Positions 1-64,000 of a stretch of DNA of 64,000 nucleotides are shown piece after piece. The stretch's first letter is position 1; every line of letters begins with the position of its first letter. Origin of the DNA: Spirochaetaceae bacterium (GTDB taxonomy: Bacteria; Spirochaetota; Spirochaetia; Treponematales; Rectinemataceae); the NCBI GenBank assembly GCA_025356015.1, contig JANXYO010000063.1, forward strand, positions 1 through 64,000, written 5' to 3'. The translations under genes were made by a program, and so were the position numbers. The notes beneath the pieces were generated by a model that worked only from the letters and a program-made list of their open reading frames with translations, was not told the origin of the DNA and ran no database searches.

Positions 1-29
1 GCGGCCGCGGCCGCTCTTTTACCTCGACA

Positions 30-1112
30 CTAAGGCTTGACCGGCTCTCCCTTCGCCGCCGAGGCGTAGACAGCGTCGACGATCTTCATGAGCCTCACCG
101 CCTGCTCCGGGGTGTTCAAGGGCGCTTCCTCGCCCTCGATGACCTTGATGAAGTTGGCAGCGGCGCTGAGCCTGCCCATGCTCTCGTCGAAGGGGACGAG
201 GATCTTCCGGTTCACCTGGGCGCCGTGCTCCACAGTGTACAGCTCGCAGCGGTCGGCGCTGGTCTCATCGAGGCCGTCCCGGGAGAAGGTCCGCTGGACC
301 AATCCGCCGGCCTTGCTGCCCTGGAAGCACATCGACACGAGTTCGCGCTCGGTCATCTCGGCCCATGAGGAGCGCAGGAAGAGGACCTGGCCGGTCTTGA
401 AGCTGATGAAGCCGTGGCAGGCCGACTCCACATCGGTGGCTCCGCCCTCGACATCGGGTATGCCCCAGGGGCCCTTGAACCTTTTGTCCTCCATGAAATC
501 GCAGAAGGTCTGGGCGAGGACGTACTGGGGCTCGGGATAGTCCATGAAGTACAGGGCGAGGTCGAGCATGTGGAGGAGGTCGATCACCGGCCCGCCGCCC
601 GAGACTGCCTTGGTCGTGAACCAGCCCCCGAAGCCGGGGATGCCCGAGCGTCTGGCCCAGATGGCCTGGGCCGAGTTGATCCTGCCCACCTCGCCGGCCC
701 GGATGTAGTCCATGAGGGCCCTGGACTCGGGCCTGGCGCGGTTGTTGAAGCCGAACTGGAGGTGCTTGCCGGCGGCCTTGGAGGCGGCGGCCATCGCCTC
801 GACCTCAGGAGCACTAAGGGCCGGGGGCTTCTCGCAGTACACGTGCCTACCGGCCTTGAGGGCCTGGATCGCGACAGGGGCGTGGAACTTGTTGGGGGTG
901 ATGATAGAGACCGCGTCGATGTCCTTTCTCGCGGCGAGCATCGCGTCGAGGCCGTCATAGGTCTCGCCGACCTGGTGGGCGGCCGCTGTGCGGTCCCGGG
1001 CGCCCTTGCTCGGGTCGGCCAGCGCGACCACCTCGGCTCCCGCCTGGCGGAAACCCGCGATGTGGTAGCGGGCCATGCCTCCCGCTCCGACGATACCTAT
1101 CTTGAGGGCCAT
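30..1112 (-). CDS. Gfo/Idh/MocA family sugar dehydrogenase
   Basis: This is an NAD(P)-dependent oxidoreductase of about 360 residues, the usual length for the family. It probably oxidises a sugar or inositol derivative in the cytoplasm. An N-terminal Rossmann motif (GIVGAGGMARYHIAG) is followed by the family's EKP signature near residue 95 and a GGGPVIDLLHMLD stretch that carries the usual substrate-site residues. I chose the start at 1112 because GAGGAG lies just upstream; a longer frame reaches 1187 but has no ribosome-binding site. It is the last gene of a minus-strand sugar uptake operon with a binding protein, permease, ATPase and isomerase. It is separated from the binding-protein gene by a palindromic repeat at 1153-1217. 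The substrate is not readable from the sequence. Confidence 0.9.
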   Translation of the reverse strand: MALKIGIVGAGGMARYHIAGFRQAGAEVVALADPSKGARDRTAAAHQVGETYDGLDAMLAARKDIDAVSIITPNKFHAPVAIQALKAGRHVYCEKPPALSAPEVEAMAAASKAAGKHLQFGFNNRARPESRALMDYIRAGEVGRINSAQAIWARRSGIPGFGGWFTTKAVSGGGPVIDLLHMLDLALYFMDYPEPQYVLAQTFCDFMEDKRFKGPWGIPDVEGGATDVESACHGFISFKTGQVLFLRSSWAEMTERELVSMCFQGSKAGGLVQRTFSRDGLDETSADRCELYTVEHGAQVNRKILVPFDESMGRLSAAANFIKVIEGEEAPLNTPEQAVRLMKIVDAVYASAAKGEPVKP

Positions 1113-1152
1113 CTTCGCGTCTCCTCGAAGGAAATCTGAATGAAGAATATCG

Positions 1153-1217
1153 AACCGCAGAGACACAGAGGCGCAGAGCCAAGACATTCCCTCTGCTTCT
1201 CTGCGCCTCTGCGGTTC
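1153..1217. repeat. Inverted-repeat intergenic element with CCGCAGAG-type arms
   Basis: The left arm (1153-1178, starting AACCGCAGAGACACAGAG) and the right arm (1192-1217, ending GCGCCTCTGCGGTT) are imperfect reverse complements around a short AT-richer loop. The same arm sequence bounds a longer element at 63150-63273, and a half-arm lies at 44214-44225. It sits between the sugar-binding protein gene and the dehydrogenase gene of one operon, where the hairpin could end or attenuate transcription or protect the message. I see no coding capacity. Confidence 0.75.
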
Positions 1218-1245
1218 TCCTTACATCTTGTGCACTAGGCCCCTA

Positions 1246-2232
1246 TCAGAAGGGGGCGGCCGGGACGTAGAAGTCCTTGGCGTTCTCCTTGGTCACCAAC
1301 TCCGAGGGGAGGATGACGCGGCGGGGAAGGGCGCGGACCTGGTAGGTGTAGGGGTTGAGCTTGTCGCCCTTGACTCCGATGCAGGCGTAGGAGATCGAGG
1401 TGGCGATGACCGAGGGAGAATAGGTCACGTCGGCCATGACGACCGGGTAGCCGGCCATGATGCTCTTGCCGTCCATGATACCCTTGATCACGTCCTTGAG
1501 GCAGCCGCCGCCGAGCCAGAGCTTGATGTCCGTGCGGCCGGACTCCTTGTAGGCCTGCATGGCGCCGAGCATCATGTCGTCGTCGGCGGTGTAGACGGCG
1601 TCGACCTGCTTGTATTTCTGCAGGTAGTTCTCCATCACGGTCGTGGACTTCTGGCGGTTCCAGTCACCGGGCTGCACATCAAGAAGCTTGATGTTGGGGT
1701 ACTTGGCGACGACGGTCTTGATCGTGTCGGTGCGGATGGTGTCGATGGGTGAGGGGATGCCGGTGATCAAGAGCAGGTTGCCCTTGTAGTTCATCTGCTT
1801 CGCCATCCACTCCATGCCCTTGCGGGTGTAGGCCTCGTCGTCGTTGGTGATGTAGACGTCGTAGATGCCTTCCTTGGATACGCCGCGGTCGAGGACGACC
1901 ACGTAGACGCCCTGGTTATAGGCCTTCTCCACGACCGAGGTCACCGAGGTGTCAAAGGGGAACACGACGATCGCGTTGACCTTCTTCACAAGGAGGTCCT
2001 CGATGTCGGAGGACTGCTGGGCGGCGTTGCCAGCGTACTTGAGCTCGACCGTGATGCTCTTGTCCCTGGCTTCCCAGTCGGTCTTGGCCTTCTGGGCCCA
2101 CCAGTTGGCGTTGGCCATCCAGCCATGGGTGGCGCTCGGCATCGAGACGCCGACCTTGTACTTCGCCTGGGCGAACTCCGCGCTCGCGAACATCGTCACG
2201 ATGAGGAGAGCGATAAGCAACTTCTTCAACAT
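1246..2232 (-). CDS. Periplasmic sugar-binding protein, ribose/TorT type
   Basis: This is a substrate-binding lipoprotein-like or periplasmic protein (328 residues) for a CUT2-type sugar ABC importer. The N-terminus is a clear signal peptide: MLKK, a hydrophobic run and a cleavage region near AEFAQA. The mature part has the type I periplasmic fold signs KVGVSMPSATHGWMANANWW, VVFPFDTSVTSV and TADDDMMLGAMQAYKESG. The start at 2232 follows AGGAGG by a few bases; a frame start at 2253 lacks a site. The gene follows the permease gene in the operon after a 100-base gap that holds a perfect 8-bp hairpin at 2285-2301. The ligand is probably a pentose, hexose or polyol, judged only from the company of an isomerase and a dehydrogenase. 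Confidence 0.9.
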   Translation of the reverse strand: MLKKLLIALLIVTMFASAEFAQAKYKVGVSMPSATHGWMANANWWAQKAKTDWEARDKSITVELKYAGNAAQQSSDIEDLLVKKVNAIVVFPFDTSVTSVVEKAYNQGVYVVVLDRGVSKEGIYDVYITNDDEAYTRKGMEWMAKQMNYKGNLLLITGIPSPIDTIRTDTIKTVVAKYPNIKLLDVQPGDWNRQKSTTVMENYLQKYKQVDAVYTADDDMMLGAMQAYKESGRTDIKLWLGGGCLKDVIKGIMDGKSIMAGYPVVMADVTYSPSVIATSISYACIGVKGDKLNPYTYQVRALPRRVILPSELVTKENAKDFYVPAAPF

Positions 2233-2284
2233 GTGCCTCCTAAAGAAACGCACTTGTATGACTCCCCCCCATTGGAGGGGGCAT

Positions 2285-2301
2285 GGCCCTCGACGAGGGC
2301 C
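2285..2301. promoter_or_regulatory. Intra-operon hairpin between permease and binding-protein genes
   Basis: GGCCCTCG and CGAGGGCC form a perfect inverted repeat with a one-base centre, in the 100-base gap between the permease stop (2333) and the binding-protein start (2232). There is no T-run, so it is unlikely to be a simple terminator. Such hairpins often stabilise the message of an abundant binding protein; that role here is inference. Confidence 0.45.
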
Positions 2302-2332
2302 CTTTCAACCGCCCCTTACTGGCGGAGGATGC

Positions 2333-3328
2333 CTACTGTCGCTGCCTCTGTATGTACACAGAGGCGATGATGACCACGCCCTTCACGACGCCCTGCAGAT
2401 AGGGTGAGAGGCCGGCCATGTTGAGCATGTTCTGGATGATCTGGAGCATGAAGACGCCGATGACCGTGCCCCAGACCGAGCCGCGGCCGCCCGCCATCGC
2501 GGTACCGCCGATGATGACTGCCGCGATGGCGTCGAGCTCGAAGCCGAGGCCGAAGTTGGGCGTCGAGACAGTGTTGAAACGAGCGGCCAGCAGGGCCGCC
2601 GAGGCGCCGATGCACAGGCCGATCACCCCGTAGGCCCAGAAACGGACCCTGTCCACCCTCACGGCCGAGTATTGGGCCACCCTCGCGTTCGAGCCGACGG
2701 CGCAGAGATAGCGGCCGTACCTCGTGTTATGCAGGATGAAGGAGAGGATGAAGGCGATCAGGAAGAGGGCGAGGACGGGCGTTGGCAGGGACACGTTGTT
2801 GCCCGAGACATCGAAGGAGATCACCTTCGACATGCCGAACTCGCCGTAGGCCTGGCTATGCGAGGCGAACTCGCCAGCGTTGGCCATCTGGAGGCTGATG
2901 TAACGGAAGATCGACATGGTGCCCAAAGTGACGATGAAGGGGACGATCTTGCCCTTGGTGATGAGGAAGCCGTTGAGGGCCCCGCAGAGGAAGCCCAGGG
3001 CCAGCATCACCGCGATGCCCAGGAGGATGGCCGAGCTCTCGTTGCCCCCGTTGTGCACGAGGACGTAGTTCATAAAGAGGACGCCGCAGGAGGCCACGAA
3101 GGCGGCTATCGCGCCCACCGAGAGGTCGATGCCGCCAGAGATGATCACGAAGGTCATGCCCAGGGCGATGATGCCCGTGTAGGAGGACTGGCGCATGACG
3201 TTGACGAGGTTCTCGACCTGGAGGAAATAGGGCCAGCCGATTATGCCCGCGAGGATGAACAGCACGCCCAGGGCCAGGACGGAGCCGTGCTTCTCGAGAC
3301 TGAACCTTGAGCCGCTCGTGGCCGTCAT
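2333..3328 (-). CDS. Sugar ABC transporter permease, RbsC family
   Basis: This is a membrane permease of 331 residues in the branched-chain/ribose (BPD_transp_2) family. It has around eight to ten hydrophobic segments and the family signature GITFVII-like GMTFVIISGGIDLSVG near residue 65. Another conserved segment, GGTAMAGGRGSVWGTVIG, lies near residue 285. It would form the channel of the CUT2 importer with the ATPase encoded just upstream. Its ATG overlaps the ATPase stop codon (ATGA at 3325-3328), so translation is probably coupled. The start has a GAGGAG site. Confidence 0.92.
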   Translation of the reverse strand: MTATSGSRFSLEKHGSVLALGVLFILAGIIGWPYFLQVENLVNVMRQSSYTGIIALGMTFVIISGGIDLSVGAIAAFVASCGVLFMNYVLVHNGGNESSAILLGIAVMLALGFLCGALNGFLITKGKIVPFIVTLGTMSIFRYISLQMANAGEFASHSQAYGEFGMSKVISFDVSGNNVSLPTPVLALFLIAFILSFILHNTRYGRYLCAVGSNARVAQYSAVRVDRVRFWAYGVIGLCIGASAALLAARFNTVSTPNFGLGFELDAIAAVIIGGTAMAGGRGSVWGTVIGVFMLQIIQNMLNMAGLSPYLQGVVKGVVIIASVYIQRQRQ

Positions 3329-4848
3329 GATGCGAACTCCTCGCGTGCTCCCGTGGCGTTGAACATGATATCCTCTTCATTGATGTCGCGGCCCTCGAGG
3401 GTCGCGGCTATTTTCCCGTCCCGCATTACAAGGACCCGGTTGCACATTCCTATGACCTCCTCGAGCTCCGAGGAGATGAACAGGCAGGAGATCCCCTTCT
3501 TCGCGAGGTCGTTGATGAAGAGGTAGATCTCGTGCTTGGCCGAGACGTCGACGCCGCGCGTGGGCTCGTCCACGATGAGGATGTCGGGCTCGGTGTCGAT
3601 CGACTTGGCGAGGGAGACCTTCTGCTGGTTGCCGCCCGAGAGGTTCTCGAGCCTCTTGTCCAGTGACTCGGTCTTGATCCTGAAGGAGTCGACATAGCCC
3701 TGGACCTTCTTGCGCTCGCCGCCCTTGTCGATGAGGCGCAGAAGGGAGCGGCAGTAATTGGCCAGGGAGACTAGGGTGATGTTCTCGGTGACGGTGAAGC
3801 CTGTCACGATGCCCGCGCCCTGCCTGTCCTCGGAGAGGTAGGAGATGCCGGAGGCGACGGCGTCGGCGGGCTCGTCGAGAGCGAGGACCACGCCATTCTT
3901 CAGGAATTCCCCCGCGCTCTTCTTGCGCAGACCCAGTATCGTCTCGGCCACCTCCGTCCTGCCCGCGCCCACGAGGCCGGCGAGGCCCAGGATCTCGCCC
4001 TTGCGCAGGGTGAAGCTTATGTCCTCGACCAGGCCCGGGACGGTGACGCCCCGGGCCTCGAAGACGACGTCCTCGCCGGGCTCGTGCTTCGCGGGGAAGA
4101 TCGAGCCGAGCTCCCTGCCAACCATGCGCTGAGCCATCTCGAGGACGCTGATGTCGGCGATCGGCGACTCATGCACGAGGACCCCGTCGCGGAGGATCGC
4201 CACCCTGTCGCAGAGGGCCTTCACCTCCTTGAGCTTGTGCGAGATGTAGATGATCGTCATGCCCCTTTCGCGCAGCTTGCGCACGAGGCCGAAGAGAATG
4301 TCGATCTCGTAGGTCGTGAGCATGGTCGTGGGCTCGTCCATGATGAGGACCGAGGCCTCGAATGCGAGGGACTTGCAGATCTCGACCATCTGCTTCTCGG
4401 CCGCGCTCATGCGCTCGATCCTGGCCTCGGGGTCGATGGTGACGTTGAGCTCGGCCAGGAGCTCCCTGGTCCTCGCCTTCATGGCCTCCTTGTCGAGGAG
4501 TCCCAGCCGGGTCCGCAGCTCGGAACCGAGGAAGACGTTGTTGTAGACGGGGAGGTCGCGGATGAGGTTGAACTCCTGGGGCACGAGGCTGATGCCCAGC
4601 CGCCTCGCGTCTATCGCGGTGTCGATGCGGACGCTCTTGCCCTCCATGAGGACCTTGCCGGAAGTGGGCTGGTAGATCCCGCTCATGATCTTCATGAGGG
4701 TGCTCTTGCCCGCCCCGTTCTCGCCGATGATGCCGAGGATCTCGCCGCGGCGCACGTCGAGGCTCACGTCCTTGAGGACGAGGACGCCCCCGAAGTCCTT
4801 GTTGATGCCCTCGGCCCGCAGTATGACGTCGCCCATCGTGCCGCTCAT
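3325..4848 (-). CDS. Sugar ABC transporter ATP-binding protein, RbsA family
   Basis: This cytoplasmic ATPase (507 residues, normal for RbsA/MglA) has two fused nucleotide-binding domains. The first has Walker A GENGAGKSTLMK and Walker B LIMDEPT. The second has a degenerate Walker A (AGLVGAGRTEVAE), the signature LSGGNQQKVSLAK and LIVDEPTRGVDV. This asymmetry is typical of the family. An open frame runs back to 5604, but that part is a shadow of the isomerase gene. The ATG at 4848 overlaps the isomerase stop as ATGA (4845-4848), which fixes the start. It sits between the isomerase and permease genes, both translationally coupled to it. Confidence 0.93.
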   Translation of the reverse strand: MSGTMGDVILRAEGINKDFGGVLVLKDVSLDVRRGEILGIIGENGAGKSTLMKIMSGIYQPTSGKVLMEGKSVRIDTAIDARRLGISLVPQEFNLIRDLPVYNNVFLGSELRTRLGLLDKEAMKARTRELLAELNVTIDPEARIERMSAAEKQMVEICKSLAFEASVLIMDEPTTMLTTYEIDILFGLVRKLRERGMTIIYISHKLKEVKALCDRVAILRDGVLVHESPIADISVLEMAQRMVGRELGSIFPAKHEPGEDVVFEARGVTVPGLVEDISFTLRKGEILGLAGLVGAGRTEVAETILGLRKKSAGEFLKNGVVLALDEPADAVASGISYLSEDRQGAGIVTGFTVTENITLVSLANYCRSLLRLIDKGGERKKVQGYVDSFRIKTESLDKRLENLSGGNQQKVSLAKSIDTEPDILIVDEPTRGVDVSAKHEIYLFINDLAKKGISCLFISSELEEVIGMCNRVLVMRDGKIAATLEGRDINEEDIMFNATGAREEFAS

Positions 4849-5834
4849 TTCCTCATCGCCGCGTCGAAGGCGATGAGCGAGGCCGGGAAGTCGTGTCTTC
4901 GCACATACTCTAGGGCCTCGCGCGCCCCGTACTCGCGGTCCATGCCCACGTCCTCCCACTCGACGGAGAGGGGCCCCGTGTAGCCCGCGGCGTTGAGCTC
5001 GCGGACGATCGCATCGAAATCCACGTCGCCGTGGCCCAGGGAAACGAAGTTCCAGCCCCTGCGCAGGTCGCCGAAGGGCAGGTGGGAGCCAAGGATGCCC
5101 GAGCGGCCGTCGCTCCTGACAGCTACGTCCTTCATGTGCACGTGGTAGATCCTGTCGGCGAAGTCGCGGATGAATAGCTCGGGCCTCACTCCCTGCCAGA
5201 GCAGGTGGGAGGGGTCGAAGTTGAAGCCGAGGGTCCGTCTGCCCTTGAAGGCCTCGAGGAGGCGCTTCGCCGTGTAGTAGTCGTAGGCGATCTCGGTGGG
5301 GTGGACCTCGAGGGCGAAGCGCACACCGCACTCGTCGAAGACGTCGAAGATCGGGGTCCAGCGGCGGACGATCTCGGCGTAGGCGTCCTCGATCATCGCC
5401 TCTGTCGTCTGGGGGAAGGAGTACCAGTAGCGCCAGATGGGCGAACCCATGAAGCAGGTGACGACCGAGGCGCCCATGGCCCTCGCGGCGCGGGCCGCGT
5501 TCTTCATGTCCTCGGTGGCCCAGGCGACGATCGCGTCGGGCTTGCCCTTCACCGAGGGCGGGGCGAAGCCATCGAGCCTCGGGTCCCAGGGGTCGCCGAC
5601 GCACTGGCCGGTGAGGTGGGCCGAGAGGGCCCAGGCCTTGAGGCCGTGGCGGGCCAGGACCGCCTTCTTCTCCTCGACGTAGCGCGGATCGCTCGCGGCC
5701 CGGGCGAGGTCCATGTGGTCGCCGAGGTTGGCGATCTCGATGCCCTCGTAGCCGAACTCAGAGACCTTCTCGCACAGGGTCTCGAAGGGGAGGTCGGCCC
5801 ACTGGCCGGAGATTATCGTCACTGGTCGAGCCAT
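4845..5834 (-). CDS. Sugar phosphate isomerase/epimerase (AP endonuclease 2 / xylose isomerase-like TIM barrel)
   Basis: This is a 329-residue TIM-barrel protein of the IolE/Hyi-like family, presumably acting on the imported sugar or its keto derivative. Visible metal-site signs are FALEVHPTEIAYD (Glu), FNFDPSHLLWQG (Asp, His), IYHVHMKDV (His) and LSVEWEDVGMDREYG (Glu). The start at 5834 has an AAGGAG site, and the longer frame to 6041 runs into the neighbouring relic. Its stop overlaps the ATPase start. It is the first intact enzyme of the operon and starts 13 bases after the stop of the truncated dehydrogenase. The exact reaction is unknown. Confidence 0.9.
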   Translation of the reverse strand: MARPVTIISGQWADLPFETLCEKVSEFGYEGIEIANLGDHMDLARAASDPRYVEEKKAVLARHGLKAWALSAHLTGQCVGDPWDPRLDGFAPPSVKGKPDAIVAWATEDMKNAARAARAMGASVVTCFMGSPIWRYWYSFPQTTEAMIEDAYAEIVRRWTPIFDVFDECGVRFALEVHPTEIAYDYYTAKRLLEAFKGRRTLGFNFDPSHLLWQGVRPELFIRDFADRIYHVHMKDVAVRSDGRSGILGSHLPFGDLRRGWNFVSLGHGDVDFDAIVRELNAAGYTGPLSVEWEDVGMDREYGAREALEYVRRHDFPASLIAFDAAMRK

Positions 5835-5847
5835 TGCTGCTCCTTTC

Positions 5848-6234
5848 CTAGAATGCGATGACGCCCTTGATGTAGCCGCCCGAGCGCGAGAGCCCCGCGG
5901 CATAAGCTTCCTCCCGGGAGCGGAGCGCGTGGCGGGCCATGAGGCCGCCGCCCCTGGATCCCACGGGGACCTCGTGGCAGGCGACGCGTTGGCCGACCTT
6001 GAGGCCTTCGGCCCTCGCGCCCGCGGCGAGGATCCTGCCAAGGCCCTCGTGGCCTGCGTAAAATGGATAGCTGTGGAATCTGGCGAAGCGGCCCGAGTAG
6101 GCGAGGAGGTCCCAGCCGCAGATTCCGCAGGCCTCCATCGCCACGAGGACTTCGTTTTGATCGGGCTCGGGTACTTCGACCGGGCGGAACTCGACGCGCC
6201 GTTCGCCCAGATACCACAAGGCTTCGCTTTTCAT
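5848..6234 (-). pseudogene. Internally deleted zinc-dependent alcohol dehydrogenase (128-residue mini-protein)
   Basis: The first 95 or so residues are a normal GroES-like domain of a medium-chain dehydrogenase, with ACGICGWDLLAYSG and YPFYAGHEGLG carrying the catalytic-zinc Cys and His-Glu. The last 30 residues (ARHALRSREEAYAAGL, then GGYIKGVIAF) look like the extreme C-terminus of the same family. The roughly 200-residue middle, with the structural zinc lobe and the NAD-binding Rossmann fold, is missing. The frame is intact, it is the first gene behind a strong promoter, and it has a GGGGA site. It is therefore transcribed and may be translated, but it cannot bind cofactor. I treat it as a gene relic; a non-catalytic role cannot be excluded. 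Confidence 0.75.
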
Positions 6235-6252
6235 GTAATCCCCGTGAGCCCA

Positions 6253-6280
6253 AGTATAATTCGATTTGGCCAGCTGTCAA
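6253..6280 (-). promoter_or_regulatory. Strong sigma-70-type promoter of the sugar operon
   Basis: Read on the minus strand, TTGACA (6280-6275) and TATACT (6258-6253) are separated by 16 bases. The predicted start of transcription is near 6246, a dozen bases before the first ATG at 6234. It drives the operon down to position 30 and faces the ROK repressor gene. Confidence 0.75.
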
Positions 6281-6288
6281 TCACAAGT

Positions 6289-6303
6289 GTTCGGGCGCCG
6301 AAC
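6289..6303. promoter_or_regulatory. Palindromic candidate operator for the ROK repressor
   Basis: GTTCGG and CCGAAC form a perfect 6-bp inverted repeat with a 3-base spacer. It lies just upstream of the -35 element of the sugar operon promoter and between that operon and the divergent ROK gene. The location suits a ROK/NagC-type operator; binding is not shown by the sequence. Confidence 0.5.
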
Positions 6304-6383
6304 TTTTTGATCCGCTGCCAGAACGGACTCGTCTTGACATGCCGGCGGAGCGGGGAGATACTCGTGCGCGGGGAGCGGCATCA

Positions 6384-7646
6384 ATGCTTCATAGTATGGG
6401 AAGTCCGGGCGAGAGCGAGGGCCATCCAGTCAATGGCTCTACGACAGCAGGAAGCATCTTCAAGATCATCCGCGATCATGGCCCCCTGTATGGCAATGAC
6501 ATCGTCCGCCGGACCGGCCTGGCCAAGTCGACCGTCTCGGCCTACCTCGAGCGCCTCGTCTCGGTGGGCCTCGTGCGGGAGGAGATCCCCGAGGGGGGCA
6601 AGCGGCGCAAGCTCAAGGTCGCCGAATCGGCCGGCTACGTGGTGGGGGTCGCCCTCGGCCAGACCCACCTCGAGGTCGCCCTTTGCGATCTCGAGGCCGA
6701 GATCATCGAGACGGTCGGCGGAGAGGTCGACCTTGTTCGCGAGACGCCCGAGACCGTCCTCACCCGGGTCGTCGAATATGCCCACGAGCTCGAGAGGCGG
6801 GCCGGCCTCGGCCCCTCCTCCCTCTTCGGGATCGGCCTCGGCCTGCCGAGCCCTGTCGACTACACCCGCCGCATGCCCGTCACTCCCCCGGTGATGCCCG
6901 GCTGGGACCGCTTCCCCGTCGCGTCCTTCCTCGCCAACGAGTTCACCTGCCCCGTCTTCGTGGACAACGACGTCAACGTCATGGCCCTCGCCGAGCGAGA
7001 CAAGGGAGCCGCCACCGAGATCGCCTCGGACTCGGACTGCTTCCTCCTTGTGAAGGCGGGGACGGGCATAGGGGCGGGCATCGTCATCAACGGCGAGATC
7101 TACCGCGGAGCCAAGGGCGCGGCCGGCGACATAGGCCACATAGGCATAGACGGTGACGACACCCTCTGCCGCTGCGGCAACATAGGCTGCCTCGAGGCGG
7201 TCGCCGGGGGCAGGGCCCTCGCCTACCGCGCCGAGGCCGCCGCGCGCTCGGATCGCAGCCCCTTCCTTGCCGAGGCCCTCGGCAAGGGCATCCCGATCAG
7301 CCCCGAGCTCCTCGCCCGCGGCGCTGCCTCGGGGGACGAGGAGTGCCTCCGCCTCATCATCTCGGCGGGGAAGTATATCGGCGACACCCTGGCCAAGCTC
7401 GTCAACTTCTTCAATCCCTCATTCATTGTGATAAACGGAAGGCTCGCCAACCTCGGGGAGCGCTTCATCGCCTCCATCCGCGAGTCCGTCTACCGCCGCT
7501 CGACCCCCCTCGCGACGGCCGACCTCGTCATCAAGAAGTCCTCTCTCCTCGAGCGCGCCGGCACGACAGGCGCTGCCATCCTCGTCCTCGACGAGGTATT
7601 CTCCCACCGCAATGTCGGCCGCCTCATGCGGCGTTTCGCGGGCTAG
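6384..7646 (+). CDS. ROK family transcriptional repressor
   Basis: This is a 420-residue regulator with an N-terminal winged helix (YGNDIVRRTGLAKSTVSAYL near residue 35) and a C-terminal ROK sugar-kinase-like domain. The domain shows the ROK zinc motif CRCGNIGCLE near residue 255 and the nucleotide/sugar stretch KAGTGIGAGIVING. It probably binds a sugar or sugar phosphate and releases DNA. I chose the ATG at 6384, with GGGAG nine bases upstream; another in-frame ATG at 6396 is possible, and a frame reaching 6063 overlaps the divergent gene. It is divergent from the sugar importer operon and most likely controls it. Confidence 0.92.
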   Translation: MLHSMGSPGESEGHPVNGSTTAGSIFKIIRDHGPLYGNDIVRRTGLAKSTVSAYLERLVSVGLVREEIPEGGKRRKLKVAESAGYVVGVALGQTHLEVALCDLEAEIIETVGGEVDLVRETPETVLTRVVEYAHELERRAGLGPSSLFGIGLGLPSPVDYTRRMPVTPPVMPGWDRFPVASFLANEFTCPVFVDNDVNVMALAERDKGAATEIASDSDCFLLVKAGTGIGAGIVINGEIYRGAKGAAGDIGHIGIDGDDTLCRCGNIGCLEAVAGGRALAYRAEAAARSDRSPFLAEALGKGIPISPELLARGAASGDEECLRLIISAGKYIGDTLAKLVNFFNPSFIVINGRLANLGERFIASIRESVYRRSTPLATADLVIKKSSLLERAGTTGAAILVLDEVFSHRNVGRLMRRFAG

Positions 7647-7654
7647 GGGCTCCG

Positions 7655-8314
7655 ATGAACGATGCGGGAGAGCGCTTCCTCGAGAGCTTCGGCTCCCTGT
7701 TCGCCGGCCCCGAGTGGAAGGGACCCGAGAGGGCCCAGCTGCTCGACTCGGTGAGGATCCGCAGCCTCCACTCGGGTGACGCCGTCATGAGGGAGGGCGA
7801 GACCTGCGGCGCCGTCCCCTTCGTCATCTCGGGCTCGATCCGCGTCTACAAGGTCTCCGATGGGGGCCGCGAGATCACCCTCTACAGGATCGGCCCGGGC
7901 CAGAGCTGCATCCTCAGCTGCTGCTGCGCCCAGAGCGCCGCCCCCTTCCCCGCCATCGTCGCGGCCGAGGAGGAGACCGAGGCCGCCTTCATCCCCTCCG
8001 ACTCGGTCAGGCGCTTTTTCGAGAGGAGCCCGGCCTTCCGGGCCTTCGTCCTCGGCCAGTACTCCTCGCGCATCGCCGAGGTGATCGAGCTCGTCGAGGA
8101 GGTGGCCTTCAGCCGCCTCGACGAGAGGATGCGCGAGTGGATGCTGACCGAGCGCGCACAGGGCGGCGAGAGCCTCAAGGTCACCCACCAGGAGCTGGCC
8201 GACCACCTCGGCACCTCGCGGGAAGTCGTCAGCAGGATCCTCAAGGACTGGGAGCAGCGGGGACTCCTCGAACTCTCCCGCGGGGAGATCCGCCTGCTTC
8301 CCAAATTCACCTGA
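7655..8314 (+). CDS. Crp/Fnr family transcriptional regulator
   Basis: This 219-residue regulator has a cyclic-nucleotide-binding-type sensor domain (GDAVMREGETCGAVPFVISG) and a C-terminal helix-turn-helix (THQELADHLGTSREVVSRIL). The position usually occupied by the ligand pocket holds a cysteine-rich run (GQSCILSCCCAQS), seen in redox-linked members often encoded beside DUF2892 or rhodanese genes. This suggests a redox or sulfur signal rather than cAMP, but that is inference. It starts nine bases after the ROK stop. A good Crp-type site lies just downstream at 8360-8375, in front of the DUF2892 and glutaredoxin genes. Confidence 0.88.
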   Translation: MNDAGERFLESFGSLFAGPEWKGPERAQLLDSVRIRSLHSGDAVMREGETCGAVPFVISGSIRVYKVSDGGREITLYRIGPGQSCILSCCCAQSAAPFPAIVAAEEETEAAFIPSDSVRRFFERSPAFRAFVLGQYSSRIAEVIELVEEVAFSRLDERMREWMLTERAQGGESLKVTHQELADHLGTSREVVSRILKDWEQRGLLELSRGEIRLLPKFT

Positions 8315-8359
8315 CAGGCCCCGGGGGCCGGATGGAAGGGTGGCGAAAATGGTCCCGCG

Positions 8360-8404
8360 TGTGACCAAGGTCACTGAAGAAGCCGTGTCGATGGCTGATA
8401 TTTA
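8360..8404 (+). promoter_or_regulatory. Crp/Fnr-type site and promoter for the DUF2892-glutaredoxin pair
   Basis: TGTGA (8360-8364), six bases and TCACT (8371-8375) match the TGTGA-N6-TCACA consensus; the inner GTGACC/GGTCAC is a perfect palindrome. A -10-like GATATTTA follows at 8397-8404. With transcription starting near 8409-8411, the site centre (8367.5) lies about 41.5-43.5 bases upstream. That is the standard class II activator position. The adjacent Crp/Fnr gene is the natural candidate regulator. Confidence 0.65.
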
Positions 8405-8453
8405 ACCTCGAGGGCGCCGCCTAGAAGCGCGGCCCCCGACCGAGGAGGTCCCC

Positions 8454-8633
8454 ATGTTCCAGAATATCGGTACCGTTGACAGGATCATCCGCATCATGGC
8501 GGGCGCAGCCATCGCCGCCGTCGGCCTCGCCTTCCACAGCTGGCTCGGCCTGCTCGCCCTCCTGCCCCTGGTCACCGCGGGCGTCGGCGTCTGCCCCGCC
8601 TACCTGCCCTTCGGCATCTCCACGAGGAAGTAA
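8454..8633 (+). CDS. DUF2892 (YgaP-type) small membrane protein
   Basis: This 59-residue protein begins MFQNIGTVDRIIRIMAG, the hallmark of the DUF2892 family, and is mostly two hydrophobic helices ending in GVCPAYLPFGIS. The Cys-Pro near residue 47 is conserved in the family. It has a strong GAGGAGG site seven bases upstream and is followed two bases later by the glutaredoxin gene. DUF2892 domains are often fused to or found beside rhodaneses and Crp/Fnr regulators, so a link to sulfane sulfur or redox stress is plausible but unproven. Confidence 0.85.
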   Translation: MFQNIGTVDRIIRIMAGAAIAAVGLAFHSWLGLLALLPLVTAGVGVCPAYLPFGISTRK

Positions 8634-8635
8634 AG

Positions 8636-8866
8636 ATGGGCGTCACGGTCTACTCAACCTCGAGCTGCCCCTACTGCACCATGGTCAAGGATTTCCTGCG
8701 CAAGAAGCAGGTAAGCTTCGTGGAGTACGACGTGGGCAGGGACGAGCGACGCGCCGAGGAGATGGTCAGGAAATCGGGGCAAATGGGCGTCCCCGTCGTG
8801 GATGTCAACGGCCGCATACTGGTGGGCTATAAGCCTGCCGACATAGAGCGGGCCCTCCAGGGCTAA
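8636..8866 (+). CDS. Glutaredoxin-family protein (CPYC active site)
   Basis: This is a 76-residue thioredoxin-fold protein with the dithiol site CPYC at residues 11-14 and the conserved cis-proline in VPVVDVNG. The C-terminal glycine-containing GYKPADIERAL completes the short glutaredoxin/NrdH-like fold. It would reduce disulfides or mixed disulfides in the cytoplasm. It is the last gene of the two-gene unit behind the Crp-type site and is followed by a strong terminator. Confidence 0.92.
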   Translation: MGVTVYSTSSCPYCTMVKDFLRKKQVSFVEYDVGRDERRAEEMVRKSGQMGVPVVDVNGRILVGYKPADIERALQG

Positions 8867-8914
8867 GAGGAGGGCCCTCGGGCCCTGGGCACTGCAGGGA
8901 GCCCTGCAAACAAG

Positions 8915-8962
8915 AGGCGGCGCCCCGGACGGGAAAAGACTCCCGCCGGGGCGCCGCCTTTT
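8915..8962 (+). terminator. Rho-independent terminator after the glutaredoxin gene
   Basis: A long GC-rich stem (AGGCGGCGCCCCGG pairing with CCGGGGCGCCGCCTT), with an extra inner CGGGA/TCCCG pairing, is followed by TTTT. It ends the unit starting at 8454. Confidence 0.8.
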
Positions 8963-9085
8963 CGCTCATGGTGGGCAGTTTCTTCCCATGCCGCGGAAGC
9001 AATTGCGCCCCAGGCCCGGCATCGGTGCCTTGGGCATGTATCACTAAGTGCTGCAGCGGATGGCACATACATGAGATTCAAAACC

Positions 9086-9101
9086 TGGCACGCTTTCTGC
9101 T
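9086..9101 (+). promoter_or_regulatory. Candidate sigma-54 promoter before the SHOCT gene
   Basis: TGGCACG, four bases and CTGCT match the sigma-54 consensus TGGCACG-N4-TTGCW at all but one fixed position, with GG and GC at the correct -24/-12 spacing. Transcription would start near 9112, with the SHOCT ATG at 9141. A poorer sigma-70 alternative (TTCAAA, 19 bases, TATATA at 9102-9107) overlaps it. Confidence 0.5.
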
Positions 9102-9140
9102 TATATATGAATAGCACCTATCTACCAATTGGAGGTTCAC

Positions 9141-9386
9141 ATGCATGGTTGGTACGGCTACGGTCCCCAAGCCTTTGGCTTTCCCTGGGGCATGGCCATC
9201 TTCATGATCATCCTCGTCCTGCTCCTCGGCTTCGCGATCACCCTCGCGATCAGGGCCCTGCGCAGACAGGGTGGCGTCGAGGGGAATTCAGCGATGGGCA
9301 TCCTCATCGAGCGCTTCGCCAAGGGTGAGCTTTCGAAGGAGCAGTTCATCGAGATGCGCGACCTGATCGAGAAGCGCAAGAAATAG
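9141..9386 (+). CDS. Small membrane protein with SHOCT domain
   Basis: This is an 81-residue protein. A short Gly/Tyr/Trp-rich start (MHGWYGYG) leads into one transmembrane helix (residues 14-36) and a C-terminal SHOCT motif (ILIERFAKGELSKEQFIEM). SHOCT domains are short oligomerisation or interaction segments in many small envelope proteins, and the function is not known. The start at 9141 has GGAGG directly upstream; the TTG at 9129 lies inside that site and is not used. It is transcribed separately from the glutaredoxin gene, behind a terminator and a candidate sigma-54 promoter. Confidence 0.85.
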   Translation: MHGWYGYGPQAFGFPWGMAIFMIILVLLLGFAITLAIRALRRQGGVEGNSAMGILIERFAKGELSKEQFIEMRDLIEKRKK

Positions 9387-9478
9387 GACTGACGACGCGG
9401 GGTGGCCCAGGGGGCCGCCCTGCCCGCACCATCGAGCCACGAGCGCGAGGAGCTCCCAGAGCCCGAGCGCGGCGACGA

Positions 9479-9668
9479 GCCGCCCACGACCAGGACCCGC
9501 CTGATTTCGGCGACGACTCCCTGGGTCTGGGCCCAGGGAAAGTAGTGGATCGATAGCGCGCGACTCCTCGAGCAGGGCCTCGAAAAGGACGAGCCAGTCG
9601 TCGCGGCGGGGCCGAGAGGCGACCAGACTCCGATAGACCCGGTTCCACTCCCCGAGCTGCGCGTCCAT
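9479..9668 (-). pseudogene. Relic of a class I SAM-dependent methyltransferase
   Basis: Directly after selD, a frame with a good GAGGAG site starts MDAQLGEWNRVYRSLVASRP and RRDDWLVLFEALLEESRA, the usual N-terminus of a small-molecule methyltransferase. Within one codon of ESRAID, the next frame reads IHYFPWAQTQGVVAEIRRVL then VVGG, the late part of the same family (typically HYFPW..T..V..EI.RVL.PGG). The SAM-binding motif I and about 70 residues between are gone and the frame is shifted. The shifted frame decays before 9388. It is read in the direction of the selenium operon. The match is from memory of the family pattern. Confidence 0.6.
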
Positions 9669-9685
9669 GTCTCCTCGCCCTGCCC

Positions 9686-10726
9686 TTAGCTGACAAGCTC
9701 GACGCGGCCCGGCCTGTCTGTGGTCTCCCCTATGATGCGGGCGGCGATCCCCGAATCGCGCAAGGCGGCGAGGGCCGCGCCCGCGCTTGACTCGGGCAGG
9801 GCGACCAGGAGGCCGCCCGAGGTCTGGGGGTCGAAGGCGATGTCGAGCTCGGCCTCGCTGAAGGCCCCGAGGCCGTCGACGAAACGCGCGCGGCCCTGTC
9901 TGTTGCGGCCCGTGCCCCCGGGAGCGAAGCCCTCGGCGGCGTAGCTGGCGATATCGGGGAACTGCTCGACGGCGCCAAAGCTGATTCTCAGACCCGCCTT
10001 GTCGCCCGCCGCCATCTCGCAGGCGTGGCCCGCGAGGCCGAAGCCGGTCACATCGGTGCAGGCGGCGACGGGGAAACGGGCAAGGACCTCGGCAGCCGTC
10101 TTGTTGAGGCTGCGCATCGAGGCGGCCGCGGCCTCGAGGGAGGCCGCGCTCGCCCTGCCCCGCTTGTGGGCGGCGTTGACGAGGCCTGTGCCGATGGGCT
10201 TTGTGAAGATGATGGAGCAGCCCGGGACGATGGTCGAGTTGCGCCAGAAGCGATCAGGGTCGACCAGACCCGTCACCGCGTAGCCAAGCTTGGGTTCGGG
10301 GTCGTCGATGCTGTGTCCGCCCACGAGGGCGCAGCCTGCCTCGACGAGGGCATCAAGCCCCCCTTCCATCATCGCGCGAAGGGCATCGAGGCCGAGCTTC
10401 GAGACGGGAAAGGAGACCAGGGCGAGGGCAGTGAGGGCCCGGCCGCCCATCGCGTAGACATCGGAGAGGGCGTTCGCGGCCGCGATGCGTCCAAAAAGGA
10501 AGGGATCGTCGACGATGGGGGGGAAGAAGTCGACGGTCTGGACCAAGGCGATCCCGGGCGCGATCTTGAACACTCCCGCGTCCTCGCAGCCCGAGAAGTC
10601 GGCGAGCATTCCGGGGTAGGCGGGCTGGGAGAGGCCGCAGAGGGCCTCCTCGAGGACCCCTGGGCCAAGCTTCGCCCCGCAACCCGAGAAGGTGGTGTAC
10701 TTGGTAAGCTCTATCGATCCACTCAT
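9686..10726 (-). CDS. selD: Selenide, water dikinase (selenophosphate synthetase)
   Basis: The 346-residue enzyme makes selenophosphate from selenide and ATP. The catalytic region FSGCGAKLGP contains the essential Cys (TGC codon, not selenocysteine) and Lys. The ATP-binding signs VQTVDFFPPIVDDPFLFGRI and LVGGHSIDDPEPKLGYAVTG are present. The start at 10726 overlaps the yqeB stop as ATGA, and a GGAG site lies nine bases upstream; an alternative ATG at 10732 has poor spacing. The partner genes yqeB and yqeC imply selenium delivery to molybdenum hydroxylases. No selA, selB or selC is present in the window. Confidence 0.95.
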   Translation of the reverse strand: MSGSIELTKYTTFSGCGAKLGPGVLEEALCGLSQPAYPGMLADFSGCEDAGVFKIAPGIALVQTVDFFPPIVDDPFLFGRIAAANALSDVYAMGGRALTALALVSFPVSKLGLDALRAMMEGGLDALVEAGCALVGGHSIDDPEPKLGYAVTGLVDPDRFWRNSTIVPGCSIIFTKPIGTGLVNAAHKRGRASAASLEAAAASMRSLNKTAAEVLARFPVAACTDVTGFGLAGHACEMAAGDKAGLRISFGAVEQFPDIASYAAEGFAPGGTGRNRQGRARFVDGLGAFSEAELDIAFDPQTSGGLLVALPESSAGAALAALRDSGIAARIIGETTDRPGRVELVS

Positions 10727-11574
10727 CCCCATGTTCTCCTTTTTTCGCTCAAGCTGAGAATCGCCTCAAGGACTCCGCCAGCGATGGCCCGCGACTTGTC
10801 GCTGATGCTGAAGCAGTGCTGCCGCTCGCCCCGCGGATCGATGTCGGCTATCTTGAGGCCCGGCTCCAGCTCGAAGCCGGGGCGTATGAGGCCGCGGATG
10901 ATCCCGTCCAGTGGCGATGCGATCTCTGTGCTGCCCCCGCTTCCCTCTATGGCGAGGATGGGCTCCCCGGCCCTCACCGAGTCGCCTATCTCGCGCAAGG
11001 TGATCGCCCTCCCGCCAGTGGCTGCATGGACGACGCGCTCATGGGTCTTGCCCCCGATCGAGCCAGGTATGCCCGTGTCCCTCGCGGCCCGGCCCTCGAA
11101 GATGACGCGGCCCAGGTCATGGCCCCTGTTGGTCTCGACCACGGCCCCCGCGTCCGCGGGGGCCTCGAAGCCGGGCCCCAGGGCCACGACGATGAGGGCC
11201 ATGCCGGCCCTCGTGCCGAGGTTGCGCTTCGCGAGGATCGCATCGACGAGGGCGAAGGGTTCAAGCTCGCCGACAAGGCGGCAGCCGGGGTCGACCAGGA
11301 TGGGCACCATGCCCTGGGCAAGGAGGCGGCGGGCCGTGGCCAGGTCGGGGGCGAGGCGGGCCTCGACTCCCTCGACCACAGCCTTCCCGTCGTAGACGGC
11401 CTCCGAAAGCGATACCGTGCGTCGTATCGCGGCGGGCGCCTCGACCTCGAGGGCGGCGACGGCGAAGCCGCAGCTGCGCAGGCGCACGATCGTGCCCGTC
11501 GCGAGGTCGCCGGCGCCGCGCACGACGACGAGGGGCCTCTGCCCACCGAACAGGGAATTTCTCTGGGCTGTCAT
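10723..11574 (-). CDS. yqeB: Selenium-dependent molybdenum hydroxylase maturation protein YqeB
   Basis: This 283-residue protein belongs to the YqeB/EF2563 family, which co-occurs with selD and yqeC in genomes using the labile selenium cofactor of molybdenum hydroxylases. It opens with a nucleotide-binding-like stretch (VVVRGAGDLATGTIVRL), followed by VDPGCRLV and GTRAGMALIVVALGPGF, and ends in a biotinyl-like region (IASPLDGIIRGLIRPG). The ATG at 11574 overlaps the yqeC stop; the frame back to 11667 is a shadow. The biochemical step is not established for the family. Confidence 0.88.
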   Translation of the reverse strand: MTAQRNSLFGGQRPLVVVRGAGDLATGTIVRLRSCGFAVAALEVEAPAAIRRTVSLSEAVYDGKAVVEGVEARLAPDLATARRLLAQGMVPILVDPGCRLVGELEPFALVDAILAKRNLGTRAGMALIVVALGPGFEAPADAGAVVETNRGHDLGRVIFEGRAARDTGIPGSIGGKTHERVVHAATGGRAITLREIGDSVRAGEPILAIEGSGGSTEIASPLDGIIRGLIRPGFELEPGLKIADIDPRGERQHCFSISDKSRAIAGGVLEAILSLSEKRRTWG

Positions 11575-12482
11575 GTCGTCATGGCTCCGTTCTGGAAATG
11601 GGCGAGCACACGGCGCGAGGGTGCGGCGAGGCTGCAGGCGAGGATCAGGTCGAGCGGGCCCGGGCATTCGCCTCCGGGCCCCGGGGCGAGGCCGCGGGCG
11701 GGCGGGCTTGGGAGGGCGGACGCGATGGCCGAGACCAGGGCCGCTAGGGCCACGGGACCAAGAAGTTCAGCCTTGTTGAGGATGAGGGCCCTGCGTGATG
11801 TGGCCGGAGCCGACTTGAAAAGCCCGTCCCTCGAGGAGACGAGGCCGGCGAGGTGCCCGGCCCCGATCGGCTCTCCGGGCGCGAGGCCGACGAGGGGGCC
11901 GAAGAGCTCGCTTCGGTGCACAGTCCTGGCGTCCATCGCCTCGCCGATGCAGTCGAGGCCTACGAGGCCGATGACGAGGCCGGCGACATCGGGCATCGCG
12001 GGCTCGTGGGCCGCGGGAGCCTTCACCGGATGGCCGCGCGAGCCGTCGGCCTCGACGAGGATGTAGTCGAAAAGGGGCATGAGGGAGGCCATCGCCCTCC
12101 GGGCTATGCCCTTTAGCTTCGGGCCTCCGGGAAGCGGATGCGAGGCGAGGACTGTGACTCCCCGCAAGGGCGCGGCGAGCTCATCAGGGAGGGCCTCGCC
12201 CTCGGTCCAGACGCCCTCGGCAAGGGAGGGAGCGAAAAGGAGGCGATCGAAGCTCCGGCCTTGCTCGCCTCGGGGATCGATGATGCTCGTCGTCGTGGTT
12301 AGGAGGACCCGGGCCCGGGCCTCGCCACCCCCGCCATCCCGGCACTCGCCGAAGCGGCGGGAGAGCTCCGCGCCGAGCGCGAAGAGGGCGCTCGTCTTCC
12401 CGCCTGCCCCGACAATGGCGGCGACCACGGCCGGGCCCTTGCCGGTGGCCCCAGTGCCAAAGAGGCTCTGCGCGAGTTCCAT
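11571..12482 (-). CDS. yqeC: Selenium-dependent hydroxylase accessory protein YqeC
   Basis: This is a 303-residue putative ATPase of the YqeC family. It shows a P-loop-like AAIVGAGGKTSALFALGAEL, the LLTTTTSI stretch and the diagnostic VEADGSRGHPVKAPAAHEPA segment. It is the first gene of the yqeC-yqeB-selD unit, all joined by ATGA overlaps. The genes needed for the hydroxylase itself (molybdopterin enzymes of the xanthine dehydrogenase family) are not in this window and should lie elsewhere in the genome. Confidence 0.88.
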   Translation of the reverse strand: MELAQSLFGTGATGKGPAVVAAIVGAGGKTSALFALGAELSRRFGECRDGGGGEARARVLLTTTTSIIDPRGEQGRSFDRLLFAPSLAEGVWTEGEALPDELAAPLRGVTVLASHPLPGGPKLKGIARRAMASLMPLFDYILVEADGSRGHPVKAPAAHEPAMPDVAGLVIGLVGLDCIGEAMDARTVHRSELFGPLVGLAPGEPIGAGHLAGLVSSRDGLFKSAPATSRRALILNKAELLGPVALAALVSAIASALPSPPARGLAPGPGGECPGPLDLILACSLAAPSRRVLAHFQNGAMTT

Positions 12483-12559
12483 CCTGCTGCCATGCTAGCA
12501 CGAAGGTGGCTCCCGCGCCGAGCCTTTGGTCGGGCTCCGATCCCCGGCGCCAGCCTCGG

Positions 12560-12766
12560 CTAGGCTATTGACACCACCTCGTAGCCGGCCTCGGCGACGG
12601 CGGCCTTCATGGCCGCATCGTCCATGCCCGAGCCCTCGACCACGGCGCTCTTCTTGTCGAGATCGACGACGACAGAGGACACGCCCTGGACCTCGGTCAG
12701 CGCGTTCTTGACGTGCATCACGCAATGGTTGCAGCTCATGCCCTCGATCGACAGTTGCTTGGTCAT
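12560..12766 (-). CDS. copZ: Copper chaperone, HMA domain (CopZ type)
   Basis: This 68-residue protein is a single heavy-metal-associated domain with the copper-binding motif GMSCNHC at residues 9-15 and the ferredoxin-like pattern to the end (AEAGYEVVSIA). It hands Cu(I) to the exporter encoded immediately upstream. A GGAGGTG site precedes the ATG, and 20 bases separate it from copA. It is the last gene of csoR-copA-copZ. Confidence 0.93.
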   Translation of the reverse strand: MTKQLSIEGMSCNHCVMHVKNALTEVQGVSSVVVDLDKKSAVVEGSGMDDAAMKAAVAEAGYEVVSIA

Positions 12767-12786
12767 GGAACACCTCCGGGAAAATG

Positions 12787-15246
12787 CTATGCCTTGAAGG
12801 CCTTGAATCGCTTGAGGCGCAGGGCGTTGCTCAGGACCGAGACAGAGCTCATCGACATGGCGGCGGCCGCGATGATCGGGTTGAGCAGTGGCCCGCCGAA
12901 GGCGTACAGGACCCCGGCGGCGACGGGGATGCCCAGGACGTTGTAGCCAAAGGCCCAGAAGAGGTTCTGCCTGATGTTGCGCATGACCTTCTTCGAGAGC
13001 CTGATCGCCGTGGGGACGTCCATGAGATCGGAGCGCATGAGGACCACGTCGGCGCTCTCCATCGCGACGTCGGTGCCCGAGCCTATGGCGATGCCCAGGT
13101 CGGCCTGGGCGAGGGCGGGGGCGTCGTTGATCCCGTCGCCGACCATGGCGACCTTGCGGCCCTCGGCCTGGAGCTTCTTGACCTCGGCAGCCTTGTCCTG
13201 GGGCAGGACCTCGGCGAGGACGCGGTCGATGCCCACCTGGGCGGCGATCGCGGCGGCGGTGAGCCTTGAGTCTCCGGTGATCATGGCGACCTGGATGCCC
13301 ATCTCGTGGAGGGCAGCGACCGCGGCCGCGCTGGAGTCCTTCACCACGTCGGCGACCGCGATGAGGCCGGCATAGCGGCCGTCGACGGCGATGTACATGG
13401 GAGTCTTGCCCTGGCCCGAGAGTTCGTCGGCTCCGGAGAGGCCCTCGCGGGCTTCTATGCCCCGCTCGCCAAGATGCCTCACGCTTCCGAGAAGGACTCG
13501 GCGGCCGCCCACGCTGGCTTCGATGCCGAGGCCGGGGACCGCGGCGAATGCCTCTGCTGCGGCGAGCACGGCACCGCGATCCAGGGCGGCGCGGACGATC
13601 GATTCACCCAGGGGATGCTCGGAGCCCTTCTCGGCCGAGGCCGCGAGGGAGAGGAGCTCGAGCTCGCCGAAGCCAGCGGCGGGCCGTATGTCGGTGAGCT
13701 CGGGCATGCCCTTGGTGAGGGTGCCCGTCTTGTCGAAGACTATGGTGTCGATCCTGTGCGCGACCTCGAGGGCCTCTCCGGACTTGATGAGGACCCCCTG
13801 TTCGGCACCCTTGCCGGTTCCTACCATGATGGCCGTCGGGGTGGCGAGGCCGAGGGCGCAGGGGCAGGCTATGGTGAGGACGGCGACGAAGACCTGGAGG
13901 GCGAAGGCGATCGGGTGCCCCAGGAGAAGCCAGGCTGCCGCGGCCACTAGGGCTATGCCGAAGACGATGGGGACGAAGATGCCCGAGACGAGGTCGGCCA
14001 TCCTGGCGATGGGGGCCTTCGAGCCCTGGGCGTCCTCGACCAGCTTGATGATGTGCGCGAGCACGGTGTCGGCGCCGACGGCTGTCGCGCGGAAGGTGAG
14101 GGAGCCGTTGCGGTTGATGCTCGCGCCCACGAGGGCCGAGCCTATGCCCTTCTCGACCGGCATGCTCTCACCGCTGATCATGGACTCGTCCACCGAGCTC
14201 GAGCCGCTCGTGACCACACCGTCGACGGGGATGCGCTCTCCGGGCCTGACGACCAGGAGCTCGCCCTCCTCGACCTCCTCGATCGCTGTCTCGACCTCGA
14301 CCCCGCCCCGCAGGACCATGGCCGTCTTGGGCTGGAGGCCCATGAGCTTCTTGATCGAGTCCGAGGTCCTGCCCTTGCTGACAGCCTCGAGGGACTTGCC
14401 CAGGAGGATGAGGGTGATGATGACGGCGGCGGTCTCGAAGTAGAGGCCATCGACGAGCCGGAAGTCACCGCCGGCGATCTGGAAGACAGCCCAGACGCTG
14501 AATGCCAGGGCAGCGCTCGTGCCCATCGCGATGAGGGAGTCCATGTTCGGGGACAGCCGCGCTATCGCGCCGAAGCCGACCACATAGAACCGGTAGCCCG
14601 CGGCGATGACGGGCAGGACGAGGGCGATCTCGAGGAGGGCGTAGCGGAGCGGGTAGTCCATGGGGGCGATAAAAACCGGCAGGGGAAAACCGAGCATGGC
14701 GCCCATGGCGACGTAGAGCAGGGGCAGGGAGAAGAAGGCCGAGACCGCGAACTTGGTCCACAGGACGGCAATCTCCCTTTCCTTCTCCTTCCTGTGCTCG
14801 TCGACCCTAGCCCCCGCGTCGGCGGCGAGGGGGGTATAGCCCGCCTTGGTGATCGCCTGCTTGATCTCGGAAAGCCTCGTGGCCTGGCCGTATCGCACGA
14901 AGGCCTTCTCCGCCGCGTAGTTTACGGATACCGAGGACACGCCTGGGACCTTGGCGACGGCCTTCTCTATCCTGGCGGCGCAGGCTGCGCAGCTCATGCC
15001 GCCGATCGGGATCGTCGCCTCCCTGTCGTGCCGCTCCTCGACGGCCTCGTAGCCCGCCTTAGCGACCGCGGCCTTGATATCCTCGAGCCCGAGGGCTCCC
15101 TCCTCGAAGGACACCGAGAGGCGCTCGGTGGCGAAGTTGACCGAGGCCTCGGCGACTCCGCTGAGCTTCTTTACCGCCCGCTCCGAGGCCTGGGCGCAGG
15201 CCGAGCAGGTCATGCCCCTTATGCCAAGCTGGACTGTCTTGACCAT
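12787..15246 (-). CDS. copA: Copper-exporting P1B-type ATPase
   Basis: This inner-membrane Cu(I) pump has 819 residues. Two N-terminal HMA domains carry GMTCSAC (near residue 11) and GMSCAAC (near residue 83). The membrane ion motif is CPC in [13 protein letters not shown] (about residue 460), the phosphorylation site DKTGTLTKG follows, and the hinge is [16 protein letters not shown]. These are the full set for a CopA. The start at 15246 has a GGAGG site, and the open frame to 15615 is non-coding extension over csoR. It lies between csoR and copZ and is probably derepressed by copper through CsoR. Confidence 0.96.
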
Positions 15247-15263
15247 GGCTTTCCCTCCTGCCC

Positions 15264-15536
15264 CTATCCTATGTACTTCTCGAGGATGAGGGAGATCTCG
15301 TCTATCTTCTCGCTGCCCTTGTCGGAGCTGATCGCGTCCTTCACGCAGGTGTTCATGTGCTGTTTGAGGATGACGAGGTTCGCCTTCTTGAGGAGGGCTA
15401 TCGCGGCATGCACCTGTTTGGAGACGTCGATGCAATAGCGGTCGTCCTCGACCATGCGGATGATCCCCTCGACCTGGCCCTTGGCCGTCTTGAGGAGATC
15501 GAGGGCCTTGGCGCTTTCGTGGCTCGAATGGTCCAT
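15264..15536 (-). CDS. csoR: Copper-sensing transcriptional repressor CsoR
   Basis: This is a 90-residue helical repressor of the CsoR/RcnR family. The Cys-His-Cys copper ligands are visible in [11 protein letters not shown] and [11 protein letters not shown], which favours copper over nickel/cobalt sensing. The start at 15536 has a GGGAGG site, and a longer frame to 15587 would translate through the presumed operator. It is the first gene of the copper operon and has a CsoR-like palindrome 14 bases upstream of its start, so autoregulation is expected. Confidence 0.93.
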
Positions 15537-15549
15537 GGGGGCCTCCCAG

Positions 15550-15575
15550 TACCCCTCCCCTAGGGGGGTGGGGGT
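15550..15575. promoter_or_regulatory. Candidate CsoR operator
   Basis: A C-tract/G-tract pseudo-palindrome centred on CTAG (ACCCCTCCCC, TA, GGGGGGTG, then GGGGT) sits immediately before the csoR ribosome-binding site. Known CsoR boxes are G/C-tract inverted repeats of this kind. Its place at the head of csoR-copA-copZ fits copper derepression. Confidence 0.65.
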
Positions 15576-15686
15576 GTCTGGGTCCAATGTACCGCCGCGG
15601 CCGCCCTAGGGTCAAGCGGCCGGCCGCCCAAGGGCCTCGCCTGGACCGGGGGCCCCGGGCGGCGCAGGAAGGGGGAGGCAGGCCCC

Positions 15687-16676
15687 CTAGGCCAGGGCGG
15701 CTCCGGCCGGGGAGAAGAGGGCGGGCGTGCCCCCGGTGTGCCAGAACAGGATGGTCTCGTCCTTGGCGAACTCGCCTGTGGCGGCCAGGGCCAGGAGGGC
15801 GCCGAAGGCTCTGCCTGTGTACACGGGATCGAGGAGGATACCCTCGCTCCGGGCGAGGAGGCGGATCGCGCCGATCTCATGTTCGCCGACGACGCCGTAG
15901 CCGCCCCCGGTGAACTCATTCCTTAAGGTGATCTCCTCGCGGGCGATGGGCCGGCCAAGGCCGAGCCTGGCGGCGAGCCTGTCCGAGAGCTCGAGGACCA
16001 GGTCCTCGAAGGGGCCCTCCCCTGCCTCGCCCTTGTCGATCGCGATGCCTGTGACCTTCCAGTCGCGGCCGGCGAGGGCCCTGCCGACGACGAGGCCGGC
16101 ATGGGTTCCCCCCGAGCTCGAGGCGAACACGATGCGCGAGACATTCTCGCCTGTCTTCCGCAACTGCTCCGAGAGCTCGAGGGAGGCGCGCACGAAGCCC
16201 AGGGCTCCGGTCTCGTTCGAGCCCCCGTAGGGCACGAGATAGGGGCGCTTGCCCCTGCGCTCGAGCCCCGCCGCGATCTCGCTTATGCGCTCGCCTTTTC
16301 TGAGGGCACCCGACCAGTGGATCTCGGCCCCGAGGATGAGGTCGAGGAGGAGGTTGCCCTCTGCCCGCTCGGGCTCGCTCCCGCCAAGGACGAGGTGGCA
16401 GTCCAGGCCGCGCATCGCGGCAGCGGCCGCCGTCTGGCGGCAGTGGTTTGACTGGGCGGCCCCTCCCGTAACGAGGCAGTCGCAGCCCTGGGCAAGGGCT
16501 TCCCCGACGAGGTACTCGAGCTTCCTCGTCTTGTTTCCCCCCGTCGCGAGGCCCGTGAGGTCGTCGCGTTTCATGAGGATCCGAGGGCCGCCTGAGGCCT
16601 TCGACAGGCGCCCGAGATGGCACAGCGGTGTCGGGAAAAAGCCGAGCTCGGTGCGGGGAAAGGCGTCCAGGTCCAT
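15687..16676 (-). CDS. D-cysteine desulfhydrase / ACC deaminase family PLP enzyme
   Basis: This is a 329-residue fold-type II PLP enzyme. [20 protein letters not shown] contains the Schiff-base lysine, [17 protein letters not shown] forms the substrate/carboxylate loop, and [13 protein letters not shown] is the phosphate-binding glycine loop. Members act as D-cysteine desulfhydrase (releasing sulfide, pyruvate and ammonia) or 1-aminocyclopropane-1-carboxylate deaminase. I favour the desulfhydrase type from overall resemblance, but the sequence alone does not decide. The start has a GGAGGAC site. It is divergent from the MBL-fold gene and is not obviously in an operon. Confidence 0.85.
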
Positions 16677-16765
16677 TGCTTGTCCTCCGTTTGAAGGAGT
16701 ATATACCCTTGGACAAAGACAGGACTTAGGAATTATCGTAGGCTGGAAGACAAGTGGAGGGGATC

Positions 16766-17446
16766 ATGGCACCGGACATCGAGACGATCGACCTGGGTTT
16801 CGTGAACGCCTACCTCCTGCGCGCGAAGGGGGGCTTCATCCTCATCGACACAGGCCTGCCCCAGCAGTGGCAGGCCCTGGACAGGGCCCTCGGCGCCGCG
16901 GCCTGCGTGCCCGGCACCCTCGCCCTGGTGATCGTAACCCATGGGGACATAGACCACTACGGCAACTGCCGCCGCCTCCAGAAGGAGTATGGGGCGAAGG
17001 TCGCAGTGCACCGGGAGGACGCGAGCACCCTCCGCACCGGCCACGTCCCAAGGCGCAGCATCAAGAGCCCCGCTGTCAGGATCCTCGTCGGCCTCATGCA
17101 TTTCGTCCAGCTCCTCGCTGGCAAGCCCAAGGGCATAGACTGTGAGCCCGACATCCTCCTCGAGGACGGCCAGGACCTCGGGTCCTTCGGCCTGGACGCG
17201 AAGGTCCTCGCCCTGGGCGGCCACACCAGGGGATCGATCGCCATCCTCACTGCCTCCGGCGACTTCTTCGCGGGGGATGTCCTATCCAACCGCACAAGGC
17301 CGGCGCCCTCGTTCTACATCGAGAACACCGCCGACTACCGGCGCTCGATCGAACGTGTCCAGGCCATGGCCGGGAGCATCCGCATGGTCTACCCTGGCCA
17401 CGGCAAGGCCTTCGCTGGTGAGGCCCTCGCCGGCATTTCCCTCTAG
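16766..17446 (+). CDS. MBL-fold metallo-hydrolase
   Basis: This 226-residue metallo-beta-lactamase-fold hydrolase has the metal motif THGDIDHYGN (HxxxDH) near residue 60. Later metal ligands are ALGGHTRGSIAI (His), FFAGDVLSN (Asp) and VYPGHGK (His). The fold suits a glyoxalase II-like or lactonase-type thioesterase or esterase; the substrate is unknown. The ATG at 16766 follows GGAGG; a GTG at 16754 lies before that site and is less likely. A ribokinase gene follows after 47 bases in the same direction. Confidence 0.88.
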   Translation: MAPDIETIDLGFVNAYLLRAKGGFILIDTGLPQQWQALDRALGAAACVPGTLALVIVTHGDIDHYGNCRRLQKEYGAKVAVHREDASTLRTGHVPRRSIKSPAVRILVGLMHFVQLLAGKPKGIDCEPDILLEDGQDLGSFGLDAKVLALGGHTRGSIAILTASGDFFAGDVLSNRTRPAPSFYIENTADYRRSIERVQAMAGSIRMVYPGHGKAFAGEALAGISL

Positions 17447-17493
17447 GTCCTGGAACAGTCACCGGATCGACTTAGCAAGGAGCCGTATACATC

Positions 17494-18417
17494 ATGACGA
17501 AGTTCTGCGTGGTCGGAAGCCTCAATATGGACATGGTGACGCGCGTGGAGCGCTTCCCCCAGCCCGGCGAGACCCTCACGGGCCTCTCGTTCAACATCTT
17601 CCCCGGAGGCAAGGGAGCCAACCAGGCTGTCGCCCTGGCCCGGCTCGGCGCCCGGGTCGAGATGGTGGGCGCCCTGGGCGACGATGTCCTCGGCAACCGC
17701 TATGCACAGATACTCGCAGAAGCGCGCATCGGCATGGCCGCCGTAGCGAGGGAGGCGGAGGTCTCCACCGGCACCGCGAGCATCGAGGTCTCGGCCGCCG
17801 GGGAAAACCACATCGTCATCGTGGCGGGGGCAAACGCCCTGGTCCAGCCTGCAAGGGTCGAGGCAGCCCGGCCCATCATCGAGACCTGCGCCAGCCTCCT
17901 TTTGCAGCTCGAGATCCCCATGGAGTCAGTCCTCGCGGCGGCCCGCATCGCGAAGGCGGCCGGGCTCGCCGTCATCCTCGACCCCGCCCCGGCGCGGGAA
18001 CTGCCGGCAGAGCTCTATCCCCTGGTTTCGGTCATCACTCCGAACGAGCACGAGGCCAGGCTGCTCACGGGGGAGGACTGCTCGACCGAGGCCGGCATAG
18101 CCCGCGCGGGCAAGCGGCTCTGCGAAATGGGCGCCGCCTGCGCCATCATCAAGGCCGGCCCCCGCGGCGCCTTCATCGTCCAGGGCACAAGCTGCAAGAG
18201 GATTCCTGGCTTCGCGGTGAAGGTCGTGGATACGACCGCCGCGGGGGACTCCTTCAACGCAGGCCTCGCCCTCGCCCTCGCAGAGGGCAGGGAGCTCCCC
18301 GAGGCGGTGCGCTTCGCGAACGCCGTGGGCGCCCTGTCGACGACCCGGGAAGGCGCCCAGAGCGCCATGCCGAGCCTCGAGGAGGCCCGAGCCCTGGTCG
18401 CGAAGGCGGGGGCCTAG
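17494..18417 (+). CDS. rbsK: Ribokinase (PfkB family)
   Basis: This 307-residue sugar kinase phosphorylates ribose or a closely related sugar with ATP in the cytoplasm. It shows the PfkB N-terminal signature region FPGGKGANQAVALARLGA (residues 35-52) and the C-terminal catalytic motif DTTAAGDSFNAG with the base Asp and anion hole. SLNMDMV near residue 10 is typical of ribokinase. It follows the MBL gene by 47 bases and converges on the ABC transporter genes at 18425. A ribose-type importer is encoded 11 kb away. Confidence 0.9.
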   Translation: MTKFCVVGSLNMDMVTRVERFPQPGETLTGLSFNIFPGGKGANQAVALARLGARVEMVGALGDDVLGNRYAQILAEARIGMAAVAREAEVSTGTASIEVSAAGENHIVIVAGANALVQPARVEAARPIIETCASLLLQLEIPMESVLAAARIAKAAGLAVILDPAPARELPAELYPLVSVITPNEHEARLLTGEDCSTEAGIARAGKRLCEMGAACAIIKAGPRGAFIVQGTSCKRIPGFAVKVVDTTAAGDSFNAGLALALAEGRELPEAVRFANAVGALSTTREGAQSAMPSLEEARALVAKAGA

Positions 18418-18424
18418 GGGGAGC

Positions 18425-19534
18425 CTAGTCCTCGGTCTCCACGGCCACAGCAAGGGCCGCGTTCGGGCTCACCAGGCATGACTCACGCGCGAAACGCATG
18501 CGCACCTCGTCGCCGATCGAAGGGAAGACCAGGCTCGGGTCGTTGAAGACGTCGGCATATACCTCGCGTGAACCCAGAGCGACGACCTGCCGCACGATCG
18601 AGCCAAGGAACTTGAGGTTCTCAAGTTTTCCGCGCAGGGTCTCCCGGCCATCCCCGGCCTCGTTCGCGGCCGAGCTACCCTCGATCGCAATGGCCTCGGG
18701 CCGTATCCGCAGGGAGAGCTCGGAGCCCGCCGCAGCGTCGAGGGAGCCTGCGACCCTTATCCTCTGGCCATCGACCTCGACCAGGCCCGAGGCGGCCTCG
18801 AGGACCCTGGCCGGCAGGAGGTTCAGGGTGCCGATGAAGGACGCGACATAGGGCGTGGCGGGGCGGTTGTAGATCTCGAAGGGGCTCCCGATCTGCTCGA
18901 TCCGCCCCGCGAGCATGACTGCCACGCGGTCCGAGATCGACAGGGCCTCCTCCTGGTCGTGGGTGACGTAGATCGTCGTGATCTTGAGCCTTCTCTGGAT
19001 CGCGCGGATGTCGTCCCGCAGCTTGAGGCGTATCTTCGCGTCGAGGGCCGACAGGGGCTCGTCGAGGAGGAGGGCCGCCGGCTCGATGGCCACCGCGCGG
19101 GCGAGGGCGACGCGCTGCTGCTGGCCGCCCGAGAGCTGGTGGGGGAAACGCTGGGCGAACTCCTCCATGTGGATGAGCTCGAGCATCTCGTCGACGCGGC
19201 GCTCGGTCCGGGCCTTGTCTGCCCTGGCGATCCTGAGGCCGAAGGCGATGTTGCGCCTGACGTTCATGTTCGGGAAGAGGGCGTAGTTCTGGAAGACCAT
19301 GCCGAGTTTGCGTCGGTTCGGGGCGAGGCCCGACACGTCGGCGCCGTCCATGAGGATGCGGCCCTCGTCGGGGGTCTCGAAGCCCGCGATCATCCTCAAG
19401 GTGGTGGTCTTCCCGCAACCCGAGCCACCGAGGAGGGAGACGAACTCCCCCTTCGCGACGTCGAGGCTCAAGGACTTCACCACCGCGTTGCTGCCAAAGC
19501 TCTTGTTTATCCCGTGCAGTTCAAGGAAAGCCAT
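18425..19534 (-). CDS. ABC transporter ATP-binding protein with TOBE domain (Fe/polyamine-type)
   Basis: This is a 369-residue importer ATPase. Walker A is GGSGCGKTTTLRM, the signature LSGGQQQRVALARA, Walker B LLLDEPLSALDAKIR, and the switch histidine lies in YVTHDQEEALSISDRV. The last 130 residues form the TOBE-type regulatory domain. It belongs to the PotA/FbpC/thiamine-type class and energises the two permeases encoded upstream in the same operon, after a 31-base gap. The substrate cannot be told from the ATPase. Confidence 0.92.
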   Translation of the reverse strand: MAFLELHGINKSFGSNAVVKSLSLDVAKGEFVSLLGGSGCGKTTTLRMIAGFETPDEGRILMDGADVSGLAPNRRKLGMVFQNYALFPNMNVRRNIAFGLRIARADKARTERRVDEMLELIHMEEFAQRFPHQLSGGQQQRVALARAVAIEPAALLLDEPLSALDAKIRLKLRDDIRAIQRRLKITTIYVTHDQEEALSISDRVAVMLAGRIEQIGSPFEIYNRPATPYVASFIGTLNLLPARVLEAASGLVEVDGQRIRVAGSLDAAAGSELSLRIRPEAIAIEGSSAANEAGDGRETLRGKLENLKFLGSIVRQVVALGSREVYADVFNDPSLVFPSIGDEVRMRFARESCLVSPNAALAVAVETED

Positions 19535-19565
19535 GCTTGTTCTCCTAGCTCGTCTTTGCTCCGCT

Positions 19566-20354
19566 TCAGCGGGCGCCCGTGCCGAGGCCTGCGCTCTTGT
19601 CCCTGCCGCTTCGCGTCAGGGCCTGGATGAGGCCGATGGCCCCCCAGGTCAGGCCAAAGCTCATCACCGCGAGGGCCGCCGGCTCATAGGCGCGGTTGCG
19701 CCCCATGAGGGCCATGTAGGGCCCGAAGGCGGGCCAGGCGAGGAGGTTGGCCAGGGTGAGCTCCCCGATGACTATCGCGAGGGTGAGGAAGGTCGCCGAG
19801 AGGAGGGCCGCCCTCAGATTGGGGAGGACGACGAGGAAGAGGAGATGGATCCAGCCGGCGCCGAGGCTCTGGGCGGCCTCGGAGAGCCCGCGCAGGTCCA
19901 TGGCCCGCAGGCCCGCGTCCACCGAGCGGTAGATGTAGGGGAAGGCCACGATCACGTAGCCGGCGACAAGGAGGGCCGGGCTCGACACGAGGGCCAGGGG
20001 AGGCCGCGAGTAGGTCCTGATGAGGCCGAAGGCCAGGATGATTGGCGGGATCACGAAGGGCAGGAGGGTGAAGATCTCGATCACCGGCTTGGCTTTCGGC
20101 ACCTTGAGGTGGATCCAGATCGCCGTGGGCACGATCAGGGCGAGGCCGGCCACGACGGTGAGGATGGCCATCTCCAGCGAGAAGCTGAAGGTCCTAAGGA
20201 AGATCGGGTCGACGAAGACGTTCTTGTAGGCGACGAAGGACAGGACATCGCGTTTCCCGCGCAGCGAGAAGAGGAAGGTCGCCGCGAGGGGCAGGAAGAA
20301 GTAGACCATGCCGAGGGCGAACCAGAGCCAGGAGAGCCCCTTGCGTTGCTTCAT
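19566..20354 (-). CDS. ABC transporter permease (PotC-like)
   Basis: This is a 262-residue membrane protein with six hydrophobic segments. The permease EAA-type loop reads EAAQSLGAGWIHLLFLVVLP near residue 170. It pairs with the larger permease encoded upstream. I set the start at the ATG at 20354, which overlaps the upstream stop (ATGA, 20351-20354) and follows GAGGT; a GTG nine bases earlier sits too close to that site. It belongs to the class of importers for Fe(III), polyamines, thiamine or phosphonates. Confidence 0.88.
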   Translation of the reverse strand: MKQRKGLSWLWFALGMVYFFLPLAATFLFSLRGKRDVLSFVAYKNVFVDPIFLRTFSFSLEMAILTVVAGLALIVPTAIWIHLKVPKAKPVIEIFTLLPFVIPPIILAFGLIRTYSRPPLALVSSPALLVAGYVIVAFPYIYRSVDAGLRAMDLRGLSEAAQSLGAGWIHLLFLVVLPNLRAALLSATFLTLAIVIGELTLANLLAWPAFGPYMALMGRNRAYEPAALAVMSFGLTWGAIGLIQALTRSGRDKSAGLGTGAR

Positions 20355-21295
20355 TTGACCCACCTCGAGCTGATCTTCTGGAGCCAGGAGTAGGCGAGGA
20401 TGCTGGCCGTCATGACGAGGACCATGCCAAAGGCCAGGGCGTAGCCGAGATTTGGATCATGGAGGACGTTTCCCTTCACCTGGGCGCCGATGAGGATGGG
20501 CACCAGGTTGATAAGGCCCCCCGTGAGGGCGTAGGCGGTGGCATAGGCGCCGAAGGCGTTGCCAAAAAGGAGGATGAAGGCCGCCAGAAAGGAGGGCAGG
20601 AGGACGGGGATGCCAACCCTGGTCCAGTACTGGAAACTGGTGGCCCCGAGGTTTTCGGAGGCCTCTCGCCACTCCTTCTTCATCCCGTCGAGGGCCGGCA
20701 GGATGATGAGGATCATGAGCGGGATCTGGAAATAAGTATAGGTAAGGGTGAGGCCCCAGAAGCTGTAGAGGTTGAAGCCGGTGTCGTAGAGCTCGATGCC
20801 GAGGAAGGTCCGAAGGAGGACGGTGATCAGGCCCACGCGGCCGAGGGTGGCGATGAAGGCGAAGGCGAGGGGGACGCCGGCGAAGTTCGAGGCCACGCCC
20901 GAGAAGGTCGACATGAAGGACCGCAGGCCCTTGGGCAGGCCGCCGAGGGAGATGGCATAGGCGATGAGGAAGCCGAGGACGCCGCCAAGCACGGCCGTCG
21001 TCGCGCTCACCTTGATGGTGACGAGGTAGGAGTCCAGGATGCTCGGTTTTAGGAGGTGGATGAGGTTGTCGAAGGTGAAGGCCCCCGATTCGGTCTGGAA
21101 GGAGCCAATGACGATGGAGCTCGCGGGCAGGAGCATGAAGAGGAAGGCGAAGCCGAAAAAGGGGAGCAGCCCGAGCCATGCCAGGCCGGCCTTCTTCCGC
21201 CTCGGGCTCATTTGGGATGGCGGGGCCAGGTCGCCAGGCCCCGGAGCGCCAGCGCGCCCCGGGGTCGAATTGGCCCGCTCGGCTTGAGCGGTCAT
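20351..21295 (-). CDS. ABC transporter permease (PotB-like)
   Basis: This permease has 314 residues. A proline- and glycine-rich cytoplasmic N-terminus of about 35 residues precedes six predicted helices, and the EAA-type loop reads REASENLGATSFQYWTRVGI near residue 225. It starts nine bases after the binding-protein stop and ends in an ATGA overlap with the second permease. Together with the neighbouring genes it makes a complete importer. Confidence 0.88.
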   Translation of the reverse strand: MTAQAERANSTPGRAGAPGPGDLAPPSQMSPRRKKAGLAWLGLLPFFGFAFLFMLLPASSIVIGSFQTESGAFTFDNLIHLLKPSILDSYLVTIKVSATTAVLGGVLGFLIAYAISLGGLPKGLRSFMSTFSGVASNFAGVPLAFAFIATLGRVGLITVLLRTFLGIELYDTGFNLYSFWGLTLTYTYFQIPLMILIILPALDGMKKEWREASENLGATSFQYWTRVGIPVLLPSFLAAFILLFGNAFGAYATAYALTGGLINLVPILIGAQVKGNVLHDPNLGYALAFGMVLVMTASILAYSWLQKISSRWVK

Positions 21296-21304
21296 CGAGT
21301 GTCC

Positions 21305-22405
21305 TTACTTCTTCTGGATGTTGGCGCCGACGATCTTGTCCCAGCCTTCGGCTATGGCCTTCGCTGCCGCGCCCTGCTCATCGAGGGTCGGGAAGACGAC
21401 GTTCTTGGGGGCAGGCGGAAGCTTGGCGGCGAGGTCGGCGGGGACCTTTCCGCGCTTGACCAGGTCGGCGTAGCGGATCGGGTTTCCGTAGCCCTTGAGC
21501 CATATCAGCTGGCCCTCGTCGGAATACAGGTACTCCATCCAGAGCCTCGCGGCGTTGGGATGGGGGGCGAAGGCGCTGACGGCCTGGATGTAGATGCCGG
21601 CCACGACGCCGGTCGCCGGTACTACGACCTGGATGTTCGGGTTTCCGGCAAGCTTGTCCCTGTTGGCGAGGGCGTTGTAGTCCCACTCGATGGTGATGGG
21701 GGTCTCGCCCGAGGCCACGGTGCCGGTGACGGCGATGAGGGGGACGAGGTTCCCTGCCTTGTTCATCTTGGCGAAGTAGTCGAGCCCGGGGCCGACGTCG
21801 GAGGGCTTCTTGGCGCCGTTGGCGAGGGAGGCGGCCACGACGGTCATGTAGGCCTGGGCGGAAATGCGGGGATCGCCGGAGAGGGCGAACTTGCCCTTGT
21901 ACTCGGGCTTGAGAAGGTCGGCCCAGGTCTTGGGGATGTTCTTGATGATGTCGCTGTTGATCTCGAAGGCGAGGTGGCCGTAGTAGTCACCGTACCAGTA
22001 GCCGTCCTTGTCCTTGGCGCTCTCGGGGATCGAGGCCCAGGTCTGGACCTTGTAGGGGGCGATGAGGGCCTCCTTCTTGGCGTCGGGACCGAACTTGAGG
22101 CCGACATCGACGACGTCGGGGGCCTGGGGACCCATGTTGCCCTTGTTGGCCCGGATCGCCTCGATCTCCTCGGCGGAAGAGCCGTTGGGATTGAGCTCGT
22201 TGACCGTGATGCCGTACTTCTTGGAGAAGGTGTCGATCATCTCGCCGTAGTTGACCCAGTCACGGGGCAGGGCTATGACGGTGAGCTGGCCCTCCTTCTG
22301 GGCCGCGGAGATGAGGGCTTTCATATCCTTTGTCGCTGTGGCCTGACCGAAGGCCATCGATGCCGCGAGCAGGACGATCGCGATGACGAGTGCGATTCTC
22401 TTCAT
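21305..22405 (-). CDS. Periplasmic substrate-binding protein, Fe/polyamine/phosphonate class
   Basis: This 366-residue exported binding protein has a signal peptide (MKRIALVIAIVLLAASMAFGQ) followed by a type II periplasmic fold. Features include EGQLTVIALPRDWVNYGEM, KTWADLLKPEYKGKFALSGD and VVPATGVVAGIYIQAVSAF. The KTWADLL.PEYKGK pattern is shared by iron, polyamine, thiamine and 2-aminoethylphosphonate binders, so ligand assignment is open. The start at 22405 has an AGGAGG site. It is the first gene of the operon. The divergent neighbour is a glycerol-1-phosphate dehydrogenase-type gene, which hints at a phosphorylated polyol ligand (inference). Confidence 0.88.
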   Translation of the reverse strand: MKRIALVIAIVLLAASMAFGQATATKDMKALISAAQKEGQLTVIALPRDWVNYGEMIDTFSKKYGITVNELNPNGSSAEEIEAIRANKGNMGPQAPDVVDVGLKFGPDAKKEALIAPYKVQTWASIPESAKDKDGYWYGDYYGHLAFEINSDIIKNIPKTWADLLKPEYKGKFALSGDPRISAQAYMTVVAASLANGAKKPSDVGPGLDYFAKMNKAGNLVPLIAVTGTVASGETPITIEWDYNALANRDKLAGNPNIQVVVPATGVVAGIYIQAVSAFAPHPNAARLWMEYLYSDEGQLIWLKGYGNPIRYADLVKRGKVPADLAAKLPPAPKNVVFPTLDEQGAAAKAIAEGWDKIVGANIQKK

Positions 22406-22454
22406 AGTGCCTCCTTGAAACCTGGCGCGGCGTGCTTTCCCCGCGCGTGGGTAG

Positions 22455-22460
22455 ATTATA
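22455..22460 (-). promoter_or_regulatory. -10 element of the ABC importer operon
   Basis: Read on the minus strand, TATAAT preceded by TCT lies about 50 bases upstream of the binding-protein ATG at 22405. I see no convincing -35 element, so activation may be needed. Confidence 0.45.
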
Positions 22461-22559
22461 AGAACCATTTGGCGGGAATAGAATAGGCATTCGTTAGAAT
22501 CAGGTTAGGCGGGCGAGGGTCCTGTATGCTAGCATCGGACCAGAAAGGGGCCTTGGGCG

Positions 22560-23819
22560 ATGGAAAGCTATGCAATGACGGAGATAAGGGTCGCAGAGGG
22601 AGCCAGCCTCGCCCTGCTTGGCTTAATCCGCGCCAGGGGCTACACCACGTTGCGCGTCGTAGCCGACAAAAGCACCCTGGGGGCCGGAGGGGCCGCCGTG
22701 GGGACGGTCCTCGACGCGGCGAAGGATGCCGGCATCGGGCTGGGCTTCACGGTCTTCGACCCGGACATGCTCGTCGCCGGGGCCGAATCGGTATTCCGCC
22801 TCATGCTCGACCTCGGGACACAGAGGCCCCTCCTCATCGCCCTCGGCTCGGGCACGATAACCGACATTGTCCGCTTCGTGGCCCACCGCGCCGACCTCGA
22901 CTTCGTCTGCCTGCCCACAGCCCCCTCGGTCGACGCCTACAGCTCCGTGGTCGCCCCCCTGGTGGTCGGGACGGCGAAGGTGACGGTCCCGGCCAAGGCG
23001 CCGGTGGCAATCTTCGCCGAACCCTCGGTGCTCGCCGCAGCCCCGGCCGCGATGATCGCCGCGGGCTTCGGCGACATGGTCTGCAAGTTCTCGGCCGTCG
23101 CCGACTGGCGCCTCGGCTCCCTGCTCTGGGACGAGAGCTTCGACGAGGTCCTGGCCCAGCGTTCCCTCGCGGCGGCCAGCATGGCGGTCGAGGCGGCCCC
23201 GAAGATCGGCATCGGGAGCCCCGAGGGTGTCCGGGTCCTCTTCGAGGCCCTCCTCGAGTCGGGCACCTGCATGGCCCTGGCCGGGCACTCGAAACCCGCC
23301 TCGGGGGCCGAACACCAGTATTCGCATTTCTGGGAGATGAAGCTCCTGAGGGAAGGGCGGCAGCCCATCCTCCACGGCCTAAAGGTCGCACTCGGGACCC
23401 TGATCGTGGCCGGGTACTGGGACAGGCTGCGCGACATGACGAGGGAAGAGGCGAAGAGCCTCATGGAGGGCGCGGCCCTCCCCGACAGGGAGGCCGAGCT
23501 CGAGGCGATCCGCCTCGGCTTCGGCCAGGATGCCCCGACCATCCTGGGGATGGCCAGGCCCTTCCTCGACATGGATGCCGGCTCCCGGCGTGCCCTTGGA
23601 GCAAAGGTCCTTGGCAACTGGGAGGAGGTCAGGTCTATCGCGGCCGGAGTGCCCTCGGCCAAGGCCCTGGCAGGCCTCCTCGAGACCGTGCATTGCCCCA
23701 CCGAAGCGGCCGCCCTCGGCCTCGAGAGCGGGGATATGGAGGCCGCCCTCGCCCTGGCCCACTATGTCCGCGACCGCTTCACCGTGCGTAAGCTCGCCTG
23801 GCTCCTCGGCCTGGCCTAG
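22560..23819 (+). CDS. araM: sn-Glycerol-1-phosphate dehydrogenase family (AraM/EgsA type)
   Basis: This 419-residue protein belongs to the iron-dependent alcohol dehydrogenase/dehydroquinate synthase superfamily. The NAD-binding and substrate signs LIALGSGTITDIVRF and VCLPTAPSVDAYSS are those of G1P dehydrogenases. Metal ligands are suggested by GFGDMVCKFSAVADW (Asp), MALAGHSKPASGAEHQYSH (His) and PILHGLKVALGT (His). It would reduce dihydroxyacetone phosphate to sn-glycerol-1-phosphate or act on a related polyol phosphate. A second in-frame ATG is at 22572. It is divergent from the ABC importer operon. Confidence 0.88.
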   Translation: MESYAMTEIRVAEGASLALLGLIRARGYTTLRVVADKSTLGAGGAAVGTVLDAAKDAGIGLGFTVFDPDMLVAGAESVFRLMLDLGTQRPLLIALGSGTITDIVRFVAHRADLDFVCLPTAPSVDAYSSVVAPLVVGTAKVTVPAKAPVAIFAEPSVLAAAPAAMIAAGFGDMVCKFSAVADWRLGSLLWDESFDEVLAQRSLAAASMAVEAAPKIGIGSPEGVRVLFEALLESGTCMALAGHSKPASGAEHQYSHFWEMKLLREGRQPILHGLKVALGTLIVAGYWDRLRDMTREEAKSLMEGAALPDREAELEAIRLGFGQDAPTILGMARPFLDMDAGSRRALGAKVLGNWEEVRSIAAGVPSAKALAGLLETVHCPTEAAALGLESGDMEAALALAHYVRDRFTVRKLAWLLGLA

Positions 23820-23874
23820 AGCGCTCATGGAGCGCGTGGCGGCCCCGCCTTGGCCAGGGGCCAGACCAAGGCTC

Positions 23875-24531
23875 CTAAGCCCTGTGTTTCTCGAGGCAGT
23901 GGAGCTCGGCCTGGATGGTCTCGTCCAGGGTCGTGTCGGCCTCGATGTCCAGGGTCCTGGTGCCCTTGCGCTCCGTCTTGGACCTTCGCAGGGCCTCGGC
24001 GATCCAGGAGGCAGCAAGCTCGGCGGGGATCTTGCTCGTGTCGAGCACAAGGTCAAAGGCCGAGCTCGCGTCCCAGCGCATCCCGTACATCGTATGGACA
24101 AAGGATGACCGCACGCGGTCGCCTTCGCGCAGGAGCTCCTCGGCCTTGGCCCGCTCCGCGATCTCCATCTCGGCCATGACCCGGGCGAGCCTCGATTCGA
24201 GGGGGGCCTGGATCCTCACGTTGAGCACGTCGATGTAGCCGTGGAGGACGGCGAAGGCGCCGCGGCCAAGGACGACGACGTTGCCATGCCGCGCGAGGGC
24301 CCTGGTGACGCGGTTGAGCATCGAGACCATCTCCTTGACCTGGGAGTCGAAGGAAGCCCAGAAGCCGAGCTCCGAGTCGTATTCGCGGTCGAACTCGATG
24401 AGGCCGTAGGCGGCAAGGAGGCGCCCGATGGTCTTCTTGTCGATCAGGTGGTAGCCGAGCTCGCGCGCCACTTCCGCAGCGATCCGGCTTCCGCCCGAGC
24501 CGAATTCGCGGGAAATCGTGATAACGCCCAT
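23875..24531 (-). CDS. Cytidylate kinase-like family protein
   Basis: This 218-residue P-loop nucleotide kinase starts with MGVITISREFGSGGSRIAAE, a Gly-rich P-loop of the cytidylate-kinase-like family (PF13189). It continues with GYHLIDKKTIGRLL, the LGRGAFAVL stretch and DTSKIPAELAASWI. The family is widespread in spirochaetes and Firmicutes and its substrate is not established; canonical CMP kinase is usually a separate gene. I chose the start at 24531; the frame to 24696 is a proline/arginine-rich shadow. It stands alone between the dehydrogenase gene and the sulfur module. Confidence 0.82.
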   Translation of the reverse strand: MGVITISREFGSGGSRIAAEVARELGYHLIDKKTIGRLLAAYGLIEFDREYDSELGFWASFDSQVKEMVSMLNRVTRALARHGNVVVLGRGAFAVLHGYIDVLNVRIQAPLESRLARVMAEMEIAERAKAEELLREGDRVRSSFVHTMYGMRWDASSAFDLVLDTSKIPAELAASWIAEALRRSKTERKGTRTLDIEADTTLDETIQAELHCLEKHRA

Positions 24532-24681
24532 CTTCAGTACCTCTGCCCCTTGGGGCCGTGCCGGGCCAAGGGGCCCGGGCTCCCGGAAGGACCGCCGGGA
24601 GCGAAGCCCGAAGGCTCCAGGCACCCGGTGCTCTCTCTCAAGTATACACGTTCCCGGAGCTCCCGGCCCTCTTCCCAAATG

Positions 24682-24709
24682 AAAAGGGCGCCCCATCGCG
24701 GGACGCCCT
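24682..24709 (-). terminator. Rho-independent terminator after the sulfur module
   Basis: On the minus strand, AGGGCG(T)CCC and GGG(G)CGCCCT pair around GCGAT and are followed by TTTC. It lies 42 bases after the stop of the iron-sulfur protein gene at 24751 and ends that operon. Confidence 0.6.
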
Positions 24710-24750
24710 GCTGCGCCAGAAAATCAGTCCCCAAAGAGGGGCCCGGAGGG

Positions 24751-26034
24751 TCAGAGCCTGTAGCTCTGGCCCGGCCGAACCAGGGCCTTCGCCACAAGGT
24801 GGGAGAGGAACTCCACCTTCATGCCGAGGGCGTAGTGCTCGTTCAGGTCCGAGAGCTGGCTATGGCAGTTCTCGCAGGCCGTGGTGATGATGGCCGCCTT
24901 GGAGGCTCGCATCTGCTCGGCCTTGACCTTCGAGGACTTCATGCGGAACTCCATCTCGCCCATCGCGACCAGGCCACCGCCGCCCCCGCAGCACCAGTTC
25001 TCCTCCTTCGTCGGCCTAAGCTCGACGAAGTACTCGGTGAGGGCGCGCAGGACGCGCCGGGGTTCCTCGATGACGCCCCCGTTGCGCGCGATCTGACAGG
25101 GGTCGTGGTAGGTGACCTTCTCGGTGATCTTCGACTTGTCCAGGGTTATGCGGCCCTGACTGAGGTAGCGGTCGATGAGCTCGACGAAGGCGATGACCTT
25201 GAAGGGCTGCTTGCCCATGAAGTGCCGCATCACCCTGAAGGCCGTGCCGCACTCGACGATCGCGACTTCCTTGACCCCGAGGCCGATGGCCTCGTCGATG
25301 ATCCTCTGGGCGATGGCCTTCATCTTCCTCGAGTCGCCGACAAATGCGCCAAAGTTGACGGCCTCGAAGAAGGAGAGGCTCCAGCGTTCCTTGGCGGCGT
25401 TCATGATGGCCGCGGCCGGCACTATTGAGTGGGCCCCAGCCAGGCCGACGTACAGGAGGTCCGCGCCCTTCGCCTCAAGCGGCATGGGCCGGGAGAAGGC
25501 TCCCTCGGCCTCGGCGGCCGTCGGCCAGAGGGCGAGCACGTCTGCCTCGAGGTTGGTGATCGCCTCGGCGTAGCTGGCCTTGGTCTCCTCGATGCCCTCG
25601 CCCTTCGCTATCGACATGTCGGAGAGCATGGAGAGGAGCTTTGGCTCCTTGTCGGCGCCGATGAGGAGGGCTTTCGCGATGGACATGAGCTGCTGGGTGT
25701 CGATGCCGAAGGGGCAGTGCACCATGCAGCGCCGGCAGCCCGTGCAGGAATAGGCCGCCTCGTAGATGCGCTCCAGGGTGCCGTCGTCGAACTCGAGGAC
25801 CTCGCCCAGCCAGGGGGCGAAGCTACCTTGCATCTTGAAGTAGCGCCTGAAGACCTTGCGGATCACCTCAGCCCGGCCCACCGCCGTGTACTTGATCTCG
25901 GGGATCGAGGCGCCCACGTGGCAGGAATCGAGGCAGTTGCCGCAGCGCGTGCAGGTCTCGAGGTACATCTTCATCGCGGAGTTGAGCCTGGTCTCGAAAA
26001 GCCTCTTGAGGTCGCGGCTCAGCTGTGTGTCCAT
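24751..26034 (-). CDS. HdrD/DsrK-like iron-sulfur protein
   Basis: This 427-residue cytoplasm-facing redox protein has two ferredoxin-type clusters (CTRCGNCLDSCHVG near residue 28, CTGCRRCMVHCPFG near residue 100). C-terminal CCG-type elements (YHDPCQIARNGG, WCCGGGGGLV and TACENCHSQL) resemble those that hold the catalytic [4Fe-4S] cluster of heterodisulfide reductase and DsrK. The first CCG repeat is reduced (VECGTAFRVMRHF). It would accept or donate electrons through the cytochrome b encoded just upstream, whose gene overlaps by 16 bases. The thiol, disulfide or persulfide substrate is not known. Confidence 0.85.
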   Translation of the reverse strand: MDTQLSRDLKRLFETRLNSAMKMYLETCTRCGNCLDSCHVGASIPEIKYTAVGRAEVIRKVFRRYFKMQGSFAPWLGEVLEFDDGTLERIYEAAYSCTGCRRCMVHCPFGIDTQQLMSIAKALLIGADKEPKLLSMLSDMSIAKGEGIEETKASYAEAITNLEADVLALWPTAAEAEGAFSRPMPLEAKGADLLYVGLAGAHSIVPAAAIMNAAKERWSLSFFEAVNFGAFVGDSRKMKAIAQRIIDEAIGLGVKEVAIVECGTAFRVMRHFMGKQPFKVIAFVELIDRYLSQGRITLDKSKITEKVTYHDPCQIARNGGVIEEPRRVLRALTEYFVELRPTKEENWCCGGGGGLVAMGEMEFRMKSSKVKAEQMRASKAAIITTACENCHSQLSDLNEHYALGMKVEFLSHLVAKALVRPGQSYRL

Positions 26035-26867
26035 ACACGCCTCCTGACTGCGTTGATGGGGAGGGCGAGGAAGGCGTGCATGATTTTCGAGAAGGGGAGG
26101 ACGAGGAAGATCAGCTCGGCCAGGACGACGTGGAGCACGACCATGTGGTAGTGCGAGCCGTGGAGGATGGCCCGGGGGTCGGCGAAGGTGAAGGCCGCGA
26201 GGCCGTCGAAGTACTTCGCGAAGTCCTGCTTGGTCATGACGAAACCCGATGCCGTCCAGGAATTGCCCCAGCTGATGAGGTCGCCGAGGAGGAAGGTGAA
26301 CAGGAGGAGGAGGAGGAGGAGGTAGTCAGAGGGGATCGAGATCTGTCTATAGGATCCCTTGAACCTCCTGCCCATGAAATAGAAGGCGCTCAGGGTGACC
26401 ATGAGGCCTACGCCGCCGGCGCCGAGCATGTCGCGGGAGGCGGGGGGGACGAGGTTGATGGAGCCCAGGATGTCCAGGTGGCCCAGGATGAGGAGGAGGA
26501 AGCCGAGGTGGAAGACCAGGAGGGCGACCCAGAGGGCCGGGCTGCGCTTGAGGATCTGGGGCATGCCCAGGCTTTCGCCGAGGGCGGCCATCCATGGCCT
26601 CTTCCTCGCCGGGTAGAGGGCAAGCTGGTAGGGAGGAGGTGGCGAGTTGAGGATCTTGACGATCCTCACCACCAGGGCCACGAGGAGGAAGGCGAGGGAG
26701 AGATAGACCAGGGGGACCATGACCGAGTACTCGAGCTTGTCAAACGCCAGGGCCAGACCCGTGTGGGCGACCTGGCTCGCGGCCGTGACCGCGTCCGTCG
26801 TCGTGCCCGCCGCGGCCGGGGCTACCGCCTGCGTGGCGGCCGAGACCGCCTCTGCTGCTGCTGCCAT
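26019..26867 (-). CDS. NarI/DsrM-like membrane cytochrome b subunit
   Basis: This 282-residue membrane protein has an Ala/Thr-rich N-terminus of about 35 residues and then about five to six helices. Histidines fit b-haem ligation: WVALLVFHLGFLLLILGHLD in one helix and HGSHYHMVVLHVVLAE in another. The arrangement matches the nitrate reductase gamma/DsrM family. It should anchor the HdrD-like protein and exchange electrons with quinone. It overlaps the next gene by 16 bases and follows tusA by 10 bases. Confidence 0.83.
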   Translation of the reverse strand: MAAAAEAVSAATQAVAPAAAGTTTDAVTAASQVAHTGLALAFDKLEYSVMVPLVYLSLAFLLVALVVRIVKILNSPPPPYQLALYPARKRPWMAALGESLGMPQILKRSPALWVALLVFHLGFLLLILGHLDILGSINLVPPASRDMLGAGGVGLMVTLSAFYFMGRRFKGSYRQISIPSDYLLLLLLLFTFLLGDLISWGNSWTASGFVMTKQDFAKYFDGLAAFTFADPRAILHGSHYHMVVLHVVLAELIFLVLPFSKIMHAFLALPINAVRRRVWTHS

Positions 26868-26877
26868 CGCTATCTGC

Positions 26878-27117
26878 CTATTTCTGGCGCTTGACGTAGA
26901 TCTTGATGAGGCCGCTCTCCTGCTTGGTCTCGAGGATCGCGTTGCCCGTCGTCTTGGCCCAGGCGGGGAAATCCGAGAGCGAGCCTGGGTCGGTGGTCAG
27001 CACTTCGACTACCTCGCCTACAGCGATCTTGGGCAGCTCCTGGCTGATCTTTACGATTGGCATGGGGCACTTTAGCCCCTTGTAGTCGAGGGTCTTGAGG
27101 GTGGTGTATTCGGCCAT
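26878..27117 (-). CDS. tusA: TusA/SirA-family sulfur carrier
   Basis: This 79-residue protein has the TusA signature GLKCPMPIVKI with the single sulfur-carrying Cys at residue 17, and the usual two-layer fold length. TusA-type proteins pass persulfide sulfur between enzymes. Its place between a DsrE2 gene and membrane redox genes suggests a dedicated carrier for this module rather than the tRNA-thiolation TusA. An AGGAG site lies upstream of the ATG. Confidence 0.9.
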   Translation of the reverse strand: MAEYTTLKTLDYKGLKCPMPIVKISQELPKIAVGEVVEVLTTDPGSLSDFPAWAKTTGNAILETKQESGLIKIYVKRQK

Positions 27118-27153
27118 TCTGATACTCCTTGTGCGAACTGCTTCGCCTGCGGT

Positions 27154-27699
27154 CTAGAGGAAGAGCTGGATCGAGGATTCCCCGGCTTCGGCGAGGAAGG
27201 TGGCGACGCCTCCGATCGACTTGTGGGGGTAGTCGATCATCTCCTCGGGCTTCATGCCCATGAGGTCCATGGACATCTCGCAGATCACGATCTTGACGCC
27301 AAGGACTCCCGCCGTCTCGAAGAGCTCGTCAAGGTTGGCGACGTTCTTCTTGGTCATAAGGTATTTCATCATCCCCGTGCCGGCCCCGGCCATGTGCATC
27401 TGGGAGAGCTTGGTCTTGTTCCGGCCCTTGGGCAGCATCATGCCGAACATTTTGGAGAGGAGGTCCTTGCCCTTCACCTTCTTGGCCGGATCGCGGAGGG
27501 CGGCGGTTCCCCAGAAGGTGTAGAACATGACGACCTCCATCCCCATGGCGGCGGCGCCGGTGGCGATGATCATGGAGGCGAGGTGCTTGTCCAGGTCTCC
27601 CGAGAACACGATCATCGACAGTTTCTTCTTGGGACCCGGCCTCTCCTCGAGCATGGCCTTGATAGAAGCCAGTTCCTTTTCCATGTCAACTGCCATCAT
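27154..27699 (-). CDS. DsrE2-type (DsrE/DsrF/DrsH-like) sulfurtransferase
   Basis: This 181-residue protein belongs to the DsrE2 family. It shows KLSMIVFSGDLDKHLASMII, EVVMFYTFWGT and a Cys in VKIVICEMSMDLMG near residue 145, which aligns with the persulfide-carrying cysteine region. Family members are small sulfur-transfer proteins, commonly paired with TusA and rhodanese, and are often membrane-associated. I use the ATG at 27699, which overlaps the arsR stop (ATGA) and has a GGAGG site. It passes to tusA after 36 bases. Confidence 0.87.
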   Translation of the reverse strand: MMAVDMEKELASIKAMLEERPGPKKKLSMIVFSGDLDKHLASMIIATGAAAMGMEVVMFYTFWGTAALRDPAKKVKGKDLLSKMFGMMLPKGRNKTKLSQMHMAGAGTGMMKYLMTKKNVANLDELFETAGVLGVKIVICEMSMDLMGMKPEEMIDYPHKSIGGVATFLAEAGESSIQLFL

Positions 27700-28007
27700 T
27701 TCCCTCCATCGGTGTAGGTCGTGCAGCCCTCGAGGCACCGCATGAGGTCCCTGAGTCGCGGCACGGCGAGCCGGTAGGTTGTGAAGCCCCCGCCCCTGGC
27801 GGCCTCGACGAGGCCGCTCATCCGCAAGATCTTGAGCTGCTGCGAGACGATCGCCGGCGCCGCCCCGATGCGTTCCGCGATCGCGCCCACATTGGCTTCG
27901 CTGTCGCAGAGAACCGAGACTATCCGGATCCGGGTTGGATTTCCGATCGCCTTCACCATTTCGGCCACATGCGCGGCAAGGCCCGAATCGGCGTCGATTG
28001 CTCCCAT
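27696..28007 (-). CDS. ArsR-family regulator, possible persulfide sensor
   Basis: This 103-residue winged-helix repressor has the recognition region VGAIAERIGAAPAIVSQQLK. It has Cys34 in the second helix (IVSVLCDSEA) and Cys91/Cys95 near the C-terminus (MRCLEGCTTY). A helix-2 Cys combined with a C-terminal Cys is the layout of the persulfide sensors SqrR/BigR, and the genes behind it handle sulfane sulfur. A sulfide or polysulfide signal is therefore a reasonable inference. It is the first gene of the module and is preceded by a perfect 14-bp palindrome at 28031-28044. Confidence 0.85.
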   Translation of the reverse strand: MGAIDADSGLAAHVAEMVKAIGNPTRIRIVSVLCDSEANVGAIAERIGAAPAIVSQQLKILRMSGLVEAARGGGFTTYRLAVPRLRDLMRCLEGCTTYTDGGK

Positions 28008-28030
28008 GTCGTCCGTTCCTTCGAAATAGC

Positions 28031-28044
28031 GATATAGCTATATC
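28031..28044. promoter_or_regulatory. Perfect palindrome upstream of arsR, candidate operator
   Basis: GATATAGCTATATC is its own reverse complement and lies 24 bases upstream of the arsR start, in an A/T-rich patch of otherwise GC-rich DNA that could also hold the -10 element. ArsR-family operators are AT-rich inverted repeats in this position, so autoregulation of the sulfur module is likely. Confidence 0.6.
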
Positions 28045-28251
28045 TATACATTAAGTTCTGGAAAGCCGCAAGCGAAATCCGGCGCCCACTGCTATACTTT
28101 CCAAGGGTAAGCCAAGCGGCTTTCCAGGAGAACCGGATGCCAAGGACCTTCAGCCATTCTCTGCACTTCGATGCCGCCCCCACCCGGGACAAAGCCGGGC
28201 CACCAAGGCCCAAGGCGGCACGATGACGATGAACTTGAAGCTGGGCCGAGC

Positions 28252-28890
28252 ATGCTAAAACGCCAACTGCCGGGACCCGGGGGAAGGTTCTCCGTCACCC
28301 ATGCCCTTGGGTCCTCGGGCAAGCAGATCAGGATCGAGCCGGGCGGGCACCGCGCGGTCATGGAGAACGTCGTGCTCACGACCATACTCGGCTCCTGCGT
28401 CTCGGCCTGCCTCTACGACGAGGAGAGCGGGGTCGCCGGCATGAACCACTTCATGCTCGCGAACCGCCGCTACGCGAAGGCCATGCCCATGAGCGTGACC
28501 GATGCCGGGCGCTACGGCATCCACGCGATGGAGCTCCTCATCAACGACATGCTCAAGCTCGGGGCGACGAAGTCGCGGATAAAGGCGAAGGTCTTCGGCG
28601 GGGGCCGGATCCTGGAGACGGGGAGCAGGGACACCTTCTTCTGCGTGGGTGAGGTCAACCAGCGCTTTATCAGGGAATTTCTCGAGCTCGAGAAGATCGA
28701 GGCGGTCGCCTTCGACCTCGGGGGAGAGCTGGGGCGGGTGATCCACTTCAGGACCGATACCTTCCAGGTCTTCCGCCGCTGGATCCAGAAGGCCGAGACG
28801 ATCAGCGTCGAGCGTGAGGAGCACCAGCTCTGGAAGCAGAGCATCTCGGAGCACGAGACCAGTCCGGGAGACGCGATCCTCTTCAGGTAG
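28252..28890 (+). CDS. cheD: Chemoreceptor glutamine deamidase CheD
   Basis: This 212-residue protein deamidates or modulates chemoreceptors and can interact with CheC. The catalytic Cys is in ILGSCVSACLYD and the catalytic His in GVAGMNHFML, with the substrate-binding GRYGIHAMELLINDML and AKVFGGGRIL. The start is uncertain: the ATG at 28252 has only a weak site and the frame is open back to 28171. No other chemotaxis genes are adjacent. A C-terminal tail of about 25 residues (REEHQLWKQSISEHETSP) is longer than in many CheD proteins. Confidence 0.9.
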   Translation: MLKRQLPGPGGRFSVTHALGSSGKQIRIEPGGHRAVMENVVLTTILGSCVSACLYDEESGVAGMNHFMLANRRYAKAMPMSVTDAGRYGIHAMELLINDMLKLGATKSRIKAKVFGGGRILETGSRDTFFCVGEVNQRFIREFLELEKIEAVAFDLGGELGRVIHFRTDTFQVFRRWIQKAETISVEREEHQLWKQSISEHETSPGDAILFR

Positions 28891-28894
28891 GCGA

Positions 28895-29461
28895 CTAGGT
28901 CGACCAGCGTCCCTGGGAACCGAGCATGTCCTCGAGGGATTTGGGCAGGAACTCGTGGAGGCGGTCGAGGTCCTCCCTCGTCACGATCGCCTCCCGCTCG
29001 AGGGCGAGCTCCCTGGTGGTCGCGCCGAGGCGGCGCAGCAGGCTGTAGATAACGAAGGTGAAGATCTTCAGGCCAGCCCTCGGATTCTTGTCGCAGTAGG
29101 CGAACAGGGAATCGCGGGGAACGGCGGCGACGAGGCAGGCGCCGTGGGCTTTGGCGTCGGCCGTGCGGGGCAGGTTCATGAAGATCGAGGCCTCGCCGAG
29201 CACGTCCCCCTTGCCGACCTCGCCCACCTTCACCGTCTCCCCGTCCTTCACCCTCACCGCGATGTCCACGACGCCCTCGATAAGGAGATGCAGCTCGTTG
29301 CCGATGCTGTCCTGCCTGACCAGGGCCTCTCCTGGCTCGTATTCGCGGAGCTCGCAGAGGGCGGCGAAGCGCTTGAGCTCGAAGCGGCCCAGGTTCTGGA
29401 GGATGAGGGTATGCCTGAGCTCTTCCATGAGCCTGTCGGTCTTCATGCTGCGTGGCTGCAC
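28895..29461 (-). CDS. Cyclic nucleotide-binding domain protein
   Basis: This is a 188-residue protein with one cNMP-binding fold (YEPGEALVRQDSIGNELHLL, then GKGDVLGEASIFMNLPRTAD near residue 95). There is no DNA-binding wing; the C-terminal third is helical. It may be a stand-alone sensor that binds a partner. I prefer the GTG start at 29461 because AAGGAG lies nine bases upstream; the ATG at 29446 has no site. It converges on cheD with a four-base gap. Confidence 0.82.
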   Translation of the reverse strand: MQPRSMKTDRLMEELRHTLILQNLGRFELKRFAALCELREYEPGEALVRQDSIGNELHLLIEGVVDIAVRVKDGETVKVGEVGKGDVLGEASIFMNLPRTADAKAHGACLVAAVPRDSLFAYCDKNPRAGLKIFTFVIYSLLRRLGATTRELALEREAIVTREDLDRLHEFLPKSLEDMLGSQGRWST

Positions 29462-29540
29462 TAGTTCACACTCCTTGCTGGCGCGGCTCGCCCGTCGGGC
29501 GCGATACAAATGTAGCGCGCATGCGTGGTGAGGACAAGAT

Positions 29541-30167
29541 TCATCCGCTGGTCTCCGCCTCGCTCCTCGCCCCGAGGGCGGCGAAGCTCCTCCATGAGCT
29601 GTCTGCTTCCGCGTCCGCCAGGATGTCGAGGCAGGCGGCCGCCTCGGCGGCCGCGAGCCTCCCGTTGTGCCGCACAAGGCCAAGGGCCGTCGACGCGGCG
29701 CCCTCGGCCTCGAGCCGGCCCAGGCTGGAGGCGATCGCCCCGGCCGCCGCCGCCCAGTAGGAAGCCCGGCTTTTCAGCGCCTCGAGGAAGGCGGGGCGGG
29801 AGGCATGGCAGGCGAGGAGGAGGGCGACATCGAAGGCCGCGAAGTCGCGGTCGCGCGCGGCGACCCTTGCGAGGATCTCGGACTCGAGCCTGCCAAGGCC
29901 TATCTTGCTTGCCGAGAAGATCCTCTTCCTGGAGAGCGGCCCCTCCTTGGTCTCCCTCGCTTCTATCAGCCCCTTCCTCTCGAGGGAAAGTATCAAGGCG
30001 TAGACAGAGGATTCGGCGATGGGGCACCAGCTCGCCGAGTTGAGCCGGTCGAGGAGCTTGAGGAGGAAATAGGGGTTCATGGGCCTTTCGGCTAGGAGGC
30101 CGAGCACGAGCAGGGCCGGGCTCGAGAGGGCCGCTTCCCCCTTCCCTCCCTCGCGTCCGCTCACCAC
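29541..30167 (-). CDS. PadR-family transcriptional regulator
   Basis: This is a 208-residue regulator with a PadR-type winged helix (LLVLGLLAERPMNPYFLLKL, followed by ESSVYALILSLERKGLIEAR) and a C-terminal helical part that mediates dimerisation. The start is GTG (30167) with GGAG upstream. It is divergent from aspS. An 18-bp perfect palindrome lies 36 bases upstream of its start, so it probably represses itself. No efflux or other target gene is directly attached. Confidence 0.85.
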   Translation of the reverse strand: MVSGREGGKGEAALSSPALLVLGLLAERPMNPYFLLKLLDRLNSASWCPIAESSVYALILSLERKGLIEARETKEGPLSRKRIFSASKIGLGRLESEILARVAARDRDFAAFDVALLLACHASRPAFLEALKSRASYWAAAAGAIASSLGRLEAEGAASTALGLVRHNGRLAAAEAAACLDILADAEADSSWRSFAALGARSEAETSG

Positions 30168-30203
30168 GGGACTCCAGCCGATCCTCGACCATGCATGCTC
30201 TAA

Positions 30204-30221
30204 CTATAGAGTACTCTATAG
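30204..30221. promoter_or_regulatory. 18-bp perfect palindrome, candidate PadR operator
   Basis: CTATAGAGTACTCTATAG is fully self-complementary and lies in the padR-aspS intergenic region, close to the padR start. PadR proteins bind dyads of this size. It also contains TATAGAGT-type A/T stretches that could be part of the padR promoter. Confidence 0.65.
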
Positions 30222-30334
30222 CTAGAGTAAAGCCGCAACCGCTATCCCAAACCCACCCCGACATCGCCTCATTTGCCCCGGAAACACGGTCCCGGGCCGC
30301 CTTGAGAGCCCCAGCCGGACCAAAGCAGGCGATC

Positions 30335-30364
30335 TTGCGACAAAGAGGCCGGACGGGATAGAAT
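30335..30364 (+). promoter_or_regulatory. Candidate aspS promoter giving a leaderless message
   Basis: TTGCGA (30335-30340) and TAGAAT (30359-30364) are spaced by 18 bases. Transcription would start around 30371-30372, on or next to the ATG at 30372. No ribosome-binding site precedes that ATG, which agrees with a leaderless transcript. Confidence 0.45.
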
Positions 30365-30371
30365 GCCCGCC

Positions 30372-32168
30372 ATGGAATACCAGAAGCGCACAACCACCTG
30401 CGGAGCCTTGCGCAAGGCGGACGCGGGCCAGACCGTCGTCCTCAACGGGTGGGTCCACCGCAAGCGGGACCACGGCGGCATCTCCTTCGTCAACCTCCGC
30501 GACCGCTACGGGATCACCCAGGTCGTCATCGACGACGACGCCGTCCCCGAGCTCAAGGACCTCGCCGCCGAGCTCAAGTTCGAATACTGCCTCTCGGTGA
30601 GGGGAGTGGTGCGCGCCCGCCCCGATTCGATGGTCAACAAGGACATGCCGACGGGCGAGATCGAGGTCAAGGCCGAGTCGGTCCAGATACTCTCGCGCTG
30701 CGAGACCCTTCCCTTCATGGTCGACGAGAAGAGCGACGCCAAGGAGGAGCTCCGCCTCAAGTACCGCTACCTCGACCTGCGCTCCTTCGCCATGCAGCGC
30801 AAGATCGCCCTGCGCCACGAGGTGGCCTTCGCCGTGAGGGAGTACCTGGGCGGCCAGGGATTCTTCGAGATCGAGACCCCGACCTTCATCAAGTCGACCC
30901 CGGAGGGAGCCAGGGACTACCTCGTCCCCTCCCGCCTCTATCCCGGCAAGTTCTACGCCCTCCCCCAGTCGCCCCAGCTCTACAAGCAGATTCTCATGGT
31001 CAGCGGGATGGACAAGTACTTCCAGCTCGCGCGCTGCTACCGCGACGAGGACGCACGGGGCGATCGCCAGCCCGAGTTCACCCAGATCGACATCGAGATG
31101 TCCTTCGTGAAACGCGATGACGTCCTCGAGCTCATCGAGGGTCTCTTCGGCCACGTCTTCAAGAAGACCCTCAATGTCGAGCTGCCCGAGAAATTCCGCA
31201 GGATCTCCTTCGACGACTCGATGGAATTCTACGGAACCGACAAGCCCGACCTGCGCTTCCACATGGAGATGCAGAGCATCGACGAGCTCGCGCAGAAGTC
31301 CGCCTTCCAGGCCCTCAAGGACGCTCTGGCCGCGGGCGGCGCGGTGAAGGCCCTCGTGGCCCCGGGCAAGGCCGACTACTCGCGCAAGCAGATAGAGGAA
31401 CTCGAGGCAGCGGCGAAGATCTTCCGCGCCAAGGGCATGGCCTGGATGAAGGTCTCCTCCGAGGGCAAGCTGGAGGGCGGGGCCTCCAAGTTCTTCAACG
31501 GCGAGGGCGCAGCTCCCGGCCTCGAGGCCGAGCTACTCGCTGCTCTTGGCGCGAAGAACGGAGACCTCATCCTCCTCGTCGCCGATCCCAAGCGCAAGGT
31601 CGCGTGCCAGTCCCTGGGGGCCGTGCGCTCCAAGCTCGGCAAGGATCTGGGCCTCTGCGACCCCGACAAGTTTGAGTTCGCCTGGATAGTCGACTTCCCC
31701 ATGTTCGAGTGGAACGAGGACGAGTCCAAGTGGGAAGCCGCCCACCACATGTTCACGATGCCCCAGGAGAGGTACCACGCGACCCTCGAGTCCGACCCCG
31801 GTCCCGTCAAGGGAGACCTCTACGACCTCGTCCTGAACGGCTTCGAGCTCGCCTCGGGCTCGATCCGCATCCACGACCCCGAACTCCAGAAGCGCATCTT
31901 CTCCATCGTCGGCATAGATCCGAAGGAGGCCGAGGCCAAGTTCGGCTTCCTCACCGAGGCCTTCAAGTACGGCCCCCCGCCCCATGGCGGCATCGCCCCC
32001 GGCCTCGATCGCCTCGTGATGCTCATGGCCGGAGAGACCTCGATAAAGGAAGTAATCGCCTTCCCCAAGAACAGCTTCGCGGTGAACCCCATGGATGACT
32101 GCCCCAGCGACGTAGACCAGAAACAGCTGGACGATTTGCACATCCAGATCGTAAAAAAGGCGGATTAA
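30372..32168 (+). CDS. aspS: Aspartyl-tRNA synthetase
   Basis: The class II synthetase charges tRNA-Asp. At 598 residues it is the long bacterial type with an N-terminal anticodon-binding OB fold (VVLNGWVHRKRDHGGISFVN), a catalytic core and an inserted GAD domain. Motif 2 is seen around YRDEDARGDRQPEFTQIDIE, and motif 3 is GLDRLVMLMAG near the end. An in-frame ATG nine bases earlier (30363) is possible; neither has a clear ribosome-binding site. A degenerate second copy of its 3' end lies downstream. Confidence 0.96.
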   Translation: MEYQKRTTTCGALRKADAGQTVVLNGWVHRKRDHGGISFVNLRDRYGITQVVIDDDAVPELKDLAAELKFEYCLSVRGVVRARPDSMVNKDMPTGEIEVKAESVQILSRCETLPFMVDEKSDAKEELRLKYRYLDLRSFAMQRKIALRHEVAFAVREYLGGQGFFEIETPTFIKSTPEGARDYLVPSRLYPGKFYALPQSPQLYKQILMVSGMDKYFQLARCYRDEDARGDRQPEFTQIDIEMSFVKRDDVLELIEGLFGHVFKKTLNVELPEKFRRISFDDSMEFYGTDKPDLRFHMEMQSIDELAQKSAFQALKDALAAGGAVKALVAPGKADYSRKQIEELEAAAKIFRAKGMAWMKVSSEGKLEGGASKFFNGEGAAPGLEAELLAALGAKNGDLILLVADPKRKVACQSLGAVRSKLGKDLGLCDPDKFEFAWIVDFPMFEWNEDESKWEAAHHMFTMPQERYHATLESDPGPVKGDLYDLVLNGFELASGSIRIHDPELQKRIFSIVGIDPKEAEAKFGFLTEAFKYGPPPHGGIAPGLDRLVMLMAGETSIKEVIAFPKNSFAVNPMDDCPSDVDQKQLDDLHIQIVKKAD

Positions 32169-32260
32169 AAGGCAGCCGATGGACGCCGTAGCGAGGCGCC
32201 TCGCCGCGCATAAAATCCATTCCTCTCGGCGAGCGGGGCCGAGCATTCGCGAGGCCCCGC

Positions 32261-32346
32261 ACGATTGCCCGAACGACGTCGACCGGATACAGCTGGACGA
32301 TTTGCGGATCCAGATTGCAAGGAAGGCGGATCAAGGACAGCCGATA
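32261..32346 (+). repeat. Degenerate tandem copy of the aspS 3' end
   Basis: This stretch repeats the end of aspS (32095-32180) at an offset of 166 bases. By hand I count 56 matches in the first 70 aligned positions, then a one-base gap. In the matching frame it reads DCPNDVDRIQLDDLRIQIAR and KAD, against the AspRS end DCPSDVDQKQLDDLHIQIVK and KAD. The copy has lost the stop codon (TAA to CAA). The 80 bases between the copies hold a GC-rich hairpin (CGGGGCC/GGCCCCG at 32233-32258) and no gene that I recognise. Confidence 0.8.
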
Positions 32347-32391
32347 GATGCTGCGCCACTCTCGTGCGGACGCCATTTCGCCTATCGTGTC

Positions 32392-32419
32392 TTGAAAGCT
32401 CCGGATCCCGTGGTATATT
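32392..32419 (+). promoter_or_regulatory. Sigma-70-type promoter of the secreted protein gene
   Basis: TTGAAA (32392-32397) and TATATT (32414-32419) are spaced by 16 bases. The start of transcription would be near 32426, with GGAGG at 32441 and the ATG at 32451. Confidence 0.65.
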
Positions 32420-32450
32420 TGCCGCGGGATTCAGCACCACGGAGGCAAAT

Positions 32451-33137
32451 ATGAAGAAAGTCTTGATCGCGGTGGCGATCATCGCGGCGGCGGGCGCCGC
32501 GCTCTCGGCCCAAGCGGCGATCGACTCGTACTGGAAGCCCGGAGTGGCGAGCTACTCGGCCGCGGGACAGTTCTCCAAGCCCATGCCATGGGCGCCCGGC
32601 CAGTACGTAGTCGTAGGCAATACCACCAGCGGCAAGCACGACTCGGTGTCGACGAGTCTTCTGGTCAGTCATGAGAAGGACGCTTGGGTGATCGAGACGG
32701 TCTCCATCGACAAGAAGGGCCAGCAGACGGTCGGCCAGATGATGCTCGCCGGGATGGACCAGGCTATGGCGACGGGTGACACCTCGAAGATCGAGCTCGT
32801 GTGGATGAAGACCATGGACAAGGACGGCAAGGTCACCCAGAACGAGGGACCCGCCCTCGCGATCTTCAAGACTATGATGAAATCGAGCTGGGAGAAGCTG
32901 GTCGTCAACCTGAGCGCCTTCACGAACGGGGGTAGCGTCCAGGTCCCCGCGGGAAGCTTCGCCGACACCGCCTTCCAGAAGTCCAAAACCAAGGTAATGG
33001 GCTTCAATGTGGAGATGGAGTCATGGTACCACTCAGGCGTGCCGGTGAACGGCGTCGTCAAGAGCAGGTCAAGCGACGGCAAGACCCTGAGCGAGCTCCT
33101 CGCCTTCGGCTTCGATGGCAAGTCCAAGATGCCCTGA
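32451..33137 (+). CDS. Secreted protein of unknown function
   Basis: This is a 228-residue protein with a clear Sec signal peptide (MKKVLIAVAIIAAAGAALSA, cleavage probably after AQA). The mature part is rich in small beta-type patterns (PMPWAPGQYVVVGNTTSG and VVKSRSSDGKTLSELLAF) and has no cysteine and no motif I recognise. It has its own promoter, a GGAGG site and a terminator, so it is a single-gene unit. A periplasmic or surface location is expected. The fold could be of a LolA-like or other lipid-handling beta type, but that is only a guess. Confidence 0.8.
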   Translation: MKKVLIAVAIIAAAGAALSAQAAIDSYWKPGVASYSAAGQFSKPMPWAPGQYVVVGNTTSGKHDSVSTSLLVSHEKDAWVIETVSIDKKGQQTVGQMMLAGMDQAMATGDTSKIELVWMKTMDKDGKVTQNEGPALAIFKTMMKSSWEKLVVNLSAFTNGGSVQVPAGSFADTAFQKSKTKVMGFNVEMESWYHSGVPVNGVVKSRSSDGKTLSELLAFGFDGKSKMP

Positions 33138-33155
33138 TAGCCGGCAGTGATCGAG

Positions 33156-33185
33156 ATGGCCGCCCCAGACGGGCGGCCGTTTTAT
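33156..33185 (+). terminator. Rho-independent terminator after the secreted protein gene
   Basis: GGCCGCCC and GGGCGGCC form a perfect 8-bp stem around CAGAC, followed by GTTTTATT. It lies about 20 bases after the stop at 33137. Confidence 0.8.
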
Positions 33186-33380
33186 TGCGCCTTGCCCAGA
33201 TCTGGGAGCAGGGGCTGGGGGCCGGCTTCCAGGAATGGAGCTACGCCCGGCTCGGCGCCGAGGCGAATGCCCTCGCCTCCTGGCTGGCCAAGCAGGGCCT
33301 TGAGCCCGGGGACCGCGTGGCGATCTGGGGAAGATCAAGCGCTATCTCTACAGGACCTGGGAAGAGGCGACGCGAAGGTA
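33185..33380 (+). pseudogene. Relic of an AMP-binding acyl-CoA ligase
   Basis: In one frame the DNA reads RLAQIWEQGLGAGFQEWSYA, then RLGAEANALASWLAKQGLEP and GDRVAIWG. This is the opening of an AMP-dependent acyl-CoA synthetase (typically Y.EL..EA..LA..L...G..PGDRVAI). After VAIWG the sense continues only in another frame as KIKRYLYRTWEEATRR and a stop. No ATG or ribosome-binding site is present, and the rest of the roughly 550-residue enzyme is gone. The C-terminal piece is not firmly assigned. Confidence 0.55.
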
Positions 33381-33395
33381 AGGCCGGCCGAGGCC

Positions 33396-33872
33396 CTACC
33401 TGACCACGGCAAAGTCGCTCAGCCAGATCTCGCCTACCTTGCCGAGCGAGAGGAGGCTGTTGAAGGTGTCGCGCAACGCGGCCTTCACTCTTCCCTCGAA
33501 GGCCGGGGCCAGCTCGTCTGCCTTCCTCCTCGAGAACCAGGCTATCGCGGCGGCTTTGAAGGCCGGGGCCTTCCGGACAAGCTCCTCCTCGAAGGCCCGG
33601 TCGGCGCCATCGTAGGGGAAGGCGATCGTCGCGACGACCACGGCCGGCGTCTTGTCGGCTGTGCTCGCGCGCAGGGTGCCGATCTTGTCGAAGATGGCCG
33701 AGCCGGGATGGCCCATGGAAGCCGCCGCGTCGCGCTCGATCTTGCGCTGCCTGCTCCCGGTCGCCAGGCCGTAGATGCTGCCCGCGATGATGACGAGGAC
33801 CAGGAGCCCCGCCACGAGGGCGAGGAGCCGGGGCAGGGCTCTGGCGCCTCCCTCATGCTCGGTGTCACTCAT
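33396..33872 (-). CDS. FliL-like single-pass membrane protein
   Basis: This 158-residue protein has a short cytoplasmic N-terminus, one transmembrane helix (residues 15-37) and a periplasmic domain. The domain reads like the flagellar stator-associated protein FliL: VVVATIAFPYDGADRAFEEE, then LRDTFNSLLSLGKVGEIWLS and DFAVV. FliL couples the stator to flagellar torque, but this copy is outside any flagellar cluster. It sits at the end of a transporter operon whose MFS gene it overlaps by eight bases. The assignment rests on pattern similarity; start at 33872 with GGAGG. Confidence 0.65.
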   Translation of the reverse strand: MSDTEHEGGARALPRLLALVAGLLVLVIIAGSIYGLATGSRQRKIERDAAASMGHPGSAIFDKIGTLRASTADKTPAVVVATIAFPYDGADRAFEEELVRKAPAFKAAAIAWFSRRKADELAPAFEGRVKAALRDTFNSLLSLGKVGEIWLSDFAVVR

Positions 33873-35109
33873 CGATTCCTCCTGTGGAAGCCGGGAAGGC
33901 TGCCTCGGCCTTCGCGCTGCCCTGCCTGCGCCAGATCGAAGGCGCCATCGCCAGGCCCGTACCGGCCAGGACGAGGGCCGTGGCGATGAAGACCGCGGGG
34001 TAGCCGAAGGCTGTCGCCACGAAGGCCCCGAGGGCCGGTCCCAGCGCCGAGCCCGCGCTCATCACCGAGGATGATATACCGTAGACCGAGCCCTGGCGAG
34101 AGCGTTCGCATATTCCCGCGATCAGGGCATTGAGGCTCGGCATGGTCCCGCCAAGGAAGAAGCCCATCGCCGCCCTGGAGCCGAGGAGCTGCCAGGGGCC
34201 ACCGGCGAAGGCCTGGGGCAGGCTGAACACGAAGGAGCCCGCGACGCAGACCGAGAGGGCGCGCCCGTAACCGATGCGGGCCGAAACCCTGCCCACCAGT
34301 ACCGCGCCCAGAGCCGCTGTCACCGCGCTCGACCCGAGTATGAGGCCCGAGAGCGAGCCCACCCCCGCCTCTCCCTTGACCATGTCGAGGACCACAAGGG
34401 GGATGATGGGGCTGGCCGTACCGTTCGCGAGCTGGACCGCGAAGCTTACCGCGAAGAGGGGGATCAGGGCGGGCACGGCAGCGAGGATCCCGAAGTCGGG
34501 CATGGCCTTCCGGAGAAGGGATCCCGACCTGACCGGGGCCTTGAAGTCCTCGCTGACCATGCGAGCCACTACGACGGCAGCCGCCGCCAGAAGCAAAGCC
34601 GTGAGGAGGAAGTTCACCCGGCTCCCAAGCAGGTCGGTCACGACGCCACCAAAAAGCGGGCCGATGGCTCCCCCCAGGAAGATGGCCATCTGGAGGAGGC
34701 CGAGCCTGTAGCCGGCCTCCTTCTCGGGGACGATGCTCGCTGTGAGCACGGTCGCGGCGGCCACCGTCCCCGTGACACAGCCCTGGATGGTCTTCAGGAG
34801 GAGGACCTGCCAGGGGGCGTTCGTGATGACGAGGAGTCCCATCACCACCGAGCCGCCGATCATCGCCCGCAGGAGCATGAGCTTGCGGCCGTAGCCGTCG
34901 GCGAGGCTCCCCCATATCGGGGCGAAGATCGTGAGGGCCACGGCCGGAGCCGCGTTGATGGCCCCTGTCCACCAGTTCAGGCTGGCGGGGTCGTGGATCC
35001 CGAGCTCGGTCAGGTAGAGGGGGAGGATCGGGTTTGAGGTCGAGAAGCCCGCGATGGCGAGGAACTCCGCCACCCAGAGGGCGCCAAAGGACTGCTTCCA
35101 GGCTGTCAT
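33865..35109 (-). CDS. MFS multidrug/sugar efflux-type transporter
   Basis: This 414-residue protein has twelve predicted helices. The MFS loop 2-3 motif appears as GSLADGYGRKLMLLRAMIGG near residue 65, and a second one as GRVSARIGYGRALSV in the second half. It resembles the TetA/MdtG drug-proton antiporter branch. The ATG overlaps the stop of the ABC exporter gene (ATGA, 35106-35109). Pairing an MFS with an ABC exporter in one operon suggests joint export of drugs or metabolites; the substrate is unknown. Confidence 0.87.
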   Translation of the reverse strand: MTAWKQSFGALWVAEFLAIAGFSTSNPILPLYLTELGIHDPASLNWWTGAINAAPAVALTIFAPIWGSLADGYGRKLMLLRAMIGGSVVMGLLVITNAPWQVLLLKTIQGCVTGTVAAATVLTASIVPEKEAGYRLGLLQMAIFLGGAIGPLFGGVVTDLLGSRVNFLLTALLLAAAAVVVARMVSEDFKAPVRSGSLLRKAMPDFGILAAVPALIPLFAVSFAVQLANGTASPIIPLVVLDMVKGEAGVGSLSGLILGSSAVTAALGAVLVGRVSARIGYGRALSVCVAGSFVFSLPQAFAGGPWQLLGSRAAMGFFLGGTMPSLNALIAGICERSRQGSVYGISSSVMSAGSALGPALGAFVATAFGYPAVFIATALVLAGTGLAMAPSIWRRQGSAKAEAAFPASTGGIDE

Positions 35110-36908
35110 TCCGTTCGTTCGCCCTCCTCGGCCTCGTCCACTAGGACCAGGTCGCTTCCCCCCTCGCGCTGGGTGGCGTAGAGCTCGGCATACATGCCGT
35201 TCTGGGCCATGAGGCTCTCGTGGGTGCCGCGTTGGGCGATGCCATCCTCGGTGAGCACTACGATCTCGTCAGCCTCGCGCACCGTCGAAAGGCGGTGGGC
35301 GATCACAAGGGTGGTCCTGCCGTGCACGAGGCGGCGCAGGGCGTCCTGCACGGCGCGCTCGCTCCTCGCGTCAAGGGAGCTCGTCGCCTCGTCGAGTATG
35401 AGGACCCTGGGATTCTTGAGGAAGGCCCTCGCGATAGCGAGGCGCTGCTTCTGCCCGCCTGATAGCCTCACTCCCCTCTCCCCGATCTCGGTGTCGTAGC
35501 CCGAGGGCAGGGCGAGGATGAACTCGTGGGCGTTGGCATCGCGGGCCGCCGCCTCGATCTCCTCGTCGCTGGCCTCCGCCTTGCCGTAGGAGATGTTGTC
35601 CCTCACGCTGCCCGTGAAGAGGAACACGTCCTGCTGGACGATGCCCACCGCGCGGCGCAGCGAGGAGAGGCTGTACTCCCTGATGTCGATGCCGTCGAGC
35701 AGGACCCTGCCTGTCTGGGGGTCGTAGAAGCGCGGGATGAGGTTGCAGAAGGTGGTCTTGCCCGCGCCCGAGGGGCCCACAAGGGCGAGGGTGGAACCGC
35801 TGGGGATCTCGAGGTCGAGGTCGCGGAAGACGTGTCGCTGCCCTCCGTAGGAGAAGCCGACGGCCTCGAAGCGGATGGAGCCCGCGACGCTGTCGGGAAC
35901 CGCCCTCGCTCCCGGGGAGTCCACTATGGCCGGCTCCTCGTCCATGATCGAGAAGAAGCTGCGCAGGCCGGCCGCGAGACGCTGCGCCCCCTCGACCGTG
36001 CGGGTGAGGCGCTCGATGGGCTCGAGGCAGATGGCGATGTAGGAGACGAAGGCGACAAGGCTTCCCAGGCTCAGGGCCCCCTTCACGGCCATGAGGCCGC
36101 CCGCGGCCATGATGAGCAGGCGCGCGAGGTCGCGCATGAAGTCGACCCCGCCGAAATACCAGCCCAGGGTATTGAGGACGGAGCGCCAGGCCTGGTAGTT
36201 CTCCTGGTTCAGGGCCTCGAAGCGGCGTTCCTCCTCGCCCTCCCGGGCGAAGGACTGGACGACGCGGATGCCGGCGATGATGTTCTCCACCTTCGCGTTG
36301 ATGCCGGCCACGGCGTCGTTCTGCCTCTCGAAGCCGGCGCGGATCCGGCCGCCCAGGAGGGCGGTGTAGGCGATCATCACCGGCAGGGGCAGGGCGCAGA
36401 TCAGGGCGAGCTTGGCGTCAAGGGCGAATAGCACGCCATAGGCCCCGAAGATGGTCGCGATGGCGAGCAGGAGGTCCTCGGGCACGTGGTTGACCGCGTC
36501 CGATACCTTGCCGATGTCGTTGGTCATGCGCGACATGAGCTCGCCGGTCTTGCGCCCGTCGAAGAAGGAGAAGCTCATGCTCTGAAGCTTCCTGAAGAAG
36601 TCCCGGCGCATGTCGCGCTCCATGCCGGCGGCCATCGCGTGGCCCACGAAGAGGCTGTAGTAGTTGGCCCCGTACTTCGCCAGTGCGAGGAAGGCCACGA
36701 AGAGGGAGATCCGCGCCATCGCGGCGAGGTCGCCCGCGGGCACGGCCTGGTCTATGAGGACCTTGAGCAGGTAGGGGAGGACAAGGCCGAGGGCCGACAG
36801 GAGGACGACGGCGGCGAGGTCGGTGAAGAGGATGAGCTTGTAGGGCCGGTAGTAGTGCCAGAGCCTGCGGATCAGGCTTGAGTATTCGTAGCTTCGCGTT
36901 CGGGACAT
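35106..36908 (-). CDS. ABC exporter, fused membrane and ATPase domains (MsbA/LmrA type)
   Basis: This 600-residue half-transporter works as a dimer. Six helices lie in residues 25-310 and the nucleotide-binding domain in 340-590. Walker A is VGPSGAGKTTFCNL, the signature LSGGQKQRLAIARA, Walker B LILDEATSSLDARSE and the switch LVIAHRLSTV. Such exporters move lipids, drugs or peptides. The start at 36908 is chosen from homology of the first helix region; it lacks a good ribosome-binding site, and frames reach to 37187. It is the first intact gene of the exporter-MFS-FliL-like operon. Confidence 0.9.
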   Translation of the reverse strand: MSRTRSYEYSSLIRRLWHYYRPYKLILFTDLAAVVLLSALGLVLPYLLKVLIDQAVPAGDLAAMARISLFVAFLALAKYGANYYSLFVGHAMAAGMERDMRRDFFRKLQSMSFSFFDGRKTGELMSRMTNDIGKVSDAVNHVPEDLLLAIATIFGAYGVLFALDAKLALICALPLPVMIAYTALLGGRIRAGFERQNDAVAGINAKVENIIAGIRVVQSFAREGEEERRFEALNQENYQAWRSVLNTLGWYFGGVDFMRDLARLLIMAAGGLMAVKGALSLGSLVAFVSYIAICLEPIERLTRTVEGAQRLAAGLRSFFSIMDEEPAIVDSPGARAVPDSVAGSIRFEAVGFSYGGQRHVFRDLDLEIPSGSTLALVGPSGAGKTTFCNLIPRFYDPQTGRVLLDGIDIREYSLSSLRRAVGIVQQDVFLFTGSVRDNISYGKAEASDEEIEAAARDANAHEFILALPSGYDTEIGERGVRLSGGQKQRLAIARAFLKNPRVLILDEATSSLDARSERAVQDALRRLVHGRTTLVIAHRLSTVREADEIVVLTEDGIAQRGTHESLMAQNGMYAELYATQREGGSDLVLVDEAEEGERTE

Positions 36909-37068
36909 ATTGTGTTCGAGCCTTCGGGCCCATTGGGATCGGGCCCAGATCGGGTGCTTCAAGGCCGACTTCGCATAGGCGAAGTTCGACGATGGGTCCA
37001 TGTGTGGCAAGGGGACCGGGCGCGCGTCGCGGCCCTTTAGCACCGACTCGAGGCTGGTATAGGGAAGC

Positions 37069-37131
37069 CTAGGAGGCGGAGCGAGGCCGGACGACGTCCG
37101 TGGGGCAGATCGTCTTGATGCATTTTTCCAT
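37069..37131 (-). CDS. Possible 20-residue leader peptide with paired cysteines
   Basis: Between the promoter at 37159-37187 and the ABC exporter gene there is a 20-codon frame starting MEKCIKTICPTDVV, with GAGAGG six bases before its ATG. The same frame is open upstream of the ATG and adds SIKCERCP, giving a C-x2-C-x4-C-x4-C pattern. It may therefore be a leader peptide or the remnant of a small metal-binding protein. I do not recognise it. Confidence 0.3.
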   Translation of the reverse strand: MEKCIKTICPTDVVRPRSAS

Positions 37132-37158
37132 TGGGCACCTCTCGCATTTGATGCTAGA

Positions 37159-37187
37159 TATATACCCGCAGAGGCCGCTCCGGTCAA
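37159..37187 (-). promoter_or_regulatory. Promoter of the ABC exporter operon
   Basis: Read on the minus strand, TTGACC (37187-37182) and TATATA (37164-37159) are spaced by 17 bases. The untranslated leader to the exporter ATG at 36908 would be about 240 bases and contains the small frame at 37069-37131. Confidence 0.65.
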
Positions 37188-37256
37188 GCCATCGCCCGCC
37201 TCGAGGCTGCGGAACGGGTCACAGGCGGTGTATACTCATGTGTCACGGGAGGCATT

Positions 37257-37673
37257 GTGAAACACGAGATCAACTGCGGCTGGGCAGGCGACATGGCCTT
37301 TGAGGCCGACATCATGGGCCATCGCGTCCGCATGGACGCCGGCGGGGCCGACGGCGGGCAGGACAGCGGAGCCAGGCCCAAGCCCCTGATACTGGCCTCC
37401 CTGGCTGGCTGCACGGGCATCGATGTCGTCTCGATCCTGCGCAAGATGCGCCAGCCCCTGAGCTGGTTCAACATGCGCGTCGAGGGCGAGCTTAGCGAGG
37501 ACCAGCCCACCAGATACACGGCTTTCCGGATCGTCTACGAGTTCAAGGCCTCTGACGCTCTGGACCCCGCCAAGCTGAGGCAGGCCATCGAGCTTTCCCA
37601 GGAGAAGTACTGCGGAGTGACGGCGACCCTCAGGGCAGCCGGACCGGTGGACTGGGCAATCGAGTTCGTATGA
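37257..37673 (+). CDS. OsmC-family protein
   Basis: This 138-residue protein of the OsmC/Ohr superfamily contains the two cysteine regions of the family (LILASLAGCTGIDVVSIL near residue 50 and LSQEKYCGVTATLR near residue 120). Those residues reduce organic hydroperoxides or other electrophiles in the active members. The start is GTG (37257) with GGGAGG upstream and a TATACT box at 37231. Its stop overlaps the start of the histidine kinase gene (ATGA, 37670-37673). Confidence 0.9.
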   Translation: MKHEINCGWAGDMAFEADIMGHRVRMDAGGADGGQDSGARPKPLILASLAGCTGIDVVSILRKMRQPLSWFNMRVEGELSEDQPTRYTAFRIVYEFKASDALDPAKLRQAIELSQEKYCGVTATLRAAGPVDWAIEFV

Positions 37674-39145
37674 CGGAAAGCGGCAGCGCATCGGGGGAGA
37701 GCAGGTTCCAAGGGCTTTTCCAGAGCCTCGTCTTCGGAGCAGCCCACCATAGGTTGATCAGGGACGGATCCGGAAGGCCCGTCGATTACCTTATCATCGA
37801 CGTCAACGCGGAATTCGAGCGGCTGCTTGAACTCAAGCGGGAATCTGTGGTCGGGAAGAAGGCGAGCGAGGTCTACGGCGCCCCCTACTACCTCGCCGAA
37901 TACGCCGAGATCGTCGACACTGGAGCGCGCAGATCCTTCGACCTCCCCTACCGCGACCGCATCTACAGGACTGTCGCCTACCGCCCGGATGACGAGGAGT
38001 TCGTCACCCTGTTCGAGGACACGACCGAGCTCCGTCGGGCCCAGGAGAGACTCGCCGAGGCCGAGGAGCGCTACCGTCTCGTGACGGACGCGACGAGCGA
38101 CGTGGTGTGGGACTGGGACCTCACGACGAATGAGATCTACCTGAGCCCGCGCTGGTGGGAGCTTACCGGCTATACCAGGGAGGAACTGCCCGGAAGCTAC
38201 CAGGATGTCACCTCCTGCATACACAGCGAGGACCGATACCTCACCGAAGGCTACATCAGAGGAAGTGGCGTCGCCCTCGGCGAGAACTACAAGATAGAGT
38301 TCAGGATCGTCACAAAGGGAGGAGGGATCCGCTGGATCCTCGAAAGGGGTCGGGTCGTCGCCGTCGACGGCGTGGGTCGGGCTCTGCGCGCCCTCGGTTC
38401 CTTCATCGACGTGACCGACAGACACGTGGCCCTCGAGGCTCTCGCGGCCCAGACGGCCGAGCTATCGGCGAAGAATGCCGAGCTCGAACGCTTCACCTAC
38501 ACGGTCTCGCACGACCTCAAGAGCCCCCTCATCACGATCAAGGGGTTCCTCGGCTTCATAAGGAAGGATGCCGAGAAGGGAGACCGCCTGAGGCTCGAGG
38601 CGGACATCGACAGGGTCGCCAAGGCCGCCGAACGCATGCACGAACTCCTCGACGACCTCCTCGAGCTCTCGCGCATCGGCAAGATCGTCGAGCTCCCCGC
38701 CCTCATCGACTCGGGGGATGCGGTGCGATCCGCCCTGGAGAACCTCGACGCCATCGTGCGATCTTCGGGCGCGGCGATCACCGTGCCGGAGGCATGGCCC
38801 AGGCTCAACGCCGACCGCTCGCGGATTGTTGCAGTCTTCCAGAACCTGATCGAGAACGCCATCAAGTACTCTGGCGAAGGGCCGCCGAGGATCGAGCTGG
38901 GATGGAGGCGCCGCCTGGCCCGGCTCGAGTTCTTCGTCAGGGACGAGGGAAGGGGCATCGATGCGCGTTACCTCGAGACGATATGGGGCCTCTTCAACCA
39001 GCTCGACCCGGGGACAGAGGGCACGGGCATCGGCCTCGCCCTCGTCCGCAGGATCGCCGAGGTCCATGGAGGGCGGGCCTGGGCCGAATCGGGCGGAGTC
39101 GGCAAAGGCTCAACCTTCTGGGTCAGCCTGCCCGCACCCGCCTGA
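37670..39145 (+). CDS. Soluble PAS-domain sensor histidine kinase
   Basis: This is a 491-residue kinase without transmembrane segments. The first PAS-like domain spans residues 10-120 (VDYLIIDVNAEFERLLEL) and the second 130-255 (TSDVVWDWDLTTNEIYLSPR). The phosphoacceptor is the His of YTVSHDLKSPLITIKGF near residue 282. The ATPase boxes are NLIENAIKYS, DEGRGID and GTGIGLALVRRI. No response regulator gene is adjacent, so its partner must be elsewhere. Coupling to an OsmC gene hints at an oxidative or electrophile signal (inference). Confidence 0.92.
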   Translation: MTESGSASGESRFQGLFQSLVFGAAHHRLIRDGSGRPVDYLIIDVNAEFERLLELKRESVVGKKASEVYGAPYYLAEYAEIVDTGARRSFDLPYRDRIYRTVAYRPDDEEFVTLFEDTTELRRAQERLAEAEERYRLVTDATSDVVWDWDLTTNEIYLSPRWWELTGYTREELPGSYQDVTSCIHSEDRYLTEGYIRGSGVALGENYKIEFRIVTKGGGIRWILERGRVVAVDGVGRALRALGSFIDVTDRHVALEALAAQTAELSAKNAELERFTYTVSHDLKSPLITIKGFLGFIRKDAEKGDRLRLEADIDRVAKAAERMHELLDDLLELSRIGKIVELPALIDSGDAVRSALENLDAIVRSSGAAITVPEAWPRLNADRSRIVAVFQNLIENAIKYSGEGPPRIELGWRRRLARLEFFVRDEGRGIDARYLETIWGLFNQLDPGTEGTGIGLALVRRIAEVHGGRAWAESGGVGKGSTFWVSLPAPA

Positions 39146-39174
39146 AGGCCCCGAGACGCCCTGATCCGGGCTGT

Positions 39175-39663
39175 CTAGGCCCTCAGCGCCTCGACGTCGG
39201 CGGCGACAATGCCCGCCAGGGACTCCAGGAAGGCCCTGTCCCCGCTCGTAAAGGCCGCGACCTGGTGGGAATCTATGTCGATCTCGCCCGCCACCTCGCG
39301 GCTCCCTGGAGCGAACACGGGAACGACGATCTCGCTCTTCACCTTGAGGCTGCAGGCGAGGTAGTTCGAGGCCGCGCTCACGTCATCCACAAGGAAGGTC
39401 TCCTTGCTTTCGGCCGCCTGCCCGCAGATTCCCCTCCCGAAGGGGATACGGGTGTGCTCGGTCGGCTCGCCGGCGAAGGGTCCCAGGAAGAGCTCCTTCT
39501 GGTTCCGCTCGGCGATGTAGAAGCCGAACCAGTCGTAGTGGGAGACCTTTGAGTTGAGGTATCCGCAGAGTTTCTGCAAACGGTCGCCGGGGCTCCCGCC
39601 CGAAGCGCAGATCTGGCGGGCGTCTGCGGCGATCGAGGCGAAATCGATGCTCTTGCTGTCCAT
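39175..39663 (-). CDS. GAF-domain protein, free methionine-(R)-sulfoxide reductase type
   Basis: This is a 162-residue single GAF domain. It matches the fRMsr family: DWFGFYIAERNQKELFLGPF, IPFGRGICGQAAES (first active-site Cys), NYLACSLKVKSEIVVPV (second Cys) and GEIDIDSHQVAAF. Two of the family's usual three cysteines are seen. It would reduce free methionine sulfoxide with thioredoxin. The start is uncertain because no good ribosome-binding site precedes the ATG at 39663. A CACTTG/CAAGTG dyad lies upstream at 39687-39704. Confidence 0.85.
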   Translation of the reverse strand: MDSKSIDFASIAADARQICASGGSPGDRLQKLCGYLNSKVSHYDWFGFYIAERNQKELFLGPFAGEPTEHTRIPFGRGICGQAAESKETFLVDDVSAASNYLACSLKVKSEIVVPVFAPGSREVAGEIDIDSHQVAAFTSGDRAFLESLAGIVAADVEALRA

Positions 39664-39686
39664 GACGAAGAGGCATACCACCTGAT

Positions 39687-39704
39687 CACTTGCGCGCACA
39701 AGTG
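39687..39704. promoter_or_regulatory. CACTTG/CAAGTG inverted repeat upstream of the GAF gene
   Basis: This is a perfect 6-bp dyad with a 6-base spacer, 24 bases before the GAF-protein ATG, in the 258-base gap between that gene and the divergent efflux operon. The rest of the gap (39705-39910) holds no gene or clear promoter that I can support. Confidence 0.4.
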
Positions 39705-39921
39705 GGCTGCCATCCAAGGGTGGCAAATGCGAAATACGGGTCGATTTCGCGGGAAACAGGCAGGCCCCCTTGACTCCAACAGGTCCCCTTCCATATCTTC
39801 CGAAGGGTAGACGCTCTCGTCGGGCCGGTTCGGGACGAAACGTCCGGGTCGGCGTCGCGAACGGTTAAGTTCGGACGCTGCCTTGCCGGTGGAACGAAGG
39901 CGATCGTACGGAGAACAGGCC

Positions 39922-41064
39922 ATGAAAAAGACAGGCTTTGCGGGCTCAAATCCCGCGCGCGTTTCTATTGCTGCAGGCGTTCTGCTCGCGGCAACGATAA
40001 TCATGACAACTTCATGCTCGAAACCGATGGTGAGGGAGAAGAAGAGCCTCGACCTGGCCTCGGTCAGCGTGGTCTCCCCTGGCTTCCGCCAGGTCTCGAC
40101 CCCATATTCGGTGATAGGCAGCATAAGCGCCTGGAACGAGGTCAGCGTCATTTCTGAGACCTCGGGCAGGATCATCGCCATGCCCGCGGCCATAGGAGCC
40201 CAGGTGGCGTCCGGCTCTGCCCTTGTCTACGTGGACAAGGACCTCCGCCAGGCCGCCTTCCTCGCCGCCGAGGCAGCCTATGCCAAGGCCCAGAAGGACG
40301 CGGAGCGGGCGGCCTCCCTGCATCAGGGCGGCATCATCTCCGACGCGGACAGCGAGGCCGCCAAGCTAGGCGAGACCTCGGCACGTGCCCAGTACCTCGT
40401 CGCCAAGAAGGAATACGAGAACACCACGATCAGCTCTCCCATAGCCGGGACCGTCGCCGACACCTTCGTGAGCCTTGGCGGCCAGGTCGCCCCGGGCAGC
40501 AAGGTCGCCCTCGTCGTCGACGTCTCCCGACTCAAGGTGAAGGTCCTCCTGCCTGAGCGCGGCGTGATCAGGCAGCGCGTGGGAGGACTGGTGAGCCTCT
40601 CCACCGACCTTTTCCCCGACCGGAGCTTCCAGGGCCACATCGAATCGATCAGCGTCAGAGGCGACGATGCCCACTCCTTCCCCGTCGAGGTCGTCCTCCA
40701 GGGCGACGCTGCCAAGACCCTGCGGGCCGGAATGTCGGTGCGTCTCGATTTCACCGAGGGCTCAGACCGGAAGGTCCTCCTCATCCCCCGCTCCACCATC
40801 GTGGGCAGCGTCCAGGACAGCGAGGTCTTCGTGGTGACGAGGACGGATCCCCCGCAGACAGGCGGCGCCGCGGCAGAAGGCCTCGCCCCGGCCGGCCTGG
40901 CGTCGAAAAGGAAGATCGTCACGGGCGACGAGTACGGCACCGACATCGAGGTGCTCTCGGGTCTGGGAGTGAAGGACCTCGTCGTGAACGGCGGCCAGTC
41001 CCTGCTGGCCGATGGACAGGAAGTGCGGATCGTGTCCGAGGGAGGATCCGATGACACTCACTGA
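39922..41064 (+). CDS. RND efflux periplasmic adaptor lipoprotein
   Basis: This 380-residue membrane-fusion protein has a signal peptide ending in a relaxed lipobox (IIMTTSC, Cys near residue 33), so it is probably lipidated. Two lipoyl-like halves (ISETSGRIIAMPAAIGAQVA and YENTTISSPIAGTVADTFVS) flank a helical hairpin, followed by beta-barrel segments (KVLLIPRSTIVGS). It links the inner-membrane pump encoded next to an outer-membrane channel that is not encoded here. The ATG at 39922 has a GGAG site, and the gene overlaps the pump gene by 14 bases. Confidence 0.9.
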   Translation: MKKTGFAGSNPARVSIAAGVLLAATIIMTTSCSKPMVREKKSLDLASVSVVSPGFRQVSTPYSVIGSISAWNEVSVISETSGRIIAMPAAIGAQVASGSALVYVDKDLRQAAFLAAEAAYAKAQKDAERAASLHQGGIISDADSEAAKLGETSARAQYLVAKKEYENTTISSPIAGTVADTFVSLGGQVAPGSKVALVVDVSRLKVKVLLPERGVIRQRVGGLVSLSTDLFPDRSFQGHIESISVRGDDAHSFPVEVVLQGDAAKTLRAGMSVRLDFTEGSDRKVLLIPRSTIVGSVQDSEVFVVTRTDPPQTGGAAAEGLAPAGLASKRKIVTGDEYGTDIEVLSGLGVKDLVVNGGQSLLADGQEVRIVSEGGSDDTH

Positions 41065-44000
41065 GATTGCGATAAAGCGGCCCCCGCTGATCATCGTCAT
41101 ATTTTCGGTCCTCGCGATACTCGGCATCTTCTCCTACATGCAGCTCAAGTATGAGCTGCTGCCCGACATCACCCCGCCTTACGTATCGGTGGTGACGGTC
41201 TATCCCGGAGCCGCCCCCCAGGAGGTCGAGGCCTCGGTGACAAAGGTCGTCGAGGACGCCGTCGCCGGGGTGGACAAGGTCAAGAGCGTCAGCTCCTACT
41301 CCTACGAGAACTACTCGGTCGTGCAGATGGAGTTCAACTACGCCGCGGACAAGGCCAAGGCGACCCAGGATGTGCAGAAGAAAGTCAACGAGATAGTCGC
41401 GAGCCTGCCCGCGGCGGCCAAGACTCCCATGGTCTCCGACTTCAGCTTGAGTGACTTCCCGATAATGAGGATCGGCCTCACCTCCGACATGGATCCCCGC
41501 CTCCTCTTCGCGACGGCCAAGGACGTGATCAAGCCCAGGCTCTCGCGCCTGAGCGGGGTCGGCCAGGTCTCCATCGTCGGCGGCGAGGAGCGCGAGATCA
41601 GGGTGAACCTCGACCTCGCGAAGCTGTCGGCACGGGGCATTCCCGTGCCCCTTGTCGTGGCGGCCCTCAAGAGCGCCAATGCCGACCTCCCCGCCGGCAC
41701 CATCCAGGACGCAGACGGCGAGTACCTCGTGAGGCTCTCGGGCAAGTATTCCACCATCGACGAGCTCAAGCAGGTCGGCATAGCGCGGCAGGGCGGCAGC
41801 GAGCTCATCCTCGGGGACTTCGCCGACGTCGAGGACGGTGCGAAGGCCGTGTCCTCGATCGGCAGGATCAACGGCAAGGACGCCCTGGGAATCATGATCC
41901 AGAAGCAGTCGGGCGCAAACGCCGTCGAGGTGAGCAAGTCGGTGCGCAATGAGCTCGCCTCGATCGAGCAGGAGTACTCCGCGAAGAAGCTCGCCTTCGA
42001 CATCGCCGTCGACAGCTCGAACTTCACCCTCGAATCGGCGCGCTCGGTCACCCACGACCTCTTCCTCGCCATTTGCCTCGTCGCACTCGTCATGCTCGCC
42101 TTCCTCCACTCGGTCCGCGGCTCGGTGATGGTCCTCGTGGCCATACCCCTGTCGATCGTCTCGACCTTCATCGGGGCCTGGGCCTTCGGCATGACCTTGA
42201 ACCTCATGACCCTCCTCGCCCTCTCCCTCATCATAGGAATCCTGGTCGACGACTCGATCGTCGTCCTCGAGAACATCTACCGCCACATGGAGATGGGCAA
42301 GCCCCGCAGGCTGGCCGCCCTGGACGGGCGCAACGAGATCGGCTTCTCTGCCCTCTCGATCACGATGGTCGACATCGTCGTCTTCCTTCCCCTCTCGCTG
42401 ATCTCGGGCATGATCGGGAGCCTGGTGCGCCAGTACTCCCTCATCGTCGTCATCGCGACCCTCATGAGCCTTTTCGTGTCCTTCACCGTCACGCCCATGC
42501 TCGCCTCACGCTTCGCGAAGGTCGGCGAGACCAAGGGCAAGCACCCCTTGGCCTTCTTCAGCCACGCCTTCGAGGCCGGCTTCTCGAGGCTCGTCGCCTT
42601 CTACGAGCGGGTCCTCGGCTGGAGCCTCGCGCACAAGGCACGCACCATCATCGGCACCTTCGCCCTCTTCGTGGGCTCGATGGCCCTCCTGGGCCTGGGC
42701 ATTGTCTCCTCGGAGTTCGTCCCTCCCCTCGACAAGGGCGAGATCCAGGTCCAGCTGACAGCCCCCCGGCGCACCAATATCCTCGAGATGAACGCCTACA
42801 CCCTGACTGCAGAAAAGGGAATCTACGCGATACCCGAGGTCTCCAAGGTCTTCACCACAGTCGGCCAGACGGGTGGCGGGCAGTGGGGCATCGGGGGCGG
42901 ATCGAACACCGCCGAGATCAACGTCACCCTCGTGCCCGCCCAGGAGCGCAAGCGCTCGGCGACCGTGGTGAGCGAGGACATAAAGAGGGTCGTCAAGACC
43001 ATCCCCGGCATGCAGGTCAACACCTCGCCCATCGGCATCTTCGGCTCGGGCGACAGCTACTCCCTGGGCATGATCGTCAAGGGCGTGGACAGGGCCAAGG
43101 TCCAGGAGGCGGCGAACCAGATCGAGGCCGCCATGAGGCGGGTCCAGGGCACGGGAGAGGTGAAGATCTCGGCCGGAGAGGCCCAGCCCATCGTCAACGT
43201 CCGCATCGACCGAAGGCGCATGTCCGAGCTCGGCCTCTCCACCGACGGAGTGGGCGCCCAGCTCAGCATAGCCCTCACCGGCTACGAGGACCTCAAGCTC
43301 CGCGACGGCAGCGCCGAGTACCCGATGCGCATCATCGCTGACAAGTCCCAGCGCGACTCGACCTCGGGCATCGGGCGAATGAAATTCCTCACCGCCTCGG
43401 GCCAGGAGGCCGAACTTGTCCAGTTCGCCCAGATCACGCCAACCCTCGGCCCCTCGATGCTGCAGCGCGAGGACAGGCTCCCTGCCGTCATCGTCCTGTC
43501 GCAGGCGGTGGGCCGCCCCTCGGGCGACATCGCCGCCGACATCAAGAAGGAGCTCAAGAAGGTAAAGTTCGACCCGGGAGTCTTCGTCCGCGAGGTGGGC
43601 GACGCCCAGATGCAGACCGAGGCCTTCTCGAGCCTGGGCCTGGCGATCATGGCGGCCATCCTCTTCGTCTACCTCATCATGGTCGCACTGTACAACTCCT
43701 TCATCTATCCCTTCATCGTCCTTTTCTCGATCCCCGTGGCCATCGTCGGTGCCCTCCTGGCCCTCGCGATCACCGCGAAGACCCTCAACATCTTCTCGAT
43801 CCTCGGCATCATCATGCTTATAGGCCTCGTGGGCAAGAATGCCATCCTCCTCGTCGACCGCGCGAACCGCAACAGGCAGGACGGCATGGCCCTCATCCCC
43901 TCACTCATCGAGGCGGGCAAGACGAGGCTGCGGCCAATCCTCATGACCACCATGTCGATGATCTGCGGCATGTCCCCGATCGCCCTCGCGACCACAGGCG

Positions 44001-44203
44001 GCGGGGCCGAGTTCAAGTCCAGCCTCGGCGTCGTCCTCATCGGCGGCCTCGCTTCGTCGCTCTTCCTCACCCTCCTCCTCGTGCCGGTCGTCTACGCGAT
44101 CGTCGAGAAGCTCAAGCTGAGGGTGCTTGGCCTGGGCAGGACGAGGAAGCTCGTTATGGACGAGGGGAGCCTGCCTGCCACCGGCGGCGGCAGCAACGAA
44201 TAG
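41051..44203 (+). CDS. RND efflux pump, AcrB/HAE1-type inner-membrane transporter
   Basis: This is a 1050-residue proton-driven efflux pump with the twelve-helix duplicated RND topology and two large periplasmic loops. The proton-relay residues are visible: paired Asp in IIGILVDDSIVVLENIYRH (TM4) and Lys in GLVGKNAILLVDRANR (TM10). It opens with MTLTEIAIKRPPLIIVIFSV, standard for the family. The ATG at 41051 has a GGGAGG site and overlaps the adaptor gene. Substrates are likely drugs, detergents or envelope lipids; no TetR-type regulator is adjacent. Confidence 0.94.
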   Translation: MTLTEIAIKRPPLIIVIFSVLAILGIFSYMQLKYELLPDITPPYVSVVTVYPGAAPQEVEASVTKVVEDAVAGVDKVKSVSSYSYENYSVVQMEFNYAADKAKATQDVQKKVNEIVASLPAAAKTPMVSDFSLSDFPIMRIGLTSDMDPRLLFATAKDVIKPRLSRLSGVGQVSIVGGEEREIRVNLDLAKLSARGIPVPLVVAALKSANADLPAGTIQDADGEYLVRLSGKYSTIDELKQVGIARQGGSELILGDFADVEDGAKAVSSIGRINGKDALGIMIQKQSGANAVEVSKSVRNELASIEQEYSAKKLAFDIAVDSSNFTLESARSVTHDLFLAICLVALVMLAFLHSVRGSVMVLVAIPLSIVSTFIGAWAFGMTLNLMTLLALSLIIGILVDDSIVVLENIYRHMEMGKPRRLAALDGRNEIGFSALSITMVDIVVFLPLSLISGMIGSLVRQYSLIVVIATLMSLFVSFTVTPMLASRFAKVGETKGKHPLAFFSHAFEAGFSRLVAFYERVLGWSLAHKARTIIGTFALFVGSMALLGLGIVSSEFVPPLDKGEIQVQLTAPRRTNILEMNAYTLTAEKGIYAIPEVSKVFTTVGQTGGGQWGIGGGSNTAEINVTLVPAQERKRSATVVSEDIKRVVKTIPGMQVNTSPIGIFGSGDSYSLGMIVKGVDRAKVQEAANQIEAAMRRVQGTGEVKISAGEAQPIVNVRIDRRRMSELGLSTDGVGAQLSIALTGYEDLKLRDGSAEYPMRIIADKSQRDSTSGIGRMKFLTASGQEAELVQFAQITPTLGPSMLQREDRLPAVIVLSQAVGRPSGDIAADIKKELKKVKFDPGVFVREVGDAQMQTEAFSSLGLAIMAAILFVYLIMVALYNSFIYPFIVLFSIPVAIVGALLALAITAKTLNIFSILGIIMLIGLVGKNAILLVDRANRNRQDGMALIPSLIEAGKTRLRPILMTTMSMICGMSPIALATTGGGAEFKSSLGVVLIGGLASSLFLTLLLVPVVYAIVEKLKLRVLGLGRTRKLVMDEGSLPATGGGSNE

Positions 44204-44240
44204 TCAGCCAAAGCCGCAGAGGCGCACATCGCGCGCAGTG

Positions 44241-44274
44241 AGCCGCGTCCGGCATTGACCGGCCGCGGCTTTTT
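44241..44274 (+). terminator. Rho-independent terminator after the RND pump gene
   Basis: AGCCGCG(T)CCGG pairs with CCGG(C)CGCGGCT around CATTGA and is followed by TTTTT. A half-copy of the dispersed repeat arm (CCGCAGAGGCGC) lies between the stop and this stem at 44214-44225. Confidence 0.8.
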
Positions 44275-44311
44275 CATTCCTTCACCAATGGGGTCGAGGG
44301 GAATCACACCG

Positions 44312-44703
44312 CTAGTCAGCGCCGGCGCTCTGGGCGAGCCTGAAAACCGGCATCCGAATAGTAGGCGAAATCCAGTTTCATGCCAAAGTGCTCATTCAGG
44401 TATTCAGTGAGAGCGTTGCACCAGACAATCGCATCGCTCCAGGAAATATTTGTCACGGGATCATCGGCGTCGTGCTCATGAGCCTTTGAGGTGAGAATTC
44501 CGCCCATGGAACCCGGGTCCTTGTCGCCATATCCCGACGGAAACTGATAGTTACTTCCCGGCTCAAGTATCTGGATGCGTGAGACTGGTAACCGATCCTA
44601 TCATATTTTTGTCTTCATTCCTGCCTTGCGAATCCCCTGCGGCCAGAATTCCGACCATAAGCAGGCTCAGCATTGCTCTCAGGATCAGCGCATTCTTCAT
44701 CAT
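44312..44703 (-). pseudogene. Relic of a secreted SUMF1/formylglycine-generating-enzyme-like protein
   Basis: A good GGAGG site and ATG (44703) open a signal peptide (MMKNALILRAMLSLLMVGIL). The frame then breaks near 44600. The next frame reads LPVSRIQILEPGSNYQFPSG, PVTNISWSDAIVWCNALTEY and LDFAYYSDAGFQ; ISWSDAIVWCNALTE is a SUMF1-domain hallmark. Another frame ends the piece with VFRLAQSAGAD and a stop at 44312, which resembles the usual GFRLAR-type C-terminus. The core of the domain is missing. So start signal, N-terminal part and C-terminal end survive, with a frameshift and a large internal deletion. Confidence 0.7.
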
Positions 44704-44745
44704 GTCCTCCAAATCCTAGTCTTTTCGTTCCGGCCCGACCGGCAC

Positions 44746-45564
44746 CTAAACCTTGGTCTCCCACCAGTCCAGGCCATACTGGTGCTCGGTGGGCCTGAAG
44801 CCAAGGCTCTCGTAGATCCTCGCGGCGAAGTAGTCCTCATCGGCGACCATGACAAGCCTCTCGATGCCCATGGTCATCAGCGCGAAGACGCTGGTCTCAT
44901 AGACCAGGGCCCTGCAGATGCCCTTGTTGCGGTGCTCCCTGTTAGTCACCACATTCTGGAAACGGCCGACCGTCCCGTCACGGAATATTCCCAGGCTGGC
45001 CACGAGGCTGCCGTCGAGGAAGGCCCCGAACCATTTTCCCAGACCTGCCAGGCTCATGTCCCGGTAGCCTTGCATCTTCAGCCTCATGAATTCGCAATAG
45101 CTCCAGTACTCGTGGCCAGGACCCCGGCACTCGATCTGGCCCCGGGTCGCCTCTTCCCATTCCCGGTCCTCGACCAGCTCCCTGACCACGACAGTCTGGC
45201 CGCTCTTCGCTGGCTTGACCACGGCTTCTGCCGTCAGGACCAAGGACCGGTTCAGGTTGAAGCCGGCCTCGAGGAATTCCTCGACCTCGCCCGCTTCCTC
45301 GCCGCAGAGATCCCAGCCAAAGGCATAGTGCCCGGCCTTGATCCTCTTCCCAAGCTCCTCGTCGAACAGGTCCTTCCACCTGGCCAGGTCGCCACGCCTC
45401 GGCCCATCGTCGAAGAGGATATAGTTCCCCCAGTGATAGCCAGGGTTAGATTCCGTGAGGATCACGGTATAGGCCCCGCGCTCCAGCACGGTGCCGCCAA
45501 ACCTCGCGAAAACCAGGTCGGTGCGATAAGCCAAGGACCTGACTCTCTCTTCATGCCCAGGCAC
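44746..45564 (-). CDS. GNAT-family N-acetyltransferase
   Basis: This is a 272-residue protein with the acetyl-CoA-binding GNAT domain in the C-terminal half. Its P-loop region reads VVTNREHRNKGICRALVYET, followed by MVADEDYFAARIYESLGFRP. The N-terminal half resembles a degenerate second GNAT domain (YHWGNYILFDDGPRRGDL). Substrate is unknown. It overlaps the PhzF-family gene by 14 bases and lies downstream of it in a DinB-PhzF-GNAT run. Confidence 0.85.
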   Translation of the reverse strand: MPGHEERVRSLAYRTDLVFARFGGTVLERGAYTVILTESNPGYHWGNYILFDDGPRRGDLARWKDLFDEELGKRIKAGHYAFGWDLCGEEAGEVEEFLEAGFNLNRSLVLTAEAVVKPAKSGQTVVVRELVEDREWEEATRGQIECRGPGHEYWSYCEFMRLKMQGYRDMSLAGLGKWFGAFLDGSLVASLGIFRDGTVGRFQNVVTNREHRNKGICRALVYETSVFALMTMGIERLVMVADEDYFAARIYESLGFRPTEHQYGLDWWETKV

Positions 45565-46486
45565 CCTGCCCCTCCTCCAAGCTTTCCGCTATGCCTATGG
45601 TCGTCTTGAAGGCGATGCGGGCCCTGCCGCTGATCTTCACGAGCCGCGCGTCCGTCTCGTCGCTGAAGACATGGACCTTCATGTAACCCTTCCTGCCCAT
45701 CGCCTCGCCCTGGGTTATCTCGAAGCTGAAGCCGTCCCTGCGCTTCTCGATGATCCCGTAGTGCGTCAGGTAGGCACCAAGGGGACCATTCGCGTTCCCG
45801 GTGACGGGGTCTTCGCTTATGCCGTTCGCCGGGGCGAACATCCTCCCGCTCGCAAGGATCCCGGGCTCCTCGGTGTCGAAGGTGAAACAGTAGTGGCCAT
45901 TGCAGCCGATCGCGGAGCTCAGGGCCTTGAGAACCGATTCGTCAGGCTTGAGCGAGTCTAGGGTCGCCTTGCGCTTGAGGGGGATCATCACCTTCGAGTG
46001 CCCCGTGGAGACGATCTGGACGGGCAGCCTCGGGTCAAGGTCCCCGGCCCCGATGCCCAGACCCTCGAGGAGGACGTTCTTCCGCTCTCCTTCAAGGATC
46101 GCCCCGTACTCTATCCCCGCCTGGGTCATCAGGATCCTTCGGTCCTGGTCTTCGCTCAGTATCTCAACCGGGAGGATGCCGGCCTTGGTCTTCTGCCGTA
46201 TGATACCTTCGGTGATGCCATGCTCCCTTGCGTACACGTAGTGTGCCGCGATCGTCGCGTGCCCGCAGATAGGCACCTCCCTCGTCGGAGTGAAGAACCT
46301 CACCTCGATGTCGTAGTCCTCTGTCCCCTTGTTGATGATGAAGGCGGTCTCCGACTTGTTCATCTCGCGGGCGATCTGCTGCATCTGTCTCTCATCGAGG
46401 CCATCGGCGTTCACCACAACCCCTGCGGGGTTGCCCATGAACAGGGTAGTGGTGAAGGAGTCGACCTGGTAGACCGTCAAGTCCAT
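45551..46486 (-). CDS. PhzF-family isomerase/epimerase-like protein
   Basis: This 311-residue protein has the PhzF/diaminopimelate-epimerase fold: MDLTVYQVDSFTTTLFMGNP, the catalytic Glu in MNKSETAFI (residue 46), TREVPICGHATIAAHYV and the second-half GNANGPLGAYL. Family members isomerise small acids; the function outside phenazine synthesis is mostly unknown. The start at 46486 has a GGGAG site; the frame to 46663 is a shadow. It follows the DinB gene by 11 bases. Confidence 0.9.
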   Translation of the reverse strand: MDLTVYQVDSFTTTLFMGNPAGVVVNADGLDERQMQQIAREMNKSETAFIINKGTEDYDIEVRFFTPTREVPICGHATIAAHYVYAREHGITEGIIRQKTKAGILPVEILSEDQDRRILMTQAGIEYGAILEGERKNVLLEGLGIGAGDLDPRLPVQIVSTGHSKVMIPLKRKATLDSLKPDESVLKALSSAIGCNGHYCFTFDTEEPGILASGRMFAPANGISEDPVTGNANGPLGAYLTHYGIIEKRRDGFSFEITQGEAMGRKGYMKVHVFSDETDARLVKISGRARIAFKTTIGIAESLEEGQGAWA

Positions 46487-46497
46487 GCGAAGCTCCC

Positions 46498-46971
46498 CTA
46501 GAATTCCTTGAGCTGTCTGATGGCGCCAAGATGATAGGCGCAATGCGCGATGATTGCGATGGAGCCACCGAAATAGTCTTCGTTCCCCCATGTTTCTACT
46601 CCGTCTATGAAGTCCATGAGGAGGGCGTACTCGTCCTTCAGCGCGTCCCTGAGCCCGGCCCACTCAGCCTCGTTCACTTCCCCGATTACCCAGCTGTCAT
46701 CCCAGTCTGTCTTGCCTGTCCTCTTGCCCGTGATGTATTCCTCGAGCACCACGATATAGAAACGCGTGTGATAGACATGGCCCGCGATGGTTTCCTTCAG
46801 CCCTGGGAAGCGCTTGGACGCGAGGACATGATCGATGCCTGCCAGCGTCTCCAGCAGGGAGGTACCCTTGTCGGTGTAGGCCCCATGGTGGCTGGCAAAG
46901 GTCTCTTCCAGGAGCGTGCGTATTTCCCTGCGGATCATGTCTGAATCTTTCTTGTCCACACTTCCTCCCAT
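46498..46971 (-). CDS. DinB-family protein
   Basis: This is a 157-residue four-helix protein of the DinB/YfiT superfamily. Its histidine pattern suits a divalent metal or thiol-transferase site: ETIAGHVYHTRFYIVVLEEY near residue 50 and IIAHCAYHLGAIRQLKEF at the end. Such proteins are often bacillithiol- or mycothiol-dependent transferases or of unknown role. The start is uncertain: ATG at 46971 (weak site), GTG at 46959 or ATG at 46938. It begins the DinB-PhzF-GNAT operon. Confidence 0.8.
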   Translation of the reverse strand: MGGSVDKKDSDMIRREIRTLLEETFASHHGAYTDKGTSLLETLAGIDHVLASKRFPGLKETIAGHVYHTRFYIVVLEEYITGKRTGKTDWDDSWVIGEVNEAEWAGLRDALKDEYALLMDFIDGVETWGNEDYFGGSIAIIAHCAYHLGAIRQLKEF

Positions 46972-47150
46972 GAGGCCACAGCTTACTTTCCCGTGCTCCG
47001 GAAATACAGGCCCCCCGCCCATGCCTCCGGCATCGTCCTGCCGGCCCTGGAAAAGGGCCGATCGATCCACGAGTATGGAAAATCTGGAGATTTTGACGAT
47101 TCTTTGGCGAACCATGTTTTGTTTTCTTATCAACAATATTTCTTGCCATT

Positions 47151-47193
47151 AAGTGTTTTTAACACTTGCAGCCCCGGCATTCGGGTTTATACT
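47151..47193 (+). promoter_or_regulatory. Promoter with overlapping dyad operator for the polyol operon
   Basis: AAGTGTT, TTT and AACACTT (47151-47167) form a perfect 7-bp inverted repeat. It overlaps a -35-like TTGCAG (47166-47171) that is 16 bases from TATACT (47188-47193). A repressor bound here would block the promoter for the dehydrogenase and ABC transporter genes. No regulator gene is adjacent. Confidence 0.65.
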
Positions 47194-47214
47194 GAGCCTA
47201 CCATGGAAGGCACG

Positions 47215-48261
47215 ATGCGTGGAGCGGTGCTGCCAGGTGACAGCAGCGTCGCGTTCAAGGACTTCAGGATTCCCAAGCCAGGCCACGGCCAGGTAATCGT
47301 CAGGACCAAGGCCTCCACAATCTGCGGCTCCGACATCAGGGCAATCTACCGCGAGCACCTAGGCAAGGGCCCCGAGGGCTACCAAGGCGTCATAGCGGGG
47401 CACGAGCCCGCAGGCCTGGTGGTGGAAGCCGGGCCCGGCCTCAGGCGCTTCAAGGTCGGGGACAGGGTCATCATCTACCACATCTCCGGCTGCGGCGTCT
47501 GCCATGACTGCCGGATGGGTTACATGATCTCCTGCTCAAGCCCCCTCCGAGCCGCCTACGGCTGGCAGCGAGACGGCGGCATGGCCCCCTACATCCTCGC
47601 CGACGAGAAGGACCTGGTCCTCCTCCCGGACTCCCTCAGCTTCACCGACGGGGCACAGGTGGCCTGCGGCTTCGGCACAGTCTACGAGGCCCTGGAAAAG
47701 ATCGGGGTCTGCGGAGACGACGCTGTCCTCGTGGTGGGCCTGGGTCCGGTGGGTCTCGCGACCCTCATGCTCGCCAAGTCCATGGGCGCCCAATTCCTCG
47801 TCGGCATCGAGGTGCAGAAGGAGCGCGTCGAACTCGCCGTGCGCCTTGGCCTGGCCCAGCACGTCATCGAGCCGGGCCCCTCATCCCTCGACAAGCTGAG
47901 GCGGCTCACCGGGGGCCGAGGCTTCGAGCGCAGCATCGACTGCTCGGCCAATGCCGAGGGCCGCGCCCTGGCCATCAGGGCCACGCGGCAGTGGGGCAAG
48001 ATCGCCCTGGTCGGAGAAGGGGGGAGCGTCTCTTTCGACCCGAGCCCCGACCTCATCCACGACCAGAAGACAATCTACGGTTCCTGGGTGACCTCGATCT
48101 GGCGGATGGAAGACCTCGTGGAGCGCCTGATTCGCTGGGGTCTCCATCCAGAGGACCTGGTAAGCCACCGCTTCCCGCTCGAGAGGGCCGACGAGGCCTA
48201 CCGCCTCATGGCATCGGGCGCCTGCGGCAAGGTCTCGGTCTCCTTTGACGAGGAGCTGTAG
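47215..48261 (+). CDS. Zinc-dependent medium-chain alcohol/polyol dehydrogenase
   Basis: This 348-residue enzyme has the catalytic-zinc region TICGSDIRA and IAGHEPAGLV, a structural zinc lobe (GCGVCHDCRMGYMISC) and the NAD-binding Rossmann motif VVGLGPVGLATLML near residue 175. All residues needed for activity are present. It would oxidise a sugar alcohol or threonine-like alcohol. I use the ATG at 47215 (GGAAGG just upstream); an in-frame ATG at 47203 is possible. It is the first gene of the operon that continues with an ABC importer, an SDR and a second dehydrogenase. Confidence 0.9.
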   Translation: MRGAVLPGDSSVAFKDFRIPKPGHGQVIVRTKASTICGSDIRAIYREHLGKGPEGYQGVIAGHEPAGLVVEAGPGLRRFKVGDRVIIYHISGCGVCHDCRMGYMISCSSPLRAAYGWQRDGGMAPYILADEKDLVLLPDSLSFTDGAQVACGFGTVYEALEKIGVCGDDAVLVVGLGPVGLATLMLAKSMGAQFLVGIEVQKERVELAVRLGLAQHVIEPGPSSLDKLRRLTGGRGFERSIDCSANAEGRALAIRATRQWGKIALVGEGGSVSFDPSPDLIHDQKTIYGSWVTSIWRMEDLVERLIRWGLHPEDLVSHRFPLERADEAYRLMASGACGKVSVSFDEEL

Positions 48262-48335
48262 GTAGTTCCCGAGGCTTCGGTATCCCACGGCTCACGGATT
48301 GGCCGTGAAGCCGGAAAAGCATACTAGGAGGAACT

Positions 48336-49676
48336 ATGAAGAAGTTCTCGACTCTCGTAGCCCTGCTGTGTGTCTTGCTCTTCCTGGCGGTAGGCCAGGT
48401 CTTCGCCCAGACGATCAACATAGCCCTGGCGAACAACCCGATCTCCCAGGCCCTGGCGAAGTTCGCGGCCGACTACTACAAGGCGCCGGGGGTCACTGTC
48501 AACATCGCCGTCCTGCCCGAGAACGACCTGCGCCAGAAGCTCACCACGGAAGCCTCAATGGGCGGCACAACCTACGACATGTTCTACTTCGGCCCCTACG
48601 AGGCCTCCAACTGGGCACGCAATGGCTGGCTCGAGGACCTCGAGCCCTATTTCAAGGCCCTGCCAGCCGACAAGGCCGCCTGGTACGACCGCGGCGATCT
48701 CATCAAGGGCATGGTCGGCTCGGTCTCCCTCAAGGGCGACGCCTACGCCATCCCCTTCTATGGCGAGAGTTCATTCATCATGTACAACAAGGCTCTCTTC
48801 GCCGCCAAGGGCCTCAAGATGCCCGACGAGCCCACCTGGGACCAGATCTACGACCTCGCCAGGAAGATCAACGACCCGGCCAAGGACATCGTCGGAATGA
48901 CCATGCGCGGAGCCCCGGGCTGGGGCATGAGCGGTGCCCCCTTCGTCACCATCGTCAACGCCTTCGGCGGGCGCTTCTACGACATGAACTGGAACGCCAC
49001 GGTCAACACCCCCGAGCAGCGCGGCGCCTGGCAGATGTACAAGAAGATCCTGCGCGACGCGGGGCAGAAGGACATCCTCTCCTACACCTACAACGAGTGC
49101 ATCGCCCTCATGCAGTCCGGCAAGTGCGGGATCTACTACGACGCCACCTCGATCGCCCCTCCCCTCGAGTCCGAGGGTTCGGCTGTGAGGGGCAAGGTCG
49201 GCTACGTCATGCCGCCGCACCAGAAGATGCAGACCAACACGGCCTGGCTTTGGAACTGGTCCATGGGCATCAACCCCAAGAGCTCCCCTGACAAGAAGCA
49301 GGCAGTCTTCGACTTCATGCTCTGGGCCACCTCGAAGGACTACATCAAGCTGACGGTCGACAAGGACCCCACCGGCTCCTCGACCCCACCGGCCAACCGC
49401 TCCTCGACCTACAAACTCGCCGCCTACAAGTCGGCGCCCTACGCGGCGATGACCCTCAAGACCCTCGAGTCTACCGACTTCACCCACCCCACCCTGCAGC
49501 CCGTCCCCTACGTGGGCCTGCAGTACATCGCCATACCCGAGTTCGCCGACGCCGGCACCAAGATGACCCAGTACCTGGCCGACTACGTGGTGGACAAGAT
49601 CAGCCTGGACGAGGCCTTGAAGCGCACCAACGACCTCTTCAACCAGGTCGCGATCGACGGTGGCTACAGGAAGTAG
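48336..49676 (+). CDS. Sugar/polyol ABC transporter substrate-binding protein (family 1)
   Basis: This 446-residue exported binding protein has a signal peptide (MKKFSTLVALLCVLLFLAVG, cleavage near FAQ). Its mature domain is of the maltose/glycerol-3-phosphate binder class: TYDMFYFGPYEASNWARNGW, YAIPFYGESSFIMYNKALF and ALMQSGKCGIYYDATS. The last is the usual ALM..GK.A.. motif. It is preceded by GGAGGA and a hairpin at 48289-48313. The permease genes follow. The ligand is probably a polyol or rare sugar, inferred from the enzymes in the operon. Confidence 0.92.
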   Translation: MKKFSTLVALLCVLLFLAVGQVFAQTINIALANNPISQALAKFAADYYKAPGVTVNIAVLPENDLRQKLTTEASMGGTTYDMFYFGPYEASNWARNGWLEDLEPYFKALPADKAAWYDRGDLIKGMVGSVSLKGDAYAIPFYGESSFIMYNKALFAAKGLKMPDEPTWDQIYDLARKINDPAKDIVGMTMRGAPGWGMSGAPFVTIVNAFGGRFYDMNWNATVNTPEQRGAWQMYKKILRDAGQKDILSYTYNECIALMQSGKCGIYYDATSIAPPLESEGSAVRGKVGYVMPPHQKMQTNTAWLWNWSMGINPKSSPDKKQAVFDFMLWATSKDYIKLTVDKDPTGSSTPPANRSSTYKLAAYKSAPYAAMTLKTLESTDFTHPTLQPVPYVGLQYIAIPEFADAGTKMTQYLADYVVDKISLDEALKRTNDLFNQVAIDGGYRK

Positions 49677-49706
49677 GATTGCACACACCAGATCCGACAG
49701 GCAATG

Positions 49707-49734
49707 GGAAGCCGCCCCGCCAGGGGCGGCTTCC
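49707..49734. promoter_or_regulatory. Perfect 12-bp hairpin between binding-protein and permease genes
   Basis: GGAAGCCGCCCC and GGGGCGGCTTCC pair perfectly around GCCA, 30 bases after the binding-protein stop and 24 bases before the permease start. There is no T-run. It probably stops 3' exonucleases and raises binding-protein message over permease message, as in mal and other transporter operons (inference). Confidence 0.7.
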
Positions 49735-49758
49735 ATCGGCACCGAAATGGAGACCAAC

Positions 49759-50652
49759 GTGACGGCAAAGAAGAAGCGCGACTGGTTTTTCCTGTTGCCC
49801 GCCATCGTCGTCGTAGCCGTGATGACCCAGGTTCCCTTCATACTCACGATCATCTACTCGACGCTCCGCTGGAACCTCGCCCGCCCCGACCTTCCGGTGA
49901 GGTTCGCCGGAGTCGACAACTACCTCTACTACCTCAAGGTGCCCAACTTCCCCGAGATACCCGAGTTCTACAGCATCTTCGCCCAGACAGTGCTCATCAC
50001 CGTGGTCACACTCGTGCTATGCACGATAATCGGCTTCCTCCTTTCCATCCTCCTCGACAACAAGATCCCCGGGGTCAACATCGCCCGAACCCTCATCCTG
50101 GGTCCCTTCTTCGTCATGTCGACGGCAAGCGGGGTCATCTGGAAGGCGACGATCCTCAACACGACCTTTGGCTGGTACGGGGTGGTCTTCAAGGCGCTTG
50201 GCCTGACCCCCGTCGACCTCCTGAGTTACTACCCGATCCCGGTCATCGTCTTCCTCTTCACCTGGCAGTGGATGCCCTTCTTCGTCCTCGTGATCCTCGC
50301 GGGGCTGCAGGGCATCTCGGCCGACCTCGTGGACAGCATGCGCATCGACGGGGCCAGCTGGCTGCGGGCCACCTTCCAGGTAAAGCTCCCCATGATCACC
50401 CATCACATACGCGTGGCGGTCATGCTCGGCCTGATCTTCATCGTCAAGGAGTTCGGCCTCATCCTCGTGACCACGGCGGGAGGACCGGGAACGCGCTCCT
50501 ACACCCTGCCCTACGCTGTCTACATGGAGGTGTTCAACGCGTCGAATGTGGGAAGGGCCGGGGCCCTCGCGGTCATGATGGTCGCCTTGACCCTGCTCGC
50601 CGTGAACGTGCTCTACCGCTCGATCAAGAAGCGCGGCGCTTCCTTCGCCTGA
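49759..50652 (+). CDS. Sugar ABC transporter permease (MalF/UgpA type)
   Basis: This is a 297-residue permease with six helices and the EAA-type loop VDSMRIDGASWLRATFQVKL near residue 195, typical of CUT1 importers. I choose the GTG at 49759 because GGAG sits six bases upstream. The ATG at 49747 lies inside that site and has none of its own; the frame to 49660 crosses the hairpin. The second permease gene follows after 16 bases. Confidence 0.9.
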   Translation: MTAKKKRDWFFLLPAIVVVAVMTQVPFILTIIYSTLRWNLARPDLPVRFAGVDNYLYYLKVPNFPEIPEFYSIFAQTVLITVVTLVLCTIIGFLLSILLDNKIPGVNIARTLILGPFFVMSTASGVIWKATILNTTFGWYGVVFKALGLTPVDLLSYYPIPVIVFLFTWQWMPFFVLVILAGLQGISADLVDSMRIDGASWLRATFQVKLPMITHHIRVAVMLGLIFIVKEFGLILVTTAGGPGTRSYTLPYAVYMEVFNASNVGRAGALAVMMVALTLLAVNVLYRSIKKRGASFA

Positions 50653-50668
50653 ACCGGGAGGATGGTAT

Positions 50669-51538
50669 ATGGCCAGCACAAGAAGCCTGAAGGACCTGAG
50701 CCGGTCGATGAAGCTCCGCAGGATCCTGCGGAACATCGCTCTCACCGTCGTCATCTACGCGATCGCCATCGTGTATTTCTCGCCAGTCCTCTACATGTTC
50801 ATCTCCGGCTTCAAGACGGAAATCCAGGCAATAAGCCCGAGCCTCCACTTCACGCCCACCCTCGAGACCTACAGCAAGGTCCTCTCCGACTCCAGCATGT
50901 ACGGCTTCCTGAGGAATTCGCTCTTCCAGGTCATCGCCGGCACGGGCCTTTGCCTCCTCCTTGGGGTGCCTGCGGCCTTCATCCTCGCCTTCGGGAAGTT
51001 CCGCAAGAAGGGCACCAAGGAGAAGACCTACACCTGGTTCATCACGACGATCCTTCTGCCGCCCGTGGCCGTCCTCATACCCCTGTACACCTGGTACCAG
51101 GCCTTCGGCCTCAACAAGACGCCCCTTGGCCTCATGCTCGCCTACGTGGGCTTCCACGTCCCCATCGTCGTCTGGATGCTCCACTCATTCTTCACCGACG
51201 TTCCGGGCGAGATCATCGAGGCCGCGGAGATCGACGGATGCACCCGCTTCCAGCAGCTCGTGCACGTGGCCCTGCCCCTCGTGCGCACGGGGATCGTCGC
51301 CTCGGCCCTCCTGGTCATCGTCTTCATCTGGAACGAGTTCTTCCTGGGCTTCAACCTCACCTCGAACACCACCGCCACCCTGCCGGTCTACATGGCTCGC
51401 TTCCGCGAGCAGCAGGGAATGTTCATCGCGCAGCTCTCGGCCTCCTCGACCATCGCCATCCTGCCCGCTGTCGTGCTGGGCTGGATGACCCAGAAGTCCC
51501 TGGTCAAGGGTCTCACCATGGGCGCGGTGAAGGGATAG
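50669..51538 (+). CDS. Sugar ABC transporter permease (MalG/UgpE type)
   Basis: This 289-residue second permease of the CUT1 importer has six helices and the EAA loop GEIIEAAEIDGCTRFQQLVH near residue 190. It has a GGGAGG site. No ATPase gene is present in the operon, as is common for CUT1 systems that share a MsiK-like ATPase encoded elsewhere. The SDR gene follows after 34 bases. Confidence 0.92.
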   Translation: MASTRSLKDLSRSMKLRRILRNIALTVVIYAIAIVYFSPVLYMFISGFKTEIQAISPSLHFTPTLETYSKVLSDSSMYGFLRNSLFQVIAGTGLCLLLGVPAAFILAFGKFRKKGTKEKTYTWFITTILLPPVAVLIPLYTWYQAFGLNKTPLGLMLAYVGFHVPIVVWMLHSFFTDVPGEIIEAAEIDGCTRFQQLVHVALPLVRTGIVASALLVIVFIWNEFFLGFNLTSNTTATLPVYMARFREQQGMFIAQLSASSTIAILPAVVLGWMTQKSLVKGLTMGAVKG

Positions 51539-51572
51539 ATCTTCCACGGCCGTTCCATCAAGGGGGAATCTG

Positions 51573-52337
51573 ATGAGCGTACTCGACGCATTTAGCCTCA
51601 AGGGCAAGAAGGCCTTTGTCACCGGCGGGGCCAAGGGGATCGGAAGGAGCGCGGCCATCGCCTTCGCCGAGGCCGGAGCCGATGTCGCGATAGTCGACAC
51701 AGACCTCGACAGCGCGAAGGACACCGTGCGGGAACTCGACCGCATGAGTGTCCGTTCCCTGGCGGTGCGGGCCGATGTGACCGACCCTGCCGATGTTGAC
51801 AGGATGATGGCCGAGATCCTCGGCGCCTTCGGCACTGTCGACATCGCCTTCAACAACGCCGGGATCTGCATCAATGAGAAGGCCGAGGAGATGTCCTTCA
51901 AGTCCTGGAAGAAGGTGATCGACGTGAACCTCACGGGCGTATTCCTCACCGCCCGCGCCGCGGGCAGGGTGATGATCGCCAAGCGTTCGGGCTCCATCAT
52001 CAACACGGCCTCCATGTCGGGCCACATCGTCAACGTGCCCCAGCCCCAGTGCGCCTACAACGCCTCCAAGGCAGGAGTGATCATGCTCACAAAGTCCCTC
52101 GCCGTGGAGTGGGCGCCCTACGGGGTCAGGGTCAACAGCATCAGCCCTGGATACATCGGCACGAAGATGACACTCTCGGCGACGCAGTGGATCCCCACCT
52201 GGGAGTCCCTGACCCCCGTGAAACGCATGGGCCTGCCAGAGGAGCTCGTCGCCGCCCTGGTATATCTCGCCGGAAGCGGAGCGGGCTTCACCACGGGCTC
52301 GGACATCGTCATCGACGGGGCGTTCACCTGCGTCTAG
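51573..52337 (+). CDS. Short-chain dehydrogenase/reductase, polyol type
   Basis: This is a 254-residue classical SDR. The cofactor motif is VTGGAKGIGRSAAIAFAEAG (TGxxxGIG), with DVTDP, NNAG and the catalytic Ser/Tyr/Lys in TASMSGHIVN and YNASKAG. An Asp in VDTDLD after strand 2 favours NAD over NADP. Relatives act as arabinitol, mannitol or sorbitol dehydrogenases, which fits the operon. It lies between the importer and a zinc dehydrogenase gene with 10-34-base gaps. Confidence 0.92.
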   Translation: MSVLDAFSLKGKKAFVTGGAKGIGRSAAIAFAEAGADVAIVDTDLDSAKDTVRELDRMSVRSLAVRADVTDPADVDRMMAEILGAFGTVDIAFNNAGICINEKAEEMSFKSWKKVIDVNLTGVFLTARAAGRVMIAKRSGSIINTASMSGHIVNVPQPQCAYNASKAGVIMLTKSLAVEWAPYGVRVNSISPGYIGTKMTLSATQWIPTWESLTPVKRMGLPEELVAALVYLAGSGAGFTTGSDIVIDGAFTCV

Positions 52338-52347
52338 AGGAGGAAGC

Positions 52348-53343
52348 ATGAAGGCTACATTCATAGAAGAGCCGGGCATCATCCTCATGAAGGACATACC
52401 GGTGCCCCTCATCGCGGAGAGCGAGGTCCTGATCGAGGTGAAGGCGAGCGGTATCTGCGGCACCGACATCCACATCTTCCGCGGCGAGTACCTCGGCGGC
52501 TATCCCGTGATCCCGGGACACGAGTTCGCCGGTGTGGTGGCCGCCGTCGGCTCGAAGGTGAAGCGCATCAAGGCAGGGGGCAGGGTCGCCGTGGAGCCGA
52601 ACATAGCCTGCGACAACTGCCCGGCCTGCCTTTCGAACCGCCAGAACTTCTGCGACAACTGGAAGGGGATAGGCGTGACCCTCCCCGGCGGCATGGCCCA
52701 GTACGTCGCCGTCCCCGAGAAGGCGGTCGTTGACATCGGCGAGCTCCCCTTCGAGGCGGGGGCCTTCGTCGAGCCCCTGTCCTGCGTCCTCCACGGGGTG
52801 CAGAAGACGGGCTTTGGCCTGGCCGACAGGGTCCTCATCATCGGCTGCGGGCCGATCGGGATCCTCCTCTTGAAGTCGATCCTCCTCGAGGGGGCGAGCG
52901 AAATCACGACAGTCGACAAGAACTCGGGCAGGCTCGAGCTATCGAGGAAGTCGGGGGCCGCGAGGGCCTTCTCGGGCCTGGACGAGCTCAAGGGCCAGGA
53001 GTTCGACGCCGTCGTCGACGCCACCGGCGTCCCCGCCCTGATGGAAAGGACCTTGGCCTTCGCTCGGCACGGAGGGAGGATCCTCCTCTTCGGGGTGCCG
53101 CCAAGCGAGGCGAAGATATCCCTGGACGCCTTCACCATCTTCCGCAAGGGACTCACCATCCACTCCTCCTACACCTCGGTTCGCAACTCCATACAGGCCG
53201 TGCGGCTCCTCGCTAGCGGGAGGATCGAGGTTTCCAGCCTCGTATCCCACCAGCTCCCCCTTTCCCGCTTCCGGGAGGGCATCGCCCTCATCCAGGACTC
53301 CGCCGAGGGGGTGAGGAAGGTCATCATGCGCCCCGACCAGTGA
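52348..53343 (+). CDS. Zinc-dependent medium-chain polyol dehydrogenase
   Basis: This is a 331-residue dehydrogenase with the catalytic-zinc region GICGTDIHIF and VIPGHEFAGVV, a structural zinc lobe (ACDNCPACLSNRQNFC) and the nucleotide motif IIGCGPIGILLL near residue 170. It is close in type to sorbitol/arabinitol dehydrogenases. AGGAGG precedes the ATG, 10 bases after the SDR stop. A third, broken member of the family follows at 53384. Confidence 0.92.
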   Translation: MKATFIEEPGIILMKDIPVPLIAESEVLIEVKASGICGTDIHIFRGEYLGGYPVIPGHEFAGVVAAVGSKVKRIKAGGRVAVEPNIACDNCPACLSNRQNFCDNWKGIGVTLPGGMAQYVAVPEKAVVDIGELPFEAGAFVEPLSCVLHGVQKTGFGLADRVLIIGCGPIGILLLKSILLEGASEITTVDKNSGRLELSRKSGAARAFSGLDELKGQEFDAVVDATGVPALMERTLAFARHGGRILLFGVPPSEAKISLDAFTIFRKGLTIHSSYTSVRNSIQAVRLLASGRIEVSSLVSHQLPLSRFREGIALIQDSAEGVRKVIMRPDQ

Positions 53344-53383
53344 TGGGTCCGAGGCGGGAGCATTCCACCAAGGAGGTCGGTCA

Positions 53384-54131
53384 ATGAGACAGGCGGTGAT
53401 CCTCGCGCCGGGACAGATCAGGATCGACAGCGTGCCGGACGCGAGCGCGGGCCCTGGCCAGGTCCTGCTGCGCATACGGCGCATAGGCATCTGCGGCAGC
53501 GACATCCACGTCTACCACGGCAAGCACCCCTTCACGAAATATCCGACCGTGCAGGGCCACGAGTACTCGGGCGAGGTCGTCGCGATCGGCGAGGGAGTGT
53601 AGGGCATCGAGCTCGGCATGAAGGCGACGGCCACGCCCCAGGAGGTCTGCGGAACCTGCAGGCTTTGCCGCTCGGGCAGGTACAATATCTGCGAGAACCT
53701 CAAGGTGCGCGGCTTCATGTCGCCCGGGGCGGCCCAGGACCTTTACCCACCGAGGCCGAGAAGATCGTCCTCTTGACCGACACCTTTAGCCACGAGCAGG
53801 GGGCCTTTATCGAACCCGTGGCAGTGGCAGTCCACTCGACGGGCAGGATCGGCGACATGTCGGGGCGCAACGTCGTCGTCCTCGGCGCAGGCCCCATAGG
53901 AAACCTCATCGCCCAGGCAGCGAAGCGCCGCGGGGCAAAGAAGGTCCTCATCACCGACCTCGGCGAATATCGGCTCGAGGTCGCCGCCGATGTGGGCATC
54001 GACGAGCAGTCAAGGGCGAGCCTTGAGAAGCTATCCGAGGCGGCGAGGCGGGTCTTCAGGGACGAGGGTTTCGACCTGGCCTTCGAGGCGGCCGGCAACG
54101 AACGCAGCATGGACGAGGCCATCATGGACCA
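53384..54131 (+). pseudogene. Broken zinc-dependent polyol dehydrogenase
   Basis: The gene starts properly (AAGGAGG, ATG at 53384; catalytic-zinc GICGSDIHVYHG and VQGHEYSG). It has a TAG at 53600-53602 right after AIGEGV and continues in the same frame through the structural zinc lobe (VCGTCRLCRSGRYNIC). It then shifts frame near 53740 into TEAEKIVLLTDTFSHEQG and the Rossmann part VVLGAGPIGNLIAQAA. It is cut off after NERSMDEAI, where the convergent acetyltransferase gene ends. One nonsense codon, one frameshift and a 3' truncation make it inactive. It is still in the operon, so it is transcribed. Confidence 0.85.
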
Positions 54132-54650
54132 CTACTTGCCTGGGGGCTCCCCGCTCCCCAGCGAGTATCTCAATTCTTCACCCTCCGCCGATCGGACCAC
54201 GAAGCCGTTCTTTTCCAGCGCCCTTCTTGATCCGGCGTTGCCAATGCCGGTATTGGCGACGATCTCCCTGAGCCCCAAACCCGAGAAGCCGCAAGCCGAT
54301 GCGCAGCGTATGGCCTTCGTACAGTAGTTCCGCTTTCGATACTCGCGCTTGATGATGTACCCGAGTTCACCCCTCAGATCGACAAACCCTCGATAGAAGC
54401 CTATCGTCCCGACAATCGCACCTTCATCCTCGTCCCAGATCGCCCAGTGGATCGAATCTCCCTTTTCGAAATCACCCTCTATCCTTTGCGCGATCCCCCT
54501 CGCCTCGGCTTCGTCCCTCGCGAACTTCCCGTCGTAGACGCTGATCCGGACGATCTGGGCGCAGTCCCCTGGCTCCAGCTTTCTCAGGGATATACCGCCT
54601 TCTGCGAGACGCGTTTCACGTAGGCTCCTCAGCTTCTGCTTCATCTTCAT
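54132..54650 (-). CDS. GNAT-family acetyltransferase (RimJ/RimL-like)
   Basis: This 172-residue acetyltransferase has the elements WDEDEGAIVGTIGFYRGFVD, LGYIIKREYRKRNYCTKAI (acetyl-CoA loop) and NTGIGNAGSRRALEKNGFVV. That order is typical of the RimJ/RimL ribosomal or small-molecule group. It converges on the broken dehydrogenase and its stop lies at the break point, so its arrival may have caused the truncation. The ketose epimerase gene is upstream in the same direction, with a 17-base gap. Confidence 0.87.
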   Translation of the reverse strand: MKMKQKLRSLRETRLAEGGISLRKLEPGDCAQIVRISVYDGKFARDEAEARGIAQRIEGDFEKGDSIHWAIWDEDEGAIVGTIGFYRGFVDLRGELGYIIKREYRKRNYCTKAIRCASACGFSGLGLREIVANTGIGNAGSRRALEKNGFVVRSAEGEELRYSLGSGEPPGK

Positions 54651-54667
54651 GTGTCCTCGTCGGCCCC

Positions 54668-55543
54668 CTAGTCCCTCAGGCTCCGCTTCACAAATGCCGC
54701 CGATCTCGCCGCCATCTCGTCCAGGGCCTTCTCGCTCGAGTCGTCCACAAGATTGCGCCAGACCGAGATGTCCCTGCCTATCTGCCCGCCGGGCATCACG
54801 AAGGGCTCCATCACGAGGGGGCCGTCGAACCCGATGTCGTCGAGGGCTGCCTTGATCTCCTGCCAGGGCATCCTCCCCTCGCCCGGGGGCCTGCGGTTGG
54901 TCTCGCCAATATGGAGGGCCGAAAGGTGGCGGCCGGTCTTTCGTATCGCCTCGCCGAAAGAGTCCTCTTCGATGTTCATGTGGAAGGTGTCGAGGAGGAT
55001 CCCCAGGCCGGGGCTGCCCACCTCCTCGACGAAGGCGATAGCCTCGTCGCAGACATTGAAGAGGAAGTGCTCGAAGCGATTTAGGACCTCGATGTTGAGG
55101 AGGACCCCGTGGTCGTGGGCATAGGGGGCGAGCTCTCGCATGCTCTTGAGGCTCCGCTCGCGGACCGCGGCCTTGCCCGCGAGGTCGGCGGGGGCCTTGG
55201 CGGGCCAGGTCGAGTGCACCGTCCCTCCGATCATGCCCCCGCCCATCGAGGCGACGGCGTCGATCATCGCCCTCATGAAGCGCACTCCCTCCTTCCTCAC
55301 CGCCTCGTCAAGGGACGAGGGGTCGCGCGCCGCCGGCAGGCCGATCCCGTAGGAGAGGGCGATGCCCTTCGCGGCCGCCGCCTCGGCGATGGCCATGCGC
55401 TCGGCTTCCTTCATGAGGGCAACCGTGCCGCCATTGAGCTCGAGCTGCTCGAAGCCCAGACGGGCCACCTTGTCGACAAAGGGCAGGAATTCGACATCCC
55501 ACTCGTGGGTCCAGAATGCGTAGAAGATCCCGACTCGTCTCAT
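54668..55543 (-). CDS. Ketose 3-epimerase (D-tagatose/D-psicose 3-epimerase family)
   Basis: This 291-residue TIM-barrel enzyme closely follows the D-psicose 3-epimerase pattern. It has GIFYAFWTHEWDVEFLPFVD at the start, NIEVLNRFEHFLFN (metal Glu), GILLDTFHMNIEEDSFGEAI (metal Asp), LSALHIGETNRRPPGEGR (metal His) and GPLVMEPFVMPGGQIG (metal Glu). It interconverts ketohexoses at C3 (for example fructose/allulose or sorbose/tagatose). The ATG overlaps the kinase stop (ATGA, 55540-55543), so epimerase and kinase are co-translated. Confidence 0.92.
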   Translation of the reverse strand: MRRVGIFYAFWTHEWDVEFLPFVDKVARLGFEQLELNGGTVALMKEAERMAIAEAAAAKGIALSYGIGLPAARDPSSLDEAVRKEGVRFMRAMIDAVASMGGGMIGGTVHSTWPAKAPADLAGKAAVRERSLKSMRELAPYAHDHGVLLNIEVLNRFEHFLFNVCDEAIAFVEEVGSPGLGILLDTFHMNIEEDSFGEAIRKTGRHLSALHIGETNRRPPGEGRMPWQEIKAALDDIGFDGPLVMEPFVMPGGQIGRDISVWRNLVDDSSEKALDEMAARSAAFVKRSLRD

Positions 55544-56934
55544 GATTCCCTCCCATCAGTCTGGAGCGATACGATATGCGATGCCGTGTCGGCGTCGATG
55601 AGGCCGGCCGCCTGGGCCCCGATGAGGGCGGCGCCGATGGCGGCTCCGTCGCCCACGGCGCAGGTGGAGACAGACAGCGAGAAGGATTCGGCCAGGGCGC
55701 GCGCCACCGCGGGGACCTTGAGGGCGAAGCCTCCCGTGGCGAGCATCAGACTTATCCGGTCAAACTCGGAGCCGAGCCCGAGGGAGAAGCCGCGCAGCTC
55801 CTCGACCACGCCTCTTATGAGGGCGGCCACGAAGGTGGCAGGCTTCAGGTTGTCCATTCCAATGCCGAGGATGGCCCCCCGCGCCGCGGGATCGGCCCTC
55901 GTGCCGCCGAAGCTGGGGATGACGCGGAGGCCGGACCCCCCGGGGCCAGAGGCTCCAGTGCCCGCCAAAGCGGAGCCGGCGCCCGAGGCCAGGCGGTCCA
56001 TGGCCGCGTAGACAGAGGCCGACTCGATCTTCTGCCCCGTCACAAGCTCGGCGGCAGCGCGCAGGAATTCCTCGGCGATCTCCCAGGCCTTGCCCCCGCA
56101 GAGGCTCGCCCCGACCTGGAGGTAGCCCCTCCCAAGGAAGGGCCTTAAGTCCATGCCTGCCACGGTCCTCGGCCTGGGCGTGAAAAAGCTCAGCTGGCCC
56201 GAGGTTCCGAGATTCACCAGGCAGGTGGACTGTGGGTCGGCGACGAGGCCGTGGAAGCCCGCCTGGTTGTCCCCGACCGGGTAGGCCACGGGCAGAGTGC
56301 CCTTCCAGAGCCCTGCGACCGACATGGGTGGGGCGAGGCGCAGATAGGCCGGGGCATCGGGTCCCAGGAGCTCCTCGAGGAGCTCGGTGTCAAAGCCGGA
56401 GGCAGCGACATCCCAGGCCCCGTAGGAGGCGAGACAGCTCGCGTCTGAGGCCCCAAGCCGGGCGCCCACGAGGCCCTCGGCGATGTACTCGCAGATCCCG
56501 CCGATCCTCAGGGCCGAGGGGGGGACGGCCTGTGCCAGACGCAGGGCGTAATGGGTGGCGAGGGCGTAGCCGGCCGGAAGGCTCCGCCCAAGCCTGCGCA
56601 TCGGCTCCTCGATGGGGACGATGCCGCCCACGGGAGCGGCCGCGCGGGCGTCCAGCCACGTGTAGAGGGGAGAGGCTGGCCTGTCATGGCGATCGAAGTA
56701 GAGGAGGCCATGCATCTGGCCGGCGATGCCCAGGCTCGCGGCCTCGCCCGCGCCACCGAGGAGCTCCTCGGCCTTGGCTCTGATCGTCTCGGCGTCCTGG
56801 AGATAGGAAGCATCGCCGCCGTCGGGGAGCCTCTCATTGGGGAGGCTCCTCGCCCAGAGCACCATGCCGCTTTCCAGGTCGAGGGCGACCAGGGCGATGG
56901 TCGTCGTCCCGATGTCCAGGCCGAGGGCTATCAT
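55540..56934 (-). CDS. FGGY-family carbohydrate kinase (xylulokinase/sedoheptulokinase-like)
   Basis: This 464-residue sugar kinase has the actin-like phosphate motifs LGLDIGTTTIALVALD at the start and VGDNQAGFHGLVADPQSTCL near residue 225. GIAGQMHGLLYFDRHDRP near residue 70 is characteristic of ketose kinases, and LMLATGGFALKVPAVARALA lies in the second half. It would phosphorylate the ketose made by the neighbouring epimerase. The product sugar is not decided by sequence. It starts four bases before a VOC-protein stop and heads the minus-strand pair. Confidence 0.9.
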   Translation of the reverse strand: MIALGLDIGTTTIALVALDLESGMVLWARSLPNERLPDGGDASYLQDAETIRAKAEELLGGAGEAASLGIAGQMHGLLYFDRHDRPASPLYTWLDARAAAPVGGIVPIEEPMRRLGRSLPAGYALATHYALRLAQAVPPSALRIGGICEYIAEGLVGARLGASDASCLASYGAWDVAASGFDTELLEELLGPDAPAYLRLAPPMSVAGLWKGTLPVAYPVGDNQAGFHGLVADPQSTCLVNLGTSGQLSFFTPRPRTVAGMDLRPFLGRGYLQVGASLCGGKAWEIAEEFLRAAAELVTGQKIESASVYAAMDRLASGAGSALAGTGASGPGGSGLRVIPSFGGTRADPAARGAILGIGMDNLKPATFVAALIRGVVEELRGFSLGLGSEFDRISLMLATGGFALKVPAVARALAESFSLSVSTCAVGDGAAIGAALIGAQAAGLIDADTASHIVSLQTDGRES

Positions 56935-56937
56935 AAG

Positions 56938-57342
56938 TCATGCGCCCTTGTTCTTGTCGTCCCAGAGCCTTGGCTCCCAGAGCTCGACCTTGTTGCCCTC
57001 AGGATCCATGATCCACGCGAACTTGCCGTTCTCGGCCAGGTCGGGGCCGCCGACGATCTCGATGCCGGCCGCGCGCAGCTGGTCCAGGAGCTCGCCGAGG
57101 TCGTCGACGCGGTAGTTGATCATGAGGGAGGATGTGCTCGGGCTGAACCATTCGCTGTCCTTGTCGGCGACGCACCACACGGTGAGGCCCTTGTCCTCGG
57201 CCTTGTCGTCTGGCCAACGAAGGATGGCTCCGCCAAAGTCCTCGAGCGTGAGGCCGAGATGCTCCTTGTACCACGCGGCCAGGGCCGAGCCCTCGCCCCT
57301 GCTTTTGAAGAAGACACCGCCTATCCCGGTTACCCTCGCCAT
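56938..57342 (-). CDS. VOC (glyoxalase/bleomycin resistance) superfamily protein
   Basis: This is a 134-residue two-module VOC protein: GIGGVFFKSRGEGSALAAWY and a C-terminal FAWIMDPEGNKVELWEPR with the metal Glu. The N-terminal KEHLGLTLEDFGG and the middle LMINYRVDDLGELLDQL fit the family. The substrate is unknown. The start at 57342 has a GGGAGG site. The stop lies four bases before the kinase start, so it may be co-transcribed with the kinase and epimerase genes. Confidence 0.87.
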   Translation of the reverse strand: MARVTGIGGVFFKSRGEGSALAAWYKEHLGLTLEDFGGAILRWPDDKAEDKGLTVWCVADKDSEWFSPSTSSLMINYRVDDLGELLDQLRAAGIEIVGGPDLAENGKFAWIMDPEGNKVELWEPRLWDDKNKGA

Positions 57343-57439
57343 GTCTTGCCTCCCTTCGTGCGCTGCCCATGCGTCAGAAAGCCCTTCCACGGCCACCCTA
57401 CTCTGATCGGGGCGCGCCACGGAAGGGTCCCGTGGTCCT

Positions 57440-57766
57440 CTAGCTCGGCCCGAAGATCTGCGTTATGCGGAACTCCCCGTCGCCGATGATCCTGCGCAAG
57501 CCCGAGGCCCATTCGATGGCCTCCTCCCTGCTCGGGACCTGGATGATCGTGAAGCCCGGGATGAACTCCTTGGACTCGATGAAGGGGCCGTCGGTGACCG
57601 ACATCCTCCCCTCGCGGAGAGTGAGGTAGCTGGTCTTGCGGGCCAGGCCACCGCCGGCGACGACGAAGTCGTGCTTGATCTTCCAGCCGAGGCCCTCGGT
57701 GTAGAGACGCTTGGTCTTTTCCATGTCCCTCACGCCGAGGAGGATCGAGCTTAGCTGTGCCTTCAT
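57440..57766 (-). pseudogene. Chimera of a VOC N-terminus and a YCII/DGPF-domain C-terminus
   Basis: This is a 108-residue open frame with an intact start (GGAG, ATG at 57766). Residues 1-45 (LLGVRDMEKTKRLYTEGLGW) are the opening of a VOC domain. From about residue 50, REGRMSVTDGPFIESKEF and EEAIEWASGLRR are the second half of a YCII-related DGPF protein. Neither domain is complete, so this looks like a deletion fusion of two neighbouring genes. DGPF genes are habitually paired with the sigma-factor type found next to it at 57849, which is also truncated. Expression as a hybrid remains possible. Confidence 0.6.
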
Positions 57767-57848
57767 GACTGCTCCTTCCAGTGAGCTAGCGCCTCACTGT
57801 CTGTGTTCTCGCCATGTAGTCGAAGGGGAAGGGGCCAAGGAGACAGGC

Positions 57849-58706
57849 TCATGGGGAAAATCCAGAAATTTCGGCGAGCCGCCTCTCGAGGAAGCGACGC
57901 TCGGGCCCCTGGAGGGCGAGCTCGAGGGCGCGGCGGTAGGAGAGGGCCGCCTCCCTGGGCCGGCCCAGCCTGCGGTTGAGGTCGGCGCGAGCGGCGTGGG
58001 CGGGAAGGTAGTCGGCGAGCTCGCCCCGGCCTAGGAGGTCATCGACGAGGTGGAGGCCGGCCTCGGGCCCGTCGCGCATCGCCACGGCTATGCCCCGGTT
58101 GAGCTCGACGACAGGGCTGGGGCTCCTCTCGAGGAGCATGTCGTAGAGCCTGACGATCTGGGCCCAGTCTGTCGCCGCAACGGAAAGGGCCGCCGCGTGG
58201 ACGGCCGCTATCGCGGCCTGGAGGGTGTAGGGTCCGAAACGCCCGGACTGGAGGGAGCGGAACACGAGGCCGATCCCCTCGGCGATCAGCCCGCGGTCCC
58301 AGAGGGACCTGTCCTGGTCCTCGAGTCTCACCACCTCGCCCGCGGCGTCGGCGCGCGCGGCCCGGCGGGACTCGTGGAGGAGGATGAGGCCGAGGAGGCC
58401 CAGGGCCTCGGGCTCGGGCAGGAGCCCGACAAGGAGGCGGCACAGAAAGAGGGCCTCATCGGCGAGCTCGCGCCTCACGAGGGCCTCCCCCGCGGTGGCG
58501 GCGTAGCCCTCGTTGTAGACGAGATAGACGACCTGGAGAACTGCCTCGAGACGCTGGCGAAGCTCGCCGCGCGAGGGGATCTCGTAGGGGATCCTCAAGC
58601 TGCGGATACTGTCCTTGGCCCGCGTGATGCGCCGCTTCATCGCCTCCTGCGTGACCAGGAAGGCGCGCGCTATCTCATCTGTCCCGAGGCCGCAGACCTC
58701 GCGCAT
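57849..58706 (-). pseudogene. 5'-truncated ECF sigma factor (DUF6596 type)
   Basis: This 285-residue frame begins inside the sigma-4 region (REVCGLGTDEIARAFLVTQE, then AMKRRITRAK). It continues through the DUF6596/TPR-like C-terminal domain (VLQVVYLVYNEGYAATAGEA and AADLNRRLGRPREAALSYRR). Complete members have about 130 more N-terminal residues with the sigma-2 domain that binds core polymerase and the -10 element. Upstream of 58706 there is no trace of it before the next gene at 58776. It therefore cannot act as a sigma factor. The partner DGPF gene is a fragment too. Confidence 0.8.
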
Positions 58707-58775
58707 CCATCGGTGCCACCCGCTTTCAATGATACTGGCCCGGAGGAGGGCCCGGCCAGCTCGAGTTCTGCTTCC

Positions 58776-59330
58776 CTACTTGCCGGCGCTCACCAGGGCG
58801 ACCATCTTGTCGATGTACTCGTCGACCCATTTCTGGCCGGTATCCTTCGAGCTCACGTTGGTTATGGTTATATTGATGAGCTTGCCTGAGAAGTAGCCGA
58901 GCCAGAGCCCCTCGTAGGTTACAAAGCCTGGCTCGCAGCCCGTGCCGAGGACGAGGGTCCGCTTCTTCCACTCCATGAGGCCCTTCTTGTAGGCGCCCTT
59001 GCCCGCCGGCTCCGTGCGCGTTCCCATCATCTCGCGCGCAGGGTCCTGGGGGCTCTTCGCCATGAGGGCGAGGGACTTGTCGGCCCCCGGGGAGGCCTGC
59101 CAGCCGAAGGTGAAGCCGATCTTCTCTGCGTTCTTGCAGCTCGAGTCAGTCTCCCGCTCCGACATGCTCGTGTCGGCGACGCCCTGGGCCCTCATCGCTT
59201 GGACCGAGGACCTCTGGGGCAGGAGGACGAAGCCGGGAGGAGGAGCAGGCAGGGCCTGCTGGGCCGCGAGAGAAAGTGCTCCAATGAAAAGCAATGCTAC
59301 CAGCATGGCCGAGATCCATTTCGCGTTCAT
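58776..59330 (-). CDS. Secreted protein of unknown function
   Basis: This 184-residue protein has a Sec signal peptide (MNAKWISAMLVALLFIGALS, cleavage near LAAQQ) and a proline-rich stretch just after it (ALPAPPPGFVLLPQRSS). The mature domain has two cysteines (SSCKNAEKIG and GTGCEPGFVTYEG) that could form a disulfide. It ends in a helical KWVDEYIDKMVALVSAGK. I recognise no family. It has a GGAG-type site and stands alone upstream of the truncated sigma factor gene. A periplasmic or surface location is expected. Confidence 0.78.
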   Translation of the reverse strand: MNAKWISAMLVALLFIGALSLAAQQALPAPPPGFVLLPQRSSVQAMRAQGVADTSMSERETDSSCKNAEKIGFTFGWQASPGADKSLALMAKSPQDPAREMMGTRTEPAGKGAYKKGLMEWKKRTLVLGTGCEPGFVTYEGLWLGYFSGKLINITITNVSSKDTGQKWVDEYIDKMVALVSAGK

Positions 59331-59370
59331 GTGGACTCCTTATTCTTCGGGTGATTATCTATGAGTGGGA

Positions 59371-59457
59371 CTAGTGGACCCCATTATGCCTCTCCACGAG
59401 CCCCGCGAAATCCTCCCAGGTCGAAGCCGACAGCGATTTCACTGCGTGGGATTTCAT
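59371..59457 (-). pseudogene. 28-residue stub of a GNAT acetyltransferase
   Basis: A full GGGAGG site and ATG open a frame reading MKSHAVKSLSASTWEDFAGL and VERHNGVH, then a stop. STWEDFAGLVERHNGV is the recognisable start of a GNAT branch (usually followed by WGGCWCM). Everything after it is gone. It lies in the 300-base gap 59331-59632, in which I see nothing else except weak promoter-like A/T patches. Confidence 0.6.
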
Positions 59458-59632
59458 GGTTTGACCTCCCGTGCCCCATGGTATTTCCACCCCAAGCCCC
59501 CGTCAACAGCGCGCATCGGACCGCCGACTGAGGCTTTCAAGGCCCTTGTTCCAGTATCTTGTATGCAGTGCAGGTCCGCGGATCGCCGGCCATACGGCAG
59601 CCCTGCCCGCCCCTTTTGAAGGAGATCCCCGC

Positions 59633-60274
59633 ATGACGCGCCACCAGGTCACCGACAGCATCGTCCAGTTCTCGACCTTCTACGATCCCGTCAATTTCAC
59701 CTTCGACCAGTACCTCCTGGATGGCCCCTCCCCGATCCTCGTGCACACCGGCCCCGTCTTCCTCGCCGGCGAGCTGCTTGGCAAGCTGTCCCAGGAGCTT
59801 GGCGACAAGGCCCTGCTCTTCATCTTCGCCTCCCACTTCGAGAGCGACGAATGCGGGGCCCTCGCCCCCATCCTTGTGCGCTACCCCGAGGCGAAGGTGA
59901 TCTGCTCCGAGACCACGGCGCGTCAGCTTCGGGGCTTCGGGATCACCGACAGGCTCCTCCCCCAGGCCGCGGGAGCCAGCCTCAAGGTCGAGGGCTGGGA
60001 GCTCCACTTCATCGCCTACCCCGCCGAGATGCACAGCTGGGAGGGGCTCATCATGTACGAGAAGGGCTCCCAGACCCTCTTCAGCAGCGACCTGTTCATC
60101 CGCTTCGGGAAATTCGGCAAGGAGCACCTGGAATCGAGCCTCGGCGAGGAGCTGGCCTCCCTCCAGGCTGATCCAATGCTTTCATCTGTGTCTGCTGACA
60201 GGCTGAGGAAAGAGCTCTCCGCCCTCGCGATCAGGCGGATCGCTGTGGGCCACGGGCCGTATATCAGGCTCTAG
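59633..60274 (+). CDS. Flavodiiron-like MBL-fold diiron protein (ODP type)
   Basis: This is a 213-residue protein made only of the metallo-beta-lactamase-like domain of flavodiiron proteins, without the flavodoxin part. The ligand set is H-x-E-x-D-E in FASHFESDECGAL, then His in AEMHSWEGLIM, Asp in LFSSDLFIRFG and His in VGHGPYI. Glu replaces the usual last His of HxExDH. Stand-alone ODP proteins are known in spirochaetes and bind oxygen or iron rather than reduce oxygen on their own (recalled, not checked). The ATG at 59633 has a GGAG site. A chemotaxis or redox-sensing role is inference. Confidence 0.8.
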   Translation: MTRHQVTDSIVQFSTFYDPVNFTFDQYLLDGPSPILVHTGPVFLAGELLGKLSQELGDKALLFIFASHFESDECGALAPILVRYPEAKVICSETTARQLRGFGITDRLLPQAAGASLKVEGWELHFIAYPAEMHSWEGLIMYEKGSQTLFSSDLFIRFGKFGKEHLESSLGEELASLQADPMLSSVSADRLRKELSALAIRRIAVGHGPYIRL

Positions 60275-60314
60275 CGGGCCGGCGGCATCGGCCTCGATGA
60301 AGGGAGGAAGTGCG

Positions 60315-60803
60315 ATGGTGTTCCGCTGTTCCTGTGGCCAGGTCGAGCTTGAGGCGAGGGCCAGGCCAATCCTGGCGAGCGTATGCCACTGCGACGACTG
60401 CCAGAGGGCGTCCCGCGAGCTGGAGTCCCTTCCCGGCGCGCCCCGTGTTCTCGGTGAAGGCGGAGGGACAGAGTACGTCCTCTACCGGAAGGATAGGCTC
60501 GTCTTCACCAAGGGGAAGGAGCTGCTCAGGGACCACCGCCTCGAGAGGGAGGCCTTCACAAAGAGGGTGGTGGCATCGTGCTGCAACTCGGCCATGTTTC
60601 TCGACTATGAGAAGGGGCACTGGTTCTCGCTCTACCGCGACCGTGTCATGGGCCCAAAGCCGAGCATCCAGATGCGGGTCCAGACTAAGTACAAGGCCAA
60701 GGGGGCCTTGATTGCGGGTGACGTTCCATCTTCCAAGGGCTTTCCTGCGGGATTCATCTTCAGGCTGCTGTGGGCGAAGGTGGGGATGCTCCTGGGAAGC
60801 TGA
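60315..60803 (+). CDS. GFA/Mss4-like zinc protein
   Basis: This is a 162-residue protein with the cysteine pattern of the GFA (glutathione-dependent formaldehyde-activating enzyme-like) family: FRCSCGQVEL, CHCDDCQRAS and VASCCNSAMF. These residues build the structural and catalytic zinc sites. Most members have no proven formaldehyde activity. I use the ATG at 60315, seven bases after GGGAGG; the frame to 60297 has no site. It follows the diiron protein gene by 40 bases and is probably co-transcribed. Confidence 0.82.
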   Translation: MVFRCSCGQVELEARARPILASVCHCDDCQRASRELESLPGAPRVLGEGGGTEYVLYRKDRLVFTKGKELLRDHRLEREAFTKRVVASCCNSAMFLDYEKGHWFSLYRDRVMGPKPSIQMRVQTKYKAKGALIAGDVPSSKGFPAGFIFRLLWAKVGMLLGS

Positions 60804-60876
60804 CGATCCGCTCGGCTCGGGCCAAAGAGTATACACCGCCTTTGCGGGCGCGCAAGCTCAAACGGCCCCCGGCTAC

Positions 60877-60906
60877 TTGATGAAGAAGCTCTTTGCGCTC
60901 TATACT
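60877..60906 (+). promoter_or_regulatory. Candidate fusA promoter
   Basis: TTGATG (60877-60882) and TATACT (60901-60906) are 18 bases apart. The leader to the fusA ATG at 61049 would be about 135 bases. I see no other gene in 60804-61048. Confidence 0.55.
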
Positions 60907-61048
60907 GCGATGTGCACCGCTACTTTTCAAGCAAACGATGACAAACCGCAGAGCTTGCAAGGTAAAGCAGGGCACCCGAGTCCAGGGAAAATCGCGACGA
61001 ACGCATGGCTAGCATGCGATATTCAATCCGCAAGAGGTAGTGACCGAC

Positions 61049-63139
61049 ATGGCCATCGACATCCTAAAGATGCGAAACATCGGCATCAGCGCTCATATCG
61101 ATTCCGGCAAGACGACGCTGTCCGAACGGATCCTTTTCTACTGCCAGAAGATCCACGCCATCCACGAGGTGAAGGGCAAGGACGGGGCCGGGGCTACCAT
61201 GGACTCGATGGACCTCGAGCGCGAGCGCGGGATCACCATCCAGTCCGCCGCGACCAACGTCCAGTGGAAGGACTATGACATCAACCTCATCGACACCCCC
61301 GGACACGTCGACTTCACCATCGAGGTCGAGCGCTCACTGCGCGTCCTCGATGGGGCCGTCCTCGTGCTCTGCGCCGTCGCGGGTGTCCAGTCCCAGTCGA
61401 TCACGGTCGACCGCCAGCTCAAGCGCTACCACGTACCCAGGCTCGCCTTCATCAACAAGTGCGACCGCACCGGCGCCAACCCCTTCAGGGTAAAGGCCCA
61501 GCTCGCCGAGAAGCTCGGCCTCAACCCCGTCTTCCTCACCCTCCCGATCGGCCTCGAGGACAAGCTCGAGGGGGTCGTCGACCTCATAGACATGAAGGCG
61601 ATCTATTTCGACGGCGACAACGGCGAGGACATGCGCTACGCCGAGATCCCCGCCCACCTCGTGGCCAACGCCGAGAAGTACCGAGAGGAGCTCATCGAGT
61701 CGGCGTCGATGTTCGACGACGAGCTCATGGAGGCCGCCCTCGAGGGCAACGCCACCAACGAGCAGATCATCGAGGCGGTCCGCAAGGGCTGCGTCGCCGA
61801 GGCCCTCGTGCCCGTCTTCGTGGGCTCGGCCTACAAGAACAAGGCCGTCCAGGTCCTCCTCGACGGAGTCGTGCGCTACCTGCCCAACCCCACCGAGGTG
61901 CGCAACATCGCCCTCGACCTCGACAACGACGAGGCCGAGGTCGTGCTCAAGGCCGACCCGGCAGAAAAGGCTGTCGCCCTCGGCTTCAAGCTCGAGGACG
62001 GCCAGTACGGCCAGCTCACCTACGTGCGCATCTACCAGGGCGAGATCAAGAAGGGCACCGAGCTCTACAACACCCGCTCGCGCAAGAAGTTCAAGGTGGG
62101 ACGCCTCGTGCGCATGCACGCGAACAACATGGAAGACATCAACGAGGGCTTCAACGGGGATATCGTCGCGTTGTTCGGCGTCGAGTGCGCCTCGGGCGAC
62201 ACCTTCTGCGACCCCTCGCTGAACTACGCCATGACATCGATGTACGTCCCCGAGCCCGTCATCTCCCTGTCGATCGAGCCCAAGGACAAGAAGTCCTCGG
62301 ACCAGCTCGGCAAGGCCCTCAACAGGTTCACCAAGGAAGACCCGACCTTCCGCACCTATGTCGATCCCGAGTCCAACCAGACCATCATCCAGGGCATGGG
62401 CGAGCTCCACCTCGAGGTCTACATCGAGCGCATGAAGCGCGAGTACAAGTGCGAGGTCGACACGGGCATGCCCCAGGTCGCCTACCGCGAGGCCATCACC
62501 CAGAGGGCCGACTTCAACTACACCCACAAGAAGCAGACCGGCGGCTCGGGCCAGTACGGCAAGGTCGCCGGCTGGATAGAGCCCAACGCCGAGTCCAACT
62601 ACGAGTTCGTCGACTCGATCAAGGGCGGCTCGATCCCCAAGGAATTCATCACGAGCTGCGACAAGGGCTTCAAGGAGTCGATCAAGAAGGGCAGCCTCAT
62701 CGGCTTCCCGATCGTCAACACAAAGGTGACGATCAACGACGGCGGCTCCCATGCCGTCGACTCCTCGGACATCGCCTTCCAGCTCGCCTCGATCGGCGCC
62801 TTCCGCGAGGCCTACGAGAAGGCCAAGCCCGTGATCCTCGAGCCCATCATGAAGGTCGAGATCGAGGGCCCGACCGAGTTCCAGGGCAATTTCTTCGCCT
62901 CGGTGAACCAGAGGCGGGGCCTCATCTCCTCCTCCTCCGAGGACGGCCACTTCTGCAAGGTCGAGGCCGAGGTGCCCCTGTCCGAGATGTTCGGCTTCTC
63001 CACGGTGATCCGCTCCCTGTCCCAGGGCAAGGCCGAGTTCACCATGGAGTTCCTCAAGTACGGCAAGGTCCCGACGAACGTCTCCGAGCAGCTGCGCAAG
63101 GACTACCTGGAGAAGCGCAGGCTGGAGCACGCGAAGTAG
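61049..63139 (+). CDS. fusA: Translation elongation factor G, spd/EF-G1-like type
   Basis: This 696-residue GTPase drives ribosomal translocation (or, in some lineages, recycling). G motifs: [17 protein letters not shown] and NKCD. The switch I region reads [20 protein letters not shown], which resembles the mitochondrial EF-G1 and bacterial spdEFG1 group rather than the common DWMEQE type. Domain IV ([16 protein letters not shown]) is intact. I use the ATG at 61049 with AGAGG upstream; a GTG at 61040 sits too close to that site. No ribosomal protein or tuf genes are adjacent. Confidence 0.94.
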
Positions 63140-63149
63140 GAGAAATAGT

Positions 63150-63273
63150 ACCGCAGAGGCGCCGAGACGCAGAAAGGATGGGAGAGATGGGATTTCCAGG
63201 AGGGCTCAGCCATTCCGATCCTTCTCTCTCCTCTTGCTTCTTTCCGAATCTTTCCTCTGCGTCTCTGCGGTTA
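63150..63273. repeat. Second copy of the CCGCAGAG inverted-repeat element
   Basis: The left arm ACCGCAGAGGCGCCGAGACG (63150 onward) and the right arm CCTCTGCGTCTCTGCGGTT (63254-63272) are near reverse complements flanking about 80 bases that carry no gene. They share CCGCAGAG..CGCAGA with the element at 1153-1217. It lies directly after fusA and could form a long hairpin that ends its transcript. Confidence 0.75.
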
Positions 63274-63344
63274 GTTTTCATTCCCATGATTGGTTTTGCC
63301 CGGATGGGCGATATGGCTTATAATGACATCAACGAGGAGTCCAT

Positions 63345-64000
63345 ATGCTGAAAGAGGAGCTGATTGCCAAGAGCCCGGTGCGCCTCCTGGAGCGATCCAT
63401 CGAGGGAGGCCTAAAGCCCGGCAACATCGGAATCATCGCGAGCCGCAAGGGCATTGGCAAGACGAGCGTCCTTGTCCAGCTTGCCCTGGACAAGCTGCTC
63501 CAGGGCGAGAAGGTCATCCATGTCTCCTTCACCGCCCACACCAGCTACGTCATCTCCTGGTATGAGAACATCTTCTCGGAGCTAGCCAAGCGGCGGAACC
63601 TCGAGCACCTCGGCGAGGTCAAGGACGACCTGGTAAAAAACCGGGTCATCATGAACTTCGCCCAGGAAGGGGTCTCCATAGACCAGATCCTGCGCTCCCT
63701 CAAGGCCATGGTCGTCGACGGCGGCTTCAAGGCCAAGACCCTCATAGTGGACGGCTACGACTTCACCCAGGCGACCAAGGACAGGCTCCAGAAGGTCAAG
63801 GAGTTCGCCGGCGAGATGGGCATCGAGGTCTGGTACTCCTGCACCCTCCTTGGTGAGGAGCCCCTGGTCGACAAGAACAACGTCCCCATGATCCTGCGCG
63901 AATACATCGACTCGGTCTCCGTCCTAATCCTCCTCGAGCCCAAGGCGGAGTACATACACTTCACGGTGGTTAAAGACCACGACGTGATGAACCCGCACGA
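63345..64000 (+). CDS. RecA/KaiC-like P-loop ATPase (partial, cut by window end)
   Basis: This frame is open from the ATG at 63345 (GAGGAG site) to the end of the window, giving at least 218 residues. The Walker A-like region is ASRKGIGKTSVLVQLALDKL near residue 38, the Walker B-like strand is AKTLIVDGYDFT near residue 132, and the core has the RecA/DnaB topology. The conserved first Gly of the P-loop is replaced (SRKGIGKT). I recall similar proteins of unknown role in spirochaetes. The C-terminus is outside the window. Confidence 0.8.
   Translation, partial: MLKEELIAKSPVRLLERSIEGGLKPGNIGIIASRKGIGKTSVLVQLALDKLLQGEKVIHVSFTAHTSYVISWYENIFSELAKRRNLEHLGEVKDDLVKNRVIMNFAQEGVSIDQILRSLKAMVVDGGFKAKTLIVDGYDFTQATKDRLQKVKEFAGEMGIEVWYSCTLLGEEPLVDKNNVPMILREYIDSVSVLILLEPKAEYIHFTVVKDHDVMNPH

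Follow-up and report, generated by a model that had tools for sequence, protein, structure and literature searches.

A conserved dsrE2-tusA-cytochrome b-hdrD gene order encoding a candidate membrane-bound sulfane-sulfur oxidoreductase in Spirochaetota and other bacteria

The characterised membrane complexes that pair a CCG-domain iron-sulfur protein with a cytochrome b, HdrED and DsrMK, are disulfide and trisulfide reductases. In A. vinosum and Metallosphaera, proteins related to the sulfur carriers DsrE2 and TusA take part in the oxidation of sulfur (PMC4175335, PMC3397948). Here we analyse a locus in a 64,000-nucleotide stretch of DNA from a Spirochaetaceae bacterium, hereafter the window, in which genes for both kinds of protein adjoin. 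We give a probability of about 0.5 to the reading that dsrE2-tusA-cytb-hdrD encodes a membrane-bound protein-persulfide (sulfane-sulfur) oxidoreductase, preferably acting in the reductive direction. In the literature searched, no description of this gene set was found.

The first-pass annotation had proposed a tight set of five minus-strand genes, and a check of reading frames and Pfam domains confirmed all five, at 24751-28007, as one unit. The first gene, arsR (27696..28007, minus strand), encodes a 103-residue ArsR-family repressor (Pfam HTH_5; above the cut-off of NF033788). It is followed on the same strand by dsrE2 (27154..27699; DsrE2-like sulfur carrier, Pfam DrsE_2, PF13686), tusA (26878..27117; TusA sulfurtransferase of 79 residues, Pfam TusA, PF01206), cytb (26019..26867; NarI-type diheme cytochrome b membrane subunit of 282 residues, Pfam Nitrate_red_gam, PF02665) and an hdrD-like gene (24751..26034; iron-sulfur protein of 427 residues, Pfam CCG, PF02754, and Fer4_8). 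The ATG of dsrE2 overlaps the arsR stop codon as ATGA, a GTG at 27738 being likewise open, and the hdrD-like gene overlaps cytb by 16 nt. A terminator-like hairpin with an 11-pair stem and a subsequent T run (24685..24709, minus strand) closes the unit; as a terminator it is weak, since three such sites occur in the region where 2.0 are expected by shuffling. Among the genes conserved across loci, none of the CheD, cytidylate-kinase-like and glycerol-1-phosphate-dehydrogenase-like neighbours in the window recurred with the module.

Each of the two carriers has a conserved cysteine. DsrE2 (167.6 bits with PF13686) has one invariant cysteine, present in 72 of 72 aligned sequences, and scored 79.9 bits with the equivalog model NF047629, below its cut-off of 210; TusA (78.3 bits with PF01206) carries a KCPMP motif whose CPxP cysteine, Cys17, is present in all 73 aligned sequences. 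The cytochrome exceeds the PF02665 cut-off (40.6 against 22.9 bits), its predicted fold matches NarI of NarGHI and, next, EtfD (9ojn), and the spacings of its two conserved histidine pairs (10 for His120/His130, 18 for His246/His264) fit the NarI diheme ligands, so that fold and ligands alike are those of a NarI-type cytochrome b. A phmmer search of solved structures with cytb alone found nothing. The hdrD-like protein contains two CX2CX2CX3C motifs and one CCG motif, and its fold matches EtfD (9ojn, the best match), LutA and HdrB. The cysteine and histidine ligands of the module proteins are conserved in up to 73 sets. The pairing of a CCG-domain protein with a cytochrome b partner, by which HdrED is recognised, is present here by Pfam domain (PF02754 and PF02665) and by fold.

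Conservation of the gene order outside the host genome, on which the initial proposal depended, was found for dsrE2-tusA-cytb-hdrD in 43 of the 80 genome loci fetched. The phyla represented number at least five, among them Spirochaetota, Desulfobacterota, Bacillota, Eisenbacteria and Aminicenantes, and the order is also kept in distant classes of Spirochaetota. Within a sample of 296 Spirochaetota genomes, the module-type cytochrome and the CCG protein had almost identical distributions, with 22 genomes containing both. On the other side, in some Desulfobacterota DsrE2, or DsrE2-TusA, is encoded without an adjoining cytb-hdrD pair. The regulator gene differs by lineage, being of the ArsR or the MarR type, both with conserved cysteines, while the other four genes are constant.

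In searches with NCBIfam models, the best matches of the cytochrome-CCG pair were DsrK, TmcB, HmcF and TmcC, all below their cut-offs. The CCG protein reached 245.6 bits with the DsrK model NF045796 (cut-off 400), 206.7 with TmcB (735) and 181.7 with HmcF (750); for the cytochrome, TmcC gave 36.6 (240) and the DsrM model NF038037 gave 16.5 (300). The CCG protein, for which a match to a known glycolate, lactate or other oxidase subunit would have told against the annotation, passed no named-family cut-off. It is about 26% identical to DsrK, and in the tree the module proteins form a clade of their own (100/100) separate from that of DsrK (100/100); on sequence grounds we regard them as a sister family to DsrK, TmcB and HmcF. 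The absence of dsrAB noted for the window extends to the whole host genome, in which no match was found to DsrC (PF04358) or to sulfite reductase (PF01077), and where the CCG protein is the only DsrK-family match. DsrC was also absent from 14 of the 17 module-bearing spirochaete genomes checked.

The regulator had been thought to have the cysteine layout of persulfide sensors. Its cysteines are indeed exactly Cys34, Cys91 and Cys95, and they are kept in the ArsR relatives of the module, save for one locus (L059) without Cys34; their positions, however, are not those of the BigR/SqrR pair. The closest solved structure is BigR (3pqj), whose cysteine aligns with Ser31, Cys34 lying three residues further on, and the BigR model scores the protein at 45 bits, well under its cut-off of 155. 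The protein thus resembles the sulfane-sulfur repressors BigR, SqrR and sHdrR in having one early cysteine and cysteines near the C-terminus, but differs from them in the three-position shift of the first and in its C-terminal CxxxC. TsoR (NF045707) was rejected as a name for the regulator, at 33-47 bits against a cut-off of 115.

The perfect palindrome reported in front of arsR is present as a candidate 14-nt operator, GATATAGCTATATC (28031..28044, minus strand), 24-37 nt before the arsR start. Taken alone it is modest evidence, since shuffling the 130 nt upstream produces such a palindrome about 2% of the time. Near-identical dyads occur in several relatives: the exact GATATAGNNATATC also precedes arsR in loci L060 and L066, with near matches in L055, L061 and L064. 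The pattern GATATNNNNATATC has only one site in the host genome besides the arsR operator, two in all. A possible promoter (TTGCGG-17 nt-TATAGA; 28043..28071, minus strand), read by eye and not listed by the consensus scan, has a -10 element that overlaps the palindrome by two bases. With one operator before the unit, joint regulation of the module, as first suggested, is probable.

In the mechanism that we infer, the products of the four genes would act as one complex. DsrE2, through its one cysteine, and TusA, through Cys17, would carry sulfane sulfur as a persulfide, TusA taking the place that DsrC holds in the DsrMK system. The CCG protein, with two predicted cubane [4Fe-4S] clusters and one predicted non-cubane cluster of the HdrB/DsrK type, would act on the persulfide or mixed disulfide of the carrier. 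Electrons would pass between it and the diheme NarI-type cytochrome b; in the host, the latter would most likely meet menaquinone. In the preferred, reductive direction, electrons would pass from quinol through hemes and clusters to the sulfur bound to TusA/DsrE2, releasing H2S and freeing the carrier. ArsR would repress the unit by occupying the palindrome at the -10 element, and reaction of its cysteines with sulfane sulfur, the presumed inducer, would release it from the DNA. Electron exchange with quinone, part of the original proposal, is supported in the host by complex I, MenG, UbiA-type prenyltransferases and heme-copper oxidases, but not in every module-bearing relative: in 6 of the 17 genomes, including Rectinema, no match to MenG (menaquinone methyltransferase) passes the cut-off and MqnA/D is not clearly present, and a quinone is therefore unproven in these. 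Two points stand against the reductive reading: menaquinol is too weak a reductant for sulfane sulfur without a contribution from the membrane potential, and no coupling subunit is visible in the module.

The main rival runs the same complex oxidatively, making it a cytoplasmic equivalent of either sulfide:quinone reductase or the sHdr pathway: sulfide or thiol sulfur would become persulfide on DsrE2/TusA, and electrons would flow through clusters and hemes to menaquinone and on to oxidases. This direction is downhill towards menaquinone by established redox chemistry, the host has the complex I, MenG and heme-copper oxidases it calls for, and it agrees with the role of the A. vinosum and Metallosphaera relatives. 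We nevertheless consider it unlikely, if well short of negligible, because HdrED and DsrMK run as reductases, the module is without sulfite-forming or Sox/sHdr genes, and heme-copper oxidase is absent from 9 of the 17 module-bearing spirochaete genomes checked, including Rectinema, which favours the module as an electron sink.

Protection from sulfur stress is a poorer explanation still, and we hold it improbable. The complex would clear toxic persulfide or polysulfide that forms in sulfidic habitats, and would draw on the membrane pool for electrons simply because it is at hand; the nearly private operator and the cysteine-bearing ArsR and MarR regulators would fit induction by reactive sulfur, and the module occurs in genomes with and without oxidases. 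Yet a four-gene, multi-metal and heme membrane complex kept across phyla is costly for detoxification alone, and several of the organisms that carry it already have fused, soluble persulfide-reductase-like proteins. There is very little to recommend an ETF:menaquinone entry point of the EtfD/EMO type, or an oxidase subunit pair, with dsrE2-tusA an incidental neighbour: EtfD 9ojn does match both subunits in fold, but the CCG protein scores 245 bits with the DsrK model against 70 bits for the module profile with EtfD, the pair is encoded by two genes where EtfD/EMO is a single etfAB-linked chain, families resembling etfAB are not recurrent neighbours of the module, and the dsrE2-tusA linkage is kept across phyla. 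That the pair is a paralogue of DsrMK or TmcBC with DsrC as its partner is hardly credible, and identity with DsrMK, TmcBC or HmcEF was rejected, since the family matches named above stay under their cut-offs, the clade is separate from DsrK, and the host is without DsrC, sulfite reductase or another DsrK-like protein.

The DsrE2-TusA pair also has other redox partners. In Bacteroidota it adjoins Qmo-like genes (HdrA/FlpD/QmoC-like), three of these loci also having rhodaneses and a sulfur transporter of the YeeE type, and in relatives it is fused to a pyridine-nucleotide oxidoreductase and a rhodanese; a Pelobacter gene of the latter make-up, Pcar_0429, is among those most upregulated on sulfur (PMC3543383). 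In such fusions, as in the module, TusA and DsrE2 would relay sulfane sulfur in connection with a redox partner; in the fusions this is an FAD enzyme predicted to depend on NADH, in the module the membrane cytochrome-CCG pair. Our wider interpretation, with odds slightly short of even, is that the module represents a family of membrane oxidoreductases, widespread but undescribed, where TusA/DsrE2 would replace DsrC and so permit respiratory or energy-conserving use of protein-bound sulfane sulfur without Dsr genes, and that the cytochrome b-CCG pair, the NADH enzyme and the Qmo-like complex would be three interchangeable partners of one relay. If so, a membrane enzyme missed by dsrAB, sox, sHdr, YTD and SQR markers contributes to the sulfur metabolism of the subsurface and of anaerobic sediments, and is present in Spirochaetota (the cultured Rectinema among them), Desulfobacterota, Bacillota and other phyla. 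As a clean four-gene system with regulator and operator, the module is open to ordinary biochemistry.

Among known systems, the YTD cluster of sulfur disproportionators (YeeE/YedE-TusA-DsrE) likewise joins TusA to a DsrE-superfamily protein; it has a transporter, two or three conserved hypothetical genes and a DsrEFH type II protein but no cytochrome b or CCG protein, whereas no transporter is found in the window module or conserved with it. The genes that are conserved alongside the module include neither an HdrA/HdrB/HdrC set nor a lipoate-binding protein, and on gene content both the YTD cluster and the sHdr pathway were rejected as its identity. TmcBC and HmcEF present the same pair of folds, the conserved set here being without a cytochrome c gene. 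HdrED of methanogens, which acts on a disulfide, is alike in joining a membrane cytochrome b to a CCG protein; the module differs in being bacterial, without CoM/CoB, and no HdrD-named model was among its matches. DsrMK(JOP), the trisulfide reductase of sulfate reduction, shares the NarI-type cytochrome b, the CCG protein and an expected thiol/persulfide carrier as partner, but the module has no DsrJOP, lies in a genome without DsrC or DsrAB, and is accompanied by TusA and DsrE2 as carriers, so that, if our reading is right, the HdrED/DsrMK principle extends to a new sulfur carrier.

Five closely spaced genes form a single minus-strand unit in the window: arsR (27696-28007; Pfam HTH_5), dsrE2 (27154-27699; DrsE_2), tusA (26878-27117; TusA), cytb (26019-26867; Nitrate_red_gam) and hdrD (24751-26034; CCG plus Fer4_8). 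The arsR stop is overlapped by the dsrE2 ATG, as ATGA, hdrD and cytb overlap by 16 nt, and a terminator-like hairpin lies downstream (24709-24685), similar sites being almost as frequent in shuffles. A CheD chemotaxis gene (28171-28890, plus strand) is divergent from the module, and a protein like NAD(P)-dependent glycerol-1-phosphate dehydrogenase (184 bits, cut-off 413), here in a spirochaete, is encoded at 22560-23819 (plus strand).

The gene order, whose conservation the first-pass annotation had proposed to check, is kept outside the host and in several phyla. A DsrE2 alignment was scanned against 84,980 species genomes, and at least 43 of the best 80 loci carry dsrE2-tusA-cytb-hdrD in that order (Spirochaetota, Desulfobacterota, Bacillota, Eisenbacteria, Aminicenantes, and records labelled Deltaproteobacteria or Myxococcota); in at least 10 of these an ArsR gene, identified by similarity, stands in front. 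Among 59 genomes searched as relatives, the unit, or the portion remaining at a contig end, occurs in seven others, six of the same family and one (G030) of another family of the order. In a phylum sample of 296 genomes, searched with the cytochrome and then with the CCG family, the first search reached as far as distant classes, with members at 27-38% identity, nearly always adjoined by the other module genes unless a contig end interrupts the locus. Both searches shared 22 genomes, the exceptions being one with hdrD only and one with hdrD apparently split; a marginal cytochrome match in G267 was rejected. In eight Desulfobacterota loci the gene after the module encodes an outer-membrane beta-barrel protein, judged by eye to be FadL-like, which may import a sulfur compound.

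The palindrome GATATAGCTATATC (28031-28044), 24-37 nt upstream of the arsR start, turns up, taken alone, in about 2% of shuffled sequences. Two other loci (L060, L066) have exact GATATAGNNATATC in front of arsR and three (L055, L061, L064) have near matches there, the consensus having been derived from these same sequences; GATATNNNNATATC has only one further site in the whole host genome. The persulfide-sensor cysteine layout first ascribed to ArsR holds in part: Cys34 (except in locus L059) and the C-terminal CxxxC are kept in homologues, whereas the first cysteine of BigR, the best solved relative, aligns with Ser31. In 18 Desulfobacterota or Deltaproteobacteria loci ArsR is replaced by a MarR-type regulator with a conserved CC pair and one further Cys. 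Because the regulators differ while the four genes stay, we regard dsrE2-tusA-cytb-hdrD as the functional unit.

Across up to 73 module sets, with some genomes represented twice, TusA Cys17, the one Cys of DsrE2, all eight cubane-type cysteines of HdrD, its CCG cysteines 313, 348, 349, 387 and 390 with Cys262, and cytochrome His120 (99%), 130, 239, 246 and 264 are conserved (window numbering). The histidine spacings of 10 and 18 are those of the NarI heme ligands, and the predicted cytochrome structure (pLDDT 79.5) matches NarI of NarGHI; that of the CCG protein (pLDDT 85.7) matches EtfD, LutA and HdrB. No specific NCBIfam model reached cut-off for cytb or hdrD (best: DsrK, 245.6 of 400; TmcB, 206.7 of 735; HmcF, 181.7 of 750; TmcC, 36.6 of 240). 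In the tree, module CCG proteins and DsrK fall into two separate clades, each with 100/100 support. Spirochaetota genomes G098 (C6:93000-106400), G106 (C30, C58) and G124 (C51) hold DsrC, sulfite-reductase domains and DsrK over cut-off as well as the module; a second DsrK-like protein in them (about 315 bits, L195-L197) falls near DsrK on its own deep branch.

Mainly by comparison with other redox partners of DsrE2 and TusA, we read the module as a sulfane-sulfur oxidoreductase. In Bacteroidota this DsrE2, in most cases accompanied by TusA, is encoded ahead of FlpD, a pair of HdrA-like proteins and one resembling QmoC (L092:4031-13923, L085, L100 and others, e.g. L118, L110, L078). These loci seem to encode a second system that links this sulfur relay to quinone; a CRP-type regulator stands in front of them, and three Bacteroidota loci have a Sulf_transp (YeeE/YedE-type) gene and rhodaneses upstream of DsrE2. 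In other spirochaetes one protein joins TusA, DsrE2, pyridine-nucleotide oxidoreductase and rhodanese domains; Pelobacter Pcar_0429, of the same make-up, ranks among the genes with the strongest upregulation on elemental sulfur, and a role as sulfur reductase was proposed for it (PMC3543383).

The substrate of the CCG cluster would be TusA/DsrE2 in persulfide or mixed-disulfide form, and the cluster would exchange electrons, through the diheme cytochrome, with the quinone pool. This quinone step is well supported in the host, whose complex I genes adjoin a menaquinone methyltransferase (MenG) scoring over cut-off, but tentative in some relatives: among 17 module-bearing spirochaete genomes, some incomplete, six, Rectinema included, yielded neither MenG over cut-off nor clear MqnA/D. 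The absence of dsrAB first noted in the window extends to the whole host genome (4.17 Mb, 99% complete), in which neither DsrC nor a sulfite-reductase domain was found and the module CCG protein is the sole DsrK-family match; 14 of the 17 genomes yielded no DsrC and 13 no sulfite-reductase domain.

Three points favour reductive operation, to which we give a probability of roughly 0.5: HdrED and DsrMK set a precedent for it, the fusion enzyme is induced by sulfur, and many carriers lack oxidases (no heme-copper oxidase was found in nine of the 17). Oxidative operation is favoured by redox potentials and by the host's own oxidases, but those same oxidase-free carriers speak against it; we consider it less likely than reduction, though the main rival. 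Heme-copper oxidase matches (subunit I) and heme O synthase lie on host contigs C118 and C24, and the host, a relative of Rectinema, probably respires oxygen. A DMSO/selenate-reductase-like molybdoenzyme (C149:12249-14378; 416 bits, under the dmsA_ynfE cut-off) is a possible terminal reductase of the host.

The module was compared with YTD, sHdr, DsrMKJOP, Tmc and EtfD, and differs from each in gene content, scores or both. The set was not described in the literature searched on DsrE/TusA clusters and sulfur disproportionation, which covered few subscription papers and no preprints, so that a prior mention is possible. We class the module as a novel form of the HdrED/DsrMK type.
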